Assembly (NCBI GenBank): GCA_002069765.1
Contig: MWBZ01000021.1
Location: 1 to 53,390, forward strand
Length of the DNA stretch: 53,390 bases
Direction of reading: 5' to 3'
Source: a bacterium ADurb.Bin243
Lineage (GTDB): Bacteria; Muiribacteriota; UBA9980
Position numbers and translations under genes: made by a program. Shown in pieces: positions 1 to 53,390 of the stretch (within the stretch, counting starts at the first letter, position 1; each line of letters opens with the position of its first letter). The notes beneath the pieces were generated by a model. It had not been told where the DNA came from. It worked only from the letters and a program-made list of their open reading frames with translations, and ran no database searches.

Positions 1-1898
1 AATACCGGCATCTGTATATCCATAAGAACGGCGTCGAAATTTTCGGCGCAGGCCATTTCGTAAGCGATCCGGCCGTTTTCAGCCGTTTTTACTTCGTGGC
101 CGCACATCGTGAGCAATTTCGAGGCGAGTTTGAGGTTCATAAGATTGTCTTCCGCCAGCAGCAGTTTATATTTGATCTTTGTTTCGCCCGGCTTGAAAAC
201 GTTTTCCCCGACCGATGCGTCGCTGCCGCCGGCTACGCCTTTGTCGAACTCGATAGTGAAGTGAAACCTGCTGCCGCGGCCTAGTTCGCTTTTAACGAAA
301 ATCTTTTCTCCGCCCATAAGCTTGACTAATTTGTTAGATATCGCAAGGCCCAGGCCGGTTCCGCCGTAAATTCTCGTCACCGAAGGATCTGCCTGGTTGA
401 ACGGGCTGAATATTTTCTCTATTTTATCCTCGGGGATGTCGGCGCCTTCGTCGGCCACTTCAAAAAATATCGCCGCTTTTTGCTGCGTTTCGCTGACGAG
501 CTCCGCGCGGATTAAAACTTCACCCTCGGCTGTGAACTTTACCGAATTTCCCAGAAGGTTAAGCAGTATCTGCTTTAACCGGTTGGCGTCGCCTTTCAAA
601 TAAAATGCGATGCGCGGGTCTATGCTTTGATTGAGCGTTATCCCTTTTTTTACCGACGATACGTTGACGATAGCGAGCGTTTCATCGATAAGCCTTTGCA
701 GCGAAAAAACTATTTTTTCCAGTTCCAGCTTGCCCGCTTCTATCTTTGAAAAATCCAGTATGTCGTTTATTATGGCCGCCAGAAACTGGCCGCTGTTTTT
801 CACGTAGCCGAGCATTTCAGCCTGATCGGCCGTTAAACCCGTGGCTTCGAGCATATCCGAAAAGCCTATCACCGCGTTCAGCGGAGTTCTGATCTCATGG
901 CTCATCATCGCAAGAAAGTCGCTTTTGGCCCGGCTCGCGCTTTCTGCGGCGTTTTTCGCTTCTGTGGCTTTTTTTTGCGCCTCGAGCAGCTCCGCGGTCC
1001 TTTCGTTCACTTTCTTTTCCAGCCCCGACATATAATCGTAAGCCGTTGCGCGCATTTTTTCAAACGCCGCCGAGAGCTTTCCGATCTCATCGTTTTCCGG
1101 CGCCGCCGTGGCTATGCTCTTTGAATAATCGCCGGCCGATACGCGCTCGCATTCGCCTGCCAGCCGGTCTATCGGGTTTATAATGAGATGTTTGAAGGTG
1201 TAATAGATTATTATGATAATCATCAGAATAATTACAAGCCACGTCGCTATTATAGGCTTAAGGGTATTCGCCGAAGCCACCGTAGTTTTGTCGGCGGGAA
1301 TGGTTACGCTTATTCCGCCGCGCACTTCGCCTATTTTATAGTTTTGCTCCTCATGGCATTTAAGGCACGATTTTTCTATGAATAAAGGCGCCATGTAACG
1401 AAAATTTACGGCCTCGCCGTTTTCGTCGAACATATATTCGTAATTTTCTTTTTTGCCTTCTTCGAAAAGCTTGAGGGACGATTTTTCAAAAGCGTCGGGA
1501 GCGTTGGCTGGATTGATAAGCTTGAGGCTCGTTATGCGGAATTTAAACATCGCGCTGGTTTCGGCGAGCTCTGAAATCTGGCGCGTAACAAGCGCCGGGT
1601 TTTCAAGCGTGTATTGCGTGCCCGTCTGGTCTTTAATGTCGTATTTTAAATCCTTTATTTTCATTAAATAGGGATTGGTGGATACTCCGTCCTTTTTTTC
1701 AATGAAAACCCCGCCCTGCATGGCCACCCAGCTTCTTGTGAGCTGTATCTGCTGGAAAAACGCCCTGGCGGTCGATAAAAAATTGAGATGGTCGCTTTCG
1801 TTGATAATGGCGTTAATGTAATAAGAACTTAACGCGGCCATCAAAATTAACGAAGCGCCGATAATAATTATGAGCTTTCTTTTAATCGGCATAATCAT
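1..1898 (-). CDS. Hybrid sensor histidine kinase with periplasmic haem-type CxxCH domain (3' end outside window)
   Basis: The minus-strand reading frame is open from an ATG at 1898 (or the in-frame ATG at 1892) to the window edge, so the C-terminus is missing. The order is: N-terminal membrane helix (about residues 7-25), periplasmic domain with C178-L-K-C181-H182, second membrane helix (about 205-225), HAMP, coiled coil, HisKA with the phospho-acceptor H334 in SHEIRTPLNAV, HATPase with GTGLGLAIS, and the start of a receiver domain ending in MDIQMP at the edge. A CxxCH motif in a domain of this size before HAMP fits the Tll0287-like/DUF3365 family, which binds c-type haem covalently. A redox or gas sensor is therefore inferred. 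The start overlaps the 3' end of the upstream kinase gene by 11-17 bp and has no clear Shine-Dalgarno site, so translation is probably coupled. Confidence 0.9.
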   Translation of the reverse strand, partial: MIMPIKRKLIIIIGASLILMAALSSYYINAIINESDHLNFLSTARAFFQQIQLTRSWVAMQGGVFIEKKDGVSTNPYLMKIKDLKYDIKDQTGTQYTLENPALVTRQISELAETSAMFKFRITSLKLINPANAPDAFEKSSLKLFEEGKKENYEYMFDENGEAVNFRYMAPLFIEKSCLKCHEEQNYKIGEVRGGISVTIPADKTTVASANTLKPIIATWLVIILMIIIIIYYTFKHLIINPIDRLAGECERVSAGDYSKSIATAAPENDEIGKLSAAFEKMRATAYDYMSGLEKKVNERTAELLEAQKKATEAKNAAESASRAKSDFLAMMSHEIRTPLNAVIGFSDMLEATGLTADQAEMLGYVKNSGQFLAAIINDILDFSKIEAGKLELEKIVFSLQRLIDETLAIVNVSSVKKGITLNQSIDPRIAFYLKGDANRLKQILLNLLGNSVKFTAEGEVLIRAELVSETQQKAAIFFEVADEGADIPEDKIEKIFSPFNQADPSVTRIYGGTGLGLAISNKLVKLMGGEKIFVKSELGRGSRFHFTIEFDKGVAGGSDASVGENVFKPGETKIKYKLLLAEDNLMNLKLASKLLTMCGHEVKTAENGRIAYEMACAENFDAVLMDIQMPV

Positions 1899-4254
1899 AC
1901 CCGTGCTTTTTGATTTCAGTTTTGAAAATGTCGATTTCACGTCCGAGAAGCTCTAAAAATCCCGTCGCGTCTTCAAAACGGCTTTCGCGCCCGGCCGTTT
2001 CGAGGCTTAAAAACGCTTGCTTCAGGCAGGGGGCGCATACGTTCGCCGCGGAGCCTTTTAACCTGTGGGCCGATTTGAAAAGAGTTTCCGAATCTTTCTT
2101 TTCTATGGCGTCTTTAAGGATTTTACGGTATTTTTCTATATCTTCGAAGAAAATTTTTATTATATCCTTTGCGAGGGAGTCGTTCGAGAAAGTGTTTTTG
2201 ACGAATTTATCATGGTCGAAAATTAAAACGCTTTCCGGCGCGCTGACGGAAATAACCTGCGCCGCTGGGCGGGACTGCTCTGAAGACGATTGCGTCCGGT
2301 TTTTCACATAACGTAGTATTATATCGTTGAATTTTTCGATTTCTATGGGTTTTGATAGGTAGTCGTTCATGCCCGATTCGATGCACCTTTCGTAATCGCC
2401 CCTGATGGCGTTGGCCGTCATGGCTACGATAGGAACCTCGCGGTCGGTCGAGCGTATCTGCCTCGTGGCTTCATAGCCGTCTATGCCGGGCATCTGTATA
2501 TCCATGAATATTATGTCGTAGCGGTTTTTTTTGACCAGCTCTACGGCCCTGTGACCGTCTTCGGCCTTGTGAGGCCTGTGGCCCATTTTTTTCAGAAGCT
2601 CCTCTACGAGTATATAATTAATGAGATTATCTTCTACTATGAGTATTTCATAGCTGTCGATATTTTTTTCTATTTTAAATCCGGGCGAGGTTTTTGCCCT
2701 GGCTGTCGTTTCTGATTTTGCCGTAAAAGGAAGCGTGAAGTAAAATTTACTGCCTTTGTCTATGGCGCTTTCGACCGATATTTTTTCGCCGTTTAACAGC
2801 TTTACGAGCTGGTTGGAGATGTGAAGCCCGAGGCCCGTGCCGCCGTAAATTCTCGAAATTTCAGGCCGGGCCTGGTCGAAAGGTTTGAATATCTTTTCTA
2901 CCTGTTCCGAAGACATGCCGATTCCGTTGTCTATGACGTTGAACGTTACGAAAGTCTTATCGTTTTTATAACTGCAGAGCTTTATTTCTATTTTTACCTC
3001 GCCGTTTTTGGTGAATTTTATGGCGTTGGATACGAGGTTTAGCAATATCTGCCGGAGCTTTTTATAATCGCCGGTAAGGCTGCCGCCGATATTTTCGTCT
3101 ATGTAAACGTTCGTAGAAACGCCGTTAGCCGCCGCGGACTGGCGGGTGAGAGTTATAACGTCGTTGGTGAGTTCGGATAATTTGAAATCTATTTCGTCTA
3201 TTTCGATTTTCTGCGCTTCGATTTTAGAAAAATCCAGAACGTTATTTACTAGAGATATGAGCACTTCGCAGCCTTTTTTTATATAGCTGGCGTATTCCGA
3301 CTGCTTGGGAGAAAGTTCGGAGCCCGAAAGAAGATTCACGAATCCGGCGATGCTGTTTAAAGGCGTCCTGATTTCATGGCTGACGTTCGCTATAAACTGG
3401 CTTTTGGCGAGGTTGGCGGAATCGGCCATGGCCATGGCGCATTTCAGGTCGGTTTCCATTTTAACGCGGGCGGTTACGTCGCGGGAATTAATTATTATGC
3501 CGTTGACCGCTTCGTCGTTTAACATATTGTTCATAATTGATTCGAGATTGCAGTATTCGCCGTTTTTATTGACGAATCTGTAACTGGCGCTGACGGGCGT
3601 GGCCGGCGAGGCCAGCGCTTTGTAAAAAGCGTTTTTAAAAACAGCCATATCTTCGTAGTGGACGCACTGCGAATAAGTTTTTCCGACCAGCTCGTCGGGA
3701 GAGTAATTCATAATTTTTTTTGTCGAAGCGCTGCAAAAAATAACGGTTTCATTTTCGGTGACGATCGTTATTATATCGGATATATTTTCTATAAGGGCCC
3801 GGTAATAAGCCTCGCGGTCGCTGGAAACTATTTCGCGTATTTTCTGGTCGGTTATGTCATAACAGAACCCGAGATAACCGTAAAAAACGTTTTCAGAACC
3901 ATTGAACGGCCATGCGGTTACCCTTATCCATCGGTATTCTCCGCTTTTGTGCTTTAATCTGAATTCCTGCTCGTAAATCGTGCGCGAATTAAAAGCGCTC
4001 ACATATTCGCCGATACACGTGTTGGCGTCTTTGGGATGCAGGTTTTCCTTCCAGCCGAAGCCCAGCTCTTCTTTTAATGTTTTACCGGTGAAATCGAGCC
4101 ATGAGCCGTTGAAATAAACCATCGATGAAGTTATGTCGCTAATCCACACCATGGCCGGAAATTTATCGAACATGGCGGAGACGACGCTTTTGAAGCCGGA
4201 TGCTTCTTTTTCGTCAAAAATGTTTGGCGAAAGGATCTCATTGCTGTATGGCAT
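1882..4254 (-). CDS. Hybrid sensor histidine kinase, PAS-PAS-HisKA-HATPase-REC-Hpt
   Basis: This 790-residue protein has no signal peptide or membrane helix and is probably cytoplasmic. Two PAS/PAC units occupy about residues 25-140 and 145-265. HisKA carries H293 in SHEIRTPLNS. The HATPase domain shows N411-A-I-K-F and GTGLGLHIS. A receiver domain (about 535-650) has the phospho-acceptor D585 in FMDIQMP and the conserved lysine in LSKPIE. An Hpt domain holds H730 in AHRLKGSAAN. All elements of an internal His-Asp-His phosphorelay are therefore present, but no DNA-binding output is encoded here. It is the first gene of a two-kinase operon that continues into the haem-type kinase with overlapping ends. 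What the PAS domains sense cannot be read from the sequence. Confidence 0.95.
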   Translation of the reverse strand: MPYSNEILSPNIFDEKEASGFKSVVSAMFDKFPAMVWISDITSSMVYFNGSWLDFTGKTLKEELGFGWKENLHPKDANTCIGEYVSAFNSRTIYEQEFRLKHKSGEYRWIRVTAWPFNGSENVFYGYLGFCYDITDQKIREIVSSDREAYYRALIENISDIITIVTENETVIFCSASTKKIMNYSPDELVGKTYSQCVHYEDMAVFKNAFYKALASPATPVSASYRFVNKNGEYCNLESIMNNMLNDEAVNGIIINSRDVTARVKMETDLKCAMAMADSANLAKSQFIANVSHEIRTPLNSIAGFVNLLSGSELSPKQSEYASYIKKGCEVLISLVNNVLDFSKIEAQKIEIDEIDFKLSELTNDVITLTRQSAAANGVSTNVYIDENIGGSLTGDYKKLRQILLNLVSNAIKFTKNGEVKIEIKLCSYKNDKTFVTFNVIDNGIGMSSEQVEKIFKPFDQARPEISRIYGGTGLGLHISNQLVKLLNGEKISVESAIDKGSKFYFTLPFTAKSETTARAKTSPGFKIEKNIDSYEILIVEDNLINYILVEELLKKMGHRPHKAEDGHRAVELVKKNRYDIIFMDIQMPGIDGYEATRQIRSTDREVPIVAMTANAIRGDYERCIESGMNDYLSKPIEIEKFNDIILRYVKNRTQSSSEQSRPAAQVISVSAPESVLIFDHDKFVKNTFSNDSLAKDIIKIFFEDIEKYRKILKDAIEKKDSETLFKSAHRLKGSAANVCAPCLKQAFLSLETAGRESRFEDATGFLELLGREIDIFKTEIKKHGYDYAD

Positions 4255-4293
4255 TTATGCACCGTAATTAGTTTTCGAGTTTATATTAAAACT

Positions 4294-4302
4294 ATTATAC
4301 CA
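4294..4302 (-). promoter_or_regulatory. Extended -10 promoter for the two-kinase operon
   Basis: On the minus strand TGG precedes TATAAT (TATAAT at 4299-4294), an extended -10 element, about 40 bp upstream of the kinase ATG at 4254. The -35 region 17 bp away is T-rich and poor, as is common for extended -10 promoters. The same TGNTATAAT form recurs in this window. Confidence 0.6.
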
Positions 4303-4405
4303 TAACCTCGTTGAAATAAAAAGAAAAAGATTATAAATATACGATACAAAACAAATAGAAAAGTAAAAAAAAGTAAATTACTTAATTTTATATACGATAT
4401 GTCTT

Positions 4406-4459
4406 TGATATAATTTTGTCAAAAATTTTATGGAATATGTCATGAAAGTATGATATAAT
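4406..4459 (+). promoter_or_regulatory. Tandem extended -10 promoters upstream of ygeW
   Basis: TGATATAAT occurs twice on the plus strand, at 4406-4414 and 4451-4459, both inside an AT-rich stretch between divergent genes. The nearer copy lies 41 bp before the ygeW ATG, leaving room for the Shine-Dalgarno GAGGTG at 4484-4489. Neither copy has a good -35 box at 17 bp. Two start sites, or one plus a chance match, are equally possible. Confidence 0.5.
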
Positions 4460-4499
4460 TATTTCATAAAAAAATAAAAACACGAGGTGTATTTTAAAA

Positions 4500-5672
4500 A
4501 TGGCAATGAAGTTAATATCGAAACTCGACGAACTCGACCACAAGATGTACGGCACGGACTTTTTACTTACATGGGACAAAAACGACGCTCAAATAAACGC
4601 TACATTGACTACCGCCCAAATACTTAAAAAATTATATGAATCCAATATCAGCTGCAAGGTTTTCAAATCAGGCCTCGCGGTTTCAAACTTTCGCGATAAC
4701 TCCACCAGAACCCGTTTTTCGTTCGCATCGGCTTCGAACCTTCTCGGCCTCGCCGTTCAAGAACTGAACGAAAGCACCTCTCAGATCGCCCACGGCGAAA
4801 CCGTTCGCGAAACCGCCAACATGATTTCGTTTTTAACCGAAGTCATAGGCATACGCGACGATATGTACCTCGGCGAAGGCAATAAATACATGCGCGAAGT
4901 CGGAGAAGCTCTCGACGACGGCTATAAAAACGGCGTATTGCACCAGCGCCCCGCCATCGTTAACCTCCAGTGCGATATAGACCATCCCACACAGTCGATG
5001 GCCGATTTGTCGCACCTTATTAATTATTTCGGCGGAGTCGAAAAACTTAAAGGCAAAAAAATAGCCATGACCTGGGCTTATTCTCCCAGCTACGGCAAGC
5101 CGCTTTCCGTTCCCCAGGCTATCATCGGACTTATGACCAGATTCGGCATGGAAGTTTCTCTCGCGCATCCCGAAGGCTATGACCTGATACCCGATACGCT
5201 CAAAGTCGCCAAAGATAACGCTAAAAAGTCCGGCGGCAAATTCACTCACGTAAAGAAAATGGAAGAAGCTTTCGAAGGCGCGGATATCGTATATCCAAAA
5301 TCATGGGCGCCTTTCAACGTTATGCAGAGAAGAACCGACCTGCTCAAGAAAAAAGACGTTGAAGGACTCAAAACCCTTGAAAAAGAATGCCTTGCAAACA
5401 ACGCTAAATTCAAAAACTGGGAATGCAATAAAGCTATGATGAAACACACTAAAGGCGGCAAAGCGCTTTATATGCACTGCCTGCCCGCTGATATTTCCGG
5501 CGTTTCATGCAAAGAAGGCGAAGTCGCGGCCGACGTGTTCGAAAAATACAGAATCGAAACCTATAAAGAAGCCGGCTACAAGCCTTTCGTTATAGCGGCT
5601 ATGATGCTTCTCGCTAAATTCAAAGATCCAGCGAAGCTTCTCGCGTCGCTTCATAAAAAAAGATCGGCTTAA
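4500..5672 (+). CDS. ygeW: YgeW-family carbamoyltransferase
   Basis: This 390-residue protein follows E. coli YgeW almost end to end from memory of that family. Shared stretches include DNSTRTRFS (carbamoyl-phosphate motif S68-T-R-T-R72), SQIAHGETVRETANMISF, MTWAYSPSYGKPLSVPQ and MHCLPADISGVSCKEGEV (H326, C327). It belongs to the knotted aspartate/ornithine carbamoyltransferase superfamily, but its motifs are specific to the YgeW branch, so it is not OTCase or ATCase. In E. coli and gut anaerobes YgeW lies in a purine/urate-inducible catabolic cluster; its exact substrate is uncertain. Together with a carbamate kinase two genes downstream it would let carbamoyl phosphate from a ureido compound be turned into ATP. 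The start has GAGGTG 10 bp upstream. Confidence 0.95.
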   Translation: MAMKLISKLDELDHKMYGTDFLLTWDKNDAQINATLTTAQILKKLYESNISCKVFKSGLAVSNFRDNSTRTRFSFASASNLLGLAVQELNESTSQIAHGETVRETANMISFLTEVIGIRDDMYLGEGNKYMREVGEALDDGYKNGVLHQRPAIVNLQCDIDHPTQSMADLSHLINYFGGVEKLKGKKIAMTWAYSPSYGKPLSVPQAIIGLMTRFGMEVSLAHPEGYDLIPDTLKVAKDNAKKSGGKFTHVKKMEEAFEGADIVYPKSWAPFNVMQRRTDLLKKKDVEGLKTLEKECLANNAKFKNWECNKAMMKHTKGGKALYMHCLPADISGVSCKEGEVAADVFEKYRIETYKEAGYKPFVIAAMMLLAKFKDPAKLLASLHKKRSA

Positions 5673-5751
5673 TTAAAAAATCAAATTTGTCCCGGCGCGC
5701 GCTATATGCGCGCCGCGGGCAGCCTGTATTTGGTTTTTCTCGATAAAGAAT

Positions 5752-5773
5752 GGGGCGCTTGAAAAAGCGCCCC
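5752..5773. other. GC-rich hairpin between ygeW and ygeY
   Basis: A perfect 9-bp stem (GGGGCGCTT / AAGCGCCCC) with a GAAA loop lies after ygeW. No T-tract follows on the plus strand, so it is not a standard terminator. It may stabilise the upstream mRNA or act as a processing site. A further GC-rich palindrome (GGCGCGC / GCGCGCC) occurs at about 5694-5714. Confidence 0.5.
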
Positions 5774-5782
5774 GCATACAAA

Positions 5783-5807
5783 AGGGACAGAATTTATTTC
5801 TGTCCCT
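5783..5807. repeat. REP-like palindrome AGGGACAGAA...TTCTGTCCCT
   Basis: A perfect 10-bp inverted repeat with a 5-nt loop stands just before ygeY. The GGGACAG...CTGTCCC palindrome resembles the termini of REP-type elements mobilised by TnpA-REP (Y1) transposases in many bacteria. That link is recalled knowledge, and no transposase is visible in the window. It is a single copy here. Confidence 0.45.
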
Positions 5808-5838
5808 GAAAAATTTAAAAAAGGGGATGGGCAACACT

Positions 5839-7056
5839 ATGGAACGTGAACAATTATTAAAAGCCGCAAAAGGCCATGAAGCTGATATGATAAAATTTAT
5901 GCGCGATCTTATCGCTATTCCTGGCGAATCATGCAAAGAAGAAAAAGTGATCAAACGCATCGAAGAAGAAATGAAAAAAGTCGGCTTCGACGAAGTTCTG
6001 ATAGATAAAATGGGTAATATAATAGGCCGCATCGGCAAGGGTAAAACCAAAATTATGATGGACGCCCATATAGATACCGTCGGAATAGGCGATAGAAAAT
6101 CATGGAAGATCGATCCTTATAAAGGCGATATGAAAGACGGAATAATTTACGGCAGAGGCGCTACCGATCAGCGCGGGGGAATGGTCAGCATGGTTTATGC
6201 CGCCGCCATGATAAAAGAACTTAAACTCGAAGACGACTATACCCTTTACGTTACCGGCACCTGCCAGGAAGAAGACTGTGACGGGCTTCCGCTTCTGCAC
6301 ATGATCCGCGATACCAAAACCGTCGTTCCCGATTACGTCGTGATCACCGAACCCACCAACCTCGGCGTTTACCGCGGCCATCGCGGCAGAATGGAAATGA
6401 AAGTCGTCACAAAGGGAGTTTCGTGCCACGGTTCGGCGCCGGAACGCGGAGTGAACGCCGTCTATAAAATGATGCCCATAGTCGCCGGAATAGAAAAACT
6501 CAACCAGGGCGGATTAAAAGACGACGCTTTCCTCGGTAAAGGCACCATAACCGTTTCTAAAATCGAATGCCAGACGCCGTCTTTATGCGCGGTTCCCGAC
6601 GAATGCACCATTTATATAGACCGCAGGCTCACGGTCGGCGAAACGATCGAAACTTCGGTTGCGGAAATCCAGAAGATTATTGACGCCACTCCCAATTCTA
6701 AGGACGCTAAAGTAGAAGTCCTTCAGTACGAAGAAAAATCATGGACGGGCCTTACGGTCGGCCAGGAAAAATACTACCCCACATGGGTCCTTCCCGAAAA
6801 TCATCCACTGACCCACGCGGCCGTTAAAGCGGCTGAAACCGCTCTCGATCAAAAAGCGCGCGTCGATAAATGGACTTTTTCCACCAACGGCGTGGCTTCC
6901 ATGGGCCGCCTCAATATCCCTACCATCGGATTCGGTCCGGCGCACGAAATTTACGCGCACTCTATCGACGATCAGGTGCCTGTTGATCATCTTATTAAAG
7001 CCGCTATATTTTATGCGGCTTTCCCTAAAAATCTCGTCGCCGAATTGAAAAAATAG
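5839..7056 (+). CDS. ygeY: YgeY-family M20 metallohydrolase
   Basis: This is an M20/M28-fold zinc peptidase or deacylase of about 405 residues. Metal-site motifs in order are DAHIDTVGIGD, GRGATDQRGGM, QEEDCDG, TEPT, the dimerisation-domain HGSAPERG, and a C-terminal GFGP...HSIDD. They match E. coli YgeY closely, including SWTGL and DKWTFSTNGV. The frame is also open from an ATG at 5827, but the GGGG of the ribosome site (5823-5826) abuts that codon and sits 12 bp from ATG 5839, so 5839 is preferred. It lies between ygeW and carbamate kinase, as in the E. coli cluster, but ygeX and hyuA, which flank it there, are absent. The substrate is probably a ureido or amidated amino acid, not shown by sequence. 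Confidence 0.93.
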   Translation: MEREQLLKAAKGHEADMIKFMRDLIAIPGESCKEEKVIKRIEEEMKKVGFDEVLIDKMGNIIGRIGKGKTKIMMDAHIDTVGIGDRKSWKIDPYKGDMKDGIIYGRGATDQRGGMVSMVYAAAMIKELKLEDDYTLYVTGTCQEEDCDGLPLLHMIRDTKTVVPDYVVITEPTNLGVYRGHRGRMEMKVVTKGVSCHGSAPERGVNAVYKMMPIVAGIEKLNQGGLKDDAFLGKGTITVSKIECQTPSLCAVPDECTIYIDRRLTVGETIETSVAEIQKIIDATPNSKDAKVEVLQYEEKSWTGLTVGQEKYYPTWVLPENHPLTHAAVKAAETALDQKARVDKWTFSTNGVASMGRLNIPTIGFGPAHEIYAHSIDDQVPVDHLIKAAIFYAAFPKNLVAELKK

Positions 7057-7166
7057 CGCAAGGCTTTTTGCGGCCGCCAAACGGCCGTGAATAACAAAAA
7101 AACAAAACGTATGCCGGCTCCGCCAATCGCCGGCGCAATAAATAATTACGGAGGATGAATTAGTAA

Positions 7167-8105
7167 ATGAAAAAAGCTGTCATAGCAGTCGGCGGAAATT
7201 CGCTGATAAAAGATAAAGACCATCAGAGCGTTCCAGACCAGTACAAAGCGATCTGCGAAACCGTCCGTCACGTCGTCGGCATGATCGAAAACGGTTACAA
7301 TGTTATAATGACACACGGAAACGGCCCGCAGGTGGGTTTTATATTAAGGCGTTCCGAAATCGCCCGCGGCGAGCTGCACGAAGTGCCTCTCGATTCCTGC
7401 GGCGCCGATACGCAGGGCGCTATAGGCTACCAGATACAGCAGGCGTTCCATAACGAATTTAAAAAACGCGGCATAAAAAAGAACGTAGTCACCGTCGTTA
7501 CTCAGGTCCTGGTTGACAAAAACGACGACGCGTTCAAAAAACCCACCAAACCCATCGGATCTTTTATGGCAAAAGAAGAGGCCGATAAAAAAGTTAAAGA
7601 AGAAGGCTGGAACATAAAAGAAGACGCAGGCCGCGGATACCGCCGCGTGGTGGCTTCTCCCATGCCTAAAGATATCGTCGAAATCGACGCCATCAAAAAA
7701 CTTATCGATTCAGACTTCATCGTCATAGCGGTCGGCGGCGGCGGAATACCCGTTATCGAAACCGATAACGGCGAACTCACCGGCACGGCGGCCGTCATAG
7801 ACAAAGATTTCGCTTCAGCGCTTCTGGCTTCAGAAGTCAAAGCCGATATTTTTATGATAACTACCGGCGTGGAAAAAGTCTGCATCAATTACAACAAACC
7901 CGACCAGAAAACCGTCGATAAAATGACGATGGCCGAAGCCGAAAAATACCTCGCAGAAGGCCAGTTCCCCGCGGGCTCCATGGGGCCGAAAATACAGGCG
8001 GCTATCATGTTTTTAAAAAATGGCGGAGAAAAAGTCATAATAACCTCGCCCGAATTCGTTGAAAAGGCTATCAACGGAAAAACCGGTACGGTTATTACGA
8101 AGTAA
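7167..8105 (+). CDS. arcC: Carbamate kinase (ArcC/YqeA family)
   Basis: This 312-residue amino-acid-kinase-fold protein begins AVGGNSL and has THGNGPQVG, RRVVASPMPK, AVGGGGIPV, GTAAVIDKD, ITTGVEKV and GSMGPKIQAA. These are the diagnostic motifs of carbamate kinase, which makes ATP from carbamoyl phosphate and ADP. Length is normal for the family. GGAGG at 7150-7154 precedes the ATG. It is the third gene of the ygeW-ygeY operon, where the same enzyme is called yqeA in E. coli. This position argues for a catabolic, ATP-yielding role rather than arginine deiminase coupling, because no arcA or arcB is nearby. A strong terminator follows. Confidence 0.97.
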   Translation: MKKAVIAVGGNSLIKDKDHQSVPDQYKAICETVRHVVGMIENGYNVIMTHGNGPQVGFILRRSEIARGELHEVPLDSCGADTQGAIGYQIQQAFHNEFKKRGIKKNVVTVVTQVLVDKNDDAFKKPTKPIGSFMAKEEADKKVKEEGWNIKEDAGRGYRRVVASPMPKDIVEIDAIKKLIDSDFIVIAVGGGGIPVIETDNGELTGTAAVIDKDFASALLASEVKADIFMITTGVEKVCINYNKPDQKTVDKMTMAEAEKYLAEGQFPAGSMGPKIQAAIMFLKNGGEKVIITSPEFVEKAINGKTGTVITK

Positions 8106-8134
8106 AGCAATACTTTAATAAATACCCGTCTAAA

Positions 8135-8181
8135 AAACAAAGGGGCCAATCCGTTATTAAACGGGGCGGCCCCTTTGTTTT
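8135..8181. terminator. Bidirectional intrinsic terminator
   Basis: A 13-bp stem pairs 8135-8147 (AAACAAAGGGGCC) with 8168-8180 (GGCCCCTTTGTTT). It has T-runs on the 3' side of either strand and lies between two convergent genes. It should end both the ygeW operon and the minus-strand 8213-9976 gene. Confidence 0.85.
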
Positions 8182-8212
8182 ATCATTGGGCTTTTTCTCA
8201 TATATTTTTTTA

Positions 8213-9976
8213 TTATTTAAAAGCGGCCAGAGCTTCCGACGAGCCCCCGTTAATAATCGACATTACTTCGGGCGGAATTATGGTTATGCCGAGGATTTTT
8301 AGAAGCATCGCCAGTTCTTGCGAGCCCTTTTTGAATTCTATAAGTTCGCAGGCGTTGATAAAATCGGAGTAGCCGTATAAATTAAAGTTGGTGAGCCTTA
8401 TTATTGAATCGGCCGCCATGCCCTTCGCTTTTAAAAATTCCATACGCCTTTTTTGATAGCCAAGAAAATTTTCCGGGTCGCCGGGCTTTGCCTGCTCTTC
8501 GGCTTTGATAAGCTGCTCGATAGTGCCGGGGAGCTTATCTATCTGATAAGCGAAATCGCTTATATTGTCTATCTGGAATTCTATTTCTTTGTTGTTGAAG
8601 GCGCGCAATCGCGGTATCGCTTTTTCACGTATATGTATAAGCTTTTTAATTCTGGACGCATAGACGCTAAACCCCGCTTTTATCTGCTGCATAGTGTTAG
8701 CGTAGTTTTCGACGAGCTCGTATAAAAACGGGACGTCGTAGCCTAACTCTTCCATTTTAGCTATCGACTGTTCGCATTTAAAAGCGAATTCTATCGCCTC
8801 TTTTTCATACGATACGATTTCGGCTTCCAGCTCATAGCGGAGCATCGGGTTTTTTAACTTTTGATTAATCGATTCTATTTTCTTTTCGTCGAAGTAAAAC
8901 GCTCGGTTTTTTTCCATGTAGTTGGCTATTCTATAATATTTTCTGAAATTATCGTCGTAGGTTTCAAAGAGCTTTGCGGCTTCGCCCAGAGGCTTTGAAA
9001 GCATTTTTTCGAGCTCGCCGGTCGCCAGCTCCTGCTTTTTATAATTTTCGATCATCCTTTTATAGTAAGCCAGAAGCGTCGAATCGCCGGTCGGGTCCAG
9101 CTTGGCTTCGAGCTGCCCCATTTTGGTCACCGCGTCGTAATAACAGTCCGGGTCTTTTAACATTTTTTCAAATGCTGCCGCGTCTTCAGGTTTCATGCTC
9201 TTTGAATGCCTCTTTAACCTGGCTTCGAGCTTGTCCACTTTAGCCACCATCTTTTCAAAACCCCAGAAAGCCCTGCCTACATTGCGGATATCGCCTGTCA
9301 ACACTTTTTCTAGTTTTTTTGTCACATAGCCTTTTGAGGAAAAATCTTCCTTTATTTTTTTCATGAACATCTGCTTTGCCATATCGGCAATAGGTTTGAA
9401 GTCGGAACGCTCAGGGTTGCCCCACTCGTCTTTCGCTTTGCCGTCGCTGTAAAATAAAAATATTTCGCCCGTTCTGACCATTATCTCGAGGTCTTTAATT
9501 TCTTCTTCTGTTTCCGCCACGCGCATGCAGTCTTTGCGCGCTATTTTATTTAAAATTTCTTTGAACCTGGGGTGCAGATGATCTATCTGTATTTTTTCCA
9601 GCCGGTCTTTCAAAACTTTGAGCATTTCAAACCCGTTGTAAAAACGGTCGAATTCCTCCATTATTTCGGCGAGGCCTTTTTCTTTGACCGCTTTTTGCAG
9701 CTGCCAAACCACGAATTTTTTCGCTTTGAGATCCGCTATTTCTGGGTTGAAAAGTTCGTTGATGACGTTGTTGGGATTGCGATTTTCGCTTTCGTCGATC
9801 TGCTGGAGCTTATAAATGAGAGTGTTGAAGTCGTCGAACGACGGATCAGGCTTCGGGGCGATAAGAGAATCGAATACGAACTCCGGTATTTTGCTTTTAT
9901 ACTTTTTAACGAGCTCGATCGTGCGGTTGAAACGCTTAAGCATCATGGCCCGGGCCGTTGCGCTCTGATTTGACAT
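8213..9976 (-). CDS. Large helical protein of unknown function
   Basis: I do not recognise this protein. It is about 587 residues, highly charged and almost entirely helix-forming, with several heptad-like stretches and no signal peptide or membrane segment until a mildly hydrophobic C-terminus (LLKILGITIIPPEVMSI). The frame is open to an ATG at 10009. However, GGGGGAGGG lies a few bases before the ATG at 9976, so that start (MSNQSATARAMM) is chosen. It is monocistronic: an extended -10 promoter upstream and a bidirectional terminator downstream. Glycine and aromatic content is low, which fits a scaffold or coiled-coil protein rather than an enzyme, but this is only composition-based. Confidence 0.85.
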   Translation of the reverse strand: MSNQSATARAMMLKRFNRTIELVKKYKSKIPEFVFDSLIAPKPDPSFDDFNTLIYKLQQIDESENRNPNNVINELFNPEIADLKAKKFVVWQLQKAVKEKGLAEIMEEFDRFYNGFEMLKVLKDRLEKIQIDHLHPRFKEILNKIARKDCMRVAETEEEIKDLEIMVRTGEIFLFYSDGKAKDEWGNPERSDFKPIADMAKQMFMKKIKEDFSSKGYVTKKLEKVLTGDIRNVGRAFWGFEKMVAKVDKLEARLKRHSKSMKPEDAAAFEKMLKDPDCYYDAVTKMGQLEAKLDPTGDSTLLAYYKRMIENYKKQELATGELEKMLSKPLGEAAKLFETYDDNFRKYYRIANYMEKNRAFYFDEKKIESINQKLKNPMLRYELEAEIVSYEKEAIEFAFKCEQSIAKMEELGYDVPFLYELVENYANTMQQIKAGFSVYASRIKKLIHIREKAIPRLRAFNNKEIEFQIDNISDFAYQIDKLPGTIEQLIKAEEQAKPGDPENFLGYQKRRMEFLKAKGMAADSIIRLTNFNLYGYSDFINACELIEFKKGSQELAMLLKILGITIIPPEVMSIINGGSSEALAAFK

Positions 9977-10072
9977 ATGATTACCCTCCCCCGTTAAAGT
10001 CCCATGCATCGATTTCGTTTATGGCCGCTTTAGATATGATTTTTAAAAAGCTTTTTTAATGCTCCTATATTA

Positions 10073-10081
10073 ATTATATCA
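10073..10081 (-). promoter_or_regulatory. Extended -10 promoter for the 9976-8213 gene
   Basis: On the minus strand TGATATAAT reads from 10081 to 10073, about 97 bp upstream of the chosen ATG at 9976. The surrounding 10060-10200 region is strongly AT-rich, and the -35 position has no good match. Confidence 0.5.
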
Positions 10082-10236
10082 CATAAAATAATTAATTATA
10101 TTAAATTTTAATAATTACTAAAATTTAATATATATTTTTTTTTCACTTTAAACTATTAACTCATGATTAACTCATAGTATGAAATTTAATAATTGCTTTT
10201 TTTACGCAGGTAAAATAAATTTAATATTTTCTTGAT

Positions 10237-10431
10237 AAGGGAAGGCGAGGTGCCACGGCCCCTCCCTTCCCTTAAAATCCCTTCCAACCCCGAATTTGCC
10301 TGACGCTTTATTTTTGCCGGTTGCCGGCTTTTCTGCCGAAGCTTTAATTCCGCTATGCTCTTTTCGGCGACTGCCTAAATTTCTTCACTGCCTTTCGTTC
10401 GTTTGCAGACGCGCGCTTCGCTCGCGTCTGC
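10237..10431. other. Non-coding segment with strong hairpins
   Basis: Between the AT-rich promoter region and the repeat cluster there is no credible gene. Two strong dyads are visible. AAGGGAAGGCGAGG at 10237-10250 pairs with 10261-10273 with one bulged base. GCAGACGCG at 10405-10413 pairs with CGCGTCTGC at 10423-10431 around a GCTTCGC-type loop. Neither is followed by a convincing T-tract. They may be parts of an RNA or of degraded mobile DNA. Confidence 0.5.
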
Positions 10432-10553
10432 GCAGCAATAATGGCTTGCGGGTAAGTCTGCATTATGGTTTTTTAGTAGGCTTTTGAGTTAAACAAGCCT
10501 ATAAAAGTGCTTTCAGGTTGTAATTTATTGTTTAAGTTTTTTTTAAGCTCGTA

Positions 10554-10720
10554 GCAGGGGCCAGACAAAATTTTTGAGGAGCGTTGCGGAGGCTCTGGAG
10601 CCCAGGGATGGGCGAGAAGAGCCGAGCACGAGCGGCAAAAATCCTGGAGGGATTTTTGAACGAGTCTCCGAAAAAACTTGTCTGGCCCCTGCCCCAAACT
10701 ACCTGCTTAAAATGCATTCT
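10554..10720. repeat. MITE-like long inverted repeat with internal hairpins
   Basis: GCAGGGGCCAGACAA at 10554-10568 is exactly complementary to the end of the element at about 10678-10693. Pairing continues imperfectly inward (A/T-runs, then GGAG-CGTT against its partner). Inside is a perfect AAAAATCC/GGATTTTT hairpin (10637-10644 with 10650-10657). The right end (GAACG-GTC-CCGAAAAAA-TTGTCTGGC-CCTGCC) recurs at about 10811-10870 and 11031-11090. No transposase is present, so a non-autonomous element or structured RNA is likely. Small open frames here lack ribosome sites. Confidence 0.7.
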
Positions 10721-10739
10721 TAAATATTTTATATATAGA

Positions 10740-10958
10740 GCTCGCAGGGCGAGCCCCAGCCTTAACTATTTACTATTCACTGTTCGCTATGCACTAATAA
10801 ATTTTCGCTGAGGGATTTTCGAACGCGTCCCCGAAAAAATTTGTCTGGCGCCCTGCCCTAAACTACCAGCTAAAACACAAAGGAACTTGTTTAAAATTTA
10901 AATAATAGCCGAATAAAATTTTAAGAGCTGATATGCGAAGTATTGATTTATATATAGA
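10740..10958. repeat. Repeat unit 1: GCTCGC-AGG-GCGAGC palindrome, heptad array, MITE-like right end
   Basis: The unit begins with the palindrome at 10740-10754, then CCCCAGCC. About five degenerate heptamers of CACTATN type follow at 10761-10800, then the right-end segment shared with the 10554-10720 element (10811-10870), then an AT-rich tail. The next unit starts 219 bp later with the same order, so this is a tandem duplication of a composite block. Confidence 0.75.
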
Positions 10959-11098
10959 GCTCGCAGGGCGAGCCCCAGCCATAACTCTGCACTATCCACT
11001 CTACACTATGCACTAATAAATTTTACCTGAAGGCTTTTAGAACGCGTCCACGAAAAAAACTTGTCCGGCGCCCTGCCCAAATCAATTGCTAAAATGCA
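10959..11098. repeat. Repeat unit 2 of the same composite block
   Basis: The palindrome GCTCGC-AGG-GCGAGC lies at 10959-10973, degenerate CACTATN heptamers at about 10981-11020, and the shared right end at 11031-11090. It differs from unit 1 by scattered substitutions, so the duplication is not recent. The remaining 130 bp up to the ankyrin gene hold nothing recognisable. Confidence 0.75.
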
Positions 11099-11229
11099 AA
11101 AAAACACCCGAAATAGAATAATTTAAATTTCTTTACTATTTTAATTTTTTTTGCTAAAATTGAAATTGACTAAACAAGGCTTGCGGTTTGAATCCACATA
11201 TCTTTATTAAAATTTAACCGGGGGTTGAA

Positions 11230-11916
11230 ATGAGTGAAATAACCGGCGATTTGAATGCTGTATGCGAAAAAATCAAAGACGGCGATATTAATTTTCTGAT
11301 GGATACCTTCCGGCTGAAACCCGAACTGCTGCACGAGCGCGTTAACGGCGAAACGTTCCTGCATTTGGCGGTTTCAAACAATAAAAAAGAAATTACCGAT
11401 TTTTTCATGCTGCGCGGCATCGGCGTCAACGAAAAGAACGATAGGGGCGAAACGCCTTTGCATAAAGCTAATTCAAAGGAATTGATCGAGCTTTTATTGT
11501 CGCGCGGCGCCGATATCAACTCGAAAGACTCTAAAGGCCGCACTTTCGTTCACAACGGCGCACTGCACAACAATTGCCCGCTCGTAGATTTTATGGCGCT
11601 CAAAGGCGCCGACCTCAACATAAAAACAGTCAACGGCGTTACCGCGCTAATGCAGGCAGTCGCCGGCGGCCATCTTAAAATGATCGAACTTCTTATAAGC
11701 ATGGGCGCAGATGTCAACCTGCAGGACGAATTCGGCGATACGGCCCTTCACTCCGCCGTGCTTTACGAAAACCCGGAAATAGTTAAACTGCTCGCGCTTC
11801 ACGGCGCGAACGTGAATATCAAAAATAACGACGAAATGACGCCGCTCGCCGAAGCGCACAGCAAAAACATGCTCAGGATAATGCAGCTTCTCATGCAGTT
11901 CGGCGCGAAAGAATGA
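11230..11916 (+). CDS. Ankyrin-repeat protein
   Basis: This is a 228-residue protein without signal peptide. After a helical N-terminus it carries about five ankyrin repeats from residue 38 on. Consensus cores are GETFLHLAV, RGETPLHKA, KGRTFVHNGA, GVTALMQAVAGGHLKMIELLISMGADVNLQD, and DTALHSAVLYENPEIVKLLALHGANVNIKN, with a final MTPLAEA capping repeat. Ankyrin stacks bind proteins, but nothing here shows the partner. GGGG lies 7 bp before the ATG. It could share a transcript with the zinc-ribbon gene 72 bp downstream. It follows directly on the repeat cluster, so its promoter may lie inside or at the edge of repeated DNA. Confidence 0.92.
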   Translation: MSEITGDLNAVCEKIKDGDINFLMDTFRLKPELLHERVNGETFLHLAVSNNKKEITDFFMLRGIGVNEKNDRGETPLHKANSKELIELLLSRGADINSKDSKGRTFVHNGALHNNCPLVDFMALKGADLNIKTVNGVTALMQAVAGGHLKMIELLISMGADVNLQDEFGDTALHSAVLYENPEIVKLLALHGANVNIKNNDEMTPLAEAHSKNMLRIMQLLMQFGAKE

Positions 11917-11988
11917 AAGCTAAAAAATTATCCGCCCGCCCAATGCCATGTGAAAATAAAACGCCGTTTCAGAAAAGGTGAATGAGTT

Positions 11989-12240
11989 ATGCCGTTAATA
12001 GAATTTGAATGTGAAAAATGCGATATAGTCTTCGAAAAAGTTTTCGCGCTCAGATCGGATTTTAAAGAAGGCGAAGTGGAATGCCCCGAATGCGCTTCTA
12101 AAGAGGCCGTTAAAAGGCTTTTCAACGCCATGACGCAGGCTAAGTTTCTGCTGAGCAAGACTAAAAAAATCAATCTTATAGATAAGGGATATAAACTTTC
12201 TAAAGGCCAGACGCCGCCGGGGTTGAAAAGGCTTAACTGA
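11989..12240 (+). CDS. FmdB-type zinc-ribbon protein
   Basis: This 83-residue protein begins MPLIEFECEKCDIVFEK, with CxxC at residues 8-11 and a second CPEC pair near residues 36-39, the layout of the FmdB/CxxC_CxxC_SSSS putative regulatory family. The basic C-terminal tail (GYKLSKGQTPPGLKRLN) is linker-like. Members are short zinc-ribbon proteins of unclear function, first noted in formamidase and amidase operons. AAGGTGA precedes the ATG. The gene runs convergently into moaC, with only 6 bp between the two stop codons and no terminator visible. Confidence 0.85.
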   Translation: MPLIEFECEKCDIVFEKVFALRSDFKEGEVECPECASKEAVKRLFNAMTQAKFLLSKTKKINLIDKGYKLSKGQTPPGLKRLN

Positions 12241-12246
12241 AAGGGC

Positions 12247-12777
12247 TTATGCTATCCAATCGCCTATGTCTTTTTCGGACTCTTCGAAAATATTATCGTT
12301 TTTGAATATTCCGCTTTTGCCGCCGCTTTTATATATCAGCTCGCAGTCGGTTATCTTTATTTTTTTCGATACAGCCTTGCACATGTCGTATATGGCGGCA
12401 GCGGAGGCCTGGGCCGCTATTATGGCTTCCATTTCAACGCCGGTAGTTTCACATGTCTTTGCGAGAGTATAAACGAGTATCGAACAGGCTTCTTTTTGTA
12501 AAACGAATTTGACGTCGCAGCAGCTTAAAAAAATAGGATGGCAGAGCGGTATCAGCTCCGCCGTTTTTTTCGCCGCCATGACGGCCGCGATTTTAGAAAC
12601 CGCAAATATATCGCCTTTTTCAACGCCGGAACATGATATTTTTTTGAAAGTGGCGCGGTCGAAAACTACCTTTATACGCGCGACAGCCGAACGGGCCGTT
12701 CTGGCTTTAGCGGATACGTCAACCATTTTAGCTTTGTTGTTTTCGTCTAAATGCGTGAAACCGTTTGCGTTTTTCAT
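12247..12777 (-). CDS. moaC: Cyclic pyranopterin monophosphate synthase MoaC
   Basis: This 176-residue protein carries all MoaC signatures: MVDVS near the start, the K54-G-D catalytic-lysine region, IPLCHP with H80, TGVEMEA, and YDMCKA with D131 and K134. It makes cyclic pyranopterin phosphate in molybdenum/tungsten cofactor biosynthesis. Length is slightly above the usual 160, owing to a C-terminal tail. GGAG lies 8 bp before the ATG. It shares a strand with, and sits 18 bp after, the secreted hydrolase gene, with which it is probably co-transcribed by chance of position. The likely in-window client is the pterin enzyme encoded at 49351-51516. Confidence 0.96.
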   Translation of the reverse strand: MKNANGFTHLDENNKAKMVDVSAKARTARSAVARIKVVFDRATFKKISCSGVEKGDIFAVSKIAAVMAAKKTAELIPLCHPIFLSCCDVKFVLQKEACSILVYTLAKTCETTGVEMEAIIAAQASAAAIYDMCKAVSKKIKITDCELIYKSGGKSGIFKNDNIFEESEKDIGDWIA

Positions 12778-12795
12778 CGTTTTCTCCGTTGATTA

Positions 12796-13833
12796 TTAAT
12801 GCGCCGAAATAAAAGGCTTTATGAAATGGTAGTAGGCGTCGCGCTTAAAATCGCTGAATGCGTTGTAAGCACCGGTCGAATACATAAATTTTAGCGCGGG
12901 ATCTATGCCGCACTTTCCATCTATTATTTGAAGCTTCTTATATCCGGCGATACAGGGCTGCCCGACAGAAACATATGCGCATGGCGGCTCTCCCGCGCGG
13001 CTGACGAGAACCATCGAAGATATCGTGCCGCCGTCGAATTTTGCGGAGCCGTAGTCCAGATCTGGATGGCGGCATATATTGAAATCGTTATATTCTCCGC
13101 GCTCTCCGTGATCGCGGGATACGGCCATCAAATCTAAAGCTCCGAGCGTTTTTTTGCCTTCGGAAACGAGCCGTTTCGCGCGACCGAGCCGGCCAGCCGA
13201 GCTTTTATTTACAGGCAGGCCCTGATATTTAACCATGGGTTCGAGATGGTAGTGGTTGGTCTGGCATACCGCTCCGTTGATTATTATTTTATAGTCGTAG
13301 TGCATCTCGTCCACCACTTCTACCAGGCACATCTTTTTGGCGTCGGCGACGATATAGTTCATGGCGCTGCCGAGTAAACCCGCTTTCAGGACTTTTTCGA
13401 TAAATTCATCCACCGAAGCCACGGCGGATAATATTCGCCCGGGATGATATACGCTGTAAGGCCTGCCGCGGAAATTGAAATTTATTTTATTGGGAGGCGA
13501 TGAAGATACGCAGATAAGCCCTTTTTCGTTGATGCCCATCGTATAAGCCAGAAGGTCTTTTTCGCCTGCCGATATGTTTTTGACGCCTATAAAAAAATAA
13601 CCGCCGTCTTTTTTGACGAAATCCAGAGATTGAACAAATCGTGAGTTGCGGTCACGGTTTTTCAAAACCAGGCTTCCGCCCCCTCGGGCGCTGTAACCCG
13701 CGAGCCCGATAAGCGTGCACTCGTCGTCCGATGCGCCGGCATGCGCGCCTGCGGCCATAAAGAAGAAACAACATGTTATAATAAAAACGCAAAGAATGAA
13801 TTTCGTTAAAGATACGCGTAATTCGGATTTCAA
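12796..13833 (-). CDS. Secreted C45/AAT-type Ntn hydrolase
   Basis: This is a 345-residue protein. A hydrophobic signal peptide (about residues 12-32, ending AHA) is followed by SDDEC39TLIGL and SLVLKNRD. A Cys followed 15-20 residues later by a KNRD-like motif is the mature N-terminus pattern of the C45/acyl-CoA:6-aminopenicillanate acyltransferase-like Ntn-hydrolase group. C39 would be the nucleophile freed by signal or propeptide removal. Later blocks (GINEKGLICVSSSP, MNYIVADAKKMCLVEV, TNHYHL) also fit that fold. The start is TTG at 13833: only this start gives a full signal peptide, and AAGG lies upstream. Substrate class (amide, acyl-amino acid or peptide) is not readable. Confidence 0.8.
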   Translation of the reverse strand: MKSELRVSLTKFILCVFIITCCFFFMAAGAHAGASDDECTLIGLAGYSARGGGSLVLKNRDRNSRFVQSLDFVKKDGGYFFIGVKNISAGEKDLLAYTMGINEKGLICVSSSPPNKINFNFRGRPYSVYHPGRILSAVASVDEFIEKVLKAGLLGSAMNYIVADAKKMCLVEVVDEMHYDYKIIINGAVCQTNHYHLEPMVKYQGLPVNKSSAGRLGRAKRLVSEGKKTLGALDLMAVSRDHGERGEYNDFNICRHPDLDYGSAKFDGGTISSMVLVSRAGEPPCAYVSVGQPCIAGYKKLQIIDGKCGIDPALKFMYSTGAYNAFSDFKRDAYYHFIKPFISAH

Positions 13834-13904
13834 TTTAATACCAGCCTTTTTAGTAAATTAAAATGTGGTTCTTTCTTATACTTTATGGGTAAATTTTTAA
13901 AATT

Positions 13905-14046
13905 AAGTTAAGAGCTCAGAGTGGAGAGCTGAGAACTAAAGGACTTTTGGAAATTTCAATAAGGCATTTTAAATCTTTTATATGTAAAGCTCGCAGGGCG
14001 AGCCCCAGCCTTAACTGTTCACTATCCACTCTGCACTATTCACTGA
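13905..14046. repeat. Third copy of the palindrome/heptad repeat, with an inverted heptad array
   Basis: The same GCTCGC-AGG-GCGAGC palindrome is at 13989-14003, followed by CCCCAGCC and five CACTATN-type heptamers at 14011-14045. On its left, at about 13908-13936, a purine-rich array with the same 7-bp period is the reverse-strand version (GAGCTCA, GAGTGGA, GAGCTGA). The MITE-like right end found with the other copies is missing. It separates two minus-strand genes. Confidence 0.7.
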
Positions 14047-14085
14047 TTAACTTACCAGCACAAAAAGAAAAAGAGCCAGATATTG

Positions 14086-15891
14086 TTATAACATATCCGC
14101 GGGCGTCAGCGTTTTTGAACGCGAATATTTATTGGAGGCCGCCGTGAGAGCCATATATGCCGCGCCGGCGAGCAGCAGGGAAAAAATTTGAGCGACGATT
14201 AAAATTTGAATATCGAAATAATATTTTACCGCGGCGTTCATGTCGGGCAGTTCGTTTTTTATAACCGGCCCGAAACGGAAGATGTAATAAGCGCACTGCG
14301 TAACGAGCGTGAACGAAAGGTAAAAGTTGAACTCTATGAAAACCGGGAAAAACACGTAATTAAGCCATGTAAAGAGACGCTTGTGCATCAGGAAATAATT
14401 GAGCACCAGCGGGGTGTATGAAAGAAGCAGAGCGCAGACCGTTTCGATGCGCCTTTTATCCATGAAAGAATTGAAATAATCGAAGCTGTTGAAATCGGAC
14501 ATCGAAAAATTATAGCCGTGAAAAAAATATATTCCGTAGTATATGCTGTAAAAAATTATTACCTGAGCCAGAGCCGAGAAAAGCCTGTACTGGTTTTTAA
14601 ATTTCTTTATCAGAAAGAATAAAAATATCGAAAGCATGAAGCCGAGATAGAAGAAACGGTAAAGCTTTTTATACGATCTGCTATCGCCGGTGAGCCTTTT
14701 AAATTCGATATCTATTTTTTTTTCGTAGGCCTCGAGTTTAACGAGCGCATCCGGGTAATTCGACCCCGACGTTTTCTCTATGTCTTCAATGTAGGCTTCG
14801 CAGTCGAAAATACGCGTGGCTTCGGTTTGAGAAGATTTGAGATAGCTCTTGTAGAACTCGGATTTTTGATATAAGACGCTTTTAATTTTAAGCAGCTTTA
14901 AATAATCGGAAAATGAAAAAATACGGGCCAGAAAAGAACCGGTGTTAAGATACGGAACGGGAATTCCCAGAAGCGCGCAGATCGTAGGGCAGATATCGGT
15001 CTGGTTGATGTTTATGAATTTTATATTTCCGCTTATCACATCGGGGCCCGAAAGCATGAAAAGCGCGTTTACGACATCGGCTTCGCCTCCGCCATGGCCG
15101 CCTTTGAGAACGTGTCCGTGGTCGCTGACTATGAGCACATAGCGGTCGTTTATAAGAGACGAGCCGAGAAAGGTTTTTAAAATGTCGTCGAGTTTTTGCA
15201 TGTGGACTTTAAACTCATGGCCGGTCCTCCCGAAAAGGTGAGAGGTCTTATCGAGGCCGGGCAAATGTATAACGGCGAAAGCAGGCTTTTCGTGACGGAT
15301 ATTACTCATCGCATTAGACATTATTTGTGAATCCAGCTGGATTATATTGGAATTGTCAGCTTTAAAATCGGCGTAGTAGGAAACGTCGGCGGAGTCTCCG
15401 TAGGCTTTTTTCCAGTCGCTGTGAGCGAAAACCGCGGTTTTAAAAGACCTGCTCCTGGCCGAGGATAGAACGTTCTCGCAGGGCTTGAATTTGATCGTAT
15501 CGCCGGGCGGCGATATGAACCCGTGAATATAAGGAGGCGCTCCGGTAAGGAAGGTGGTCCATGAGGTAAGCGATAAAGTAGGCTGCATTATTTCTATTCT
15601 AGAAAAAACGGCTTTCTTTTTAAATAAGTTCAAAGAGGACAGCATTTCTGAATCTGAATAAGAAAGGCCGTCTATGACTATTAATATGAGCTGTCTTGTT
15701 ATAGAAGTGGCGGATGTTTTCACCGGATCGCTTTTGGAATAATAAAAAGGAGCGGCTATATCGTTTTTGTAATATATGAGAGAGTTATAAGAAAAATAAG
15801 CGAGCGAAGAAAAGATGACGCTTATTAATACCGAAAAAATAACGTAAATAAATAAGTCTTTTTTATTTTTTTGAGTTAATGAATCTAACAT
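14086..15891 (-). CDS. Membrane-anchored alkaline-phosphatase-superfamily phosphodiesterase/transferase
   Basis: The 601-residue protein has an N-terminal membrane anchor (about 12-36), then a large extracytoplasmic catalytic domain. Metal and nucleophile motifs visible in order are LIVIDGLS (D74), QPTLSLTSWTTFLTG (candidate nucleophile Thr), LPGLDKTSHLFG, and SDHGHVLKGGHGGGE. Four to five C-terminal membrane segments follow after about residue 410. This layout resembles type I phosphodiesterases/nucleotide pyrophosphatases and GPI or lipid phosphoethanolamine transferases. A role in modifying a lipid or surface glycan headgroup is inferred. It lies 36 bp after the DUF4105-like gene in one minus-strand operon. 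No clear Shine-Dalgarno site is seen. Confidence 0.82.
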   Translation of the reverse strand: MLDSLTQKNKKDLFIYVIFSVLISVIFSSLAYFSYNSLIYYKNDIAAPFYYSKSDPVKTSATSITRQLILIVIDGLSYSDSEMLSSLNLFKKKAVFSRIEIMQPTLSLTSWTTFLTGAPPYIHGFISPPGDTIKFKPCENVLSSARSRSFKTAVFAHSDWKKAYGDSADVSYYADFKADNSNIIQLDSQIMSNAMSNIRHEKPAFAVIHLPGLDKTSHLFGRTGHEFKVHMQKLDDILKTFLGSSLINDRYVLIVSDHGHVLKGGHGGGEADVVNALFMLSGPDVISGNIKFININQTDICPTICALLGIPVPYLNTGSFLARIFSFSDYLKLLKIKSVLYQKSEFYKSYLKSSQTEATRIFDCEAYIEDIEKTSGSNYPDALVKLEAYEKKIDIEFKRLTGDSRSYKKLYRFFYLGFMLSIFLFFLIKKFKNQYRLFSALAQVIIFYSIYYGIYFFHGYNFSMSDFNSFDYFNSFMDKRRIETVCALLLSYTPLVLNYFLMHKRLFTWLNYVFFPVFIEFNFYLSFTLVTQCAYYIFRFGPVIKNELPDMNAAVKYYFDIQILIVAQIFSLLLAGAAYMALTAASNKYSRSKTLTPADML

Positions 15892-15927
15892 TTCAAATTT
15901 TTACAACCGCTATTTTAATTTGTTTTA

Positions 15928-16743
15928 CTATTCCGCTTCGAACGGCGGCAGTTTTTCTTTTATAAGGCCGTGGACCCTGAATATGAACTCGTTAAAGACA
16001 GGAACGCAGAATATAGGGTTAAAGATTATCTTATGAACCAGCCAGTGGTTGAATTGCTGATATGAAGGCAGAACAGTGTTGACCAGTTCGAACATATTAT
16101 TTATACAATTATTATTGACCAGATGGTATTTTTCATTGGCCGCGCGGGTGCTGGCGATATTTATGGCGTTTAAAAACAAAGCTTTTTTCTGCTTTTCGCT
16201 CAGATCGAGCTTATAAAGCATGAGTCTTCGCCCTGTGCAGTAAGCGAGCCTGAAATAATCTTCTTTAGACATAAATTGAAATAAAAAAAACTCGTTGTTT
16301 TTGCTCTTGTAAATCATCTGGCCCGAACATACGAGACCGAACGTTTTATAACCGTCGCCGCTTTCGGCGGGCGCGTCCTGCTTGAACTCGAACCACAGGC
16401 AGTTATGAGTGCAAATGCTCCTTAAAAACTCGTAACAGGCAAGCGGCTCGATTATTAGATAAACGTCTTCAAGGGCGTCCGCGTTTACGTGAAGCTGCTT
16501 CCACGAAGGCTTCAGGCTCGAAGGGTTTTTCATGTAAAGCTCTGCGTTATCTATGCCGCAGCGGACGTTTGAAAGAAGATAATTTTCGGCCGTGGTATTC
16601 TGGATTTGCAACGCCCTGAAAAGGTTTGAAGGATAATTCCCCTTCATAGCCAGGGCAGGATTTAAACGCGCCTCGATTACTACGGATAAAATTATAGCAA
16701 AAGAAATTAAAAATAAAAATAAAAACTTATTTTTTTTTAACAT
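15928..16743 (-). CDS. Membrane-anchored DUF4105-like protein
   Basis: This 271-residue protein has an N-terminal hydrophobic segment (residues 6-24) and is otherwise soluble. The stretch YHLVNNNCINNMFELVNTVLP matches the Asn-Asn-Cys core of DUF4105/Lnb N-terminal-type periplasmic domains, a papain-like Cys-protease-type fold. Upstream, LKPSWKQLHV and TFGLVCSGQMI are compatible with the family. The assignment is by motif only and tentative. The gene is first in an operon with the phosphatase-superfamily protein and has a good divergent sigma70 promoter. A joint envelope role with its neighbour is inferred from position alone. Confidence 0.65.
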   Translation of the reverse strand: MLKKNKFLFLFLISFAIILSVVIEARLNPALAMKGNYPSNLFRALQIQNTTAENYLLSNVRCGIDNAELYMKNPSSLKPSWKQLHVNADALEDVYLIIEPLACYEFLRSICTHNCLWFEFKQDAPAESGDGYKTFGLVCSGQMIYKSKNNEFFLFQFMSKEDYFRLAYCTGRRLMLYKLDLSEKQKKALFLNAINIASTRAANEKYHLVNNNCINNMFELVNTVLPSYQQFNHWLVHKIIFNPIFCVPVFNEFIFRVHGLIKEKLPPFEAE

Positions 16744-16753
16744 TATGTAAATT

Positions 16754-16783
16754 ACTATACCATAGATTAAAGATTAAAGTCAA
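16754..16783 (-). promoter_or_regulatory. Sigma70 promoter for the 16743-14086 operon
   Basis: On the minus strand TTGACT (16783-16778), an 18-bp spacer and TATAGT (16759-16754) preceded by TGG give a strong extended promoter just upstream of the ATG. It stands back to back with the C25-protease promoter, with 23 bp between the two -35 boxes. Confidence 0.75.
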
Positions 16784-16806
16784 AAGATAATTTTTTTAAT
16801 TATTAC

Positions 16807-16834
16807 TTGACTAAGGAAAGATTTATGGTATAAT
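16807..16834 (+). promoter_or_regulatory. Sigma70 promoter for the C25 protease
   Basis: TTGACT (16807-16812), a 16-bp spacer and TATAAT (16829-16834) preceded by TGG. The transcript would carry a short leader with GGAGG at 16854-16858. Strong promoter, strong ribosome site and own terminator point to high expression. Confidence 0.8.
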
Positions 16835-16863
16835 TAATTTATCAAAAAAATATGGAGGTAGTA

Positions 16864-18858
16864 ATGAAGAAGTATTTAGTATTGGCGTTTATCTCGGTTA
16901 TGGTTTTCAGTCTTATCTCTCCGGCTTTCGCGGCGCCCGAATGGGTCGCTTTAACCAAAGGCGCGGCGTCTAAGACTCCTACGATGAAACTCGTTCCTAC
17001 AAGGGACAATAGCGTTAAAATAATTGAAATTACGGTCCCCGGTTTTTACAGCGAAACTAAAAGAGCCGGCGAAAACGACGCTACATTCGTAACTACTGAT
17101 TTATCATCCAGGCACATGCAGAAAGGTATGCCTGAAATACCTACCATGAAAAACTTCATAATGCTTAAAGAAGGCGAAGAAGTCAGCGCTAAAATAGTTG
17201 GCGAAGACTGGGCCGAAGTTAAAATGAAAAAAGCGGCGGCTCCTTCTAAAGGCCATCTCACAAGAAACGTCAATCCTGAAGAAGTAAATTTTGAATATTC
17301 CGATTTTTACAATACAAAAAACACCTTCCCCGGAATGGACAACAAAGTCGTCATGAGCGAACCTTTCGTTATGCGCGACGTCCGCGGTGTTGAACTCACC
17401 GTAAATCCTTTCCAGTATGATAACGCTAAGAAAACCATGCTGGTAGCTAAAAAGATGAGAGTAGAGCTTAAATTCAACTCGGGCCGTTCCGCGGCGGCTA
17501 AAAAAGCCGTTCCTTATGAATTCGCCGAAATTTATAAAACCGCGTTCATCAATTTCAATCCTACGGATGTTATCGAAAGAATCGAACTCGGCAACGTTTT
17601 AATAATCGCGGCCGATCAGTTCGCCGAAGAAACCGCTCCGCTGGTAGAATGGAAAGCCAAACAGGGTTTCGGCGTAAAATTCGCTAAAATGAGCGAAGTC
17701 GGAACCACGGCCGATAACGTGTACGCTTTCATTAAAAACGAATACGAAAAAACCGGAATCGCATACATAATACTTGTTGGCGACACCGAATCGATACCCA
17801 CTCTCCTCGGCGTTAAAGAACGCGCGGCTTCCGATCCCTGCTTTACCAAACTCGCCGGCAACGATCACGTTCCCGATGCTATAATTTCAAGATTATCGGC
17901 TAAAACTCCCGCCGAAGTTAAAAATCAGGTAGCTAAAATAATACACTATGAACAGTTCCCCGATACGGGCGACGCGGCTAAATGGTACCGTAAAGCCGTA
18001 GGCATCGCAAGCGCCGAAGGCCAGCCCACCGATTACGAACGCGCTAACTGGCTGCGCGACGCGCTTATGAAATACAACTTCGACGTGGTAGATCAGATAT
18101 ACGATCCCCGTGCTTCAAAAGCTAAACTCATCGAAGCTATAAACGAAGGCCGCTCGGTCATCAACTACATAGGCCACGGCTCGAAAACCGCATGGGTTAC
18201 CACTTATTTCGGCAACGCCGACGCCCTCGCCCTTAAAAACGACAGAAAACTCCCCGTCATATGGTCGGTTGCCTGCGTTAACGGCCAGTTCAACGGCGGC
18301 TCCGACTGCTTCTGCGAAGCGTGGATGAAAGCGGGTTCCGCTGAAGCTCCCGCCGGCGCGGCAGCGATATTCGGCTCTTCCACTAACGCCGAATGGGTTC
18401 CTCCCTGCGATATGCAGTCCGAAATCAACAACGTCCAGACCGCCGGCGAAAAACAGTCCTCTTTCGGCGCTCTCGCTCTCACGGGCGTATTAAAAGCCAT
18501 GCAGACATGGGGCACCGCTCCTAATTCGTCAGGCGTTATGCTTTTCGAACAGTATAACATATTCGGCGACTGCACGATGGTAGTCAGAACCGACGTTCCT
18601 AAAGCGGTAGAATTCAAAACCAAACGCAGCGGCGACAAAGTAGAAGTAGTCGTCAACGCTGGCGGCAAAGCCGTTAAATACGCACGCGTAGCAGTGGCTG
18701 CCGGCGAAGGCAAAGAAATGAAATCAGCCGTTACCGATGAAAACGGTAAAGCCGAAATGACTTTCGAAGCTTTAAAAGACGAAAAAGCGACCGCCGGCTC
18801 GATCACCATCACCGGTATGAATCTCGTTCCCGTTGTAGATTCAACTATCGCTCTCTAA
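16864..18858 (+). CDS. Secreted gingipain-like cysteine protease (peptidase C25)
   Basis: The protein has 664 residues from the ATG at 16864; an ATG at 16852 is also in frame, but GGAGG lies between the two, so the second is used. A classic signal peptide ends at AFA-APE. A propeptide-like domain (about 30-230) is followed by the C25 catalytic domain with NYIGHGSKTAW (H438) and WSVACVNGQF (C471), the same His and Cys contexts as gingipain R and K. The C-terminus is an Ig/CNA-like domain (about 575-664) with VTDENGKAEMTF. No typical type IX sorting domain is evident. The codon choice (GCT, GAA, AAA, CTC) suggests high expression. Cleavage specificity cannot be read from sequence. Confidence 0.93.
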   Translation: MKKYLVLAFISVMVFSLISPAFAAPEWVALTKGAASKTPTMKLVPTRDNSVKIIEITVPGFYSETKRAGENDATFVTTDLSSRHMQKGMPEIPTMKNFIMLKEGEEVSAKIVGEDWAEVKMKKAAAPSKGHLTRNVNPEEVNFEYSDFYNTKNTFPGMDNKVVMSEPFVMRDVRGVELTVNPFQYDNAKKTMLVAKKMRVELKFNSGRSAAAKKAVPYEFAEIYKTAFINFNPTDVIERIELGNVLIIAADQFAEETAPLVEWKAKQGFGVKFAKMSEVGTTADNVYAFIKNEYEKTGIAYIILVGDTESIPTLLGVKERAASDPCFTKLAGNDHVPDAIISRLSAKTPAEVKNQVAKIIHYEQFPDTGDAAKWYRKAVGIASAEGQPTDYERANWLRDALMKYNFDVVDQIYDPRASKAKLIEAINEGRSVINYIGHGSKTAWVTTYFGNADALALKNDRKLPVIWSVACVNGQFNGGSDCFCEAWMKAGSAEAPAGAAAIFGSSTNAEWVPPCDMQSEINNVQTAGEKQSSFGALALTGVLKAMQTWGTAPNSSGVMLFEQYNIFGDCTMVVRTDVPKAVEFKTKRSGDKVEVVVNAGGKAVKYARVAVAAGEGKEMKSAVTDENGKAEMTFEALKDEKATAGSITITGMNLVPVVDSTIAL

Positions 18859-18903
18859 TTTTAAGCGTTAAATAAAAAATAAATCAACATAAAATAAAAA
18901 TTC

Positions 18904-18932
18904 AAGGGCCGCTTTAAAGGCGGCCCTTTTTA
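18904..18932 (+). terminator. Intrinsic terminator of the C25 protease gene
   Basis: A 9-bp GC-rich stem (18904-18912 with 18920-18928) with a 7-nt loop is followed by T6. Confidence 0.9.
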
Positions 18933-18969
18933 TATTCTCAGGAATTAAATCGGCTCCGTTATAAATATA

Positions 18970-18998
18970 TTGACAAACTTAAAAACTTTTGATAATAT
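18970..18998 (+). promoter_or_regulatory. Sigma70 promoter for dapA
   Basis: TTGACA (18970-18975), a 17-bp spacer and TAATAT (18993-18998). The leader before the ATG at 19123 is about 118 nt, long enough for regulation, but I see no recognisable riboswitch in it. Confidence 0.75.
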
Positions 18999-19122
18999 CT
19001 TTTATAATCAGTTAATTTTATATTCAATAAATCGTCAAACGTCGATAATTGCGTTATTTTAAAACGCGGTTGCCGGTGCATTGATTTTACGCATTTATTT
19101 AAAGTGAAGCGAGGATAAAAAA

Positions 19123-20022
19123 ATGTTCAAAGGCGTCTACACCGCTTTGATAACTCCGTTCAACGGAAAGAAAATAGATTGCGCTGCTTTCGAAGAACTA
19201 ATAAAATATCAAATCCAGGGAGGCGCCGACGGCGTTGTCATAAACGGCACGACTGGCGAATCGCCTAATATCAAAGAGCGCGAAGTCGAAGAGATGTTCG
19301 AAATCGCGTCCGGAGTTAGAAAAGATTTGAAATCCGGCCTTAAAATAGTTATCGGCACCGGCGCAAATTCCACCGACGAGGCGTCAAAAAAATCGTCACA
19401 TGCGGCAAAGCTCGGTCCCGACGGCCTGCTTGTGGTGACGCCTTATTACAATAAACCCACTCAGAAAGGCCTTTATGAGCATTATAAAACGGCGGCCGCC
19501 CACGCTGAAGGCTGCGGCGTAATACTTTATAACGTGCCGGGCCGCACCGGATGCAACATGCTGCCGGAAACAGTAGAAAAGCTCTCTCATATAGAAAATA
19601 TTATGGCCGTGAAAGAGGCTTCGGCTAATCTGACTCAGATATCCGAAATTTATATAACAGCCTGCGCGCCGTCAAAAAAAGGCTTCACGCTGCTTTCCGG
19701 CGACGACGGGCTCACGCTTCCCATACTTTCCGTCGGCGGCGCCGGCGTAATATCGGTGACTTCCAATATCGTTCCGGGCCTGGTAAAAAAATGCGTGAAC
19801 GACTATATGGCGGGAGATACGGTTAGCGCCAGGGAAACGCACGACAGGCTCTTCGAATTAAACTCGATTTTATTCGTCGAGTCGAACCCGATTCCCGTAA
19901 AGACCGCGGCCGCGCTTATGGGGCTATGCAGGGAAGAATTCAGGCTGCCTCTCTGCGAAATGGCCGATCAAAACAGGCGCAAATTGGCCGAATGCTTGAA
20001 AAAATATAAACTCGTTAAATAA
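19123..20022 (+). CDS. dapA: 4-hydroxy-tetrahydrodipicolinate synthase
   Basis: This 299-residue TIM-barrel enzyme has NGTTGES (T43, T44), the LYNVPGRT motif (Y136) and the Schiff-base lysine K164 in AVKEAS, all diagnostic for DapA within the NAL superfamily. It condenses pyruvate with aspartate semialdehyde in the lysine/diaminopimelate pathway, feeding peptidoglycan. GCGAGGAT precedes the ATG. It is followed at 39 bp by the c-di-AMP cyclase gene, so wall-precursor synthesis and the wall-linked c-di-AMP signal may be co-transcribed. Other lysine pathway genes are not in the window. Confidence 0.96.
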   Translation: MFKGVYTALITPFNGKKIDCAAFEELIKYQIQGGADGVVINGTTGESPNIKEREVEEMFEIASGVRKDLKSGLKIVIGTGANSTDEASKKSSHAAKLGPDGLLVVTPYYNKPTQKGLYEHYKTAAAHAEGCGVILYNVPGRTGCNMLPETVEKLSHIENIMAVKEASANLTQISEIYITACAPSKKGFTLLSGDDGLTLPILSVGGAGVISVTSNIVPGLVKKCVNDYMAGDTVSARETHDRLFELNSILFVESNPIPVKTAAALMGLCREEFRLPLCEMADQNRRKLAECLKKYKLVK

Positions 20023-20060
20023 ACAGCGGCTTCCGGCCGCCTGATGAAACGGTAGCGTAA

Positions 20061-20858
20061 ATGTTAATCTATCTTTTAAGCGACATAAGAATATTCGATA
20101 TAATTGATATTCTAATAGTGAGCTTTATAATATACGAATTTATTCTGCTCATTAAAGGCACCAGGGCCATGCAAATATTGCTCGGCCTTGTGTTCGTGCT
20201 GCTGCCGCTCATAATTTCCCCGTGGATACAGCTCAACACCATTATATGGATGCTCGAAAGAATACTGCCGATAGGCTTTATCGCGATACTGATCCTTTTC
20301 CAGCCGGAGTTCAGAAAAACGCTTGAAAAACTCGGCCGCAGAGGTTTTTTTAGCGGTCAGGTCTATCTGAAAGACGAAGAGCTCGAAAAAGTGATCGGCG
20401 AAATACAGAAAGCCGCTCTCACGCTTTCAAAAGATAAAATAGGGGCGATAATGGTTATAGCGAGAGAAACGGCGCTGGAAGACTATCTTGAATCGGGAAC
20501 GCTCATAAAAGGCATTGTTTCCGCCGAGCTGCTCCAGAATATTTTTTACCCCAAATCGCCCCTCCACGACGGGGCCGTGATAATATCGAACGGCTTCATA
20601 GACGCCGCGGGATGCATATTGCCGCTTACCGACAATCCCAAGCTCCAGCAGGAGCTTGGAACGCGCCACCGCGCGGCGATAGGCATTACGGAAACTTCGG
20701 ACGCCGTGTCGGTGATAGTTTCGGAAGAAACCGGAATAATATCTATCGCGGCCAACGGCATAATCAACAGAAAGCTCGACGGCGAAGAGTTGAGCCGCAA
20801 TTTAAGAAGGATGTTGAGCCCGCTCCAGAATAAGCACCTTTTCAAGGCAAGAATATAG
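20061..20858 (+). CDS. cdaA: Diadenylate cyclase CdaA (c-di-AMP synthase)
   Basis: This 265-residue protein has three N-terminal membrane helices (about 10-80), then the DAC domain with D170-G-A172 in LHDGAVI, G-T-R-H-R204 and SEETG. This is the CdaA/DacA architecture, which makes c-di-AMP from two ATP at the membrane. It is followed 16 bp later by a YbbR-domain protein, the known partner and regulator CdaR, as in Firmicutes. No glmM follows here, unlike the typical cdaA-cdaR-glmM order. The Shine-Dalgarno site is weak. Confidence 0.97.
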   Translation: MLIYLLSDIRIFDIIDILIVSFIIYEFILLIKGTRAMQILLGLVFVLLPLIISPWIQLNTIIWMLERILPIGFIAILILFQPEFRKTLEKLGRRGFFSGQVYLKDEELEKVIGEIQKAALTLSKDKIGAIMVIARETALEDYLESGTLIKGIVSAELLQNIFYPKSPLHDGAVIISNGFIDAAGCILPLTDNPKLQQELGTRHRAAIGITETSDAVSVIVSEETGIISIAANGIINRKLDGEELSRNLRRMLSPLQNKHLFKARI

Positions 20859-20874
20859 GCGGGCGCGTGTAATT

Positions 20875-22086
20875 ATGAAATACTTCGTATTCGAAAATTT
20901 TTCGCTGAGGATATTATCCGTCATCGTAGCGGTGATCGGGTGGTTTTACGTCAATATTATCGTCAATCCAGTCGTAGAAAGGCAGTTCGAGGTAGACCTC
21001 GCGCTCACCGATAAAAGAAGCGACTGCGTTTATAAAAACGTCATGCCCAAGGTCAGCATATTTATCAAGGGCGGCCGGCGTGAGATAATCGAAAACTACT
21101 ATCCGATCAAATCCAAGCTCGTAGCTTCCGCTAACGTTTCAAAGGCCATATCCGATTCGGCGAATAAGATTCCCGTAAACATCGTGCTGCCGCGCGGCCT
21201 GGAGCTCGTCAAGACCGAGCCGCGGGAAGTGGAAATTACGCCGGTGCTTATCGACGAGCATACGGCCGAAGTGAACGTGATACTGCAGGGAACCGTCAAG
21301 CAGGGGTATTACATAAAAAATTGCGAGGTCAACCCCAGGACCGCTAAAATAAGAGGCCCTCAAAAGCTTACCGGCGGAATAAAACAGATACTTCTTCCAG
21401 TGAACGTGGCTAATCTCGAAACCGGCCTTCTGCTCAAACAGCAGCCGCTAACTATCGTAGAACTCGCCGCCACCGGAGAAAACGCCGACGTCACGATCTC
21501 GCCGAAAGACGCCGAAATAAACGTAGATATACAGCCGCTGCCTTCAAAACAGGTCAATATAGTGGCCCAGATCTCGGGTAAAGTCGCCCAGGGATATAAA
21601 ATATCGACCATACTTTGCGAGCCGCAGACGATACTTATCAAAGGCCCGGCAAAAACGATCGACAGGGTGAGCGAAATACTCACCGAACAGGTAGACGTTT
21701 CAGACATCAAATCAGGTCTGGTGCAAAACGTCAATCTGCACGTGCCGGCGGACGCCGGATATGTCGTCGAAAATAAGCCGGTGTCAATTACCATTACGCT
21801 TCAGCAGATTTATAAAAATCAAAAATTCCAGAAAGTGCGCATAAATCCTCCCGCGATGAAGCCGGGTTATGAAGTGGAACTCGAGAAGGAATTTCTGGAT
21901 ATAATTGTAAACGCTCCGCTGAACAAACTCGGCGAACTCGACAGCTCGTCAATAAGCCTCGATTCCAAATTGCCGGCGGGCGATCTCGATACCGGAAGCG
22001 TTCTTCTGGACCTTTCCATAAGCGGCGCGACCGTGCCGGTGGAAATAAAGCCTTCGCAGGTAAAAGGTTATATAAAAATAAAGTAA
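20875..22086 (+). CDS. cdaR: YbbR-domain protein, CdaA regulator
   Basis: This is a 403-residue protein with one N-terminal membrane helix (about 10-30, LRILSVIVAVIGWFYVNIIVNPV) and four extracytoplasmic YbbR repeats. Repeat signatures are visible as VILQGTVKQGYYI..C.VNPRTAKIRGP and AQISGKVAQGYKI..ILCEPQTILIKGP, plus degenerate first and last repeats. CdaR binds CdaA and tunes c-di-AMP synthesis in response to the envelope. Its position right behind the cyclase gene supports that role. Confidence 0.93.
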   Translation: MKYFVFENFSLRILSVIVAVIGWFYVNIIVNPVVERQFEVDLALTDKRSDCVYKNVMPKVSIFIKGGRREIIENYYPIKSKLVASANVSKAISDSANKIPVNIVLPRGLELVKTEPREVEITPVLIDEHTAEVNVILQGTVKQGYYIKNCEVNPRTAKIRGPQKLTGGIKQILLPVNVANLETGLLLKQQPLTIVELAATGENADVTISPKDAEINVDIQPLPSKQVNIVAQISGKVAQGYKISTILCEPQTILIKGPAKTIDRVSEILTEQVDVSDIKSGLVQNVNLHVPADAGYVVENKPVSITITLQQIYKNQKFQKVRINPPAMKPGYEVELEKEFLDIIVNAPLNKLGELDSSSISLDSKLPAGDLDTGSVLLDLSISGATVPVEIKPSQVKGYIKIK

Positions 22087-22104
22087 ATTTGATAAGGAGT
22101 CCAA

Positions 22105-23826
22105 ATGGCCGATTTTACACTCGACGACCTGATCAGTAAAAATAAATTAACGCAAAAAAACGCCATTGAATATTTTTCAAACAATATAGGCGAAGAGCAG
22201 CTCGCTTCGCTAAACAAAATGTTCGAATCCAACCCTAAATCGGAGGCGGGCTTCATTTACGCGGTGGTCCTCGGCCGTAACGCCAATAAAGAAGCTATCG
22301 ATAAAATGATATTATACCTGCAGAATAAAAATTATTCCATACAGAAGCAGGCCGAATTATCGCTTATTTATATAGGCAAAAACGCCGTGGAACCGCTTAT
22401 CAAAGCTACTGCCATCGACGACAGCGTCCTTTTGATGAATATAGCTAAAATAATACGCAACATGAAGGACACCAACGTGGCGTTTATGCTCAAGATGCTC
22501 GAAAGCGGGACTCCGCCAATGAAGCTTATCGCCACTCATGTGCTCGGAAAAATAAAAAACGACGACAAAGTAATGATCTCGCTGATAAAAGCCCTGGCAA
22601 ACGAAGACGGCGAGCTGGACAAGCTTATAATTGAATCTCTGGTCGAAAACGGCGAAAAGGTTATCCCGCTCGTGCAGAAGGTGTTTAAAAACTGTAACGA
22701 CCGCATTACGGCCATTCTCATGGAAGTTTTATTCCGCCTGGGAGCGCCCGCTTATAAGCTGCTTACGGAATGTCTCGATTCGCCCACGCTTTCGCTTAGA
22801 AGGCATGCGCCATACGCGCTGAGGTTCGCTTCCGACGAGGCTACCATAAAAAAAATCATAGACTCGCTCAACGATTCGGATTATTACGTGTGCGAAAGCG
22901 CCTGCAAATTTTTGATTCACAATCTTAAGCATGCGAGCTATATAATCATCAAAAAGCTGAGCGAATTTACCATATCGTCCATGCAGAAAGGCACGGAGCC
23001 GCAGCTTTCGGAAAACCAGATACACTGGCTTATAAAAGCGCTATGCTCCGATTTCGACTCTTACAGCGAGCATATATTGATTTATATGAAAAATCCCGAA
23101 GAGGTCAAGCAGGGCCAGGTGGCTATCACCAACAGCCTTAAGCTTTCGCTGGCTTCGGCGGCGTCCGAATATATGAATCCCGTAATAATGTCGAGGCTTT
23201 TAAAATGGCTCGCGGACGAAAATTTTTTCGTGCGCGAAAACTCCATAAACCTCATGATCACATACGGCCATAATTTCGTGGCGGAATTGGTTACCGCGCT
23301 TGGAGACCCTAAAGAAGAAGTCCGCGCGGGGATAATAACGGTGCTTCAAAACATAAAGGACGCCGCGTTCGGCTTCCTTCTCGAAAACCTTAAAATGGGA
23401 AACAATGAAATGCGCTATAACTGCGCTTATGCGCTCGGCTTCATGGGCGATAAAAGCGCTATTCCCCAGCTTAAAGCGTCGCTTTCCGACGGTAACGACT
23501 GGGTGCGCGAATACGCCATCATTTCGCTCGGCAAGCTCGGCGAGGCCGAAGCGCTGGTTGGAATGCTCGCCAGGGCCGACGAAAAGACCAAATCGATAAT
23601 TTCAAGGGCGCTCGGCTATTGCGGAGCCGAAGCTTTCGGCATACTCTATGACGCGCTTATGGGAGCCCCCATCGACAGGCGCGAGCCCATAGCTAAAGCG
23701 ATGATGGAAATGGGGCCGGCCATAAAGGACCAGCTGCAGAAAGTCCTTGAAACCGAAGAAAACGAAAACGTAAGGTTCTGGCTCATAAAAGTGAGCCGCG
23801 CCTTCAACAAGAAACCGGAACTTTAA
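22105..23826 (+). CDS. HEAT-repeat protein
   Basis: The 573-residue protein is soluble and built of repeated about 30-residue helical pairs. Clear HEAT/PBS-lyase-like units include LSLRRHAPYALRFA, FFVRENSINLMITYG, EEVRAGIITVLQNIKD, NEMRYNCAYALGFMGDKSAIPQLKASLSD, NDWVREYAIISLGKLGEAEALVGML and ENVRFWLIKVSRA. HEAT solenoids are binding scaffolds; the partner is unknown. AAGGAG precedes the ATG. It sits 18 bp after cdaR and is likely its operon partner, so a link to c-di-AMP or envelope signalling is possible but unproven. Confidence 0.9.
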   Translation: MADFTLDDLISKNKLTQKNAIEYFSNNIGEEQLASLNKMFESNPKSEAGFIYAVVLGRNANKEAIDKMILYLQNKNYSIQKQAELSLIYIGKNAVEPLIKATAIDDSVLLMNIAKIIRNMKDTNVAFMLKMLESGTPPMKLIATHVLGKIKNDDKVMISLIKALANEDGELDKLIIESLVENGEKVIPLVQKVFKNCNDRITAILMEVLFRLGAPAYKLLTECLDSPTLSLRRHAPYALRFASDEATIKKIIDSLNDSDYYVCESACKFLIHNLKHASYIIIKKLSEFTISSMQKGTEPQLSENQIHWLIKALCSDFDSYSEHILIYMKNPEEVKQGQVAITNSLKLSLASAASEYMNPVIMSRLLKWLADENFFVRENSINLMITYGHNFVAELVTALGDPKEEVRAGIITVLQNIKDAAFGFLLENLKMGNNEMRYNCAYALGFMGDKSAIPQLKASLSDGNDWVREYAIISLGKLGEAEALVGMLARADEKTKSIISRALGYCGAEAFGILYDALMGAPIDRREPIAKAMMEMGPAIKDQLQKVLETEENENVRFWLIKVSRAFNKKPEL

Positions 23827-23906
23827 AATATTTAATTAACAGCTGTTTTAAAATTATACGCTTTCGCGGGCGGATAAGGGCTGCGGCCGATGCGAAAGCA
23901 AAGATC

Positions 23907-25172
23907 ATGGAGCGGGATTTGAATTCGACAGACAGGCGCATATACGATTGCTTTTTGATAGCGGCGGGCGGATTGTCGCTGGGCCCGAAAATCGGCTGGC
24001 AATTGATGAACGAATATTTTTCATGCGCGTCCGATATCGTGTCGGGCAATTTTAAAAAAGCGCCGGACGAAGATTGCGACACGGAAGCGCTCGAAAGTTT
24101 TATAACGAAGTCGCGCGGGGCGGCCGCAGACTCGCGCCGGCGCGAAGCGGCCGAAAAGGCCATCGAAAGATATATCGAGTTCGGTGAAAAATTATCTCGC
24201 GAATACGGACAGCAGGTCAGGGCACAGGTCCTTACTATTTTCGACGAAGGCTATCCGGAAGCTCTCAGGCACATAAGCAACGCGCCTATAGTTTTATTTA
24301 TGGCAGGGGCGAAGTTCGACGCTAAAAGCGAAAATTTCGCGGTCGTCGGAACGCGCGAGCCTTCAAATTACTCTCTCGCGCTTTGCGAAAAAATTACCGA
24401 AGGCATAGCCGGCGCCGGTTATGTAATCGCTTCGGGCATGGCCATGGGCATAGACGCTTGCGCCCACGCCGCGGCCATCAAAAGCGGGGGCGTCACGTAC
24501 GCCGTCGTCGCCACCGGCCTGGATATCGTATATCCGGCCGCCAACCGCAAGCTTTACGGCGATATCCTTCTTTCTGGAGCTGTATTGTCGGAGCAGCTGC
24601 CGGGCGAGGGCGCTAAAAATTATTCGTTCGTAGCGCGCAACCGTATAATAACAGGCATTTCAAAGGCGACGCTCGTTTGCGGCGCCGGTTTTCAGTCCGG
24701 GGCGCTTATAAGCGCCAAATGCGCGTTCGAGCAGTCGCGCGAAGTCTTTGCGATAACCGGAGACGATTTCAGGCCCGATTTAAAGGGCTGCCATGAATTA
24801 ATTAGAAAAAACTATGCAAAGCTTGCGCTGAATAGCGCCGATATATTAAATGACATATGCCCTGAAAAAATTAAAAAATCGCGGCTCGACCAAAGCGAAA
24901 CCAGGGCATTTAAAAAAGATAAAAAGGCCGACGCCACTGCCCCGCTTGAATTTGACGGCTCGCGGGCAGGCGCTTTAAGCGAAGACGAAAAAAAGGTTTT
25001 CGATTCGATCGAGCGGTTGTGCGTTAAAAATTCGGAGCCGCCCGCGCTCGAACTCATCGCCGAAAACTCTGAAGGCCTGGGAGCCGGCAGGGTGCTCGCG
25101 GCGATAAGCGGCCTTGAGTTAAAAGGCTTGATTATCGAACATGACGGAAAGAGGTATCGTATAAACAAATGA
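23907..25172 (+). CDS. dprA: DNA-processing protein DprA (Smf)
   Basis: This 421-residue protein shows the DprA Rossmann core: AVVGTREPSNYS, VIASGMAMGIDACAHAAAI, VVATGLDIVYPAANRKLY, FVARNRIITGISKATLVCGAG and SGALISAK. A helical N-terminal extension and a C-terminal winged-helix-like domain (about 350-421) flank it. DprA loads RecA on incoming single-stranded DNA during transformation. The ATG at 23907 has no good ribosome site. A TTG at 23919 with GGAG 8 bp upstream is an alternative start. Its 3' end overlaps smg by 4 bp (ATGA). Position before topA matches smf-topA in Bacillus and dprA-smg in E. coli. Confidence 0.94.
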   Translation: MERDLNSTDRRIYDCFLIAAGGLSLGPKIGWQLMNEYFSCASDIVSGNFKKAPDEDCDTEALESFITKSRGAAADSRRREAAEKAIERYIEFGEKLSREYGQQVRAQVLTIFDEGYPEALRHISNAPIVLFMAGAKFDAKSENFAVVGTREPSNYSLALCEKITEGIAGAGYVIASGMAMGIDACAHAAAIKSGGVTYAVVATGLDIVYPAANRKLYGDILLSGAVLSEQLPGEGAKNYSFVARNRIITGISKATLVCGAGFQSGALISAKCAFEQSREVFAITGDDFRPDLKGCHELIRKNYAKLALNSADILNDICPEKIKKSRLDQSETRAFKKDKKADATAPLEFDGSRAGALSEDEKKVFDSIERLCVKNSEPPALELIAENSEGLGAGRVLAAISGLELKGLIIEHDGKRYRINK

Positions 25173-25633
25173 ACAAGCTAGTGCAGATATTTTTAAAATT
25201 TTTAAAGCTCATGAAAGAAAACGGCAGCGACTTTAAAAAATCCAGGACCGAGCTTATAAAGGAAGGCTTTTTGCTCAGCGAAATCGACGCCGCGCTGGAA
25301 TGGTATTTCGGCGAGTCGCACGTTTTAAGCCAGCCGGCTTCCGGCGCGAAGCCGATTAAAGAGCCGTCCGATAAAAGCTTCCGTTTTTTTACGATGGCCG
25401 AAGAACGGCTTCTGTCGTTCGAAGCGCGGGGCTATCTTACCGAGCTGCTGGCCGGCAAAGCCATTTCGCACGAGGAAATCGAGTCGGTGCTGGAAACGCT
25501 TTCGGCTTACCTTGTCGAAGACGCTTCTATAGAAGAAATCAATAACATAATGATCGGATTCCGCACGGTGGACATTTCCGCCAGGGAAGGCGCGGAAGAC
25601 GCCATAGAATTCAAAGTGCGTTATATCCAGTAA
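25169..25633 (+). CDS. smg: Smg/DUF494-family protein
   Basis: This 154-residue protein has the central block FRFFTMAEERLLSFEARGYLTELL followed by an acidic helical half, the layout of the DUF494 (Smg) family. E. coli smg sits directly after dprA, as here, overlapping by the ATGA junction. The N-terminal half (GSDFKKSRTELIKEGF) also matches the family pattern. Function is unknown; a regulatory role has been suggested from neighbourhood only. The next gene is topA, whose zinc-finger paralogue yrdD follows smg in E. coli, so this order is conserved over a great distance. Confidence 0.82.
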   Translation: MNKLVQIFLKFLKLMKENGSDFKKSRTELIKEGFLLSEIDAALEWYFGESHVLSQPASGAKPIKEPSDKSFRFFTMAEERLLSFEARGYLTELLAGKAISHEEIESVLETLSAYLVEDASIEEINNIMIGFRTVDISAREGAEDAIEFKVRYIQ

Positions 25634-25681
25634 TATTTACGGACCGGCATAAAAATAAGAATAAATAATTTGGGGGCAATA

Positions 25682-28096
25682 GTGGTTAAAGAGAAAGATA
25701 ATTTAAGAAGCCTGATAATAGTCGAGTCGCCCGGAAAAATCAAAACCATTAAAAAAATACTCGGCGGAAATTTTGAAGTGAAAGCCTCTATGGGACACGT
25801 TATAGATCTTCCCGAGCGCGATCTCGGCGTTGACGTTAAAAATAATTTCGAGCCCAAATACGAAGTTATACCTAAAAAAGACAAAGTCATAGAGGAACTT
25901 CAGAAAGAAGTGGCCAGATGCGACCGGGTTTACCTGGCGCCCGACCCGGACCGCGAAGGGGAGGCCATATCGTGGCACCTGGCCAGGGCCCTAAAGCTCG
26001 ACGTAAATGCCAGCATGCGCATAACTTTTAACGCGATCACGCCTAAAGTGGTGCTGGAAGCGCTCGAAAATCCCAAACCCATAGACATGAATAAAGTCAA
26101 TGCGCAGCAGGGCCGCCGCGTACTCGACAGGCTCGTCGGGTACGAGCTTTCGCCTCTTTTATGGCGCAAACTCCAGAAGGGCCTTTCGGCCGGACGCGTC
26201 CAGTCGGTGGCAGTGCTTCTGGTATGCAAGCGCGAAGAAGAGATCGCCAGATTCGTCAAAGAAGAATACTGGCTGGTGGACGCAGTTTTTCAGAAACCGC
26301 AGGGCGAAACTTTTAAAGCGAGACTTTTCAAGTTCGATAAAAAAGCCCCCAAGATAAAAAACGGCGAAGAAGCAGCAAAAATACTCAAGGCGTGCGAAGA
26401 GCAAAAATACGACGTGGCAAAGGTCGTAAATAAAGAAAAACGCAAAAAGCCTTCGGGTCCTTTCATCACTTCCACGCTTCAGCAGGAAGCTTCGCGCGTG
26501 CTGAATTTTCCGCCTTCCAAAACCATGAAGGTGGCCCAGAAATTATACGAAGGCATAGAGATCGAAAAGGGCAATACCGTCGGTTTGATAACCTACATGC
26601 GTACCGATTCGTACAGGGTTGTTCCAGAGGCCATAGCCGAAGCCAGAGGGTTTATAAAAGCCAAATACGGCGAAGAATACCTTCCGCCGGCCGACAGAAT
26701 CTATAAAACCAAATCTCAGGCGCAGGACGCCCATGAAGCCATAAGGCCCGCCGAGGTAAATAATACCCCGGAAAAACTGAAAAAACATCTTACGGCCGAC
26801 GAATACAGGCTTTATAACATGATCTGGAAGCGCTTCGTGGCTTCTCAGACGGCCGACGCTGTTTTCGATAGCGTTACGGTAGAGATCGGCTCCGACAGGG
26901 CCGTATTTAAAAGCGTCGGGGAAACCCTCAAATTCTCAGGTTTTCTCGCATTATACGACGTGGAAGCCCAGAACGCCGAAGAAAAAGAAGTGGAAAACGA
27001 ACCTGAAGGCGACGAAGAGGCCATCGTGGGAGGCAGGCTGCCGAGACTCGCTGAAAAAGAGCCTCTAGCGGTTAAAGAAATAACGCCCCTTCAGAAGTTT
27101 ACGAAGGAGCCGCCCCGCTACACCACCGCATCGCTTATTAAATCGCTCGAAGAACTTAAGATAGGCCGCCCGTCCACTTACGCTACGATCGTTAAAACCA
27201 TCCTGGACCGTAATTACGTCGAGATAAAAGAAAAGAAATTTTTCGCCACCGATATAGGCATGGCCACATCGGCGCTGCTCGAATCCTACTTCACCGACCT
27301 TATAAACGTCGAGTTCACGGCTAAAATGGAAGAAGAGCTCGACGGCATAGAAGACGGAAAAAAAGACTGGCGCAACGTTCTCGCCGCGTTCTATTCCCCG
27401 TTCCACGAAAAGCTTACTTTCGCCGACGGCAATATCAAAAAGATGAATATGCAGACAGACGTTATCTGCGACAAGTGCAAAAATCCTATGGTGCTGCTGT
27501 TTTCATCGCGCGGCAAATTCCTGGCGTGCCCCAAATTCCCTTACTGCAAAAACACTAAAAATATACCCCAGGATTTCGTGGTCTTCAATTCAGGAATGTT
27601 CAAGGCCGACGCGGTTAAAACTCTTCTTCTCAAAGACAGGCTCGCCGAGTTTGAAAAGCAGAACCTCGAAGCGCAGACCGAAGTGAAGCAATCCAACGCG
27701 GAAGCCATGGGCAAGTGCGAAAAATGCGGTTCCGACATGGTTTTAAAGAGCGGAAAGTTCGGGCAGTTCATAGCCTGCTCCGGCTATCCAAAATGCAAAA
27801 ACGCTAAGCCCATACAGAAAGACATCGGCGTTCCCTGCCCGAAACCGGGCTGCGAAGGCAAAGTGGCAGTAAAAAAATCCAAGCGCGGCCGCATATTTTA
27901 TTCATGCACCGAGTATCCGAAATGCGATTTCGTTTCGTGGGACCGCCCCAGCGGCGAGCTTTGCCCCGACTGCGGAGCCCATACTGTGGTAAAAGTTTCC
28001 AAAAAGGGCAATAAGATAAACTGCTCCAACAAGGAATGCGGATATAAGCGCGATATGCCGAACGAAAACGAACCCGCCGTTAAAGACGGGGAATAG
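25682..28096 (+). CDS. topA: DNA topoisomerase I
   Basis: The protein is about 804 residues. The TOPRIM domain starts LIIVESPGKIKTI and has the acidic DPDREGEAI metal site. The active-site tyrosine is Y305 in GLITYMRTDS, and the KRKKPSGPFITSTLQQ and QAQDAHEAIRPA blocks are typical. Four C-terminal four-cysteine zinc ribbons are visible (from about residues 600, 685, 725 and 765). The frame opens at a TTG at 25670, but GGGGG at 25672-25676 serves the GTG at 25682, which is therefore the start. The enzyme relaxes negative supercoils. It sits between smg and trmFO, the conserved Firmicute order. Confidence 0.97.
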   Translation: MVKEKDNLRSLIIVESPGKIKTIKKILGGNFEVKASMGHVIDLPERDLGVDVKNNFEPKYEVIPKKDKVIEELQKEVARCDRVYLAPDPDREGEAISWHLARALKLDVNASMRITFNAITPKVVLEALENPKPIDMNKVNAQQGRRVLDRLVGYELSPLLWRKLQKGLSAGRVQSVAVLLVCKREEEIARFVKEEYWLVDAVFQKPQGETFKARLFKFDKKAPKIKNGEEAAKILKACEEQKYDVAKVVNKEKRKKPSGPFITSTLQQEASRVLNFPPSKTMKVAQKLYEGIEIEKGNTVGLITYMRTDSYRVVPEAIAEARGFIKAKYGEEYLPPADRIYKTKSQAQDAHEAIRPAEVNNTPEKLKKHLTADEYRLYNMIWKRFVASQTADAVFDSVTVEIGSDRAVFKSVGETLKFSGFLALYDVEAQNAEEKEVENEPEGDEEAIVGGRLPRLAEKEPLAVKEITPLQKFTKEPPRYTTASLIKSLEELKIGRPSTYATIVKTILDRNYVEIKEKKFFATDIGMATSALLESYFTDLINVEFTAKMEEELDGIEDGKKDWRNVLAAFYSPFHEKLTFADGNIKKMNMQTDVICDKCKNPMVLLFSSRGKFLACPKFPYCKNTKNIPQDFVVFNSGMFKADAVKTLLLKDRLAEFEKQNLEAQTEVKQSNAEAMGKCEKCGSDMVLKSGKFGQFIACSGYPKCKNAKPIQKDIGVPCPKPGCEGKVAVKKSKRGRIFYSCTEYPKCDFVSWDRPSGELCPDCGAHTVVKVSKKGNKINCSNKECGYKRDMPNENEPAVKDGE

Positions 28097-28108
28097 AAAA
28101 GATAAGAT

Positions 28109-29428
28109 ATGAAACCAGTAAATATAATCGGCGGCGGGCTCAGCGGCGTAGAGGCCGCTCTCACTCTGGGTTGCGAAGGGTTTAAAGTGAACCTTTTCGA
28201 GGCGCGGCCTGAAAAAATGCCCGAAGTTTTTAAAACGGGGGGCCTTTGTGAGCTCGTTTGCTCCAACTCTCTGGGGTCGGTCAAGCCCGAAAGCGCTCCG
28301 GGAATTTTAAAGTCGGAGCTCGCGGCCCTCGGGTCTCACGTGATAGAAGCCGCCCGGCAATCCTCGGTACCGGGCGGGCAGGCGCTTTGCGTCGACAGGG
28401 CGAAGTTCAGCGCGATAATAGAAGATAAAGTCCGCGGCGAAAATAATATCAATCTGGTGAGGCGCGAAGTAAAATCTTTGAGCGAATTCGAGCCTGGCGA
28501 TAAAGTTATAATCGCCAGCGGGCCGCTTACGACCGACGCTTTTTTTTCCTCGCTTTCCGATAAATTCAGCGATAATTTATATTTTTACGACGCCGTTTCG
28601 CCCATCGTAGAGGCAGATTCGGTAGATATGACCCGCGCGTTCTGGAAGAACAGGTATTCGAGGGGCGCGGACGATTATCTGAACATAGCTTTGAATAAAG
28701 ACGAATATTTCGCTTTTTACCGCGAGCTTATCGCGGCCAGGACGGTTCCGCCTCGCGACAACGAGAAGGAGATTTTTTTCGAAAGCTGCATGCCCATAGA
28801 AGAACTCGCAAGGCGCGGGGAGCATACGCTCCGTTTCGGGCCTATGAAACCGAAGGGCTTCGAAGATCCGCGCACCGGCAAAATGCCGTACGCTGTCATT
28901 CAGCTCAGGCGTGAAGACAACCTCAATTCGGCCTTCAATATAGTCGGCTTTCAGACAAAAATGACGTTCGGGGAGCAGGCGCGTGTACTTTCAGTGATTC
29001 CCGGCCTCGAAAAAGTCAAAATACTTCGCTACGGAGTGATACATAAAAATTATTATATGTATTCGCCCGGGCTCGTAAATTTCAATCTCAGCCTCAAATC
29101 CGATCCGGATATATTCATCGCGGGCCAGCTTCTCGGCTCTGAAGGCTATTGCGAGGCCGTAGCGGGCGGAAAGCTCGCCGCGCTAAATATTATCGATTCC
29201 ATTAAAACCGGCCGACGCCGGTCTGTTTTAGAAAATATACATTATGAACGCACCATGATCGGCTCGCTCATTAAATATCTCACATCGAGCGCCGTTGCAA
29301 GAAAAAAATTCGTTCCCATGAATTCCAATTTCGGGCTCGTCGATACAAAATCCTATCCCAAAGATACTTTTCATCAAATATCAAATGAACAAATATCGAT
29401 TCTGGCGGATATGTTAAAAAAATACTAA
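28109..29428 (+). CDS. trmFO: Methylenetetrahydrofolate-tRNA-(uracil-5-)-methyltransferase
   Basis: This 439-residue flavoprotein begins VNIIGGGLSGVEAALTL (FAD dinucleotide site) and has FEARPEKMPEVFKTGGLCELVCSNSLGS, PGGQALCVDR, TFGEQARVLSVIPGLE and AGQLLGSEGYCEAVAGGKLAALN. These are TrmFO (formerly Gid) signatures. It forms m5U54 in tRNA using folate rather than SAM. Length is normal. It follows topA by 12 bp in the conserved topA-gid order. An AT-palindrome at its stop codon and a promoter beyond it suggest that transcription partly ends and restarts here. Confidence 0.97.
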   Translation: MKPVNIIGGGLSGVEAALTLGCEGFKVNLFEARPEKMPEVFKTGGLCELVCSNSLGSVKPESAPGILKSELAALGSHVIEAARQSSVPGGQALCVDRAKFSAIIEDKVRGENNINLVRREVKSLSEFEPGDKVIIASGPLTTDAFFSSLSDKFSDNLYFYDAVSPIVEADSVDMTRAFWKNRYSRGADDYLNIALNKDEYFAFYRELIAARTVPPRDNEKEIFFESCMPIEELARRGEHTLRFGPMKPKGFEDPRTGKMPYAVIQLRREDNLNSAFNIVGFQTKMTFGEQARVLSVIPGLEKVKILRYGVIHKNYYMYSPGLVNFNLSLKSDPDIFIAGQLLGSEGYCEAVAGGKLAALNIIDSIKTGRRRSVLENIHYERTMIGSLIKYLTSSAVARKKFVPMNSNFGLVDTKSYPKDTFHQISNEQISILADMLKKY

Positions 29429-29449
29429 AAAAAAAGCGTTTTTTTTAGT
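29424..29449. terminator. AT-only palindrome at the trmFO stop, possible weak terminator
   Basis: ACT plus nine A faces eight T plus AGT around a GCG loop. It resembles a bidirectional terminator in layout, but the stem is nearly all A-T, so efficiency is doubtful. Confidence 0.4.
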
Positions 29450-29456
29450 TTACATA

Positions 29457-29485
29457 TTGTCAAATATAAATTAATATGGTAGAAT
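29457..29485 (+). promoter_or_regulatory. Sigma70 promoter for the xerC-hslVU-flagellar operon
   Basis: TTGTCA (29457-29462), a 17-bp spacer ending TGG, then TAGAAT (29480-29485). It is the only good promoter seen between trmFO and the end of the flagellar genes, so it may drive the whole run to about 40038. Confidence 0.65.
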
Positions 29486-29589
29486 TAATTTTAAGGTCGT
29501 TCCTTTTTTAATAATTTTTTAATTATTACGGGCGCGCGCTTGCGGAGCTGACTTTAACATTGGCTTTAAAGTATTGCGGTGTACATTTT

Positions 29590-30486
29590 ATGAACGTTAT
29601 CGATGAGTATTTGATTTATATATCTTCTGTGCTAAACCTTTCACAGAACACGCAAAAGTCTTATTGCGAAGACATTACGGATTTTTTAAACTTCACTTCG
29701 CTCAACTACGGCATATCAAGAGAAAATTTTTCTAAAAACTTCCATAAAATCGATACTTTTTTAATAAGGCGCTACGTTTCAGATAAAAGCAAGCAGAACA
29801 AAAAGAAAACCACCATCAATCGCAAGCTTTCATCGCTTTCTTCCATGTTCGAGTATTTTTTGAAAAACGACTATATAGACGCCAACCCTTTCGACAATAT
29901 CTCAAGGCAGAAAACCGAAAAGACGCTTCCTAAATTTTTATATTACCATCAGGTAAAGGAATTTTTAGAAAGCATCCCGTGCGATAGTTACGAATCGCTC
30001 CGCGACAGGGCTATTTTCGAGCTCATTTATTCTTCCGGGCTCCGCATTTCGGAAGCGTGCAATTTAAAAAAATCCAATTTTGATTTTTACGGAAAAACCA
30101 TAACTTTTACGGGAAAAGGTTCCAAAGACAGGCAGGTGCCGGTCGGCGACATCGCTTTCGGCTATGTGCTAAGGCTCATCGAGCAGAACGGCGTTAACCA
30201 TCCGGGCTCGGAGCATATCTTTTTAAACCCTTCGGGCGAACCGCTTTCGGACCGGAGCGTACGCAGGATCATCAACGAATATTTCGACAAATTGAGCTTT
30301 CAGAAAAAAGTGAGCCCGCATGTTTTGCGCCACAGCTTCGCCACCCATCTTCTTGAAAACGGGGCTGACATAAGGCAGGTGCAGGAACTGCTCGGGCACA
30401 AGAGCCTTTCCACGACGCAGATATACACTCATCTCACGCAGGAGAGGCTCAAAATGGTTTACAATAAAGCGCATCCGCGCGCTTAA
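29590..30486 (+). CDS. xerC: Tyrosine recombinase XerC
   Basis: From the ATG at 29590 the protein has 298 residues and starts [25 protein letters not shown], the normal XerC/D N-terminus. A TTG at 29560 is in frame with GGAG upstream and would add ten residues. Catalytic residues are complete: R152 (SGLRISEA), K176 (TGKGSKDR), H244 and R247 ([11 protein letters not shown]), H270 (LGHKSLSTT) and Y279 (IYTH). It resolves chromosome dimers at dif. Position before hslV matches codV of Bacillus. Its housekeeping context argues against a phage or integron integrase. Confidence 0.94.
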
Positions 30487-30506
30487 AAAAGCAGAGAGGT
30501 TTTCGG

Positions 30507-31085
30507 GTGAACGGCAATTTTAACGATTCGGCAAGGGGCGGAGGAGTTTTCCATTCCACGACCGTAATAGCGGTAAGGCGGGGCGGCATCGTGGCTATGG
30601 CCGGCGACGGGCAGGTGACTTTCAACAATACCGTGCTCAAGGCCAAGGCCAAAAAGGTCCGCAGAATGTACGAAGGAAAAGTGCTGGCGGGTTTCGCCGG
30701 GGCGTCGAGCGACGCTTTCACGCTTTTCGAGATGTTCGAAAAAAAGCTCGAGCAATATATGGGGTCGCTTTCCCGCGCGGCTTACGAGCTGGCCAGGGAA
30801 TGGCGCCAGGACAAGTTTTTAAGGCGCCTCGAGGCGATGCTTCTGGTGGCCGATTTATCGGGCGTTTACCTTATAAACGGCGCGGGGGACATAGTGGAGC
30901 CCGATTACGACGCGATAGCCATAGGCTCGGGTTCCGTGATGGCGTATTCCAGCGCTCTCGCGCTTCTGGAAAACAGCGAACTGGGCGCCGCCGAAATAGC
31001 GGTGAAATCGCTTGAAATAGCTTCGAGAATATGCGTTTTCACCAATTCCAGCGTCACGCTCGAAGTGCTCGAAAATAACCGATAG
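30507..31085 (+). CDS. hslV: ATP-dependent protease peptidase subunit HslV
   Basis: This 192-residue protein has the HslV blocks [65 protein letters not shown] and AIGSGS. The catalytic N-terminal threonine would be T18 or T19 after removal of an unusually long leader of about 17 residues ([15 protein letters not shown]...); most HslV have 1-7. The start is GTG with GAGAGG 7 bp upstream. An ATG is not available in frame nearby. It pairs with HslU encoded 9 bp downstream, forming the HslUV (ClpQY) protease. Confidence 0.95.
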
Positions 31086-31094
31086 GAGATTAAA

Positions 31095-32549
31095 TTGGAA
31101 GAATCAGCTCTTACGCCGCGTGAAGTGGTGAGCTATTTAGACAGGTATATAATAGGGCAGAACGACGCTAAAAAAGCGGTCGCCATAGCCGTGCGCAACC
31201 GTTTCCGCCGCATGAACGTAAAAGGCGATATGCGCGAGGAAATAATGCCCAAAAACATAATAATGATAGGCCCGACCGGCGTAGGCAAGACCGAAATAGC
31301 CCGCAGGCTGGCGAAGCTTGTCAACGCGCCTTTCGTCAAGGTGGAAGCGTCTAAATACACCGAAGTGGGCTATGTGGGGCGCGACGTCGAATCGATGATC
31401 CGCGACCTGGTCGATTTTTCGATCAACATGGTAAAAAAAGAGCACACCAGAAGGTTCGATGAAAAAGCTAAAACAAACGTAAACAGGCGCATATTAGAAG
31501 CCCTTCTCCCGAGGGACGCCGGGGCTTCGCAGCAAAAATTCAACCCTATAGCCAATATTTTTCAGGCGGTAGCAAAATCCGCCGGGGTAAGCGGTTTTGA
31601 AGCATCGTTCGATTCCGGCGCCGCAGAAAGCCAGCCGGGCGTAGAAAACGAACAGCCTTCCGAAAACGGCCAGTCCGCGTACGACAAACTCAAGAAAATG
31701 CTCGACGAAGGAAAACTCGAATCAAAAATGATAGAAATCGAGATAAAAGAAAACCAGATGCCGCTGGTGGAAGTTTTTTCGAACCAGGGCCTCGAAGAGA
31801 TGGGCCTTAATATGGGCAGCATGCTCGGGGGCATCTTTCCGGACCGCAAAAAAAAGAAAACGGTCAGCGTCGCCGACGCCAGGACGCTTTTATACGCCGA
31901 AGAGATAAACAGGCTCATCGATATGGACGCGATAACCAAAGAAGCGCTTTTCCGCGTGGAAAACAACGGCATGGTCTTTATCGACGAAATAGATAAAATA
32001 GCCGGCGTAAAAGAGACGCACGGCCCCGACGTATCGCGCGAAGGCGTGCAGCGCGATATTTTGCCTATTCTCGAAGGCACCAGCGTCAACACCAAATACG
32101 GCCAGGTAAAAACGGACCATATATTGTTCATAGCGGCCGGAGCGTTCCACGTTTCAAAGCCTTCCGACCTTATTCCCGAGCTGCAGGGGCGGTTTCCTAT
32201 TCGCGTAGAACTTAAGAGCCTCACCCGTGAAGATTTCATGAGGATACTCGGCGAACCTAAAAACAGCCTGATAAAACAGTATCAGGCTCTTCTGGCTTCC
32301 GAAAAAGTGGAGCTTCATTTCGAGGAATCCGCGATAACCGAAATATCGCGCATTGCTTTCGAACTCAACGCCACGCTTGAAAATATAGGCGCGAGGCGCT
32401 TGTACACGGTGTGCGAAAAAATACTCGAAAGCCTTTTGTTCGCGGTGCCGTCGCCTGATATAACCAGGGTTTCCATAGACGGCGATTACGTCCGCGATCA
32501 TCTGGGAGACATAGTAAAATCAAAGGACCTCAATAAATATTTTCTGTAA
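31095..32549 (+). CDS. hslU: ATP-dependent protease ATPase subunit HslU
   Basis: This 484-residue AAA+ unfoldase has REVVSYLDRYIIGQ at the N-terminus, Walker A GPTGVGKTE (K65), KYTEVGYVGRDVESMIRDL (pore loop GYVG), a variable I-domain (about 110-240), Walker B VFIDEIDKIA and the sensor region ELQGRFPIRVEL. It ends in NKYFL, the C-terminal tail that docks in HslV. The start is TTG with AGGAG 6 bp upstream. It is followed directly by flagellar genes; codY, found at this point in Bacillus, is absent. Confidence 0.97.
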   Translation: MEESALTPREVVSYLDRYIIGQNDAKKAVAIAVRNRFRRMNVKGDMREEIMPKNIIMIGPTGVGKTEIARRLAKLVNAPFVKVEASKYTEVGYVGRDVESMIRDLVDFSINMVKKEHTRRFDEKAKTNVNRRILEALLPRDAGASQQKFNPIANIFQAVAKSAGVSGFEASFDSGAAESQPGVENEQPSENGQSAYDKLKKMLDEGKLESKMIEIEIKENQMPLVEVFSNQGLEEMGLNMGSMLGGIFPDRKKKKTVSVADARTLLYAEEINRLIDMDAITKEALFRVENNGMVFIDEIDKIAGVKETHGPDVSREGVQRDILPILEGTSVNTKYGQVKTDHILFIAAGAFHVSKPSDLIPELQGRFPIRVELKSLTREDFMRILGEPKNSLIKQYQALLASEKVELHFEESAITEISRIAFELNATLENIGARRLYTVCEKILESLLFAVPSPDITRVSIDGDYVRDHLGDIVKSKDLNKYFL

Positions 32550-32613
32550 ACGATTGCGCCGCGGGGCCGGTTCTTTTCGGCAGGCGAAAAACCATTCAAA
32601 AAGGCGGTAACGG

Positions 32614-33036
32614 ATGATAAGAGATTTTTTGTTTTCAAACCCTAAACTGGCATATATAAAACAGTCCATGGACGTTTCGATGATGCGCCACGAAGCTATT
32701 TCAAATAACATATCCAACGTCAATACGCCCAACTATAAAAAACAGGAAGTCACTTTCGAGGACGAACTCGCGAAGGCCCTCGACAGCCAGAGTTTCAAGG
32801 GGCGCAAGACGAATTCCAGACACCTTACCATCGGGGCCGGGTCGGCCTCTGAGGCGAAGCCGAAACTTATAACGGTAAAAGACCAGTCGATGAGAAACGA
32901 CGGCAATAACGTCGATGTGGACGAAGAAATGGCCAACCTGTCCAAAAACACCATTCAATATCGCACGCTGGCTTCGGTTCTAGATAACGAGCTCACCAAG
33001 ATCAATCTTGCTATAACTCGCGCGGGGAGGGTTTAA
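32614..33036 (+). CDS. flgB: Flagellar basal-body rod protein FlgB
   Basis: This 140-residue protein has the N-terminal rod/hook motif ISNNISNVNTPNYKKQEVTFEDEL and a C-terminal block NNVDVDEEMANLSKNTIQYRTLASVL, both typical of FlgB. It forms the proximal rod with FlgC and FliE. It starts the flagellar block 64 bp after hslU. The spacer has only a small GCCG/CGGC hairpin and no clear terminator or sigma28 promoter, so read-through from hslU is likely. Confidence 0.96.
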   Translation: MIRDFLFSNPKLAYIKQSMDVSMMRHEAISNNISNVNTPNYKKQEVTFEDELAKALDSQSFKGRKTNSRHLTIGAGSASEAKPKLITVKDQSMRNDGNNVDVDEEMANLSKNTIQYRTLASVLDNELTKINLAITRAGRV

Positions 33037-33046
33037 TAAATAAAAT

Positions 33047-33490
33047 ATGAGCGGTTTTTTGAAGTCCATCGATATATCCAGTTCAGGCCTTACCGCCGAG
33101 CGCGTAAGAATGGACGTAATATCCAATAATATAGCCAACGCAAACGTCACCCGCACCGAAAACGGCGGGCCGTACAGGCGCCAGATGCCTGTTTTTTCCC
33201 TCAGAGACAACAACAGCAAATTTTTTTCCTCGAAAAATGTTAACAATTCCATACCGGCCGGAGTTTCGGTAGTCGGAATAACCGAAGATGATTCCGCGCC
33301 GAGAATGGTTTACGATCCGGCCCATCCTGACGCTAATTCCGAAGGCTATGTTTCATATCCGAACGTCAACGTGGTCCGCGAGATGGTGGATATGATCACA
33401 TGCTCCCGCGCTTACGAGGCCAACGTCACCGCCATGAATTCGGCCAAAAACATGATATTGCGCGCGCTGGAAATCGGCGCCAAGTCTTAA
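33047..33490 (+). CDS. flgC: Flagellar basal-body rod protein FlgC
   Basis: This 147-residue protein carries the family motif VISNNIANANVTRTENGGPYRRQMPVF near the N-terminus and the C-terminal helix VVREMVDMITCSRAYEANVTAMNSAKNMILRALEIG. It lies 10 bp after flgB and is part of the proximal rod. Length and both conserved ends are normal for FlgC. Confidence 0.97.
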   Translation: MSGFLKSIDISSSGLTAERVRMDVISNNIANANVTRTENGGPYRRQMPVFSLRDNNSKFFSSKNVNNSIPAGVSVVGITEDDSAPRMVYDPAHPDANSEGYVSYPNVNVVREMVDMITCSRAYEANVTAMNSAKNMILRALEIGAKS

Positions 33491-33552
33491 GCGGCGTCCT
33501 TCATAACAGGGAAAATTTAAGTAAAATATAAATTTACGGAGAATTATTAAAA

Positions 33553-33885
33553 ATGAAAATAGGATCGATGAATTTTACGCCATTAAAACCGATCGTAAAC
33601 TCTTTTAAGCCCGCCAACCAGAACGCTTCTATGCCTGCTTCTGCTAATAAAAGCGGCGATATGATAGGCGATTTTTCCGATGCGCTGAAAAAAGCTATCA
33701 ACGATTTGAGCGCGCTGGAAGAAAATTCCGGCAAAAAAGTCAATTCCCTGGTCACCGGCCGGCTCGAAAACGTCCACGACATAATGATAGCCATGGAAAA
33801 ATCAAAAATAGGACTGAATATGGCTATCGAGGTCCGCAACAAGTTGATCGAAGGCTATAAAGAAGTAATGAGAATGCAGGTATAG
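33553..33885 (+). CDS. fliE: Flagellar hook-basal body protein FliE
   Basis: This 110-residue protein is a normal FliE in its C-terminal two-thirds: DFSDALKKAINDLSALEENSGKKVNSLVTGRLENVHDIMIAMEKSKIGLNMAIEVRNKLIEGYKEVMRMQV. The N-terminus is Asn/Ser-rich and variable. It joins the MS ring to the rod. CGGAG precedes the ATG. Order flgB-flgC-fliE-fliF is conserved. Confidence 0.96.
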   Translation: MKIGSMNFTPLKPIVNSFKPANQNASMPASANKSGDMIGDFSDALKKAINDLSALEENSGKKVNSLVTGRLENVHDIMIAMEKSKIGLNMAIEVRNKLIEGYKEVMRMQV

Positions 33886-33894
33886 GATTGACGC

Positions 33895-35421
33895 ATGAAT
33901 TATCTTAAAATGCTTTATGAACAATTCAAAAATCTTGCCGGATGGCAGAAGGCCGTAATTATTTCCGTGGCTTTCGTCGCTTTCGCCGGCGTCATAGCCT
34001 TCGCTTTCTTTTTCAGCGGCGGCGATTATGTAGTGCTTTACCGGAACCTCGATCTCGAAACCGCCGCCAATATAAAAGAAAAAATAGAAGAAGGAAACTA
34101 CAAATATAAAATTGCCGATAATGGCGCCACTATAATGGTTTCGCCGGCCGAAAAAGAGGTAATACTTCTCAAGCTGGCCAAGGATAACGTTTTGCCCGAT
34201 AGAAGCAAGGGCTACGAAGATATTTTCGGTAAATCGTCCAACGCGTTTTCAAATTCGCGTAAAATAGAAGACCTCAATATTTTAAGGGGCCTTCAGGCCG
34301 AAATAGAAACTACCATCAAAAGATCTTCAAAAATCATATCCAGCGCGCGTCTTCATATTTTTTACGCGCCGGAGCGCACTTTCAAAGAAGACCAGAAGCA
34401 GGACAAGGCTACGGTTTTTGTAGCGCTTAAGGCCGGCAAGAAAATCGAGGACGACCAGATAATCGGAATCAGAAACCTCGTGGCCAACGCCACCGGCATC
34501 GACGAGGACAACGTCAGCATTATAGACCAGAATTTCGTGGACGTGTCCAAGCGCCTGCGCTCCAATAAAAAAGAGGAAAATTATGCCGCCGATCAGTACA
34601 CACTTCAGAAAAAATATATCGAAGAAAAAGAGATAAAACTCCAGGAAATGCTCGACAGGATTCTCGGCGGAGGGCGTTCGGTAGTTACCGTCCACGCGGA
34701 GCTCAATTTCGATAAGAGGGAAGTTTTCGACGAATCTCTCGCCCCGCCGATTAAAGGCGAAGAAGGCGGCGTGGTAATTTCCGAGGAATTAAACGAGGAA
34801 ACCTTCAAGGGCAAGGGCAAAAAGCCCGTAGGAGTCCCGGGCACGCAGTCCAATATCCCCACCTATCCCGATTCTAAAAACGAGCAGGACGAATACGTAA
34901 GCAAGGCGGTCAAGAAGAACTACGACCTGAGCAAGAAGCAGGAAAAGATAGTTTACGCCGTAGGCGACGTTAAAAGGCTCAACGTTTCGGTAGTGGTCGA
35001 CGACATACTCACCAACGAACAGCGAACGAAAATAGAAAACGCCATAGTATCGGCCGCGGGAATAGTCAAACAGCGCGGCGATACCGTTGTGGTAGAAAAA
35101 TACCCGTTCAACCGCGAAGACATAAAAGTACAGGAAAAACAGGCTCAGCAGGATAAACTGCAGGATATGTTCTTCCAGCTTCTGCTGGTCATAATACCTA
35201 CGGGCGGAATTTTCTTCGTCCTGTGGTTCGTCTGGAAGAACAAAGAACTTATCATCACTCATTTCAAGCCTATCGAAATCAAGAAAGAGGCTTCCACGGA
35301 GGAAGTTCTGCCGCTTGAAGCGAGGGAGCGCGTACAAAAAGTCGATCTTATCAAGGATTTCATTAATAAGTCTCCGAAAGACGCGGCCACTTTACTGCAA
35401 ATCTGGCTGACGGCTGAATAA
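33895..35421 (+). CDS. fliF: Flagellar MS-ring protein FliF
   Basis: This 508-residue protein has an N-terminal membrane helix (about 18-42), the ring-building motifs with VLYRNLDLETAANI, the YscJ/FliF domain (AEIETTIKRSSKIISSARLHI), a low-complexity periplasmic loop (GGVVISEELNEE...GVPGTQSNIPTYP), a second helix (about 425-445) and a cytoplasmic C-terminus with VQKVDLIKDFINKSPKDAATLLQIWL, the FliG-binding tail. It forms the MS ring in the inner membrane. Confidence 0.97.
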   Translation: MNYLKMLYEQFKNLAGWQKAVIISVAFVAFAGVIAFAFFFSGGDYVVLYRNLDLETAANIKEKIEEGNYKYKIADNGATIMVSPAEKEVILLKLAKDNVLPDRSKGYEDIFGKSSNAFSNSRKIEDLNILRGLQAEIETTIKRSSKIISSARLHIFYAPERTFKEDQKQDKATVFVALKAGKKIEDDQIIGIRNLVANATGIDEDNVSIIDQNFVDVSKRLRSNKKEENYAADQYTLQKKYIEEKEIKLQEMLDRILGGGRSVVTVHAELNFDKREVFDESLAPPIKGEEGGVVISEELNEETFKGKGKKPVGVPGTQSNIPTYPDSKNEQDEYVSKAVKKNYDLSKKQEKIVYAVGDVKRLNVSVVVDDILTNEQRTKIENAIVSAAGIVKQRGDTVVVEKYPFNREDIKVQEKQAQQDKLQDMFFQLLLVIIPTGGIFFVLWFVWKNKELIITHFKPIEIKKEASTEEVLPLEARERVQKVDLIKDFINKSPKDAATLLQIWLTAE

Positions 35422-35448
35422 AAAATTTAAAACGACGGTGAGAGATAA

Positions 35449-36462
35449 ATGAGCGATAAATCAAGGCTTCTTACGGGGCGGCAGAAGGCCGCGGTACTGG
35501 CGGTATTTTTGGGCCCGGAATATTCCGGCAAGCTCCTGCAGGGGCTGCCCGAAGAACAAATAGACGCCATTACGCTGGAGATATCCAGGCTGCAGAATGT
35601 CGATAAAGAGGTCGTGGACGAAATCGTGCTGGAGTTTTTTGAAATGATAAGGGCCAACCAGTTCGTGGCTACCGGCGGTATAAGGGCGGCCGAAGAAATA
35701 CTCAATGCCGCTCTCGGCGACGCCAGGGCGAAAGAAGCGCTCGCGCGCCTCACTTCTTCGCAGTACGTAAGGCCTTTCAGCACGGCCAGAACGGCGGACC
35801 CGGTGCAGCTGTTCAACCTTATCCAGAACGAGCATCCGCAGACCATCGCCATGATCATGGGATACCTGCAGGCCGACAAGGCGGCTTCGATATTAAAGCT
35901 GCTTTCGCCCGAAATACAGCCCGAGGTAGTAAAAAGAATCGCGCTTATGGAGCGCACTTCGCCTGAAACGGTCCGCGAAGTCGAATCGATATTAGAAAAG
36001 AAACTCTCGCTTGTCATCGACGAGGGAAGCGCGACCGTCGGCGGCATAGACACGGCAGTCGCTATATTGAACTTAGTCGACAGGAGCACCGAAAAACAGA
36101 TCGTCGAAACGCTCGAAACCATGGCCACGGAGCTCGCGGAAGAGATCAAAAAGAAAATGTTCCTCTTCGAAGACGTCATACTCATCGACGACCGCGGCAT
36201 ACAGCGCATCATACGCGAAATCGAAATCAAGGACCTAGCCCTCGCGCTCAAGGGCTCGACCGACGAAGTCAAGGAAAAGTTCATGAAGAATATGTCCAAG
36301 CGCGCGGGACAGATGCTCGCCGAAGATATAGACCTGCTCGGGCCGGTAAGGTTGCGCGACGTCGAAGACGCCCAGCAGAAGATAGTCAACGCCATAAGGC
36401 GCCTCGAAGATTCCGGCGAAATAGTCATAACCCGCGGAGGAGCTGAGGAAACAATTGTGTAG
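35449..36462 (+). CDS. fliG: Flagellar motor switch protein FliG
   Basis: This 337-residue protein has LTGRQKAAVLAVFLGPEYS at the N-terminus (FliF binding), the EHPQTIAMIM motif in the middle domain, and a charged C-terminal torque helix with FLFEDVILIDDRGIQRIIREIEIKDLALALKG and RAGQMLAEDIDLLGPVRLRDVEDAQQKIV. These are canonical. It couples stator ion flow to rotation. Its stop overlaps the fliH start by 8 bp. Confidence 0.98.
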   Translation: MSDKSRLLTGRQKAAVLAVFLGPEYSGKLLQGLPEEQIDAITLEISRLQNVDKEVVDEIVLEFFEMIRANQFVATGGIRAAEEILNAALGDARAKEALARLTSSQYVRPFSTARTADPVQLFNLIQNEHPQTIAMIMGYLQADKAASILKLLSPEIQPEVVKRIALMERTSPETVREVESILEKKLSLVIDEGSATVGGIDTAVAILNLVDRSTEKQIVETLETMATELAEEIKKKMFLFEDVILIDDRGIQRIIREIEIKDLALALKGSTDEVKEKFMKNMSKRAGQMLAEDIDLLGPVRLRDVEDAQQKIVNAIRRLEDSGEIVITRGGAEETIV

Positions 36463-37252
36463 TATCGTCAAAAACTTTAATTTTGATGACCGGCCGATAA
36501 TTATCGATTCCTCGAAATCGCTCGAAAAGATCGAAACTTCGAACGTGCTCGTCAAGCTCCAGCAGGACATAGACCGCCTTAACGAAGAAATAAAAAATCT
36601 GAACCTGCAGGCGGAAAACATAATAAAAAACGCCAAGGTGCATGAAGCCAATATCCGCCACAGCGTGGAGCAATACAAGAAAAACGAGCTCGAAAAAACT
36701 CATAAGATATGCGAAGAGATAAAAGAAGACACGCGCCGCGAAGCATTCGACAAAGGCTACGCCGAAGGCCGCGCTGAGGCCGCCGAGCGCGCGAAATCCA
36801 TACTGGAAGGCATCGAGCAGGTTCTCAAGGAAGCGCTGAAGGAAAAAGACGAAATTATCAAAAAAGCCGAGCAGCAGATAGTCGAACTTGCCATGGCGAT
36901 TTCCAAAAAAATAACCAAGTGCGAAGTGCTTCTCAACCGCGACGTTATATATTATTCGGTGAACGAAGCCATATCTAAAATAGTGGACAGGGACACGCTT
37001 AACATTTACATGAATTTGAAAGACATCGCCGCTTTCACCCAAAAAAAAGAAGACATCTTAAAATCGCTCCCGGTGGATTCTAAAGTTAAAATAATCGAAG
37101 ACAACAACATATTGCCGGGCGGGTGCATTATATCCACAAATATGGGCAATATCGACGCCACCATATCCAGCCAGATGCTCGAAGTCGAAAAGATGCTTGA
37201 AGAAGCTCTCCGGCAGGAAGAAGAAGAACAGGAAGCGACGAAACGCGCATAA
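36455..37252 (+). CDS. fliH: Flagellar assembly protein FliH
   Basis: This 265-residue, highly charged coiled-coil protein has the FliH/V-ATPase E-subunit pattern: the AFDKGYAEGRAEAAERAKSIL stretch with spaced glycines, then EIIKKAEQQIVELAMAISKKI, and a C-terminal VKIIEDNNILPGGCIISTNMGNIDATISSQM. It starts at TTG 36455 with GAGG 7 bp upstream, inside the end of fliG, implying coupled translation. It regulates the export ATPase FliI encoded next. Confidence 0.92.
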   Translation: MCSIVKNFNFDDRPIIIDSSKSLEKIETSNVLVKLQQDIDRLNEEIKNLNLQAENIIKNAKVHEANIRHSVEQYKKNELEKTHKICEEIKEDTRREAFDKGYAEGRAEAAERAKSILEGIEQVLKEALKEKDEIIKKAEQQIVELAMAISKKITKCEVLLNRDVIYYSVNEAISKIVDRDTLNIYMNLKDIAAFTQKKEDILKSLPVDSKVKIIEDNNILPGGCIISTNMGNIDATISSQMLEVEKMLEEALRQEEEEQEATKRA

Positions 37253-37336
37253 AACAAGGCATGGCGTTGCCGAAGAGGCTTTTTAAACGCTTTATGAATT
37301 TTATCGCCGCGTTTTGCGAAAAGACATTGAAAGCTT

Positions 37337-38662
37337 ATGGAATTTAATTTCAATAAATATTATCAGATACTCGAAAAGATAGACCCTATCAAATTAAACG
37401 GGCGCGTCACGCAGCTCGTTGGGCTCATCATAGAGTCTCTCGGCCCTAACGTTTGCCTGGGCGAGATATGCATGATAAAACCGCGCGGTCACAACTTGCC
37501 TCCTATAGCCGCCGAAGTGGTCGGTTTCAAGGAGAGCAAGGTCCAGCTTATGCCGCTGTCCGAGCCTACCGGAATCGCGCCCGGCTCAGAAGTGGTCGCC
37601 ACCGGCGCGCCGCTCAAAGTCGGCGTGGACAGGCGCCTGCTGGGCAGGATAATCGACGGCCTCGGCCGCCCTCTGGACAATCATCCGCCGATAAACAATC
37701 CGGAAAATTTTTATTCAACTTTCAATCAGCCGCCGAATCCTCTTGCGAGGCCGAGAATTTCAAAGCCGCTCGTAACGGGCGTCAAGTGCATCGACGGCCT
37801 TATAACCATAGGCAAAGGCCAGCGCGTCGGCATATTCGCCGGCTCCGGCGTAGGAAAATCCACGCTGCTGGGCATGATAGCGCGCAACACCAGCGCGGGT
37901 ATCAACGTTATAGCGCTTATAGGCGAACGAGGCCGCGAAGTCAAGGAATTCATCGAGCGCGACCTCGGCGAAGAAGGACTTAAAAGATCGGTGGTAGTAG
38001 TGGCCACCAGCGACCAGTCTTCGCTGGTCAGGCTCAAAGGCGCCCTGGTCGCCACCACCATAGCCGAATATTTCCGCGACCTGGGCATGGACGTCATACT
38101 GATGATGGATTCCGTTACGCGTTTCGCAAGGGCGCAGCGAGAAATCGGCCTGGCCGTGGGCGAACCTCCTGCCCAGAGAGGCTATACCCCGTCTGTTTTC
38201 GCGATACTCCCAAAACTTCTCGAGCGCGCCGGCACTTCGAAAAAAGGCAGCATAACCGGATTATACACGGTGCTCGTGGACGGCGACGATTTCGACGAGC
38301 CTATTTCGGACACCGTGAGAGGTATTCTCGACGGCCACGTTATGCTCACAAGAAAACTAGCCGCCCAGAACCATTATCCCGCTATTTCAGTGCTGGATTC
38401 CATTTCGAGGCTCATGACCGAAATCACCGACAAGCGCCACCAGAAATTCGCCAATATTTTTAAAAGCAATCTCGCGGTTTATAACGACGCGCAGGAGCTA
38501 ATAAATATAGGTGCTTACGTTGACGGATCCAACCCGCAGATAGATAAGGCGAAGGCGCTGTACCCGGATATGTGCGATTACTTGAAACAGTCCGTAAACG
38601 ACCGCTTTACTTTCGAAGATACAGTGGAAGAGCTTTACGAAATACTCAAAGATTACAAATAA
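37337..38662 (+). CDS. fliI: Flagellum-specific export ATPase FliI
   Basis: This 441-residue ATPase has Walker A GIFAGSGVGKSTLL, ALIGERGREVKEFIERDLGEEG, Walker B VILMMDSVTRFARAQREIGLAVGEPP, and GSITGLYTVLVDGDDFDEPISDTVRGILDGH. The VGEPP and DEPI motifs are characteristic of type III export ATPases rather than F1 subunits. It energises flagellar protein export. It is separated from fliH by 84 bp without evident regulatory signals. Confidence 0.98.
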   Translation: MEFNFNKYYQILEKIDPIKLNGRVTQLVGLIIESLGPNVCLGEICMIKPRGHNLPPIAAEVVGFKESKVQLMPLSEPTGIAPGSEVVATGAPLKVGVDRRLLGRIIDGLGRPLDNHPPINNPENFYSTFNQPPNPLARPRISKPLVTGVKCIDGLITIGKGQRVGIFAGSGVGKSTLLGMIARNTSAGINVIALIGERGREVKEFIERDLGEEGLKRSVVVVATSDQSSLVRLKGALVATTIAEYFRDLGMDVILMMDSVTRFARAQREIGLAVGEPPAQRGYTPSVFAILPKLLERAGTSKKGSITGLYTVLVDGDDFDEPISDTVRGILDGHVMLTRKLAAQNHYPAISVLDSISRLMTEITDKRHQKFANIFKSNLAVYNDAQELINIGAYVDGSNPQIDKAKALYPDMCDYLKQSVNDRFTFEDTVEELYEILKDYK

Positions 38663-38716
38663 CCGGCCCTTGCGGCGCGGCCCGTCGTCCCGCACTGGTG
38701 ATAAGTAAAGGCATGC

Positions 38717-39160
38717 ATGAAGAAATTTTCATTTAAACTGGATTCGCTTTTAAATGTAAGAAAAAAGCGCGAGGAACTCGTAATTCAGGAACTGGCCGAA
38801 GCGCAGATGACCGAGAATCGAATAAACGGTCAAATAAACGATACGCGCAACACGATCGCTTTGATGATAGAGGAATCCAAAAGCTATTTGAAGTCGAGCA
38901 TAAACGTCGAGTCGCTTCTGCTTTCAAGAAATTATATAGAATTTTTGAAACGAAAGCTTTCCGAACTCGAAGCCGAACTCGAAAAGGCGAAACAAAAAAC
39001 TCTTAAAATCAAAGAAAAACTCGCGGAGGCGGTCAAGGAACGCAAGATTATCGAAACTCTCAAGGAAAAGCAGTTCGCGCAGTACAAAAAAGAATATAAC
39101 AAGCAGGACAACGCTCAGATGGACGAAATCTCCAACAACAAGCAACCCGATAAAGACTGA
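38717..39160 (+). CDS. fliJ: Flagellar export chaperone FliJ
   Basis: This 147-residue, almost wholly coiled-coil protein starts KKFSFKLDSLLNVRKKREELVIQELAEAQ, the conserved FliJ N-terminus, and is rich in Lys and Glu. Position directly after fliI agrees. It escorts substrates and activates the export gate. Confidence 0.92.
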   Translation: MKKFSFKLDSLLNVRKKREELVIQELAEAQMTENRINGQINDTRNTIALMIEESKSYLKSSINVESLLLSRNYIEFLKRKLSELEAELEKAKQKTLKIKEKLAEAVKERKIIETLKEKQFAQYKKEYNKQDNAQMDEISNNKQPDKD

Positions 39161-39195
39161 AAAACATAAAAACTAAAAAAAGGAAAGTAAAAAAT

Positions 39196-40038
39196 ATGGC
39201 TACAGATAAAAAACAGGAAGCCGCCGCGAAAGAGCAGGCCAAGCAGCAGGAAACTAAAAAGACTCCGGCGGCGAAAAAACCTCCGCAGAGCGGATTTATA
39301 AGCGCGGTTATAACCTGGCTTTTGATAATGTTTTTGAGCGTTATTTTCATGTCTCTTATGGCGGTTATAGCGGTTTTATTCGACTTTCTCGGCATAATTA
39401 AAATACGCGACTTTCTGCCGCAGACGGTTCTGGAAAACCCTTACGTAAAAGATTATATAAGGGAATCCACCATAATAAAATCTTCCGAGGAGAGCAAAAT
39501 AAAAGCGCTTATTTATGAGCAGGAGAGCTCCTACAAAGACATGGCCGAAAAGCTCAAACACAAGGAAGTACTCATCGAAGAGCAGAGCGTAAAGCTGGCC
39601 CTGTGGGAAAAAGAGTTGCGCGAGAGGGAGCTCGAAGTAATTACTAAAGAAAAAGAACTTTTAAAAGGCATAAAGAATTTCGAAGAGGCTAAAAAGCAGA
39701 AAATCGTTTCCGATCAGACGATGGAACAATTCTCGAAAATGTATGAACGCATGGACCCGCAGCTTGCCGCCGACGCTCTCGGGCCGCTTGAAGACAGCCT
39801 TCTGCTCGAAATACTTTCGCGCATGAAAGAGAAAAAAAGCGCTCTGATAATGGAAAAGCTTCCGCCTGAAAAAGTTTCTAAAATTACGGCGCTTATAAAG
39901 CAGCTCGCTAAGGTCGAACCGCCTGTTAAGGCTTCAGACGCTCCGCAAACTCCGCCTGAAGAAACCGGAGGCGTCGCGAATAAGGCCGAAACTCCGGCGG
40001 CGCCGGCCGGCTCCACCAATGAAACCGGCGTACAGTAA
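39196..40038 (+). CDS. YlxF/MotE-like flagellar membrane protein with MgtE-N-like domain
   Basis: This 280-residue protein has a Lys/Gln/Ala-rich N-terminus, one membrane helix (about 34-60), a long coiled coil (about 90-175), and a folded domain YERMDPQLAADALGPLEDSLLLEILSRMKEKKSALIMEKLPPEKVSKIT like the MgtE N-terminal domain. A Pro/Ala-rich tail ends the protein. This is the architecture of YlxF in Bacillus and MotE in rhizobia, which acts as a chaperone for MotC there. It is last in the flagellar run; fliK, usually next, is not here. Confidence 0.85.
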   Translation: MATDKKQEAAAKEQAKQQETKKTPAAKKPPQSGFISAVITWLLIMFLSVIFMSLMAVIAVLFDFLGIIKIRDFLPQTVLENPYVKDYIRESTIIKSSEESKIKALIYEQESSYKDMAEKLKHKEVLIEEQSVKLALWEKELRERELEVITKEKELLKGIKNFEEAKKQKIVSDQTMEQFSKMYERMDPQLAADALGPLEDSLLLEILSRMKEKKSALIMEKLPPEKVSKITALIKQLAKVEPPVKASDAPQTPPEETGGVANKAETPAAPAGSTNETGVQ

Positions 40039-40113
40039 AAAAATGCTATTTATCACTTTTAAAGCGTATTTCAGGCAGTTTATAAATAAAAAATAAAAAA
40101 GTTATCGCGCCTC

Positions 40114-40142
40114 TTGATTTAAGGCGTTCTTTGTTGTATAAT
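40114..40142 (+). promoter_or_regulatory. Sigma70 promoter for the secreted protein at 40181
   Basis: TTGATT (40114-40119), a 17-bp spacer and TATAAT (40137-40142), then GGGGG at 40165-40169 ahead of the ATG. This separates the gene from the flagellar operon. Confidence 0.8.
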
Positions 40143-40180
40143 TATGAAAAGCTAAAAAAATATAGGGGGTTTATAATTTT

Positions 40181-41002
40181 ATGAGAAAAACCAGAGTATT
40201 GTTTTTAAGCATTCTTGTTTTAGTGTTTTTAGCGGCTGTCAATCCGGTTTTCGCGGCAGGCAAAGACGACTCTTCTTTCAGCAAATCAAGCAAACTGATG
40301 AACGTGAAATCCGACGATAACTCGGAAGCTCCGGCTCCCGCTCCCGGCGATCCGGGCACGCCTTCGGCTCCTTCGGTTCCCTCGCCAGATAACGGCGACG
40401 CTCCTATTCCCGACAACATAAAACTTTATTATTGCGTCGTTCCTAAAGACCAGGTTACCAACCTCGAAGCTCTCTGCAACAAATACAACGCTCCTATTTT
40501 AGTTTACCGTGCGTTCAACCAGCTCGTAGTTTTAAAAAGACTCGGCGTTGTCGTTACGGTTAACCCTAAAGACAAATACTTTATATCCAAACTCCGCAAA
40601 TTCTATAACGCTAAACCTTTAAAAGACGTATCTCTCAGAGTAGCTATACATGTCAGCTCCGTAGCTTACGGCGTGAACATGAAAAAAGAAGATTTCGTTA
40701 CCGGCGATTTCGGCGGATGCGATGAAATCCTTTCTAAAATGATAAAAAACCCGTTCGGCCACGGCTGCACGATGTTTAAGACAATTGCTAAAGCGTTCCC
40801 CGGCCTTCTCGATAAAGTTACTGTAAAAGAAAAAGAATATCTCGGTCTCGGCAAAAAACGTAAAATGCTCCTTAATCCTGTAGTTACAATAGAAATGCTC
40901 GCGCTGAATATGAACGGCAAAGGCAAAAACGTCACTTTGTATCACAACAAATACTACTATGAAACTATTAAACATGCCGCTAACTACAACTGGAACAAGT
41001 AA
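40181..41002 (+). CDS. Secreted protein of unknown function with proline-rich linker
   Basis: I do not recognise this protein. It has 273 residues: a signal peptide (about 5-26, ending VFAAG), a Ser/Lys/Asp-rich segment, a low-complexity Pro/Ala/Gly/Asp linker (about 48-75), and a basic folded domain (about 80-273) starting IKLYYCVVPKDQVTNLEALCNKYNAPILVYRAFNQLVVLKRLG. Several cysteines (YYC, LCN, GGCDE, HGCTM) could pair after export. Strong promoter, own terminator and a codon use rich in GCT, AAA and CTC point to an abundant extracytoplasmic product. Confidence 0.85.
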   Translation: MRKTRVLFLSILVLVFLAAVNPVFAAGKDDSSFSKSSKLMNVKSDDNSEAPAPAPGDPGTPSAPSVPSPDNGDAPIPDNIKLYYCVVPKDQVTNLEALCNKYNAPILVYRAFNQLVVLKRLGVVVTVNPKDKYFISKLRKFYNAKPLKDVSLRVAIHVSSVAYGVNMKKEDFVTGDFGGCDEILSKMIKNPFGHGCTMFKTIAKAFPGLLDKVTVKEKEYLGLGKKRKMLLNPVVTIEMLALNMNGKGKNVTLYHNKYYYETIKHAANYNWNK

Positions 41003-41040
41003 TAATCAGGTTTCAATCTCATAGTAAATAAATATCCATA

Positions 41041-41072
41041 AAAAGAGGCCGTTTAAACGGCCTCTTTTTTTT
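41041..41072 (+). terminator. Intrinsic terminator
   Basis: A perfect palindrome AAAAGAGGCCG-TTTAAA-CGGCCTCTTTT continues into T8. It ends the 40181-41002 transcript. Confidence 0.93.
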
Positions 41073-41110
41073 ATAAGAGATGCGATTTTTAATAAATTAT
41101 CAAATAATTA

Positions 41111-41139
41111 TTTAAAACGGCTTTATAATATGCTATAAT
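41111..41139 (+). promoter_or_regulatory. Extended -10 promoter for the gene at 41202
   Basis: TTTAAA (41111-41116), a 17-bp spacer ending TGC, and TATAAT (41134-41139). GGAGG lies shortly before the ATG at 41202. Confidence 0.65.
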
Positions 41140-41201
41140 ATGAATGTAGATTTCATGTCCGTTTTTTGCGGCGATTATTTTAAAATATTTGGAGGAAATA
41201 T

Positions 41202-41939
41202 ATGAAACGTTTAAGTTCTTATGCAATAGCCTTATTTCCATTGCTTATATGCGTCCTTTGCTTTTCGGCGGTTTTCGCCGGCGCGGACTCCGATTTAAAA
41301 TTCGCCGCCGTCAAAAAGGCTGCCGTGAATTCTCTTACCGCTACTGAATTTACCGCTGAGGGCAAAGAAGGCACTTTTAAAGTTTACGCGATGTCCGTTT
41401 CCACTATTAAAGCCGAATGTCAACCTATCGCAGGGCTCAAGCTCAGCGCGATCGTCGCCGGCAGCAAAGTCAGCGTTATAAAAGAAATCGCCGGAATCGT
41501 CAGCGTTTCCGAAATGCCGGCCGATGAAGTTAAAAGGCATATCAAGCTTATCGATCCTTCTTTTATCGATGAATTAAAAGAGGCGGGCGCAGAAATAACC
41601 GAAGTTAAAGGCGAAACCGGAACAGTTTATACGATTACGGACAATAAAAAAATAAATAATTTTTTAAAATATGAAATAACCGTCGATTCAAAAACGGAAA
41701 CATTTTCTTCGTTAAAACTCTTTGACGCACAATCGGCTCTTGTTTCCGAAACTAAATGCAGCGGCTATGTTTTAAATAAAAAATACGAAGCCTCGTTTTT
41801 TTTAGTTCCGAAAGATGCTCAAAAACAGGATTTTAATGAAATGGCGCCAGAAGTGACTGAAAAATTAGGAAAAACCGGAGACCTGGTTCTGGAAAAAACT
41901 ATCGTAGATACGCAGGAAGTAAAATCCGAAGTGAAATAG
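41202..41939 (+). CDS. Secreted protein of unknown function
   Basis: This 245-residue protein has a signal peptide (about 5-28, LLICVLCFSAVFAGA) and a soluble remainder. The sequence alternates beta-like strands (TFKVYAMSVSTIKAECQ, TVYTITDNKKINNFLKYEITVDSKTETFSSLKLFD) in the manner of outer-membrane lipoprotein carrier or sorting proteins such as LolA/LolB. No signature motif allows a firm call, and no lipobox is present. GGAGG lies 7-8 bp upstream of the ATG. The HD-domain gene follows at 27 bp, probably in the same transcript. Confidence 0.82.
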   Translation: MKRLSSYAIALFPLLICVLCFSAVFAGADSDLKFAAVKKAAVNSLTATEFTAEGKEGTFKVYAMSVSTIKAECQPIAGLKLSAIVAGSKVSVIKEIAGIVSVSEMPADEVKRHIKLIDPSFIDELKEAGAEITEVKGETGTVYTITDNKKINNFLKYEITVDSKTETFSSLKLFDAQSALVSETKCSGYVLNKKYEASFFLVPKDAQKQDFNEMAPEVTEKLGKTGDLVLEKTIVDTQEVKSEVK

Positions 41940-41966
41940 ATTTTCAAAATTAAAAAGAGAGGTAAA

Positions 41967-42551
41967 ATGCCGTTATATAATTACGACCAATACATAAAAA
42001 AATTTGAGAGCTTATCTTCCCTGGTAAAAAAAAGGAAAAAACAATTTGATGGTTTCGTGAAGTTCTTAAAATCAAAAACGGAGTATTTCATCGCACCCGC
42101 TTCGACTATTTACCATTTGAATATCGAGCACGGCCTTTTATATCACTCCGTCGGGGTTACCGAAACGCTTCTTAAAATAAAAAATGCGCTGGCGCCTGAA
42201 CTCGAAGACGAATCCTGCGTCATATGCGGACTGTTTCACGATGCGGGCAAAGCGGGGCTGCCAGGCGCGCCGCTTTACATTAAAACTAAAAAGGCTTATG
42301 AAATAAATAAAAATCTTGTTGAAATGCAGGTAGCTATTCGTTCGCTCTTTCTGGTTTCAAAATATATAGACCTTTCGGCTGACGAGGCTCAAGCCATTAC
42401 TTATCATGACGGCCAGTATATCCCGCAGGGAAAAGATGTGGCTCACCGCGAAACTCCATTACTCACCATTCTTCATTTTGCCGATTTTTATACGGCCCAT
42501 ATTATTGAACAGGATATGCCCGTTATTCATCATCCGCCATTTAATTTTTAA
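41967..42551 (+). CDS. HD-domain phosphohydrolase
   Basis: This 194-residue protein shows the HD metal-site pattern in order: YHSVGV (first His), GLFHDAGK (His-Asp), AITYHDGQY and HFADFYTAH (late Asp). GAGAGG precedes the ATG. HD proteins hydrolyse nucleotides or cyclic nucleotides, but the HD-GYP signature is absent and the substrate cannot be named. It follows a secreted protein in a likely two-gene operon. No intrinsic terminator lies right behind it; the next one is at 42835. Confidence 0.85.
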   Translation: MPLYNYDQYIKKFESLSSLVKKRKKQFDGFVKFLKSKTEYFIAPASTIYHLNIEHGLLYHSVGVTETLLKIKNALAPELEDESCVICGLFHDAGKAGLPGAPLYIKTKKAYEINKNLVEMQVAIRSLFLVSKYIDLSADEAQAITYHDGQYIPQGKDVAHRETPLLTILHFADFYTAHIIEQDMPVIHHPPFNF

Positions 42552-42578
42552 AATTTGAGTGTCATCTATTCAAAAATT

Positions 42579-42629
42579 AATCACGAAGTCATCATTGTGC
42601 GTAAAAAATACACACAAGGCTTCGTGATT
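42579..42629. promoter_or_regulatory. Nested inverted repeat, candidate enhancer (UAS) for the sigma54 promoter
   Basis: The outer arms AATCACGAAG (42579-42588) and CTTCGTGATT (42620-42629) are perfectly complementary. The inner arms TTGTGCGTA (42595-42603) and TACACACAA (42609-42617) match at 8 of 9 around AAAAA. The centre lies about 113 bp upstream of the predicted sigma54 start, the usual position for NtrC-family binding sites. No T-tract follows on the plus strand, so it is a poor terminator. It could alternatively be an RNA hairpin at the 3' end of the HD-gene mRNA. Confidence 0.6.
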
Positions 42630-42692
42630 TGACTGAATAATTAACAAAAATAGTTACAATTTTAAAAAAATGATAAAATTAAAAGAAAATAG

Positions 42693-42709
42693 TTGGCACG
42701 CTATTTGCT
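42693..42709 (+). promoter_or_regulatory. Sigma54 (-24/-12) promoter
   Basis: TTGGCACG-CTAT-TTGCT matches the consensus TGGCAC-N5-TTGCW without a mismatch: TGGCAC at 42694-42699, five bases, TTGC at 42705-42708. The invariant GG and GC are at the correct spacing. Start of transcription is expected near 42720. No start codon with a ribosome site lies downstream, so it does not serve a plus-strand protein gene in the next 180 bp. Confidence 0.85.
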
Positions 42710-42719
42710 AATCTAATTG

Positions 42720-42863
42720 TGTATTTAAAAATGTTGTTTATAAGTTATCAATAGAGTTTCTCTAAGGCAAGTATTTGCCTAACTTCATACCTACCCCTAA
42801 TTTTGCCGGAATTATTTTTAGAATAACAGGCATGCCTCATTCATATGAATGAGGTTTTTTTTT
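42720..42863 (+). ncRNA. Predicted sigma54-dependent small RNA
   Basis: The roughly 145-nt stretch between the -24/-12 promoter and an intrinsic terminator has no credible open frame (an ATG at 42732 gives 7 codons without a ribosome site). Three hairpins can be drawn: AGGCAA/TTGCCT (42765-42770 with 42775-42780), TGCC...TTATT/AATAA...GGCA (42804-42832), and the terminator stem at 42835-42854. Between the first two lies an unpaired C-rich segment ACCTACCCCT (about 42789-42798), the kind of seed that pairs with Shine-Dalgarno regions. The ends are predicted only. Confidence 0.65.
42835..42863 (+). terminator. Intrinsic terminator of the predicted small RNA
   Basis: CCTCATTC-ATAT-GAATGAGG (42835-42854) is followed by T9. 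It faces the 3' end of the minus-strand regulator gene 43 bp away. Confidence 0.92.
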
Positions 42864-42905
42864 ATTATAAAAAGTTAAAAAAATGCGCTGATGAATCTTG
42901 CGGAA

Positions 42906-44484
42906 TTATAATCCGGGAATATTTTTAAGATAAGAATAAAGAGTCCTTCGAGTAATGCCGAGATACTTTGCGGTTCTGGTTTTATTATATCCGTTTAAAG
43001 CCAGGGCTTTTTTTATTATGGAGTTTATATGGTCGTTTAATGGAAAAACGCCGGTTGCGGGCAAGCTGAAATCCAGAAGCCGGTTCGTTGAAAAATCCTT
43101 TATGAAACCGTCTTTTTTAAAATCGGTATTGCGATCTCCGGCCGCATGCACTGCGCCCGGATCTGATTTGATTAAAACGTCCAGATGCTCCGGCGTTAAA
43201 GCCGCCGCGTCATACATAAATACGGCCCTTTCTATTACGTTTTTTAATTGCCTGATATTGCCGGGCCAGCGGTAGTTAAGAAGAAGCTTTTCGGCGTCGT
43301 CGCTGATGAATTTGAATTTTTTACCTTTTTTTGCGGAAATGTCTTTTAAAAACAGCATTGCCAGCGGAATTATTTCGTCGCGCCGTTCGCGCAGAGAAGG
43401 TATATAAATTCTTCCGACGTTGAGCCTGTAATAAAGGTCCTGCCGGAATTTAGCTTCCAGCACGCGGTCTTCGAGCCGCATATTAGTGGCGCATATTATC
43501 CTTAGATTGGTTTTAATCTTTTTTAATCCGCCCACCCTGAAATATTCTTTTTCCTGGATTACTCTTAAAAGTTTCGCCTGCATTTCAAGGGGCATGTCGG
43601 CGATTTCGTCAAGAAAAATCGTGCCGTTGTTAGCGATATCGAGTTTACCCGGCTGGCCTTTATCGAGACCGCCGGTAAACGCGCCAGGAGCATATCCGAA
43701 AAGCTCGCTTTCGAAAAGGCTCGGCGAAATGCAGGCGCAGTTCAAATCTACGAATGGAAGTCCGCCGGCGTCCGTTTCACCGTAATGGATGAATTGCGCT
43801 ACCATTTCCTTGCCTGAACCGGTTTCGCCTTCGATAAGAACGGGTATGCTCCTGTCTTCGTGGAGCATTTTTGCGTAATTGAAAATTTTTTTCATTTCGC
43901 CGCAAAAAACGCCGATTTTATTCATGCCTATGCTGTATTTGAACACGGGCGCCTGTCCGGGTGAAGCTTTACGAGCGGTTTCGGGGGCCGCGTTCGAAAG
44001 TGAATCGGCTTCCTGCGAAGCTGCAGGAGTAACCTTATGCGTCCTGGCCGGCACAATGCCGGTATCGGCGGGAACGTTTTCTCTTTTAACCGACAGCAGC
44101 TCGTTTTTCTTTTTAAGGATTTTAAATTGTGAAATCCTTTCGATGGAGCTTACTACTTCTTCGACGTTGATAGGCTTCAGCAGATAGTCGTAAACTCCGA
44201 ATCTTAAAGCTTCTATGGCGCTTTGTGTTTCGCTGAAACCCGTGAAAAGTATTATATTTACGTCATTGCCGCCGGGAAGGGTCCTGATTTTTTTTTACCA
44301 TTTCGATTCCCGACATAAAAGGCATTTTAATATCGGAAAAGATAATGTCGTAATAGTTGGGCAGAAATTTTTTAAGTGCCGAAACGCCGTCCGGGCATTC
44401 GGTTACATCGTGCCCCAGCTCTTTTAAAAACTGCGATATGCTTTCGCGGCTGGCGTTGTCGTCGTCTACGATCAGGATGTTCAA
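42906..44484 (-). pseudogene. NtrC-family sigma54 response regulator, split by a frameshift in an A9 tract
   Basis: The first frame (TTG at 44484) gives a receiver domain with D51 in FSDIKMP and stops near 44263. The next frame carries on exactly where it breaks: IRTLPGG...VNIILFTGFSE...YDYLLKPIN, then the AAA+ domain with GETGSGKEM, ELFGYAPGAFTGG, GTIFLDEIADMP and LRERRDE, and a Fis-type helix-turn-helix ending GYNKTRTAKYLGITRRTLYSYLKN. The switch point is nine A (44296-44288, minus strand); eight would restore one 525-residue protein. Slippage, phase variation, a genuine mutation or a read error are all possible. GAFTGG replaces the usual GAFTGA sigma54 contact loop. It is the last gene of the AOR/kinase operon. 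Confidence 0.85.
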
Positions 44485-44489
44485 TTTTT

Positions 44490-46391
44490 TTATCTCGCTT
44501 TATTTTTTTCGCATGCCGGAGCATTCGATGGCACTGCAGGAAGTTCTACATGGAAAGTAGCCCCGCCCCTGTCGTTGTTGAAAACTTCTATTTTTCCGTT
44601 GTAGCCGTTGAGGATCGTGCTTACGATAGCGAGGCCGAGGCCCATGCCGCCTTCCATTGTTTTCGTGCTGAAAAACGGGTCGAATATCCTTTCTTTAAGC
44701 TCTTCCGCTACGCCGGTCGCGTTGTCTGAAACTTCAAAAATGACTTTATCGTTTTCCAGCCTGGTTTCGCAAATTATCTCTTTTTCCCTGCCGCCGACTT
44801 TTTCAAGCGCCTGCACGGAGTTCACGATGAGGTTTACCGCCACTTCCTCTATTATATTCACGTTGCCCGGCACGTCGTTTAAATTTGCGCCCAGCTTTTT
44901 TTTCAATTTTATACCCTTCATGTCAAGCTGGTGCTTGAGCATTTCGTGTGTTTTTTCTATGGCCGCATTGAGATCGCACTTTGTAGTGGCCTGGCCCTGC
45001 CTGTAGCCCGCGAAAGCTCTCATCTGCTTTATGATTTCATCGATTCTAACTATCTGGTCGGAAATTTTCTGGAGGTTTTCGAAAATTTTTGAAATTTCGA
45101 CGACCTTTCCTTTTTTGTTCAGGAAAAGAAGGCTGTCTGCGAGTATTTTAATTGAATTGAGAGGCTGGTTTATTTCGTGGATAATGCCGGCGGAAATAGT
45201 GCTCAAAAGAGTCATTTTCTGTATTCCCGCGGCCTGCTTTTGAAGCGCTTCCTGCCTTGCCCTCAATCTTACCTGCTCGGTTATGTCATGGAAAATTACT
45301 ACGTATTTGGATGGCATCGACACGCCGGCTTCTATGTGGTTTATTATCATAAGCACATGGCATTCCGGGTGTTCTCTGGTAGAAAGTATAAATTCGGCCT
45401 GCTTTTGCTCGCCCGCTTTGATATGGCTGATTATTTCATCGAAGGCGGCCTGCGCTCTTACGTCTGGCATTATAAGTTTGATCGACTGGCCGATTGTCTG
45501 CTGTTCGCTGTAGCCGCTGAGAGCGCAAAACGCCGGATTAGTGAATTGGACGATGCAGCCGGAGTCTATGACGCAAATGGCCTCTCTGATATTTTCGAAT
45601 ACCATTTCCGCCATTTTTATCGTGCTCTGCGTCTGTTTTTTTTCGGTTAGATCGTGGACGCTGATAAGCTTATTGCCTGAATCGAGACCGTTCAGCGTTA
45701 AGCCTATGGGGATTTGAGTCCGGTCTCTTTTTTTCCCCGCGGTCTCTTTTTTTATTTTAATGTTTTTATTTTCGCCGGCCGCTTCTGAATCGCGTTTAAT
45801 GGCTTCGTCGGTGAGCTCGGGGATTATTTCCGATATTTTGCGACCTATTATGTCGGCCGCCTTGAAGTTGAAAATATCTTCGGCAGAGGGGTTGAATGAA
45901 ATTATCTGGTTGCCCGCGTCGGTTATTATTATTCCGTCGTTTACAAGCTCTGTAATTGAACGCTCGTTCACCAGCTTTTCTTCGAGCATGGATTCCGCCG
46001 TTTTTAAACGCAGCATGCGTTTGACTCTCTGGCGCAGCACGCTGAACTGAAAAGGCTTCGTGATGAAATCCGACACCCCTGATTCGAAGGCCATATCGAC
46101 GACGCTGTCGTCGTCGAGCCCCGTTATCATTAAAACCGGCACGTTTTTTCCGGTGTCGAGGCGCCTTAACATGCGGCAGGTGCTCATTCCGTCTAATATA
46201 GGCATCATGGCGTCGATAAGGATCATGTCGGGAGCTTCGGATTTAAAAATTTCTATGGCGCTTTCGCCGTCGGAAGCCTCTATGACTTCGTAGCCTTCGC
46301 CTTCGAGCATTTGCGTGAGCAGAAATCTCACGCTGCTTTCGTCGTCCACTACGAGAACTTTAAATTTATCGTTTATTATATTGTCGTTCAT
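44490..46391 (-). CDS. Sensor histidine kinase, REC-PAS-PAS-HisKA-HATPase (NtrB-like)
   Basis: This 633-residue soluble protein starts with a receiver domain (D60 in ILIDAMMP). Two PAS domains follow (about 140-250 and 258-375). The kinase core has H405 in GIIHEINQPLNSI and the HATPase motifs NLIVNSVQAL and GMGLGLAIV. The HEINQPL type of H-box is that of NtrB/DctB-like kinases, which pair with sigma54 activators; the response regulator gene starts 5 bp downstream. The start codon overlaps the stop of the upstream hybrid kinase (ATGA). The N-terminal receiver would let the upstream kinase control this one. Confidence 0.95.
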   Translation of the reverse strand: MNDNIINDKFKVLVVDDESSVRFLLTQMLEGEGYEVIEASDGESAIEIFKSEAPDMILIDAMMPILDGMSTCRMLRRLDTGKNVPVLMITGLDDDSVVDMAFESGVSDFITKPFQFSVLRQRVKRMLRLKTAESMLEEKLVNERSITELVNDGIIITDAGNQIISFNPSAEDIFNFKAADIIGRKISEIIPELTDEAIKRDSEAAGENKNIKIKKETAGKKRDRTQIPIGLTLNGLDSGNKLISVHDLTEKKQTQSTIKMAEMVFENIREAICVIDSGCIVQFTNPAFCALSGYSEQQTIGQSIKLIMPDVRAQAAFDEIISHIKAGEQKQAEFILSTREHPECHVLMIINHIEAGVSMPSKYVVIFHDITEQVRLRARQEALQKQAAGIQKMTLLSTISAGIIHEINQPLNSIKILADSLLFLNKKGKVVEISKIFENLQKISDQIVRIDEIIKQMRAFAGYRQGQATTKCDLNAAIEKTHEMLKHQLDMKGIKLKKKLGANLNDVPGNVNIIEEVAVNLIVNSVQALEKVGGREKEIICETRLENDKVIFEVSDNATGVAEELKERIFDPFFSTKTMEGGMGLGLAIVSTILNGYNGKIEVFNNDRGGATFHVELPAVPSNAPACEKNKAR

Positions 46392-48439
46392 AGCATCTCC
46401 TTGCCGTCGATTAATAGCCTTAATTTTTCATTCAAAAATTTATAATTGGAATCTATTTCGGGGATAAACGCTTCGAGGTTTTCGATTTCGTTATTTTTGG
46501 CCTTAGCTTCGATGGCTTTAAATATTGCGGAAAGCTTCGTTCCGCCTACGTTAGCCGTGCTGGATTTTAAATTGTGCGCTATATGCCTTATCGACTCCGC
46601 GGCGCCTTCTTTTATGGAGGCCTTTAACGACTCTATCTTCGCGTCGGTTTCTTTCAGGTAAATGGTGAAAAGCTGGCAAATTATATCGGGTTTGCCCGGT
46701 AGCTGAAGTTTTTTCAACTCGGATATCAGTTTAGGGTCGAATACCGGGTCTTCGTTCTCTTTTTTTATGATTTCGCATTTTTCCTGCTGCAAAGGCTCTT
46801 CTTTATTCATCTTATTTTCGCTCCAATTTTTTGCGTTTTCGCCGGACGCTATTTTTATTAATTTGCCGTAAAGCGAATCGAAATCGATAGGTTTGGTAAA
46901 ATAATCGTCCATTCCGGCTCTTATGCATTTTTCACGGGTGCCGTAAACCGTGCCGGCCGTAAGAGCTATAATAGCGCAGCGCGGCTTTCCGGCCGATCTT
47001 TCATACTCGCGTATCAGTGCGGCCGCCGTTATGCCGTCCATTACCGGCATCTGGCAGTCCATAATGACGGCGGATATGCGCTGCCGCTTGCATATATTGA
47101 AACATTCTTCGCCGTTTATAGCCATTTCGATTTTTTTAACGCCTTTTTTTATTAAAAAAGAATGGATCAATTTCTGGTTGAAAGAATTATCTTCAGTAAT
47201 AAGAACCGAGAAATTTTCATCGAAAGCGAACGTCGTGTCAGCCTGCGAACTTTGAATTTTGGTGTCGGCTTCAGCCGGGGAAAGCATAACGCCGGGCGCA
47301 GTATTTTCGCAGCTTTTTTTTAGTTCGAGTATGAACCAGAATTTGGAACCTTTTTGGTGCCTGCTTTCAAAATATAAATTTCCGTTCATGAGCTCTATGA
47401 TCTTTTTTGATATTACAAGCCCGAGGCCGTGCCCTTCTTTTTTTAAAAGCCCGGTGTCTTCGATCTGGTAATACGGCATGAAGAGTTCCTTTTGTTTTTC
47501 AGCTTCTATTCCGATTCCGGTGTCGGCGATTTCAAACGATAGTTTTACCGAATCCGGCTTTGCAGACACGGTTTTAACCGTCAGAGAAACGCCGCCTTTG
47601 TCGGTGTATTTAATCGCGTTCGAGCAGAGGTTTATTAAAACCTGCCTTATTCTAAGGGAATCGCCCGTGAATTTTTCGGTTATATCCCTTGCTATCGAGC
47701 ATGTGAAATCGATGTTCTTTTCGCGAGCTTTTACAAGAAGCATTTCGTGCGCGGATTTTACGATTTCGTCGATAGTGAAAGAGTTCTGCGATATGGTGAG
47801 GTTGCCCGATTCCAGCTTGGAAACGTCCAGGATATCGTTGATGATTTTTAAAAGGTATTCGCACGATTTATTGATTATATCCACGTATTCTAGCTGCTCG
47901 GAAGTGAGGACTGTTTTGCGGATTAAATCGCTCATGCCGACGATGCTCGTCATAGGCGTTTTGATTTCATGGCTCATGACCGCCAGAAACCTGCTTTTGG
48001 CTTCTACGGCTTTTTCGGCGTCTTTTAACGCCGAGTTGAAATGCTTCTGGCGCGATATAGCATGCTTTATTTTTAATATCAGTTCTTCTGCGCCGATTTT
48101 TTCGGCGCAGACGCATAGCTGCGCCCCGAGGCCGTAAGCCGCGTCGGATTCCGCTTCGGAGGAGAAGTTTTCGCCGATAAGAATTATGGCGCTTTCGGGC
48201 TTGATTTTTTTGACCGTCTTTATTATATGCGAAGCGGTCAGCTTGAGCGAAGCCGGGTCGGCTATGACGGCGTCGAAATTTCTTACTGTAAGGTCTTTTT
48301 GGGCCGATTCCGCGTCCTGGGCTATGTATAAAGAATAAGCCTGAGGCGCGGGCGCTTTTAAAGCTTCGTCGAGTTTGACGGCCAGCTGGATATTGCGGGT
48401 TATAAGCAGTAACTGATAGTTAAAGGCATGGTTCGTCAT
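46388..48439 (-). CDS. Hybrid histidine kinase, pseudo-receiver-HisKA-HATPase-REC-Hpt
   Basis: This is a 683-residue soluble protein. The N-terminal about 130 residues have receiver-like spacing (NFDAVIADPASLKL) but lack the acidic pocket, so the domain is likely degenerate. HisKA has H157 in SHEIKTPMTS, and HATPase has NAIKYTDKGG and GHGLGLVIS. A receiver (about 435-555) has the phospho-acceptor in VIMDCQMPVMDG. Hpt has its histidine in IAHNLKSSTANVG. It probably passes phosphate to the receiver of the next kinase or to the NtrC-type regulator. It begins 5 bp after the ThiS/MoaD-like gene. Confidence 0.95.
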   Translation of the reverse strand: MTNHAFNYQLLLITRNIQLAVKLDEALKAPAPQAYSLYIAQDAESAQKDLTVRNFDAVIADPASLKLTASHIIKTVKKIKPESAIILIGENFSSEAESDAAYGLGAQLCVCAEKIGAEELILKIKHAISRQKHFNSALKDAEKAVEAKSRFLAVMSHEIKTPMTSIVGMSDLIRKTVLTSEQLEYVDIINKSCEYLLKIINDILDVSKLESGNLTISQNSFTIDEIVKSAHEMLLVKAREKNIDFTCSIARDITEKFTGDSLRIRQVLINLCSNAIKYTDKGGVSLTVKTVSAKPDSVKLSFEIADTGIGIEAEKQKELFMPYYQIEDTGLLKKEGHGLGLVISKKIIELMNGNLYFESRHQKGSKFWFILELKKSCENTAPGVMLSPAEADTKIQSSQADTTFAFDENFSVLITEDNSFNQKLIHSFLIKKGVKKIEMAINGEECFNICKRQRISAVIMDCQMPVMDGITAAALIREYERSAGKPRCAIIALTAGTVYGTREKCIRAGMDDYFTKPIDFDSLYGKLIKIASGENAKNWSENKMNKEEPLQQEKCEIIKKENEDPVFDPKLISELKKLQLPGKPDIICQLFTIYLKETDAKIESLKASIKEGAAESIRHIAHNLKSSTANVGGTKLSAIFKAIEAKAKNNEIENLEAFIPEIDSNYKFLNEKLRLLIDGKEML

Positions 48440-48444
48440 AAAAA

Positions 48445-48642
48445 TTAACCGCCGCTCATTAAATGTATTACGCTGACGTTAGCGCCGTCGGGCACCATGA
48501 ATTTTTCGTATTCGCTCTTGGCCACTATTTCGCCGTTTATTTTGACGATTATAAGCGGAAAAGAATATTTGCATATTTTAAGAAGCTCGCTTACGCTGAG
48601 GTTTTCGCGCCAGGCGAGCGGCTGTTCGTTCACCGATATCAA
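48445..48642 (-). CDS. ThiS/MoaD-like sulfur carrier protein
   Basis: This 65-residue beta-grasp protein has the family start ISVNEQPL, a central IIVKINGEIV, and ends VIHLMSGG, the C-terminal Gly-Gly that is adenylated and thiocarboxylated. By sequence alone it could be ThiS. However, it overlaps an E1-like gene by 4 bp and sits two genes after a tungsten/molybdopterin-type oxidoreductase, so a MoaD-like role in pterin dithiolene formation is more likely. No thiG, thiH or thiE is nearby. Confidence 0.88.
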   Translation of the reverse strand: MISVNEQPLAWRENLSVSELLKICKYSFPLIIVKINGEIVAKSEYEKFMVPDGANVSVIHLMSGG

Positions 48643-49256
48643 ACTTTAACGCCTCCCGTTAACAATATCTCTACCGCGCAGTTGGCCTGCATCGCGGCTA
48701 CCATGGCTACTCTGGGCGCGATAAGCCCGTTCGCTTCGCTGGCTTCGCTCTGCTGGTCGCCGCATATTATCAGCCGGCCATAGGCGCTCGTTTTAATAAG
48801 GCCGCAGCGGCCCGTTCCGGCAAGGCCCGAAGCGGCCACTATAAATTTTTGCGGATAAGCCTTGCACCAGGCCTCTATGAGCATGGCTTTCATTTCCGCC
48901 CTGTCGAACGCTTCGACGAGCAGGTCCGCTTCCGCAAATATCGCGGCGGTGTTCTTTAGAAGGTTTTCTTTCAGCGCGGCGACTTTAAGACGTCCGGTTT
49001 GTTCGTAGCAAAATTGCTGCCGGTTTAAATTTGAAAGCTCTATCCGGTCGAAATCGGCTATTATAAGGTTATAAACGCCGGCCCGCACCAGGGCGACCGC
49101 GACGTTGGAGCCGAGGCCGCCGGCTCCGGCTATGGCTACTGTTTTAGTTTTCAGCACGCCGGACGATCCGGGTGGATTGCGCTTGTAAAATTGCGTTTCG
49201 AACTCGGACCGTGATATGTTTTTTATGTCAAATATAGTGTTTTCAGCCATAATCAT
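48639..49256 (-). CDS. ThiF/MoeB-family adenylyltransferase (E1-like)
   Basis: This 205-residue protein has the ATP-binding GAGGLGSNVAVALVRAGVYNLIIADFDRIELSNLNRQQF, the signature of ThiF/MoeB/E1 enzymes, and VEAFDRAEMK. It activates the C-terminal glycine of the carrier encoded next by AMP transfer. The short length, without the CxxC zinc pairs of MoeB, resembles the small ThiF-like E1s that accompany AOR genes. Its ATG is preceded by weak ribosome sites; an ATG two codons downstream is also possible. Confidence 0.9.
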   Translation of the reverse strand: MIMAENTIFDIKNISRSEFETQFYKRNPPGSSGVLKTKTVAIAGAGGLGSNVAVALVRAGVYNLIIADFDRIELSNLNRQQFCYEQTGRLKVAALKENLLKNTAAIFAEADLLVEAFDRAEMKAMLIEAWCKAYPQKFIVAASGLAGTGRCGLIKTSAYGRLIICGDQQSEASEANGLIAPRVAMVAAMQANCAVEILLTGGVKV

Positions 49257-49350
49257 TGCGGTAAAAATGCCTCGGTTAAAGGCGCGCTATTTGCCGCCGG
49301 CCAGCCGCAGGTATTTATGCGGCAGGCCGGCGGGCGATAAAATTGCGCCG

Positions 49351-51516
49351 TTACATTTTGCTTTTTACTATTTTAACTACGTCTTCGAAATCTATCGAAA
49401 GGTCTTTAAGAGTTTCGAGCTTCGGGATTCCTTTTTCATTCCAGCCGCGGCGTTTGTAAACCGCGTCTACGAGCAGCTGGTACTGCTTTTCACGGTACTC
49501 GCGCATCTTTTTCACTTTTTCTTCGGTGGAAAGGCCCGCGGGATCGATGCCGGCTTTTTCTTTAAGCTGTTTATCGTAGCGGTCCTTGCGCGATTCGTAC
49601 TCTTCGCACGTTACCGGTCCGACGGAGCGGTACGGCGGAATGTCGTGTTCTCTGGTGCCGAAGCCCATTTTGAGGTTGAAAACCCTCTGGAAATTATAAA
49701 CCCTTTCGGACATTCTGATGAGCTCTTTTTTGTCGATTTTTTTGCCGGTGACGCCGTTAAAAAGGTCCACATAGTTCTGGACGTGTTCGGGAACTTTTGC
49801 CGGCTCGTCAGTTTTCGGGTTGTCTTCGGGTTCTACGTCGTTCCAGGGGAGCTTGCACAGGCCGTTCAAGCCGAACCACGTTCTGAAAAGCGGGAAGTAA
49901 TGCAGAGCTTCCGCTTTGTTTTCGAAAGTGGGGATGTGGTTGTTGACCATGTCCATGAATATGAGCCAGGCTTCGTCGTGCTGCGGCCCTTTGTTGGTGA
50001 GCGCATAGCCGCCCTGCTGCGCGAGCGATTCCTTTGAAACATACTGCGAATATTCGAGACCTTTGCATTCCATGCCGATGTCCTGTAAAAATTTAGGGTC
50101 TGCGTTGTAGTTTTTTACGAAATACTCTTTCATTCTGCGTACGCCCATACCGGCGATTTTGCCGAAGCCTTCGCCGCGGGCCATCTGGTGAAGAAGTTCC
50201 AGGGCGGCTTCGTGGTTGCCGAAGTTGAGCTTGAGCCCGCCTGTTTCTTTTTCGGTTATCACTTTGTTTTCGAAGCATTCCATGGCGAAAGCGGTGAGGG
50301 TTCCGAAAGAGATCGTATCCACGCCGTAGGTGTCGCAGTAAAAATTGAGCTCTACGACCGCGTCCGGTTCGAATATGCCGCAGCATGAGCCCACGCCGGC
50401 GACCGTTTCGTATTCGGGTCCGTCGACTATGACTTTATCGCCTTTATAGGGGCCGGTTTTTAATTCGAAACCGTCCACGGCTTTGGCGCAGGCCATCGTG
50501 CAGCCGAACCAGCAGCCGTCGGGTATCCCCTGCGTGAATTTCTGGCCCCATACCCATGAAGCCATCTGCCTGGCTTTTTCATGAGACCCGAATTTGAAAT
50601 TATTTACAGGCAGAAGGTCGTAGTCGCTCATGATTTCAACCAGATGCGCCGTGCCCTGCGTTCTCATGTGGCACTGCTTGTCGTCGTTGCGGCGGATCTC
50701 TTTATGGAGCTTGATGCCGGTTTTATTCAAAAGCGCCTGATCGGCGGGGTTATTAGAAGTGCCCGTTATGTTGGTCGTTCTTACGACGAGACCTTTGATT
50801 TTTTTGTCTCTGAATACGGTTCCTATGCCGCCCCGGCCTGCCTGTTTAAGGCGTGTGCCTTTGCGGCGCTTATCGTAGAAGGAAAAATTGAGATGGCCGA
50901 TAAGGGTATGGTCGGCGGCCTTGCCGGAGGCGACCGTGGCCACATGGAGCCTGTCGGCTTCGTCTTTTGCGTACAGCTCGGTAAGCTGTTCGCAGACTAT
51001 GTGGCTGTTGGTGTCTTCGAGAGGCGCTTCTTCGATAGTTATACGGCCGTTATCGCCGTCTATGAAAACGACGACGTCCTTGGGCGCTTTACCCTGGATT
51101 TCGACGGCGTCGAAGCCGGAAAATTTCATGTAGGGGCCGAAATATCCGCCGACGTTGCTGTCCATTGCGGAGCCCGTGATCGGCGAAAGGCTTACCACCA
51201 GAGATTTTCCGGCGCCCGGATATTGCGTGATCCCGCCTATGGGGCCGGGGGAAATTATAATTTCGTTTTCGGGGTCGTTCCATCTGGTTTTTTCGGTGAC
51301 CGCGTTCCACAGATACCAGAGGCCGAAGCCGCGCCCGCCTATGAAGATTTCTTTCATGCGTTCGGTCACCTGTTTTATTTTAATTTCGTTGGTCGAAAGG
51401 TTGACGTAAAGAGTTTCGCCGCTGTAGCCTTTATTGACGGGCTTTGGAACGTAAGTAAATTCTTTCAATATTTTATGAGCGCTTTTGATCTGCTCTATCG
51501 AATATTTATTTTCCAC
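49351..51516 (-). CDS. Aldehyde:ferredoxin oxidoreductase-family tungsten/molybdopterin enzyme
   Basis: The protein is about 721 residues, longer than the classic about 610. Family blocks are visible: IGGRGFGLWYLW, GPIGGITQYPGAGKSLVVSLSPITGSAMDSNVGGYFGPYMKFSGFDAVEIQGKA, GRGGIGTVFRDKKIKGLVV, the cluster cysteines in GCWFGCTMACAK, GPEYETVAGVGSCCGI, and LNGLCKLPW with the distal cysteine. A GTG at 51516 preceded by CTGGAGGG is the start; a TTG at 51543 is also in frame, but the ribosome site lies inside that extension. A multi-cluster ferredoxin gene lies upstream and cofactor genes downstream. It probably oxidises an aldehyde or reduces an acid; BamB-like benzoyl-CoA reductases belong to the same family, so the substrate is open. 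Confidence 0.93.
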   Translation of the reverse strand: MENKYSIEQIKSAHKILKEFTYVPKPVNKGYSGETLYVNLSTNEIKIKQVTERMKEIFIGGRGFGLWYLWNAVTEKTRWNDPENEIIISPGPIGGITQYPGAGKSLVVSLSPITGSAMDSNVGGYFGPYMKFSGFDAVEIQGKAPKDVVVFIDGDNGRITIEEAPLEDTNSHIVCEQLTELYAKDEADRLHVATVASGKAADHTLIGHLNFSFYDKRRKGTRLKQAGRGGIGTVFRDKKIKGLVVRTTNITGTSNNPADQALLNKTGIKLHKEIRRNDDKQCHMRTQGTAHLVEIMSDYDLLPVNNFKFGSHEKARQMASWVWGQKFTQGIPDGCWFGCTMACAKAVDGFELKTGPYKGDKVIVDGPEYETVAGVGSCCGIFEPDAVVELNFYCDTYGVDTISFGTLTAFAMECFENKVITEKETGGLKLNFGNHEAALELLHQMARGEGFGKIAGMGVRRMKEYFVKNYNADPKFLQDIGMECKGLEYSQYVSKESLAQQGGYALTNKGPQHDEAWLIFMDMVNNHIPTFENKAEALHYFPLFRTWFGLNGLCKLPWNDVEPEDNPKTDEPAKVPEHVQNYVDLFNGVTGKKIDKKELIRMSERVYNFQRVFNLKMGFGTREHDIPPYRSVGPVTCEEYESRKDRYDKQLKEKAGIDPAGLSTEEKVKKMREYREKQYQLLVDAVYKRRGWNEKGIPKLETLKDLSIDFEDVVKIVKSKM

Positions 51517-51591
51517 TTTTTCCCTCCAGGTTAATAATTTCAATGTTTAATAGATGGCCTGCGCGTTTTGCGCCCGCCGGATTGAAGTTTT

Positions 51592-51996
51592 TCAGGCGAT
51601 TTCGGTTTCGGTCAAAAAAATGGCCCCGGTCGGGCATTTTTTAACGCACTGGCCGCAGGAGATGCATTTGAACGGCAGCGTGTCTTCTTTATACTGGAAC
51701 ATGGCTTCTTCAGGGCAGAAGCCGACGCAGGAAAGGCATCCGACGCATTTTTTCTTGTCGATTACGACGATTCCGGTTTTGTTTCTGCTTATGGCTTCGG
51801 TCGGGCATATATTAATGCAAACGCCGCACTGGGTGCAAGTTACCATGAGTTTTTCTTTTTTCGCCTTATCGTCCGTGATTCTCAGGCGCGCGCGTTCGGT
51901 TTCCTGGACCTTGAAAAAAACGTTAGCGCATGTTTTTTCGCATTCATGGCAGGCCGAGCATAATTCGGCCTTTTTGCCGAGCATTTTCACCTTCAT
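51592..51996 (-). CDS. Polyferredoxin-type electron-transfer subunit (4Fe-4S)
   Basis: This 134-residue protein has three clear CxxCxxCxxxC clusters (CTQCGVCINICP, CVGCLSCVGFCP, CISCGQCVKKCP) and a first Cys group (LCSACHECEKTC), so up to four 4Fe-4S clusters. It starts the operon, 75 bp upstream of the AOR gene, as do the small FeS subunits of AorAB-type enzymes. AGGAG precedes the ATG at 51996. It should carry electrons between AOR and the cell's acceptor. Confidence 0.95.
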   Translation of the reverse strand: MKVKMLGKKAELCSACHECEKTCANVFFKVQETERARLRITDDKAKKEKLMVTCTQCGVCINICPTEAISRNKTGIVVIDKKKCVGCLSCVGFCPEEAMFQYKEDTLPFKCISCGQCVKKCPTGAIFLTETEIA

Positions 51997-52035
51997 ACAT
52001 GACTCCTTTTTTTATTTATCGTTCGCGCCTTTTTA

Positions 52036-52057
52036 ATCCGCGATTTAAGGCGGATTG
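52036..52057 (-). other. Small hairpin in the ferredoxin-AOR leader
   Basis: AATCCGC and GCGGATT pair around 8 nt within the about 95-nt leader between the predicted start and the ferredoxin ATG. It is too small for the known Moco/Tuco riboswitch, so no function is assigned. Confidence 0.35.
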
Positions 52058-52098
52058 TGCCTGCGCGTTCTTCGCGTTCTTTTTCTTTAATATTAAAA

Positions 52099-52127
52099 AT
52101 TATATAAGAAAATAAATTTATAGTCAA
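52099..52127 (-). promoter_or_regulatory. Sigma70 promoter of the AOR/phosphorelay operon
   Basis: On the minus strand TTGACT (52127-52122), a 17-bp spacer and TATAAT (52104-52099). It is the only good promoter before the ferredoxin gene, and no terminator is visible downstream until after the regulator gene at 42906. Confidence 0.85.
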
Positions 52128-52181
52128 GTAAAATAAGTTGTATTTAAAGGTTAAAAAAAATAAAATTTTGAAAAATAAAAC

Positions 52182-52210
52182 TTGATTTTTTTCATGGATT
52201 ATTGTATAAT
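52182..52210 (+). promoter_or_regulatory. Sigma70 promoter of rplM-rpsI
   Basis: TTGATT (52182-52187), a 17-bp spacer and TATAAT (52205-52210). Divergent from the AOR operon promoter 54 bp away. Start expected near 52217. Confidence 0.85.
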
Positions 52211-52216
52211 AAAATG

Positions 52217-52360
52217 ATTAAAAAAAGGCATGATTTGTTATTTTTGTATCTCCCCTGACGCAAAACTAATAAAATCAAGGGTTTTATAATCAAATAAATT
52301 GTTATAAAATATAAATACTTTTATTAAAATGCTTTAATATCTAAGGGAGGAACGTTAGAA
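52217..52360 (+). promoter_or_regulatory. Long leader of rplM, possible autoregulatory structure
   Basis: The about 144-nt leader contains CTCCCCT (52250-52256). It could pair either with AAGGG at 52277-52281 or with the Shine-Dalgarno GGGAGG at 52345-52350. Ribosomal protein leaders are often regulated this way, and L13 leaders are known in Firmicutes. The match here is by eye and not to a known family. Confidence 0.35.
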
Positions 52361-52795
52361 ATGAAGACACACGCGTTAAAAGCAAGCGAAGTAAAAAAAG
52401 AATGGGTCCTGGTTGACGCCAAAGACGCCATAGTAGGCCGTTTAGCTTGCCAGGTGGCCTCGATACTCAGAGGCAAACACAAAACAACATTCGTGCCTTA
52501 TCTCGACATGGGCGACAACGTGATAATCATCAACGCCGAAAAAGTCCGCCTCAGCGGCAAAAAACCCGTTCAGAAAATGTACTACAGGCATTCCGGATAT
52601 CCGCAGGGCTTCAAGTCCGAAAACTTCGTAGAGCTGCAGAGACGCCATCCTGAAGAAATACTTAGAAGGGCCATCTGGGGAATGCTTCCCAAGGGTCCTC
52701 TCGGCCGCGACCTTATGAGAAACGTAAGGATTTTCAAAGGCGATCAGCACACGCATTCGGCGCAGCAGCCCAAAGCCATCAAAATAGAAGCTTAA
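52361..52795 (+). CDS. rplM: 50S ribosomal protein L13
   Basis: This 144-residue protein has KKEWVLVDAKDAIVGRLACQVASILRGKHK, VIIINAEKVRLSGKK, YYRHSGYPQG, ILRRAIWGMLPKGPLGRDLMRNVRIFKGDQHTHSAQQP, all standard L13. GGGAGG lies 10 bp before the ATG. It is followed by rpsI at 45 bp, the near-universal L13-S9 pair. Confidence 0.99.
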   Translation: MKTHALKASEVKKEWVLVDAKDAIVGRLACQVASILRGKHKTTFVPYLDMGDNVIIINAEKVRLSGKKPVQKMYYRHSGYPQGFKSENFVELQRRHPEEILRRAIWGMLPKGPLGRDLMRNVRIFKGDQHTHSAQQPKAIKIEA

Positions 52796-52839
52796 TCAAT
52801 ATACATAGTAATTTATTAACCTTATAAGGAGGGAAATTA

Positions 52840-53235
52840 ATGGAAGTGCAGAAACCTATCGGCACCGGAAGACGCAAATCATCCGTAGCCAGAGTGTTTT
52901 TAAAAACCGGCAAAGGCGCGATCACGATCAATGGAGTTGAATCGGCCAAGTATTTTTCGGGCTTGAAAACTTTGTTGCATCAAATGGACGTTCCTTTTGA
53001 CGTTACGAGCACTCAGAGCCAGTACGACGTTACCGTTAATGTCTATGGCGGCGGAATTTCAGGCCAGGCCGGAGCTATCGCATGCGGCATCGCCCGCGCT
53101 CTTTTGAATATCGATCCTAATTACAGGCCGTTATTGAAAAAAGCCGGACTTCTCACCCGCGATCCGCGCATGAAAGAACGTAAAAAATACGGTCAACGCG
53201 GCGCACGCGCAAGATACCAGTATTCGAAGCGTTAA
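52840..53235 (+). CDS. rpsI: 30S ribosomal protein S9
   Basis: This 131-residue protein has [51 protein letters not shown] and the basic C-terminal tail [22 protein letters not shown], whose last Lys-Arg reaches the ribosomal P site. GGAGGG precedes the ATG. The operon ends in a terminator, beyond which a group II intron begins. Confidence 0.99.
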
Positions 53236-53268
53236 TTTCAATCTTATAGCAAAAGCTATAATATATTT

Positions 53269-53305
53269 AAGGGGCTTTTGCCGTCAAGGCTTAAGCCCCT
53301 TTATT
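53269..53305 (+). terminator. rplM-rpsI intrinsic terminator
   Basis: The stem AAGGGGCTT/AAGCCCCTT (53269-53277 with 53293-53301) has an inner GCC/GGC extension and is followed by TTTATT. An additional small TATAGC/GCTATA hairpin lies just upstream. The T-tract is cut short by the intron start at 53306. Confidence 0.85.
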
Positions 53306-53390
53306 GTACGCCCGACATGGGCGATAACTTGGCGGTGCAAGTCCGCTATGGGGTTGATAGCAGCGACCATTAGCCGAACGGCAAGGGTGT
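53306..53390 (+). mobile_element. Group II intron, class C type (5' end only)
   Basis: The window ends in the domain I start of a group II intron. GTACGCCCGACATGGGCG at 53306, the GGCGGTGCAAGTCC stretch, and AGCCGAACGGCAAGGGTGT follow the order of bacterial class C introns such as B. halodurans B.h.I1 (recalled). The first bases GTACG differ from the usual GTGYG at the third position. It sits directly after the rpsI terminator, the typical class C target. The reverse transcriptase/maturase frame would lie beyond the edge. Confidence 0.8.

Follow-up and report, generated by a model that had tools for sequence, protein, structure and literature searches.

A putative sigma54-dependent small RNA gene beside an NtrC-family regulator in Wallbacteria

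In this study, we describe a conserved locus of Wallbacteria/UBP16 which, as judged from its sequence, almost certainly encodes a small regulatory RNA that sigma54 switches on, probably through the NtrC-family regulator encoded next to it. The window, by which we mean the whole stretch of 53,390 nucleotides that was analysed, is contig C21 of a 5.0 Mb genome that is 96% complete. A −24/−12 promoter before a terminator-ended non-coding RNA is what characterizes the sigma54 sRNA class, and the predicted RNA would belong to it on this ground. We consider it fairly probable that the segment 42693-42863 is a free-standing sRNA gene which is driven by a phosphorelay, an NtrC-family activator and sigma54, and whose product acts in trans by seed pairing. 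This account is built on the promoter sequence, the conserved structured core, the terminator, the synteny, and the RpoN and Hfq genes.

The comparison set consisted of four species, all of one genus: the window's genome (G000) and its three nearest relatives (G001-G003), namely JPNA_metabat.86 (JPNA), Candidatus Wallbacteria GWC2_49_35 (GWC2), and UBP16 UBA6123 (UBA6123). The RNA element is flanked by a flagellar run ending in an HD-domain gene and by an aldehyde-oxidoreductase cluster (Table 1). Beyond the regulator follow a REC-PAS-PAS kinase, a REC/Hpt hybrid kinase, ThiF, an aldehyde ferredoxin oxidoreductase (AOR), and a polyferredoxin. The synteny of HD gene, RNA, activator, two kinases, ThiF, and AOR is common to the four species, and BLASTN found one copy of the element per genome, at the same junction, in the window and in three of three congeners. 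The covariance search of related genomes that the original prediction had proposed recovered all three congeners; congeners scored 137-148 bits and the next best hit 27.7 bits, and neither BLASTN nor the covariance model gave a copy outside the four congeners among about 40 genomes of the phylum. Viral and plasmid sequences gave no match to the element. Among the window's open reading frames, none on the plus strand lies downstream for which the RNA could serve as a leader. Two paralogues of the exported protein encoded at 40181 are present in GWC2 and in UBA6123 (L041 9318-11154; L042 13483-15760); within 40181-41939 the window has a single such gene, plus an unrelated exported protein at 41202.

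Table 1. Positions of the observed and predicted features in the window
Feature	Position	Strand	Basis or remark
Secreted C25 (gingipain-type) peptidase gene with propeptide	16864-18858		start region GGAGGUAGUAAUGAAG partly complementary to seed
HD-domain gene, last of flagellar run	41967-42551	+	stop at 42551
Upstream block TCATCTATTCAAAAATTAATCACGAA, candidate activator-binding (UAS) region, about −158 to −133	42562-42587	+	near-invariant, four species
Half-site L1 AATCACGAAG	42579-42588	+	AATCAYGAA kept in four species
Half-site L2 CATCATTGTG, repeating L1 directly at a distance of 11 bp	42590-42599	+	alignment, inspection
Inverted half-site R (AATCACGAAG on minus strand), right arm of the dyad originally predicted	42620-42629	−	distinct in window and JPNA alone
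Second conserved upstream block AATAATTAACAAAA	42636-42649	+	alignment
Sigma54 −24/−12 promoter TTGGCAC-GCTAT-TTGCT (TTGGCACGCTATTTGCT)	42693-42709	+	kept in four species
5' leader of predicted RNA, little stable structure	42720-42751	+	unconserved
sRNA core, 81 nt	42752-42832	+	76/81 window positions invariant, four species
Hairpin 1 UAGAG-UUU-CUCUA	42752-42764	+	predicted in all four species
Hairpin 2 AGGCAA-GUAU-UUGCCU	42765-42780	+	predicted fold
Unpaired C-rich 23-mer AACUUCAUACCUACCCCUAAUUU, proposed seed	42781-42803	+	unpaired in every core fold
Hairpin 3 UGCC..UUAUUU/GAAUAA..GGCA	42804-42832	+	predicted fold
Intrinsic terminator, 9-bp stem, 4-nt loop, T9	42834-42863	+	compensatory changes
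NtrC-family response regulator REC-AAA+-Fis, likely activator	42906-44486	−	frameshift near 44290
REC-PAS-PAS histidine kinase	44490-46391	−	syntenic in four species
Hybrid histidine kinase with REC and Hpt	46388-48439	−	syntenic in four species

The −24/−12 box, originally claimed to be mismatch-free, is indeed exact, and the strand-corrected alignment reads TTGGCAC/T...TTGCT in all four species. When the 53 kb were scanned with the sigma54 consensus, it was the only site within 3 weight units of the maximum, and an RNA start near 42720 would be expected from its position. The exact pattern TTGGCAC-N5-TTGCW occurs six times in the window's genome versus two for the reversed pattern; there are 4-6 exact boxes per genome, and the four genomes summed have 20 versus three reversed. 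The genes behind most of them are conserved (Hsp20, Flp pilin, type IV pilin, DnaK, and a small zinc-ribbon protein). Because exact boxes are rare and mostly precede conserved genes, we take the pattern as the mark of real sigma54 promoters in this genus. At our locus, conservation is confined to islands, so that the box is conserved whereas 42650-42690 and 42710-42749 are not, and identity to GWC2 and UBA6123 between the islands is about 25-70%.

A further exact-box context is a second conserved RNA upstream of an RNase E/G gene. There, a sigma54 promoter is followed by a conserved non-coding RNA of about 110 nt (TGTGGCACTTAACGAACCC...GCTGAAATATTAAGCAC...) and a strong terminator, at L060 1501-1640 (G000:C36:9300 onward) and also in L057, L119, and L121. 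Its sequence is conserved in the four congeners, and in UBA6123 as in the window's genome the RNase E/G gene follows it; it could be a further sigma54 sRNA or else a leader by which the ribonuclease is attenuated.

In the four-species alignment, the 26-bp upstream block shows a single C/T change, in GWC2, and its flanks diverge. It has no close match elsewhere in the four genomes, where the sole other hits have 3 mismatches. The nested dyad originally predicted in this region is present in the window, with exact outer arms (half-sites L1 and R) and inner arms TTGTGCGTA and TACACACAA agreeing at 8 of 9 positions, but as a palindrome it is not kept in two of the three relatives. We rejected the palindrome as the binding site, GWC2 and UBA6123 being without a comparable one; in JPNA, the best partner of the right arm is a different left element. 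What persists across species is AATCAYGAA together with a second AATCAC-type half-site, next to or inside the 26-bp block, L2 reading AATCACGATG or AATCAC in GWC2 and UBA6123 and CATCACGATG in JPNA. NtrC-family activators normally use a pair of half-sites on one helix face, about 120-140 bp upstream of the start. The half-sites at 42579 and 42590 would fit such a pair at the usual distance, and the adjacent protein may well bind the half-site block.

The regulator gene was correctly predicted to end 43 bp from the terminator, its stop codon lying at 42906, and it is intact in JPNA and GWC2 (525-530 aa, REC-AAA+-Fis). The window's copy has a frameshift at a homopolymer of the receiver-domain sequence (44285-44300), which was overlooked at first and splits the start of REC from the rest, and the UBA6123 regulator has a different frame break near the C-terminus; these could be assembly errors or real inactivation. 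Moreover, the sigma54-contact loop reads GAFTGG, not GAFTGA, in four of four regulators (AAA+, window 42906-44054; GYAAGAFTGG in GWC2). The GAFTGG loop, the window frameshift, and the UBA6123 interruption all count against our leading reading. RpoN is single-copy in each of the four genomes; RpoN and an NtrC-family activator gene are both present, as in the sigma54 class, the window's copy of the latter being frameshifted. It is rather unlikely, though conceivable, that the same sRNA gene answers to some other sigma54 activator and that the adjacent regulator governs other genes. Related proteins are numerous (in each congener genome, a query with the regulator had 101-157 candidate matches at first look), the link of the half-site motif to the adjacent regulator is indirect, and V. 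fischeri qrr1 is under two activators (PMC10162802). Against this, the RNA and the regulator keep strict synteny in four species, and the upstream block occurs at this locus alone, as one would expect of a dedicated pair of neighbours; the same observations support the proposal that the neighbour is the activator, a role that we regard as putative.

With regard to the RNA itself, the non-coding stretch, hairpins, and terminator of the original prediction agree with the fold statistics: the window RNA has a minimum free energy of −28.5 kcal/mol (z = −4.3), and none of 200 shuffles was as stable. Four hairpins with a 22-23-nt unpaired C-rich linker recur when each species is folded alone (z = −4.3, −2.6, −1.7, and −4.8). 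At fourfold-degenerate sites of HD, HK1, and AOR, 51-62% differ between the window and GWC2/UBA6123, and the near-invariance of the core against this divergence argues for strong nucleotide-level constraint. Conservation of both the −24/−12 box and the hairpins among relatives, on which the original prediction had staked itself, was found in the four species. Covariation consists of two compensatory pairs in the terminator stem and one U-G to U-A change in hairpin 3 that keeps the pairing; since all four species are of one genus, most of the core is invariant and the inner hairpins are almost without covariation support, their pairs varying so little that covariation speaks neither for nor against them. 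The leader (30 nt) is about 24 nt longer in UBA6123 and, because it is unconserved, the functional RNA is probably the ~110-nt part from 42752, perhaps after processing. The unpaired C-rich segment that had been predicted corresponds to the 23-mer, which is invariant in three species and has one T deleted in UBA6123.

The complement of this 23-mer, AAATTAGGGGTAGGTATGAAGTT, resembles a Shine-Dalgarno sequence plus AUG-AAG, and CUUCAUACCUACCCCUAA is the exact complement of UUAGGGGUAGGUAUGAAG (Shine-Dalgarno-like, then AUG-AAG), so that translation blocking is a natural proposal. That the RNA instead binds a protein, by titration as CrcZ or RsmZ do, and does not base-pair, we consider unlikely: four stable hairpins are compatible with titration and CrcZ, a close layout analogue, sequesters Hfq/Crc, but inspection of the core gave no run of CA-rich Hfq motifs and just one GGA, and an invariant unpaired 23-mer complementary to a Shine-Dalgarno/start codon region is a better fit to pairing. 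It is very unlikely that the conserved RNA chiefly represents the 3' end of the flagellar/HD mRNA, as a 3'-UTR sRNA or terminator, with the box being incidental. From the HD stop to 42834, no terminator with a T tail was found, so read-through would end there; however, a terminator alone does not explain the 81-nt conserved core, and the conservation of the box but not of its flanking segments argues against an incidental box. Both sources of RNA could coexist, as for crcZ (PMC8871633). A short peptide gene can practically be dismissed, since the leader frame MLFISYQ (7 codons) that inspection allows in the window and JPNA is missing in GWC2 and UBA6123, and the core is interrupted by stops, differs in length by 1 nt and 2 nt between species, and is equally conserved at all codon positions, the third being no freer than the others.

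We therefore return to the free-standing, trans-acting sRNA, for which we infer transcription, activation by the neighbour, Hfq binding, a base-pairing mode, and targets. Firstly, the neighbouring two-kinase phosphorelay would phosphorylate the NtrC-family regulator, which would then bind the conserved block ~120-158 bp upstream and drive sigma54-RNA polymerase at the −24/−12 box. Secondly, a transcript of ~145 nt, possibly trimmed to the ~110-nt conserved part, would end at the U-tailed terminator, whose tail could load Hfq, making the RNA probably Hfq-dependent. Finally, the invariant unpaired 23-mer would pair in trans with ribosome-binding/start regions of mRNAs, and the simplest outcome would be a block to their translation. 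Hfq was found in the three congeners; the assembly to which the window belongs (96% complete) gave no match, which counts against this reading and is probably an assembly gap.

When up to 3 mismatches were allowed, the seed complement had no more matches than the control in the four genomes, and no target was significant after allowing for the number of genes tested. Together with the unremarkable pairing predicted for neighbouring genes, this failure to find a strong target counts against the leading reading. As candidates for pairing with CUUCAUACCUACCCC, we considered the AOR-operon leader, C25 peptidase, and SLT-domain genes. The first mRNA of the AOR operon has an 8-nt seed match, GUAUGAAG, at the start codon in three species, and duplex energies for this leader gene are −14.6, −15.2, and −15.7 kcal/mol in three species (2-22% of shuffles). 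The C25 peptidase gene gave −18.0 kcal/mol (1.7% of shuffles) among 42 genes tested; both genes are no more than suggestive as targets. The best repeated seed match is in the start region TTGGGGGAAAGTATGAAG of a lysine-rich secreted SLT-domain protein in three species, with 2 mismatches (L068, L069, L070); it is kept while its flanks differ, and 16 of 18 positions can pair with the seed. This gene was not found in the fourth genome (76% complete), and we do not claim it as a target. It is possible, if doubtful, that the two-kinase phosphorelay, sigma54 activator, and sRNA form a dedicated switch that reads the redox/aldehyde state and feeds back on the AOR operon and on secreted/flagellar functions.

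Several known systems share this layout. The LuxO-activated Qrr RNAs of Vibrio resemble the window RNA in having a sigma54 promoter and a gene beside an NtrC-family activator. They also share with it several hairpins, an upstream phosphorelay, and a pairing segment that is conserved and unpaired. Of 21 Vibrionaceae representatives, 20 have a putative Qrr opposite luxO (PMC10162802). In contrast, the window RNA is in a different phylum, has one copy and an AOR/flagellar context, and is convergent with the activator gene where Qrr is divergent; it also has no Rfam sequence match, so that the original analogy with Qrr was right for the layout but does not extend to family membership. GlmY likewise adjoins a two-component sigma54 activator, QseE/QseF (GlrK/GlrR), and is activated through upstream sites (PMC8745638, PMC6075780); it differs in being a decoy in the RapZ/GlmZ pathway (PMC7073468), and the window RNA has no Rfam match to it. 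CrcZ with CbrA/CbrB in Pseudomonas and Azotobacter is sigma54- and CbrB-dependent, a separate unit beside cbrAB, and of conserved synteny (PMC8871633). Unlike the window RNA, CrcZ sequesters Hfq/Crc and sits downstream of cbrB, and the window RNA has neither an Rfam match nor, by inspection, repeated CA-rich Hfq/Crc-binding motifs. Pxr of Myxococcus is sigma54-dependent. It is an sRNA with conserved stem-loops (PMC5684412), from which the window RNA differs by its context and the lack of an Rfam match. No Rfam family reached its gathering threshold, including the Qrr, GlmY/GlmZ, and CrcZ models, in agreement with the earlier statement that no Qrr sequence is evident; relaxed-threshold matches such as those to ceN45, the trpB motif, and Spot 42 (16-26 bits vs cut-offs of 59-80) were judged to be chance.

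The literature search gave no paper joining Wallbacteria and small RNAs, nor AOR, sigma54, and small RNA. The combination had been called undescribed, and the empty literature and Rfam searches bear this out for the RNA family and the AOR linkage; the design itself is known, and because Qrr1-LuxO, GlmY-QseF, and CrcZ-CbrB are well established, novelty is limited to those two points. From the shared layout and the absence of an Rfam match, we conclude that the RNA family is new but its functional kind is known, and the best reading by analogy is that the RNA is functionally Qrr/GlmY/CrcZ-like and a member of none of these families. With core, seed, and upstream block defined exactly, the circuit lends itself to direct testing. 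Sequence and comparison here reveal a predicted sRNA that keeps its place beside its probable activator, in a candidate phylum on whose small RNAs our search returned no paper. If the doubtful feedback on the AOR operon were real, this would be a first sRNA circuit both in AOR metabolism and in the phylum. The RNA would also be one more unrelated member of the Qrr/GlmY/CrcZ arrangement, which suggests that the phosphorelay-activator-sRNA design arises repeatedly.
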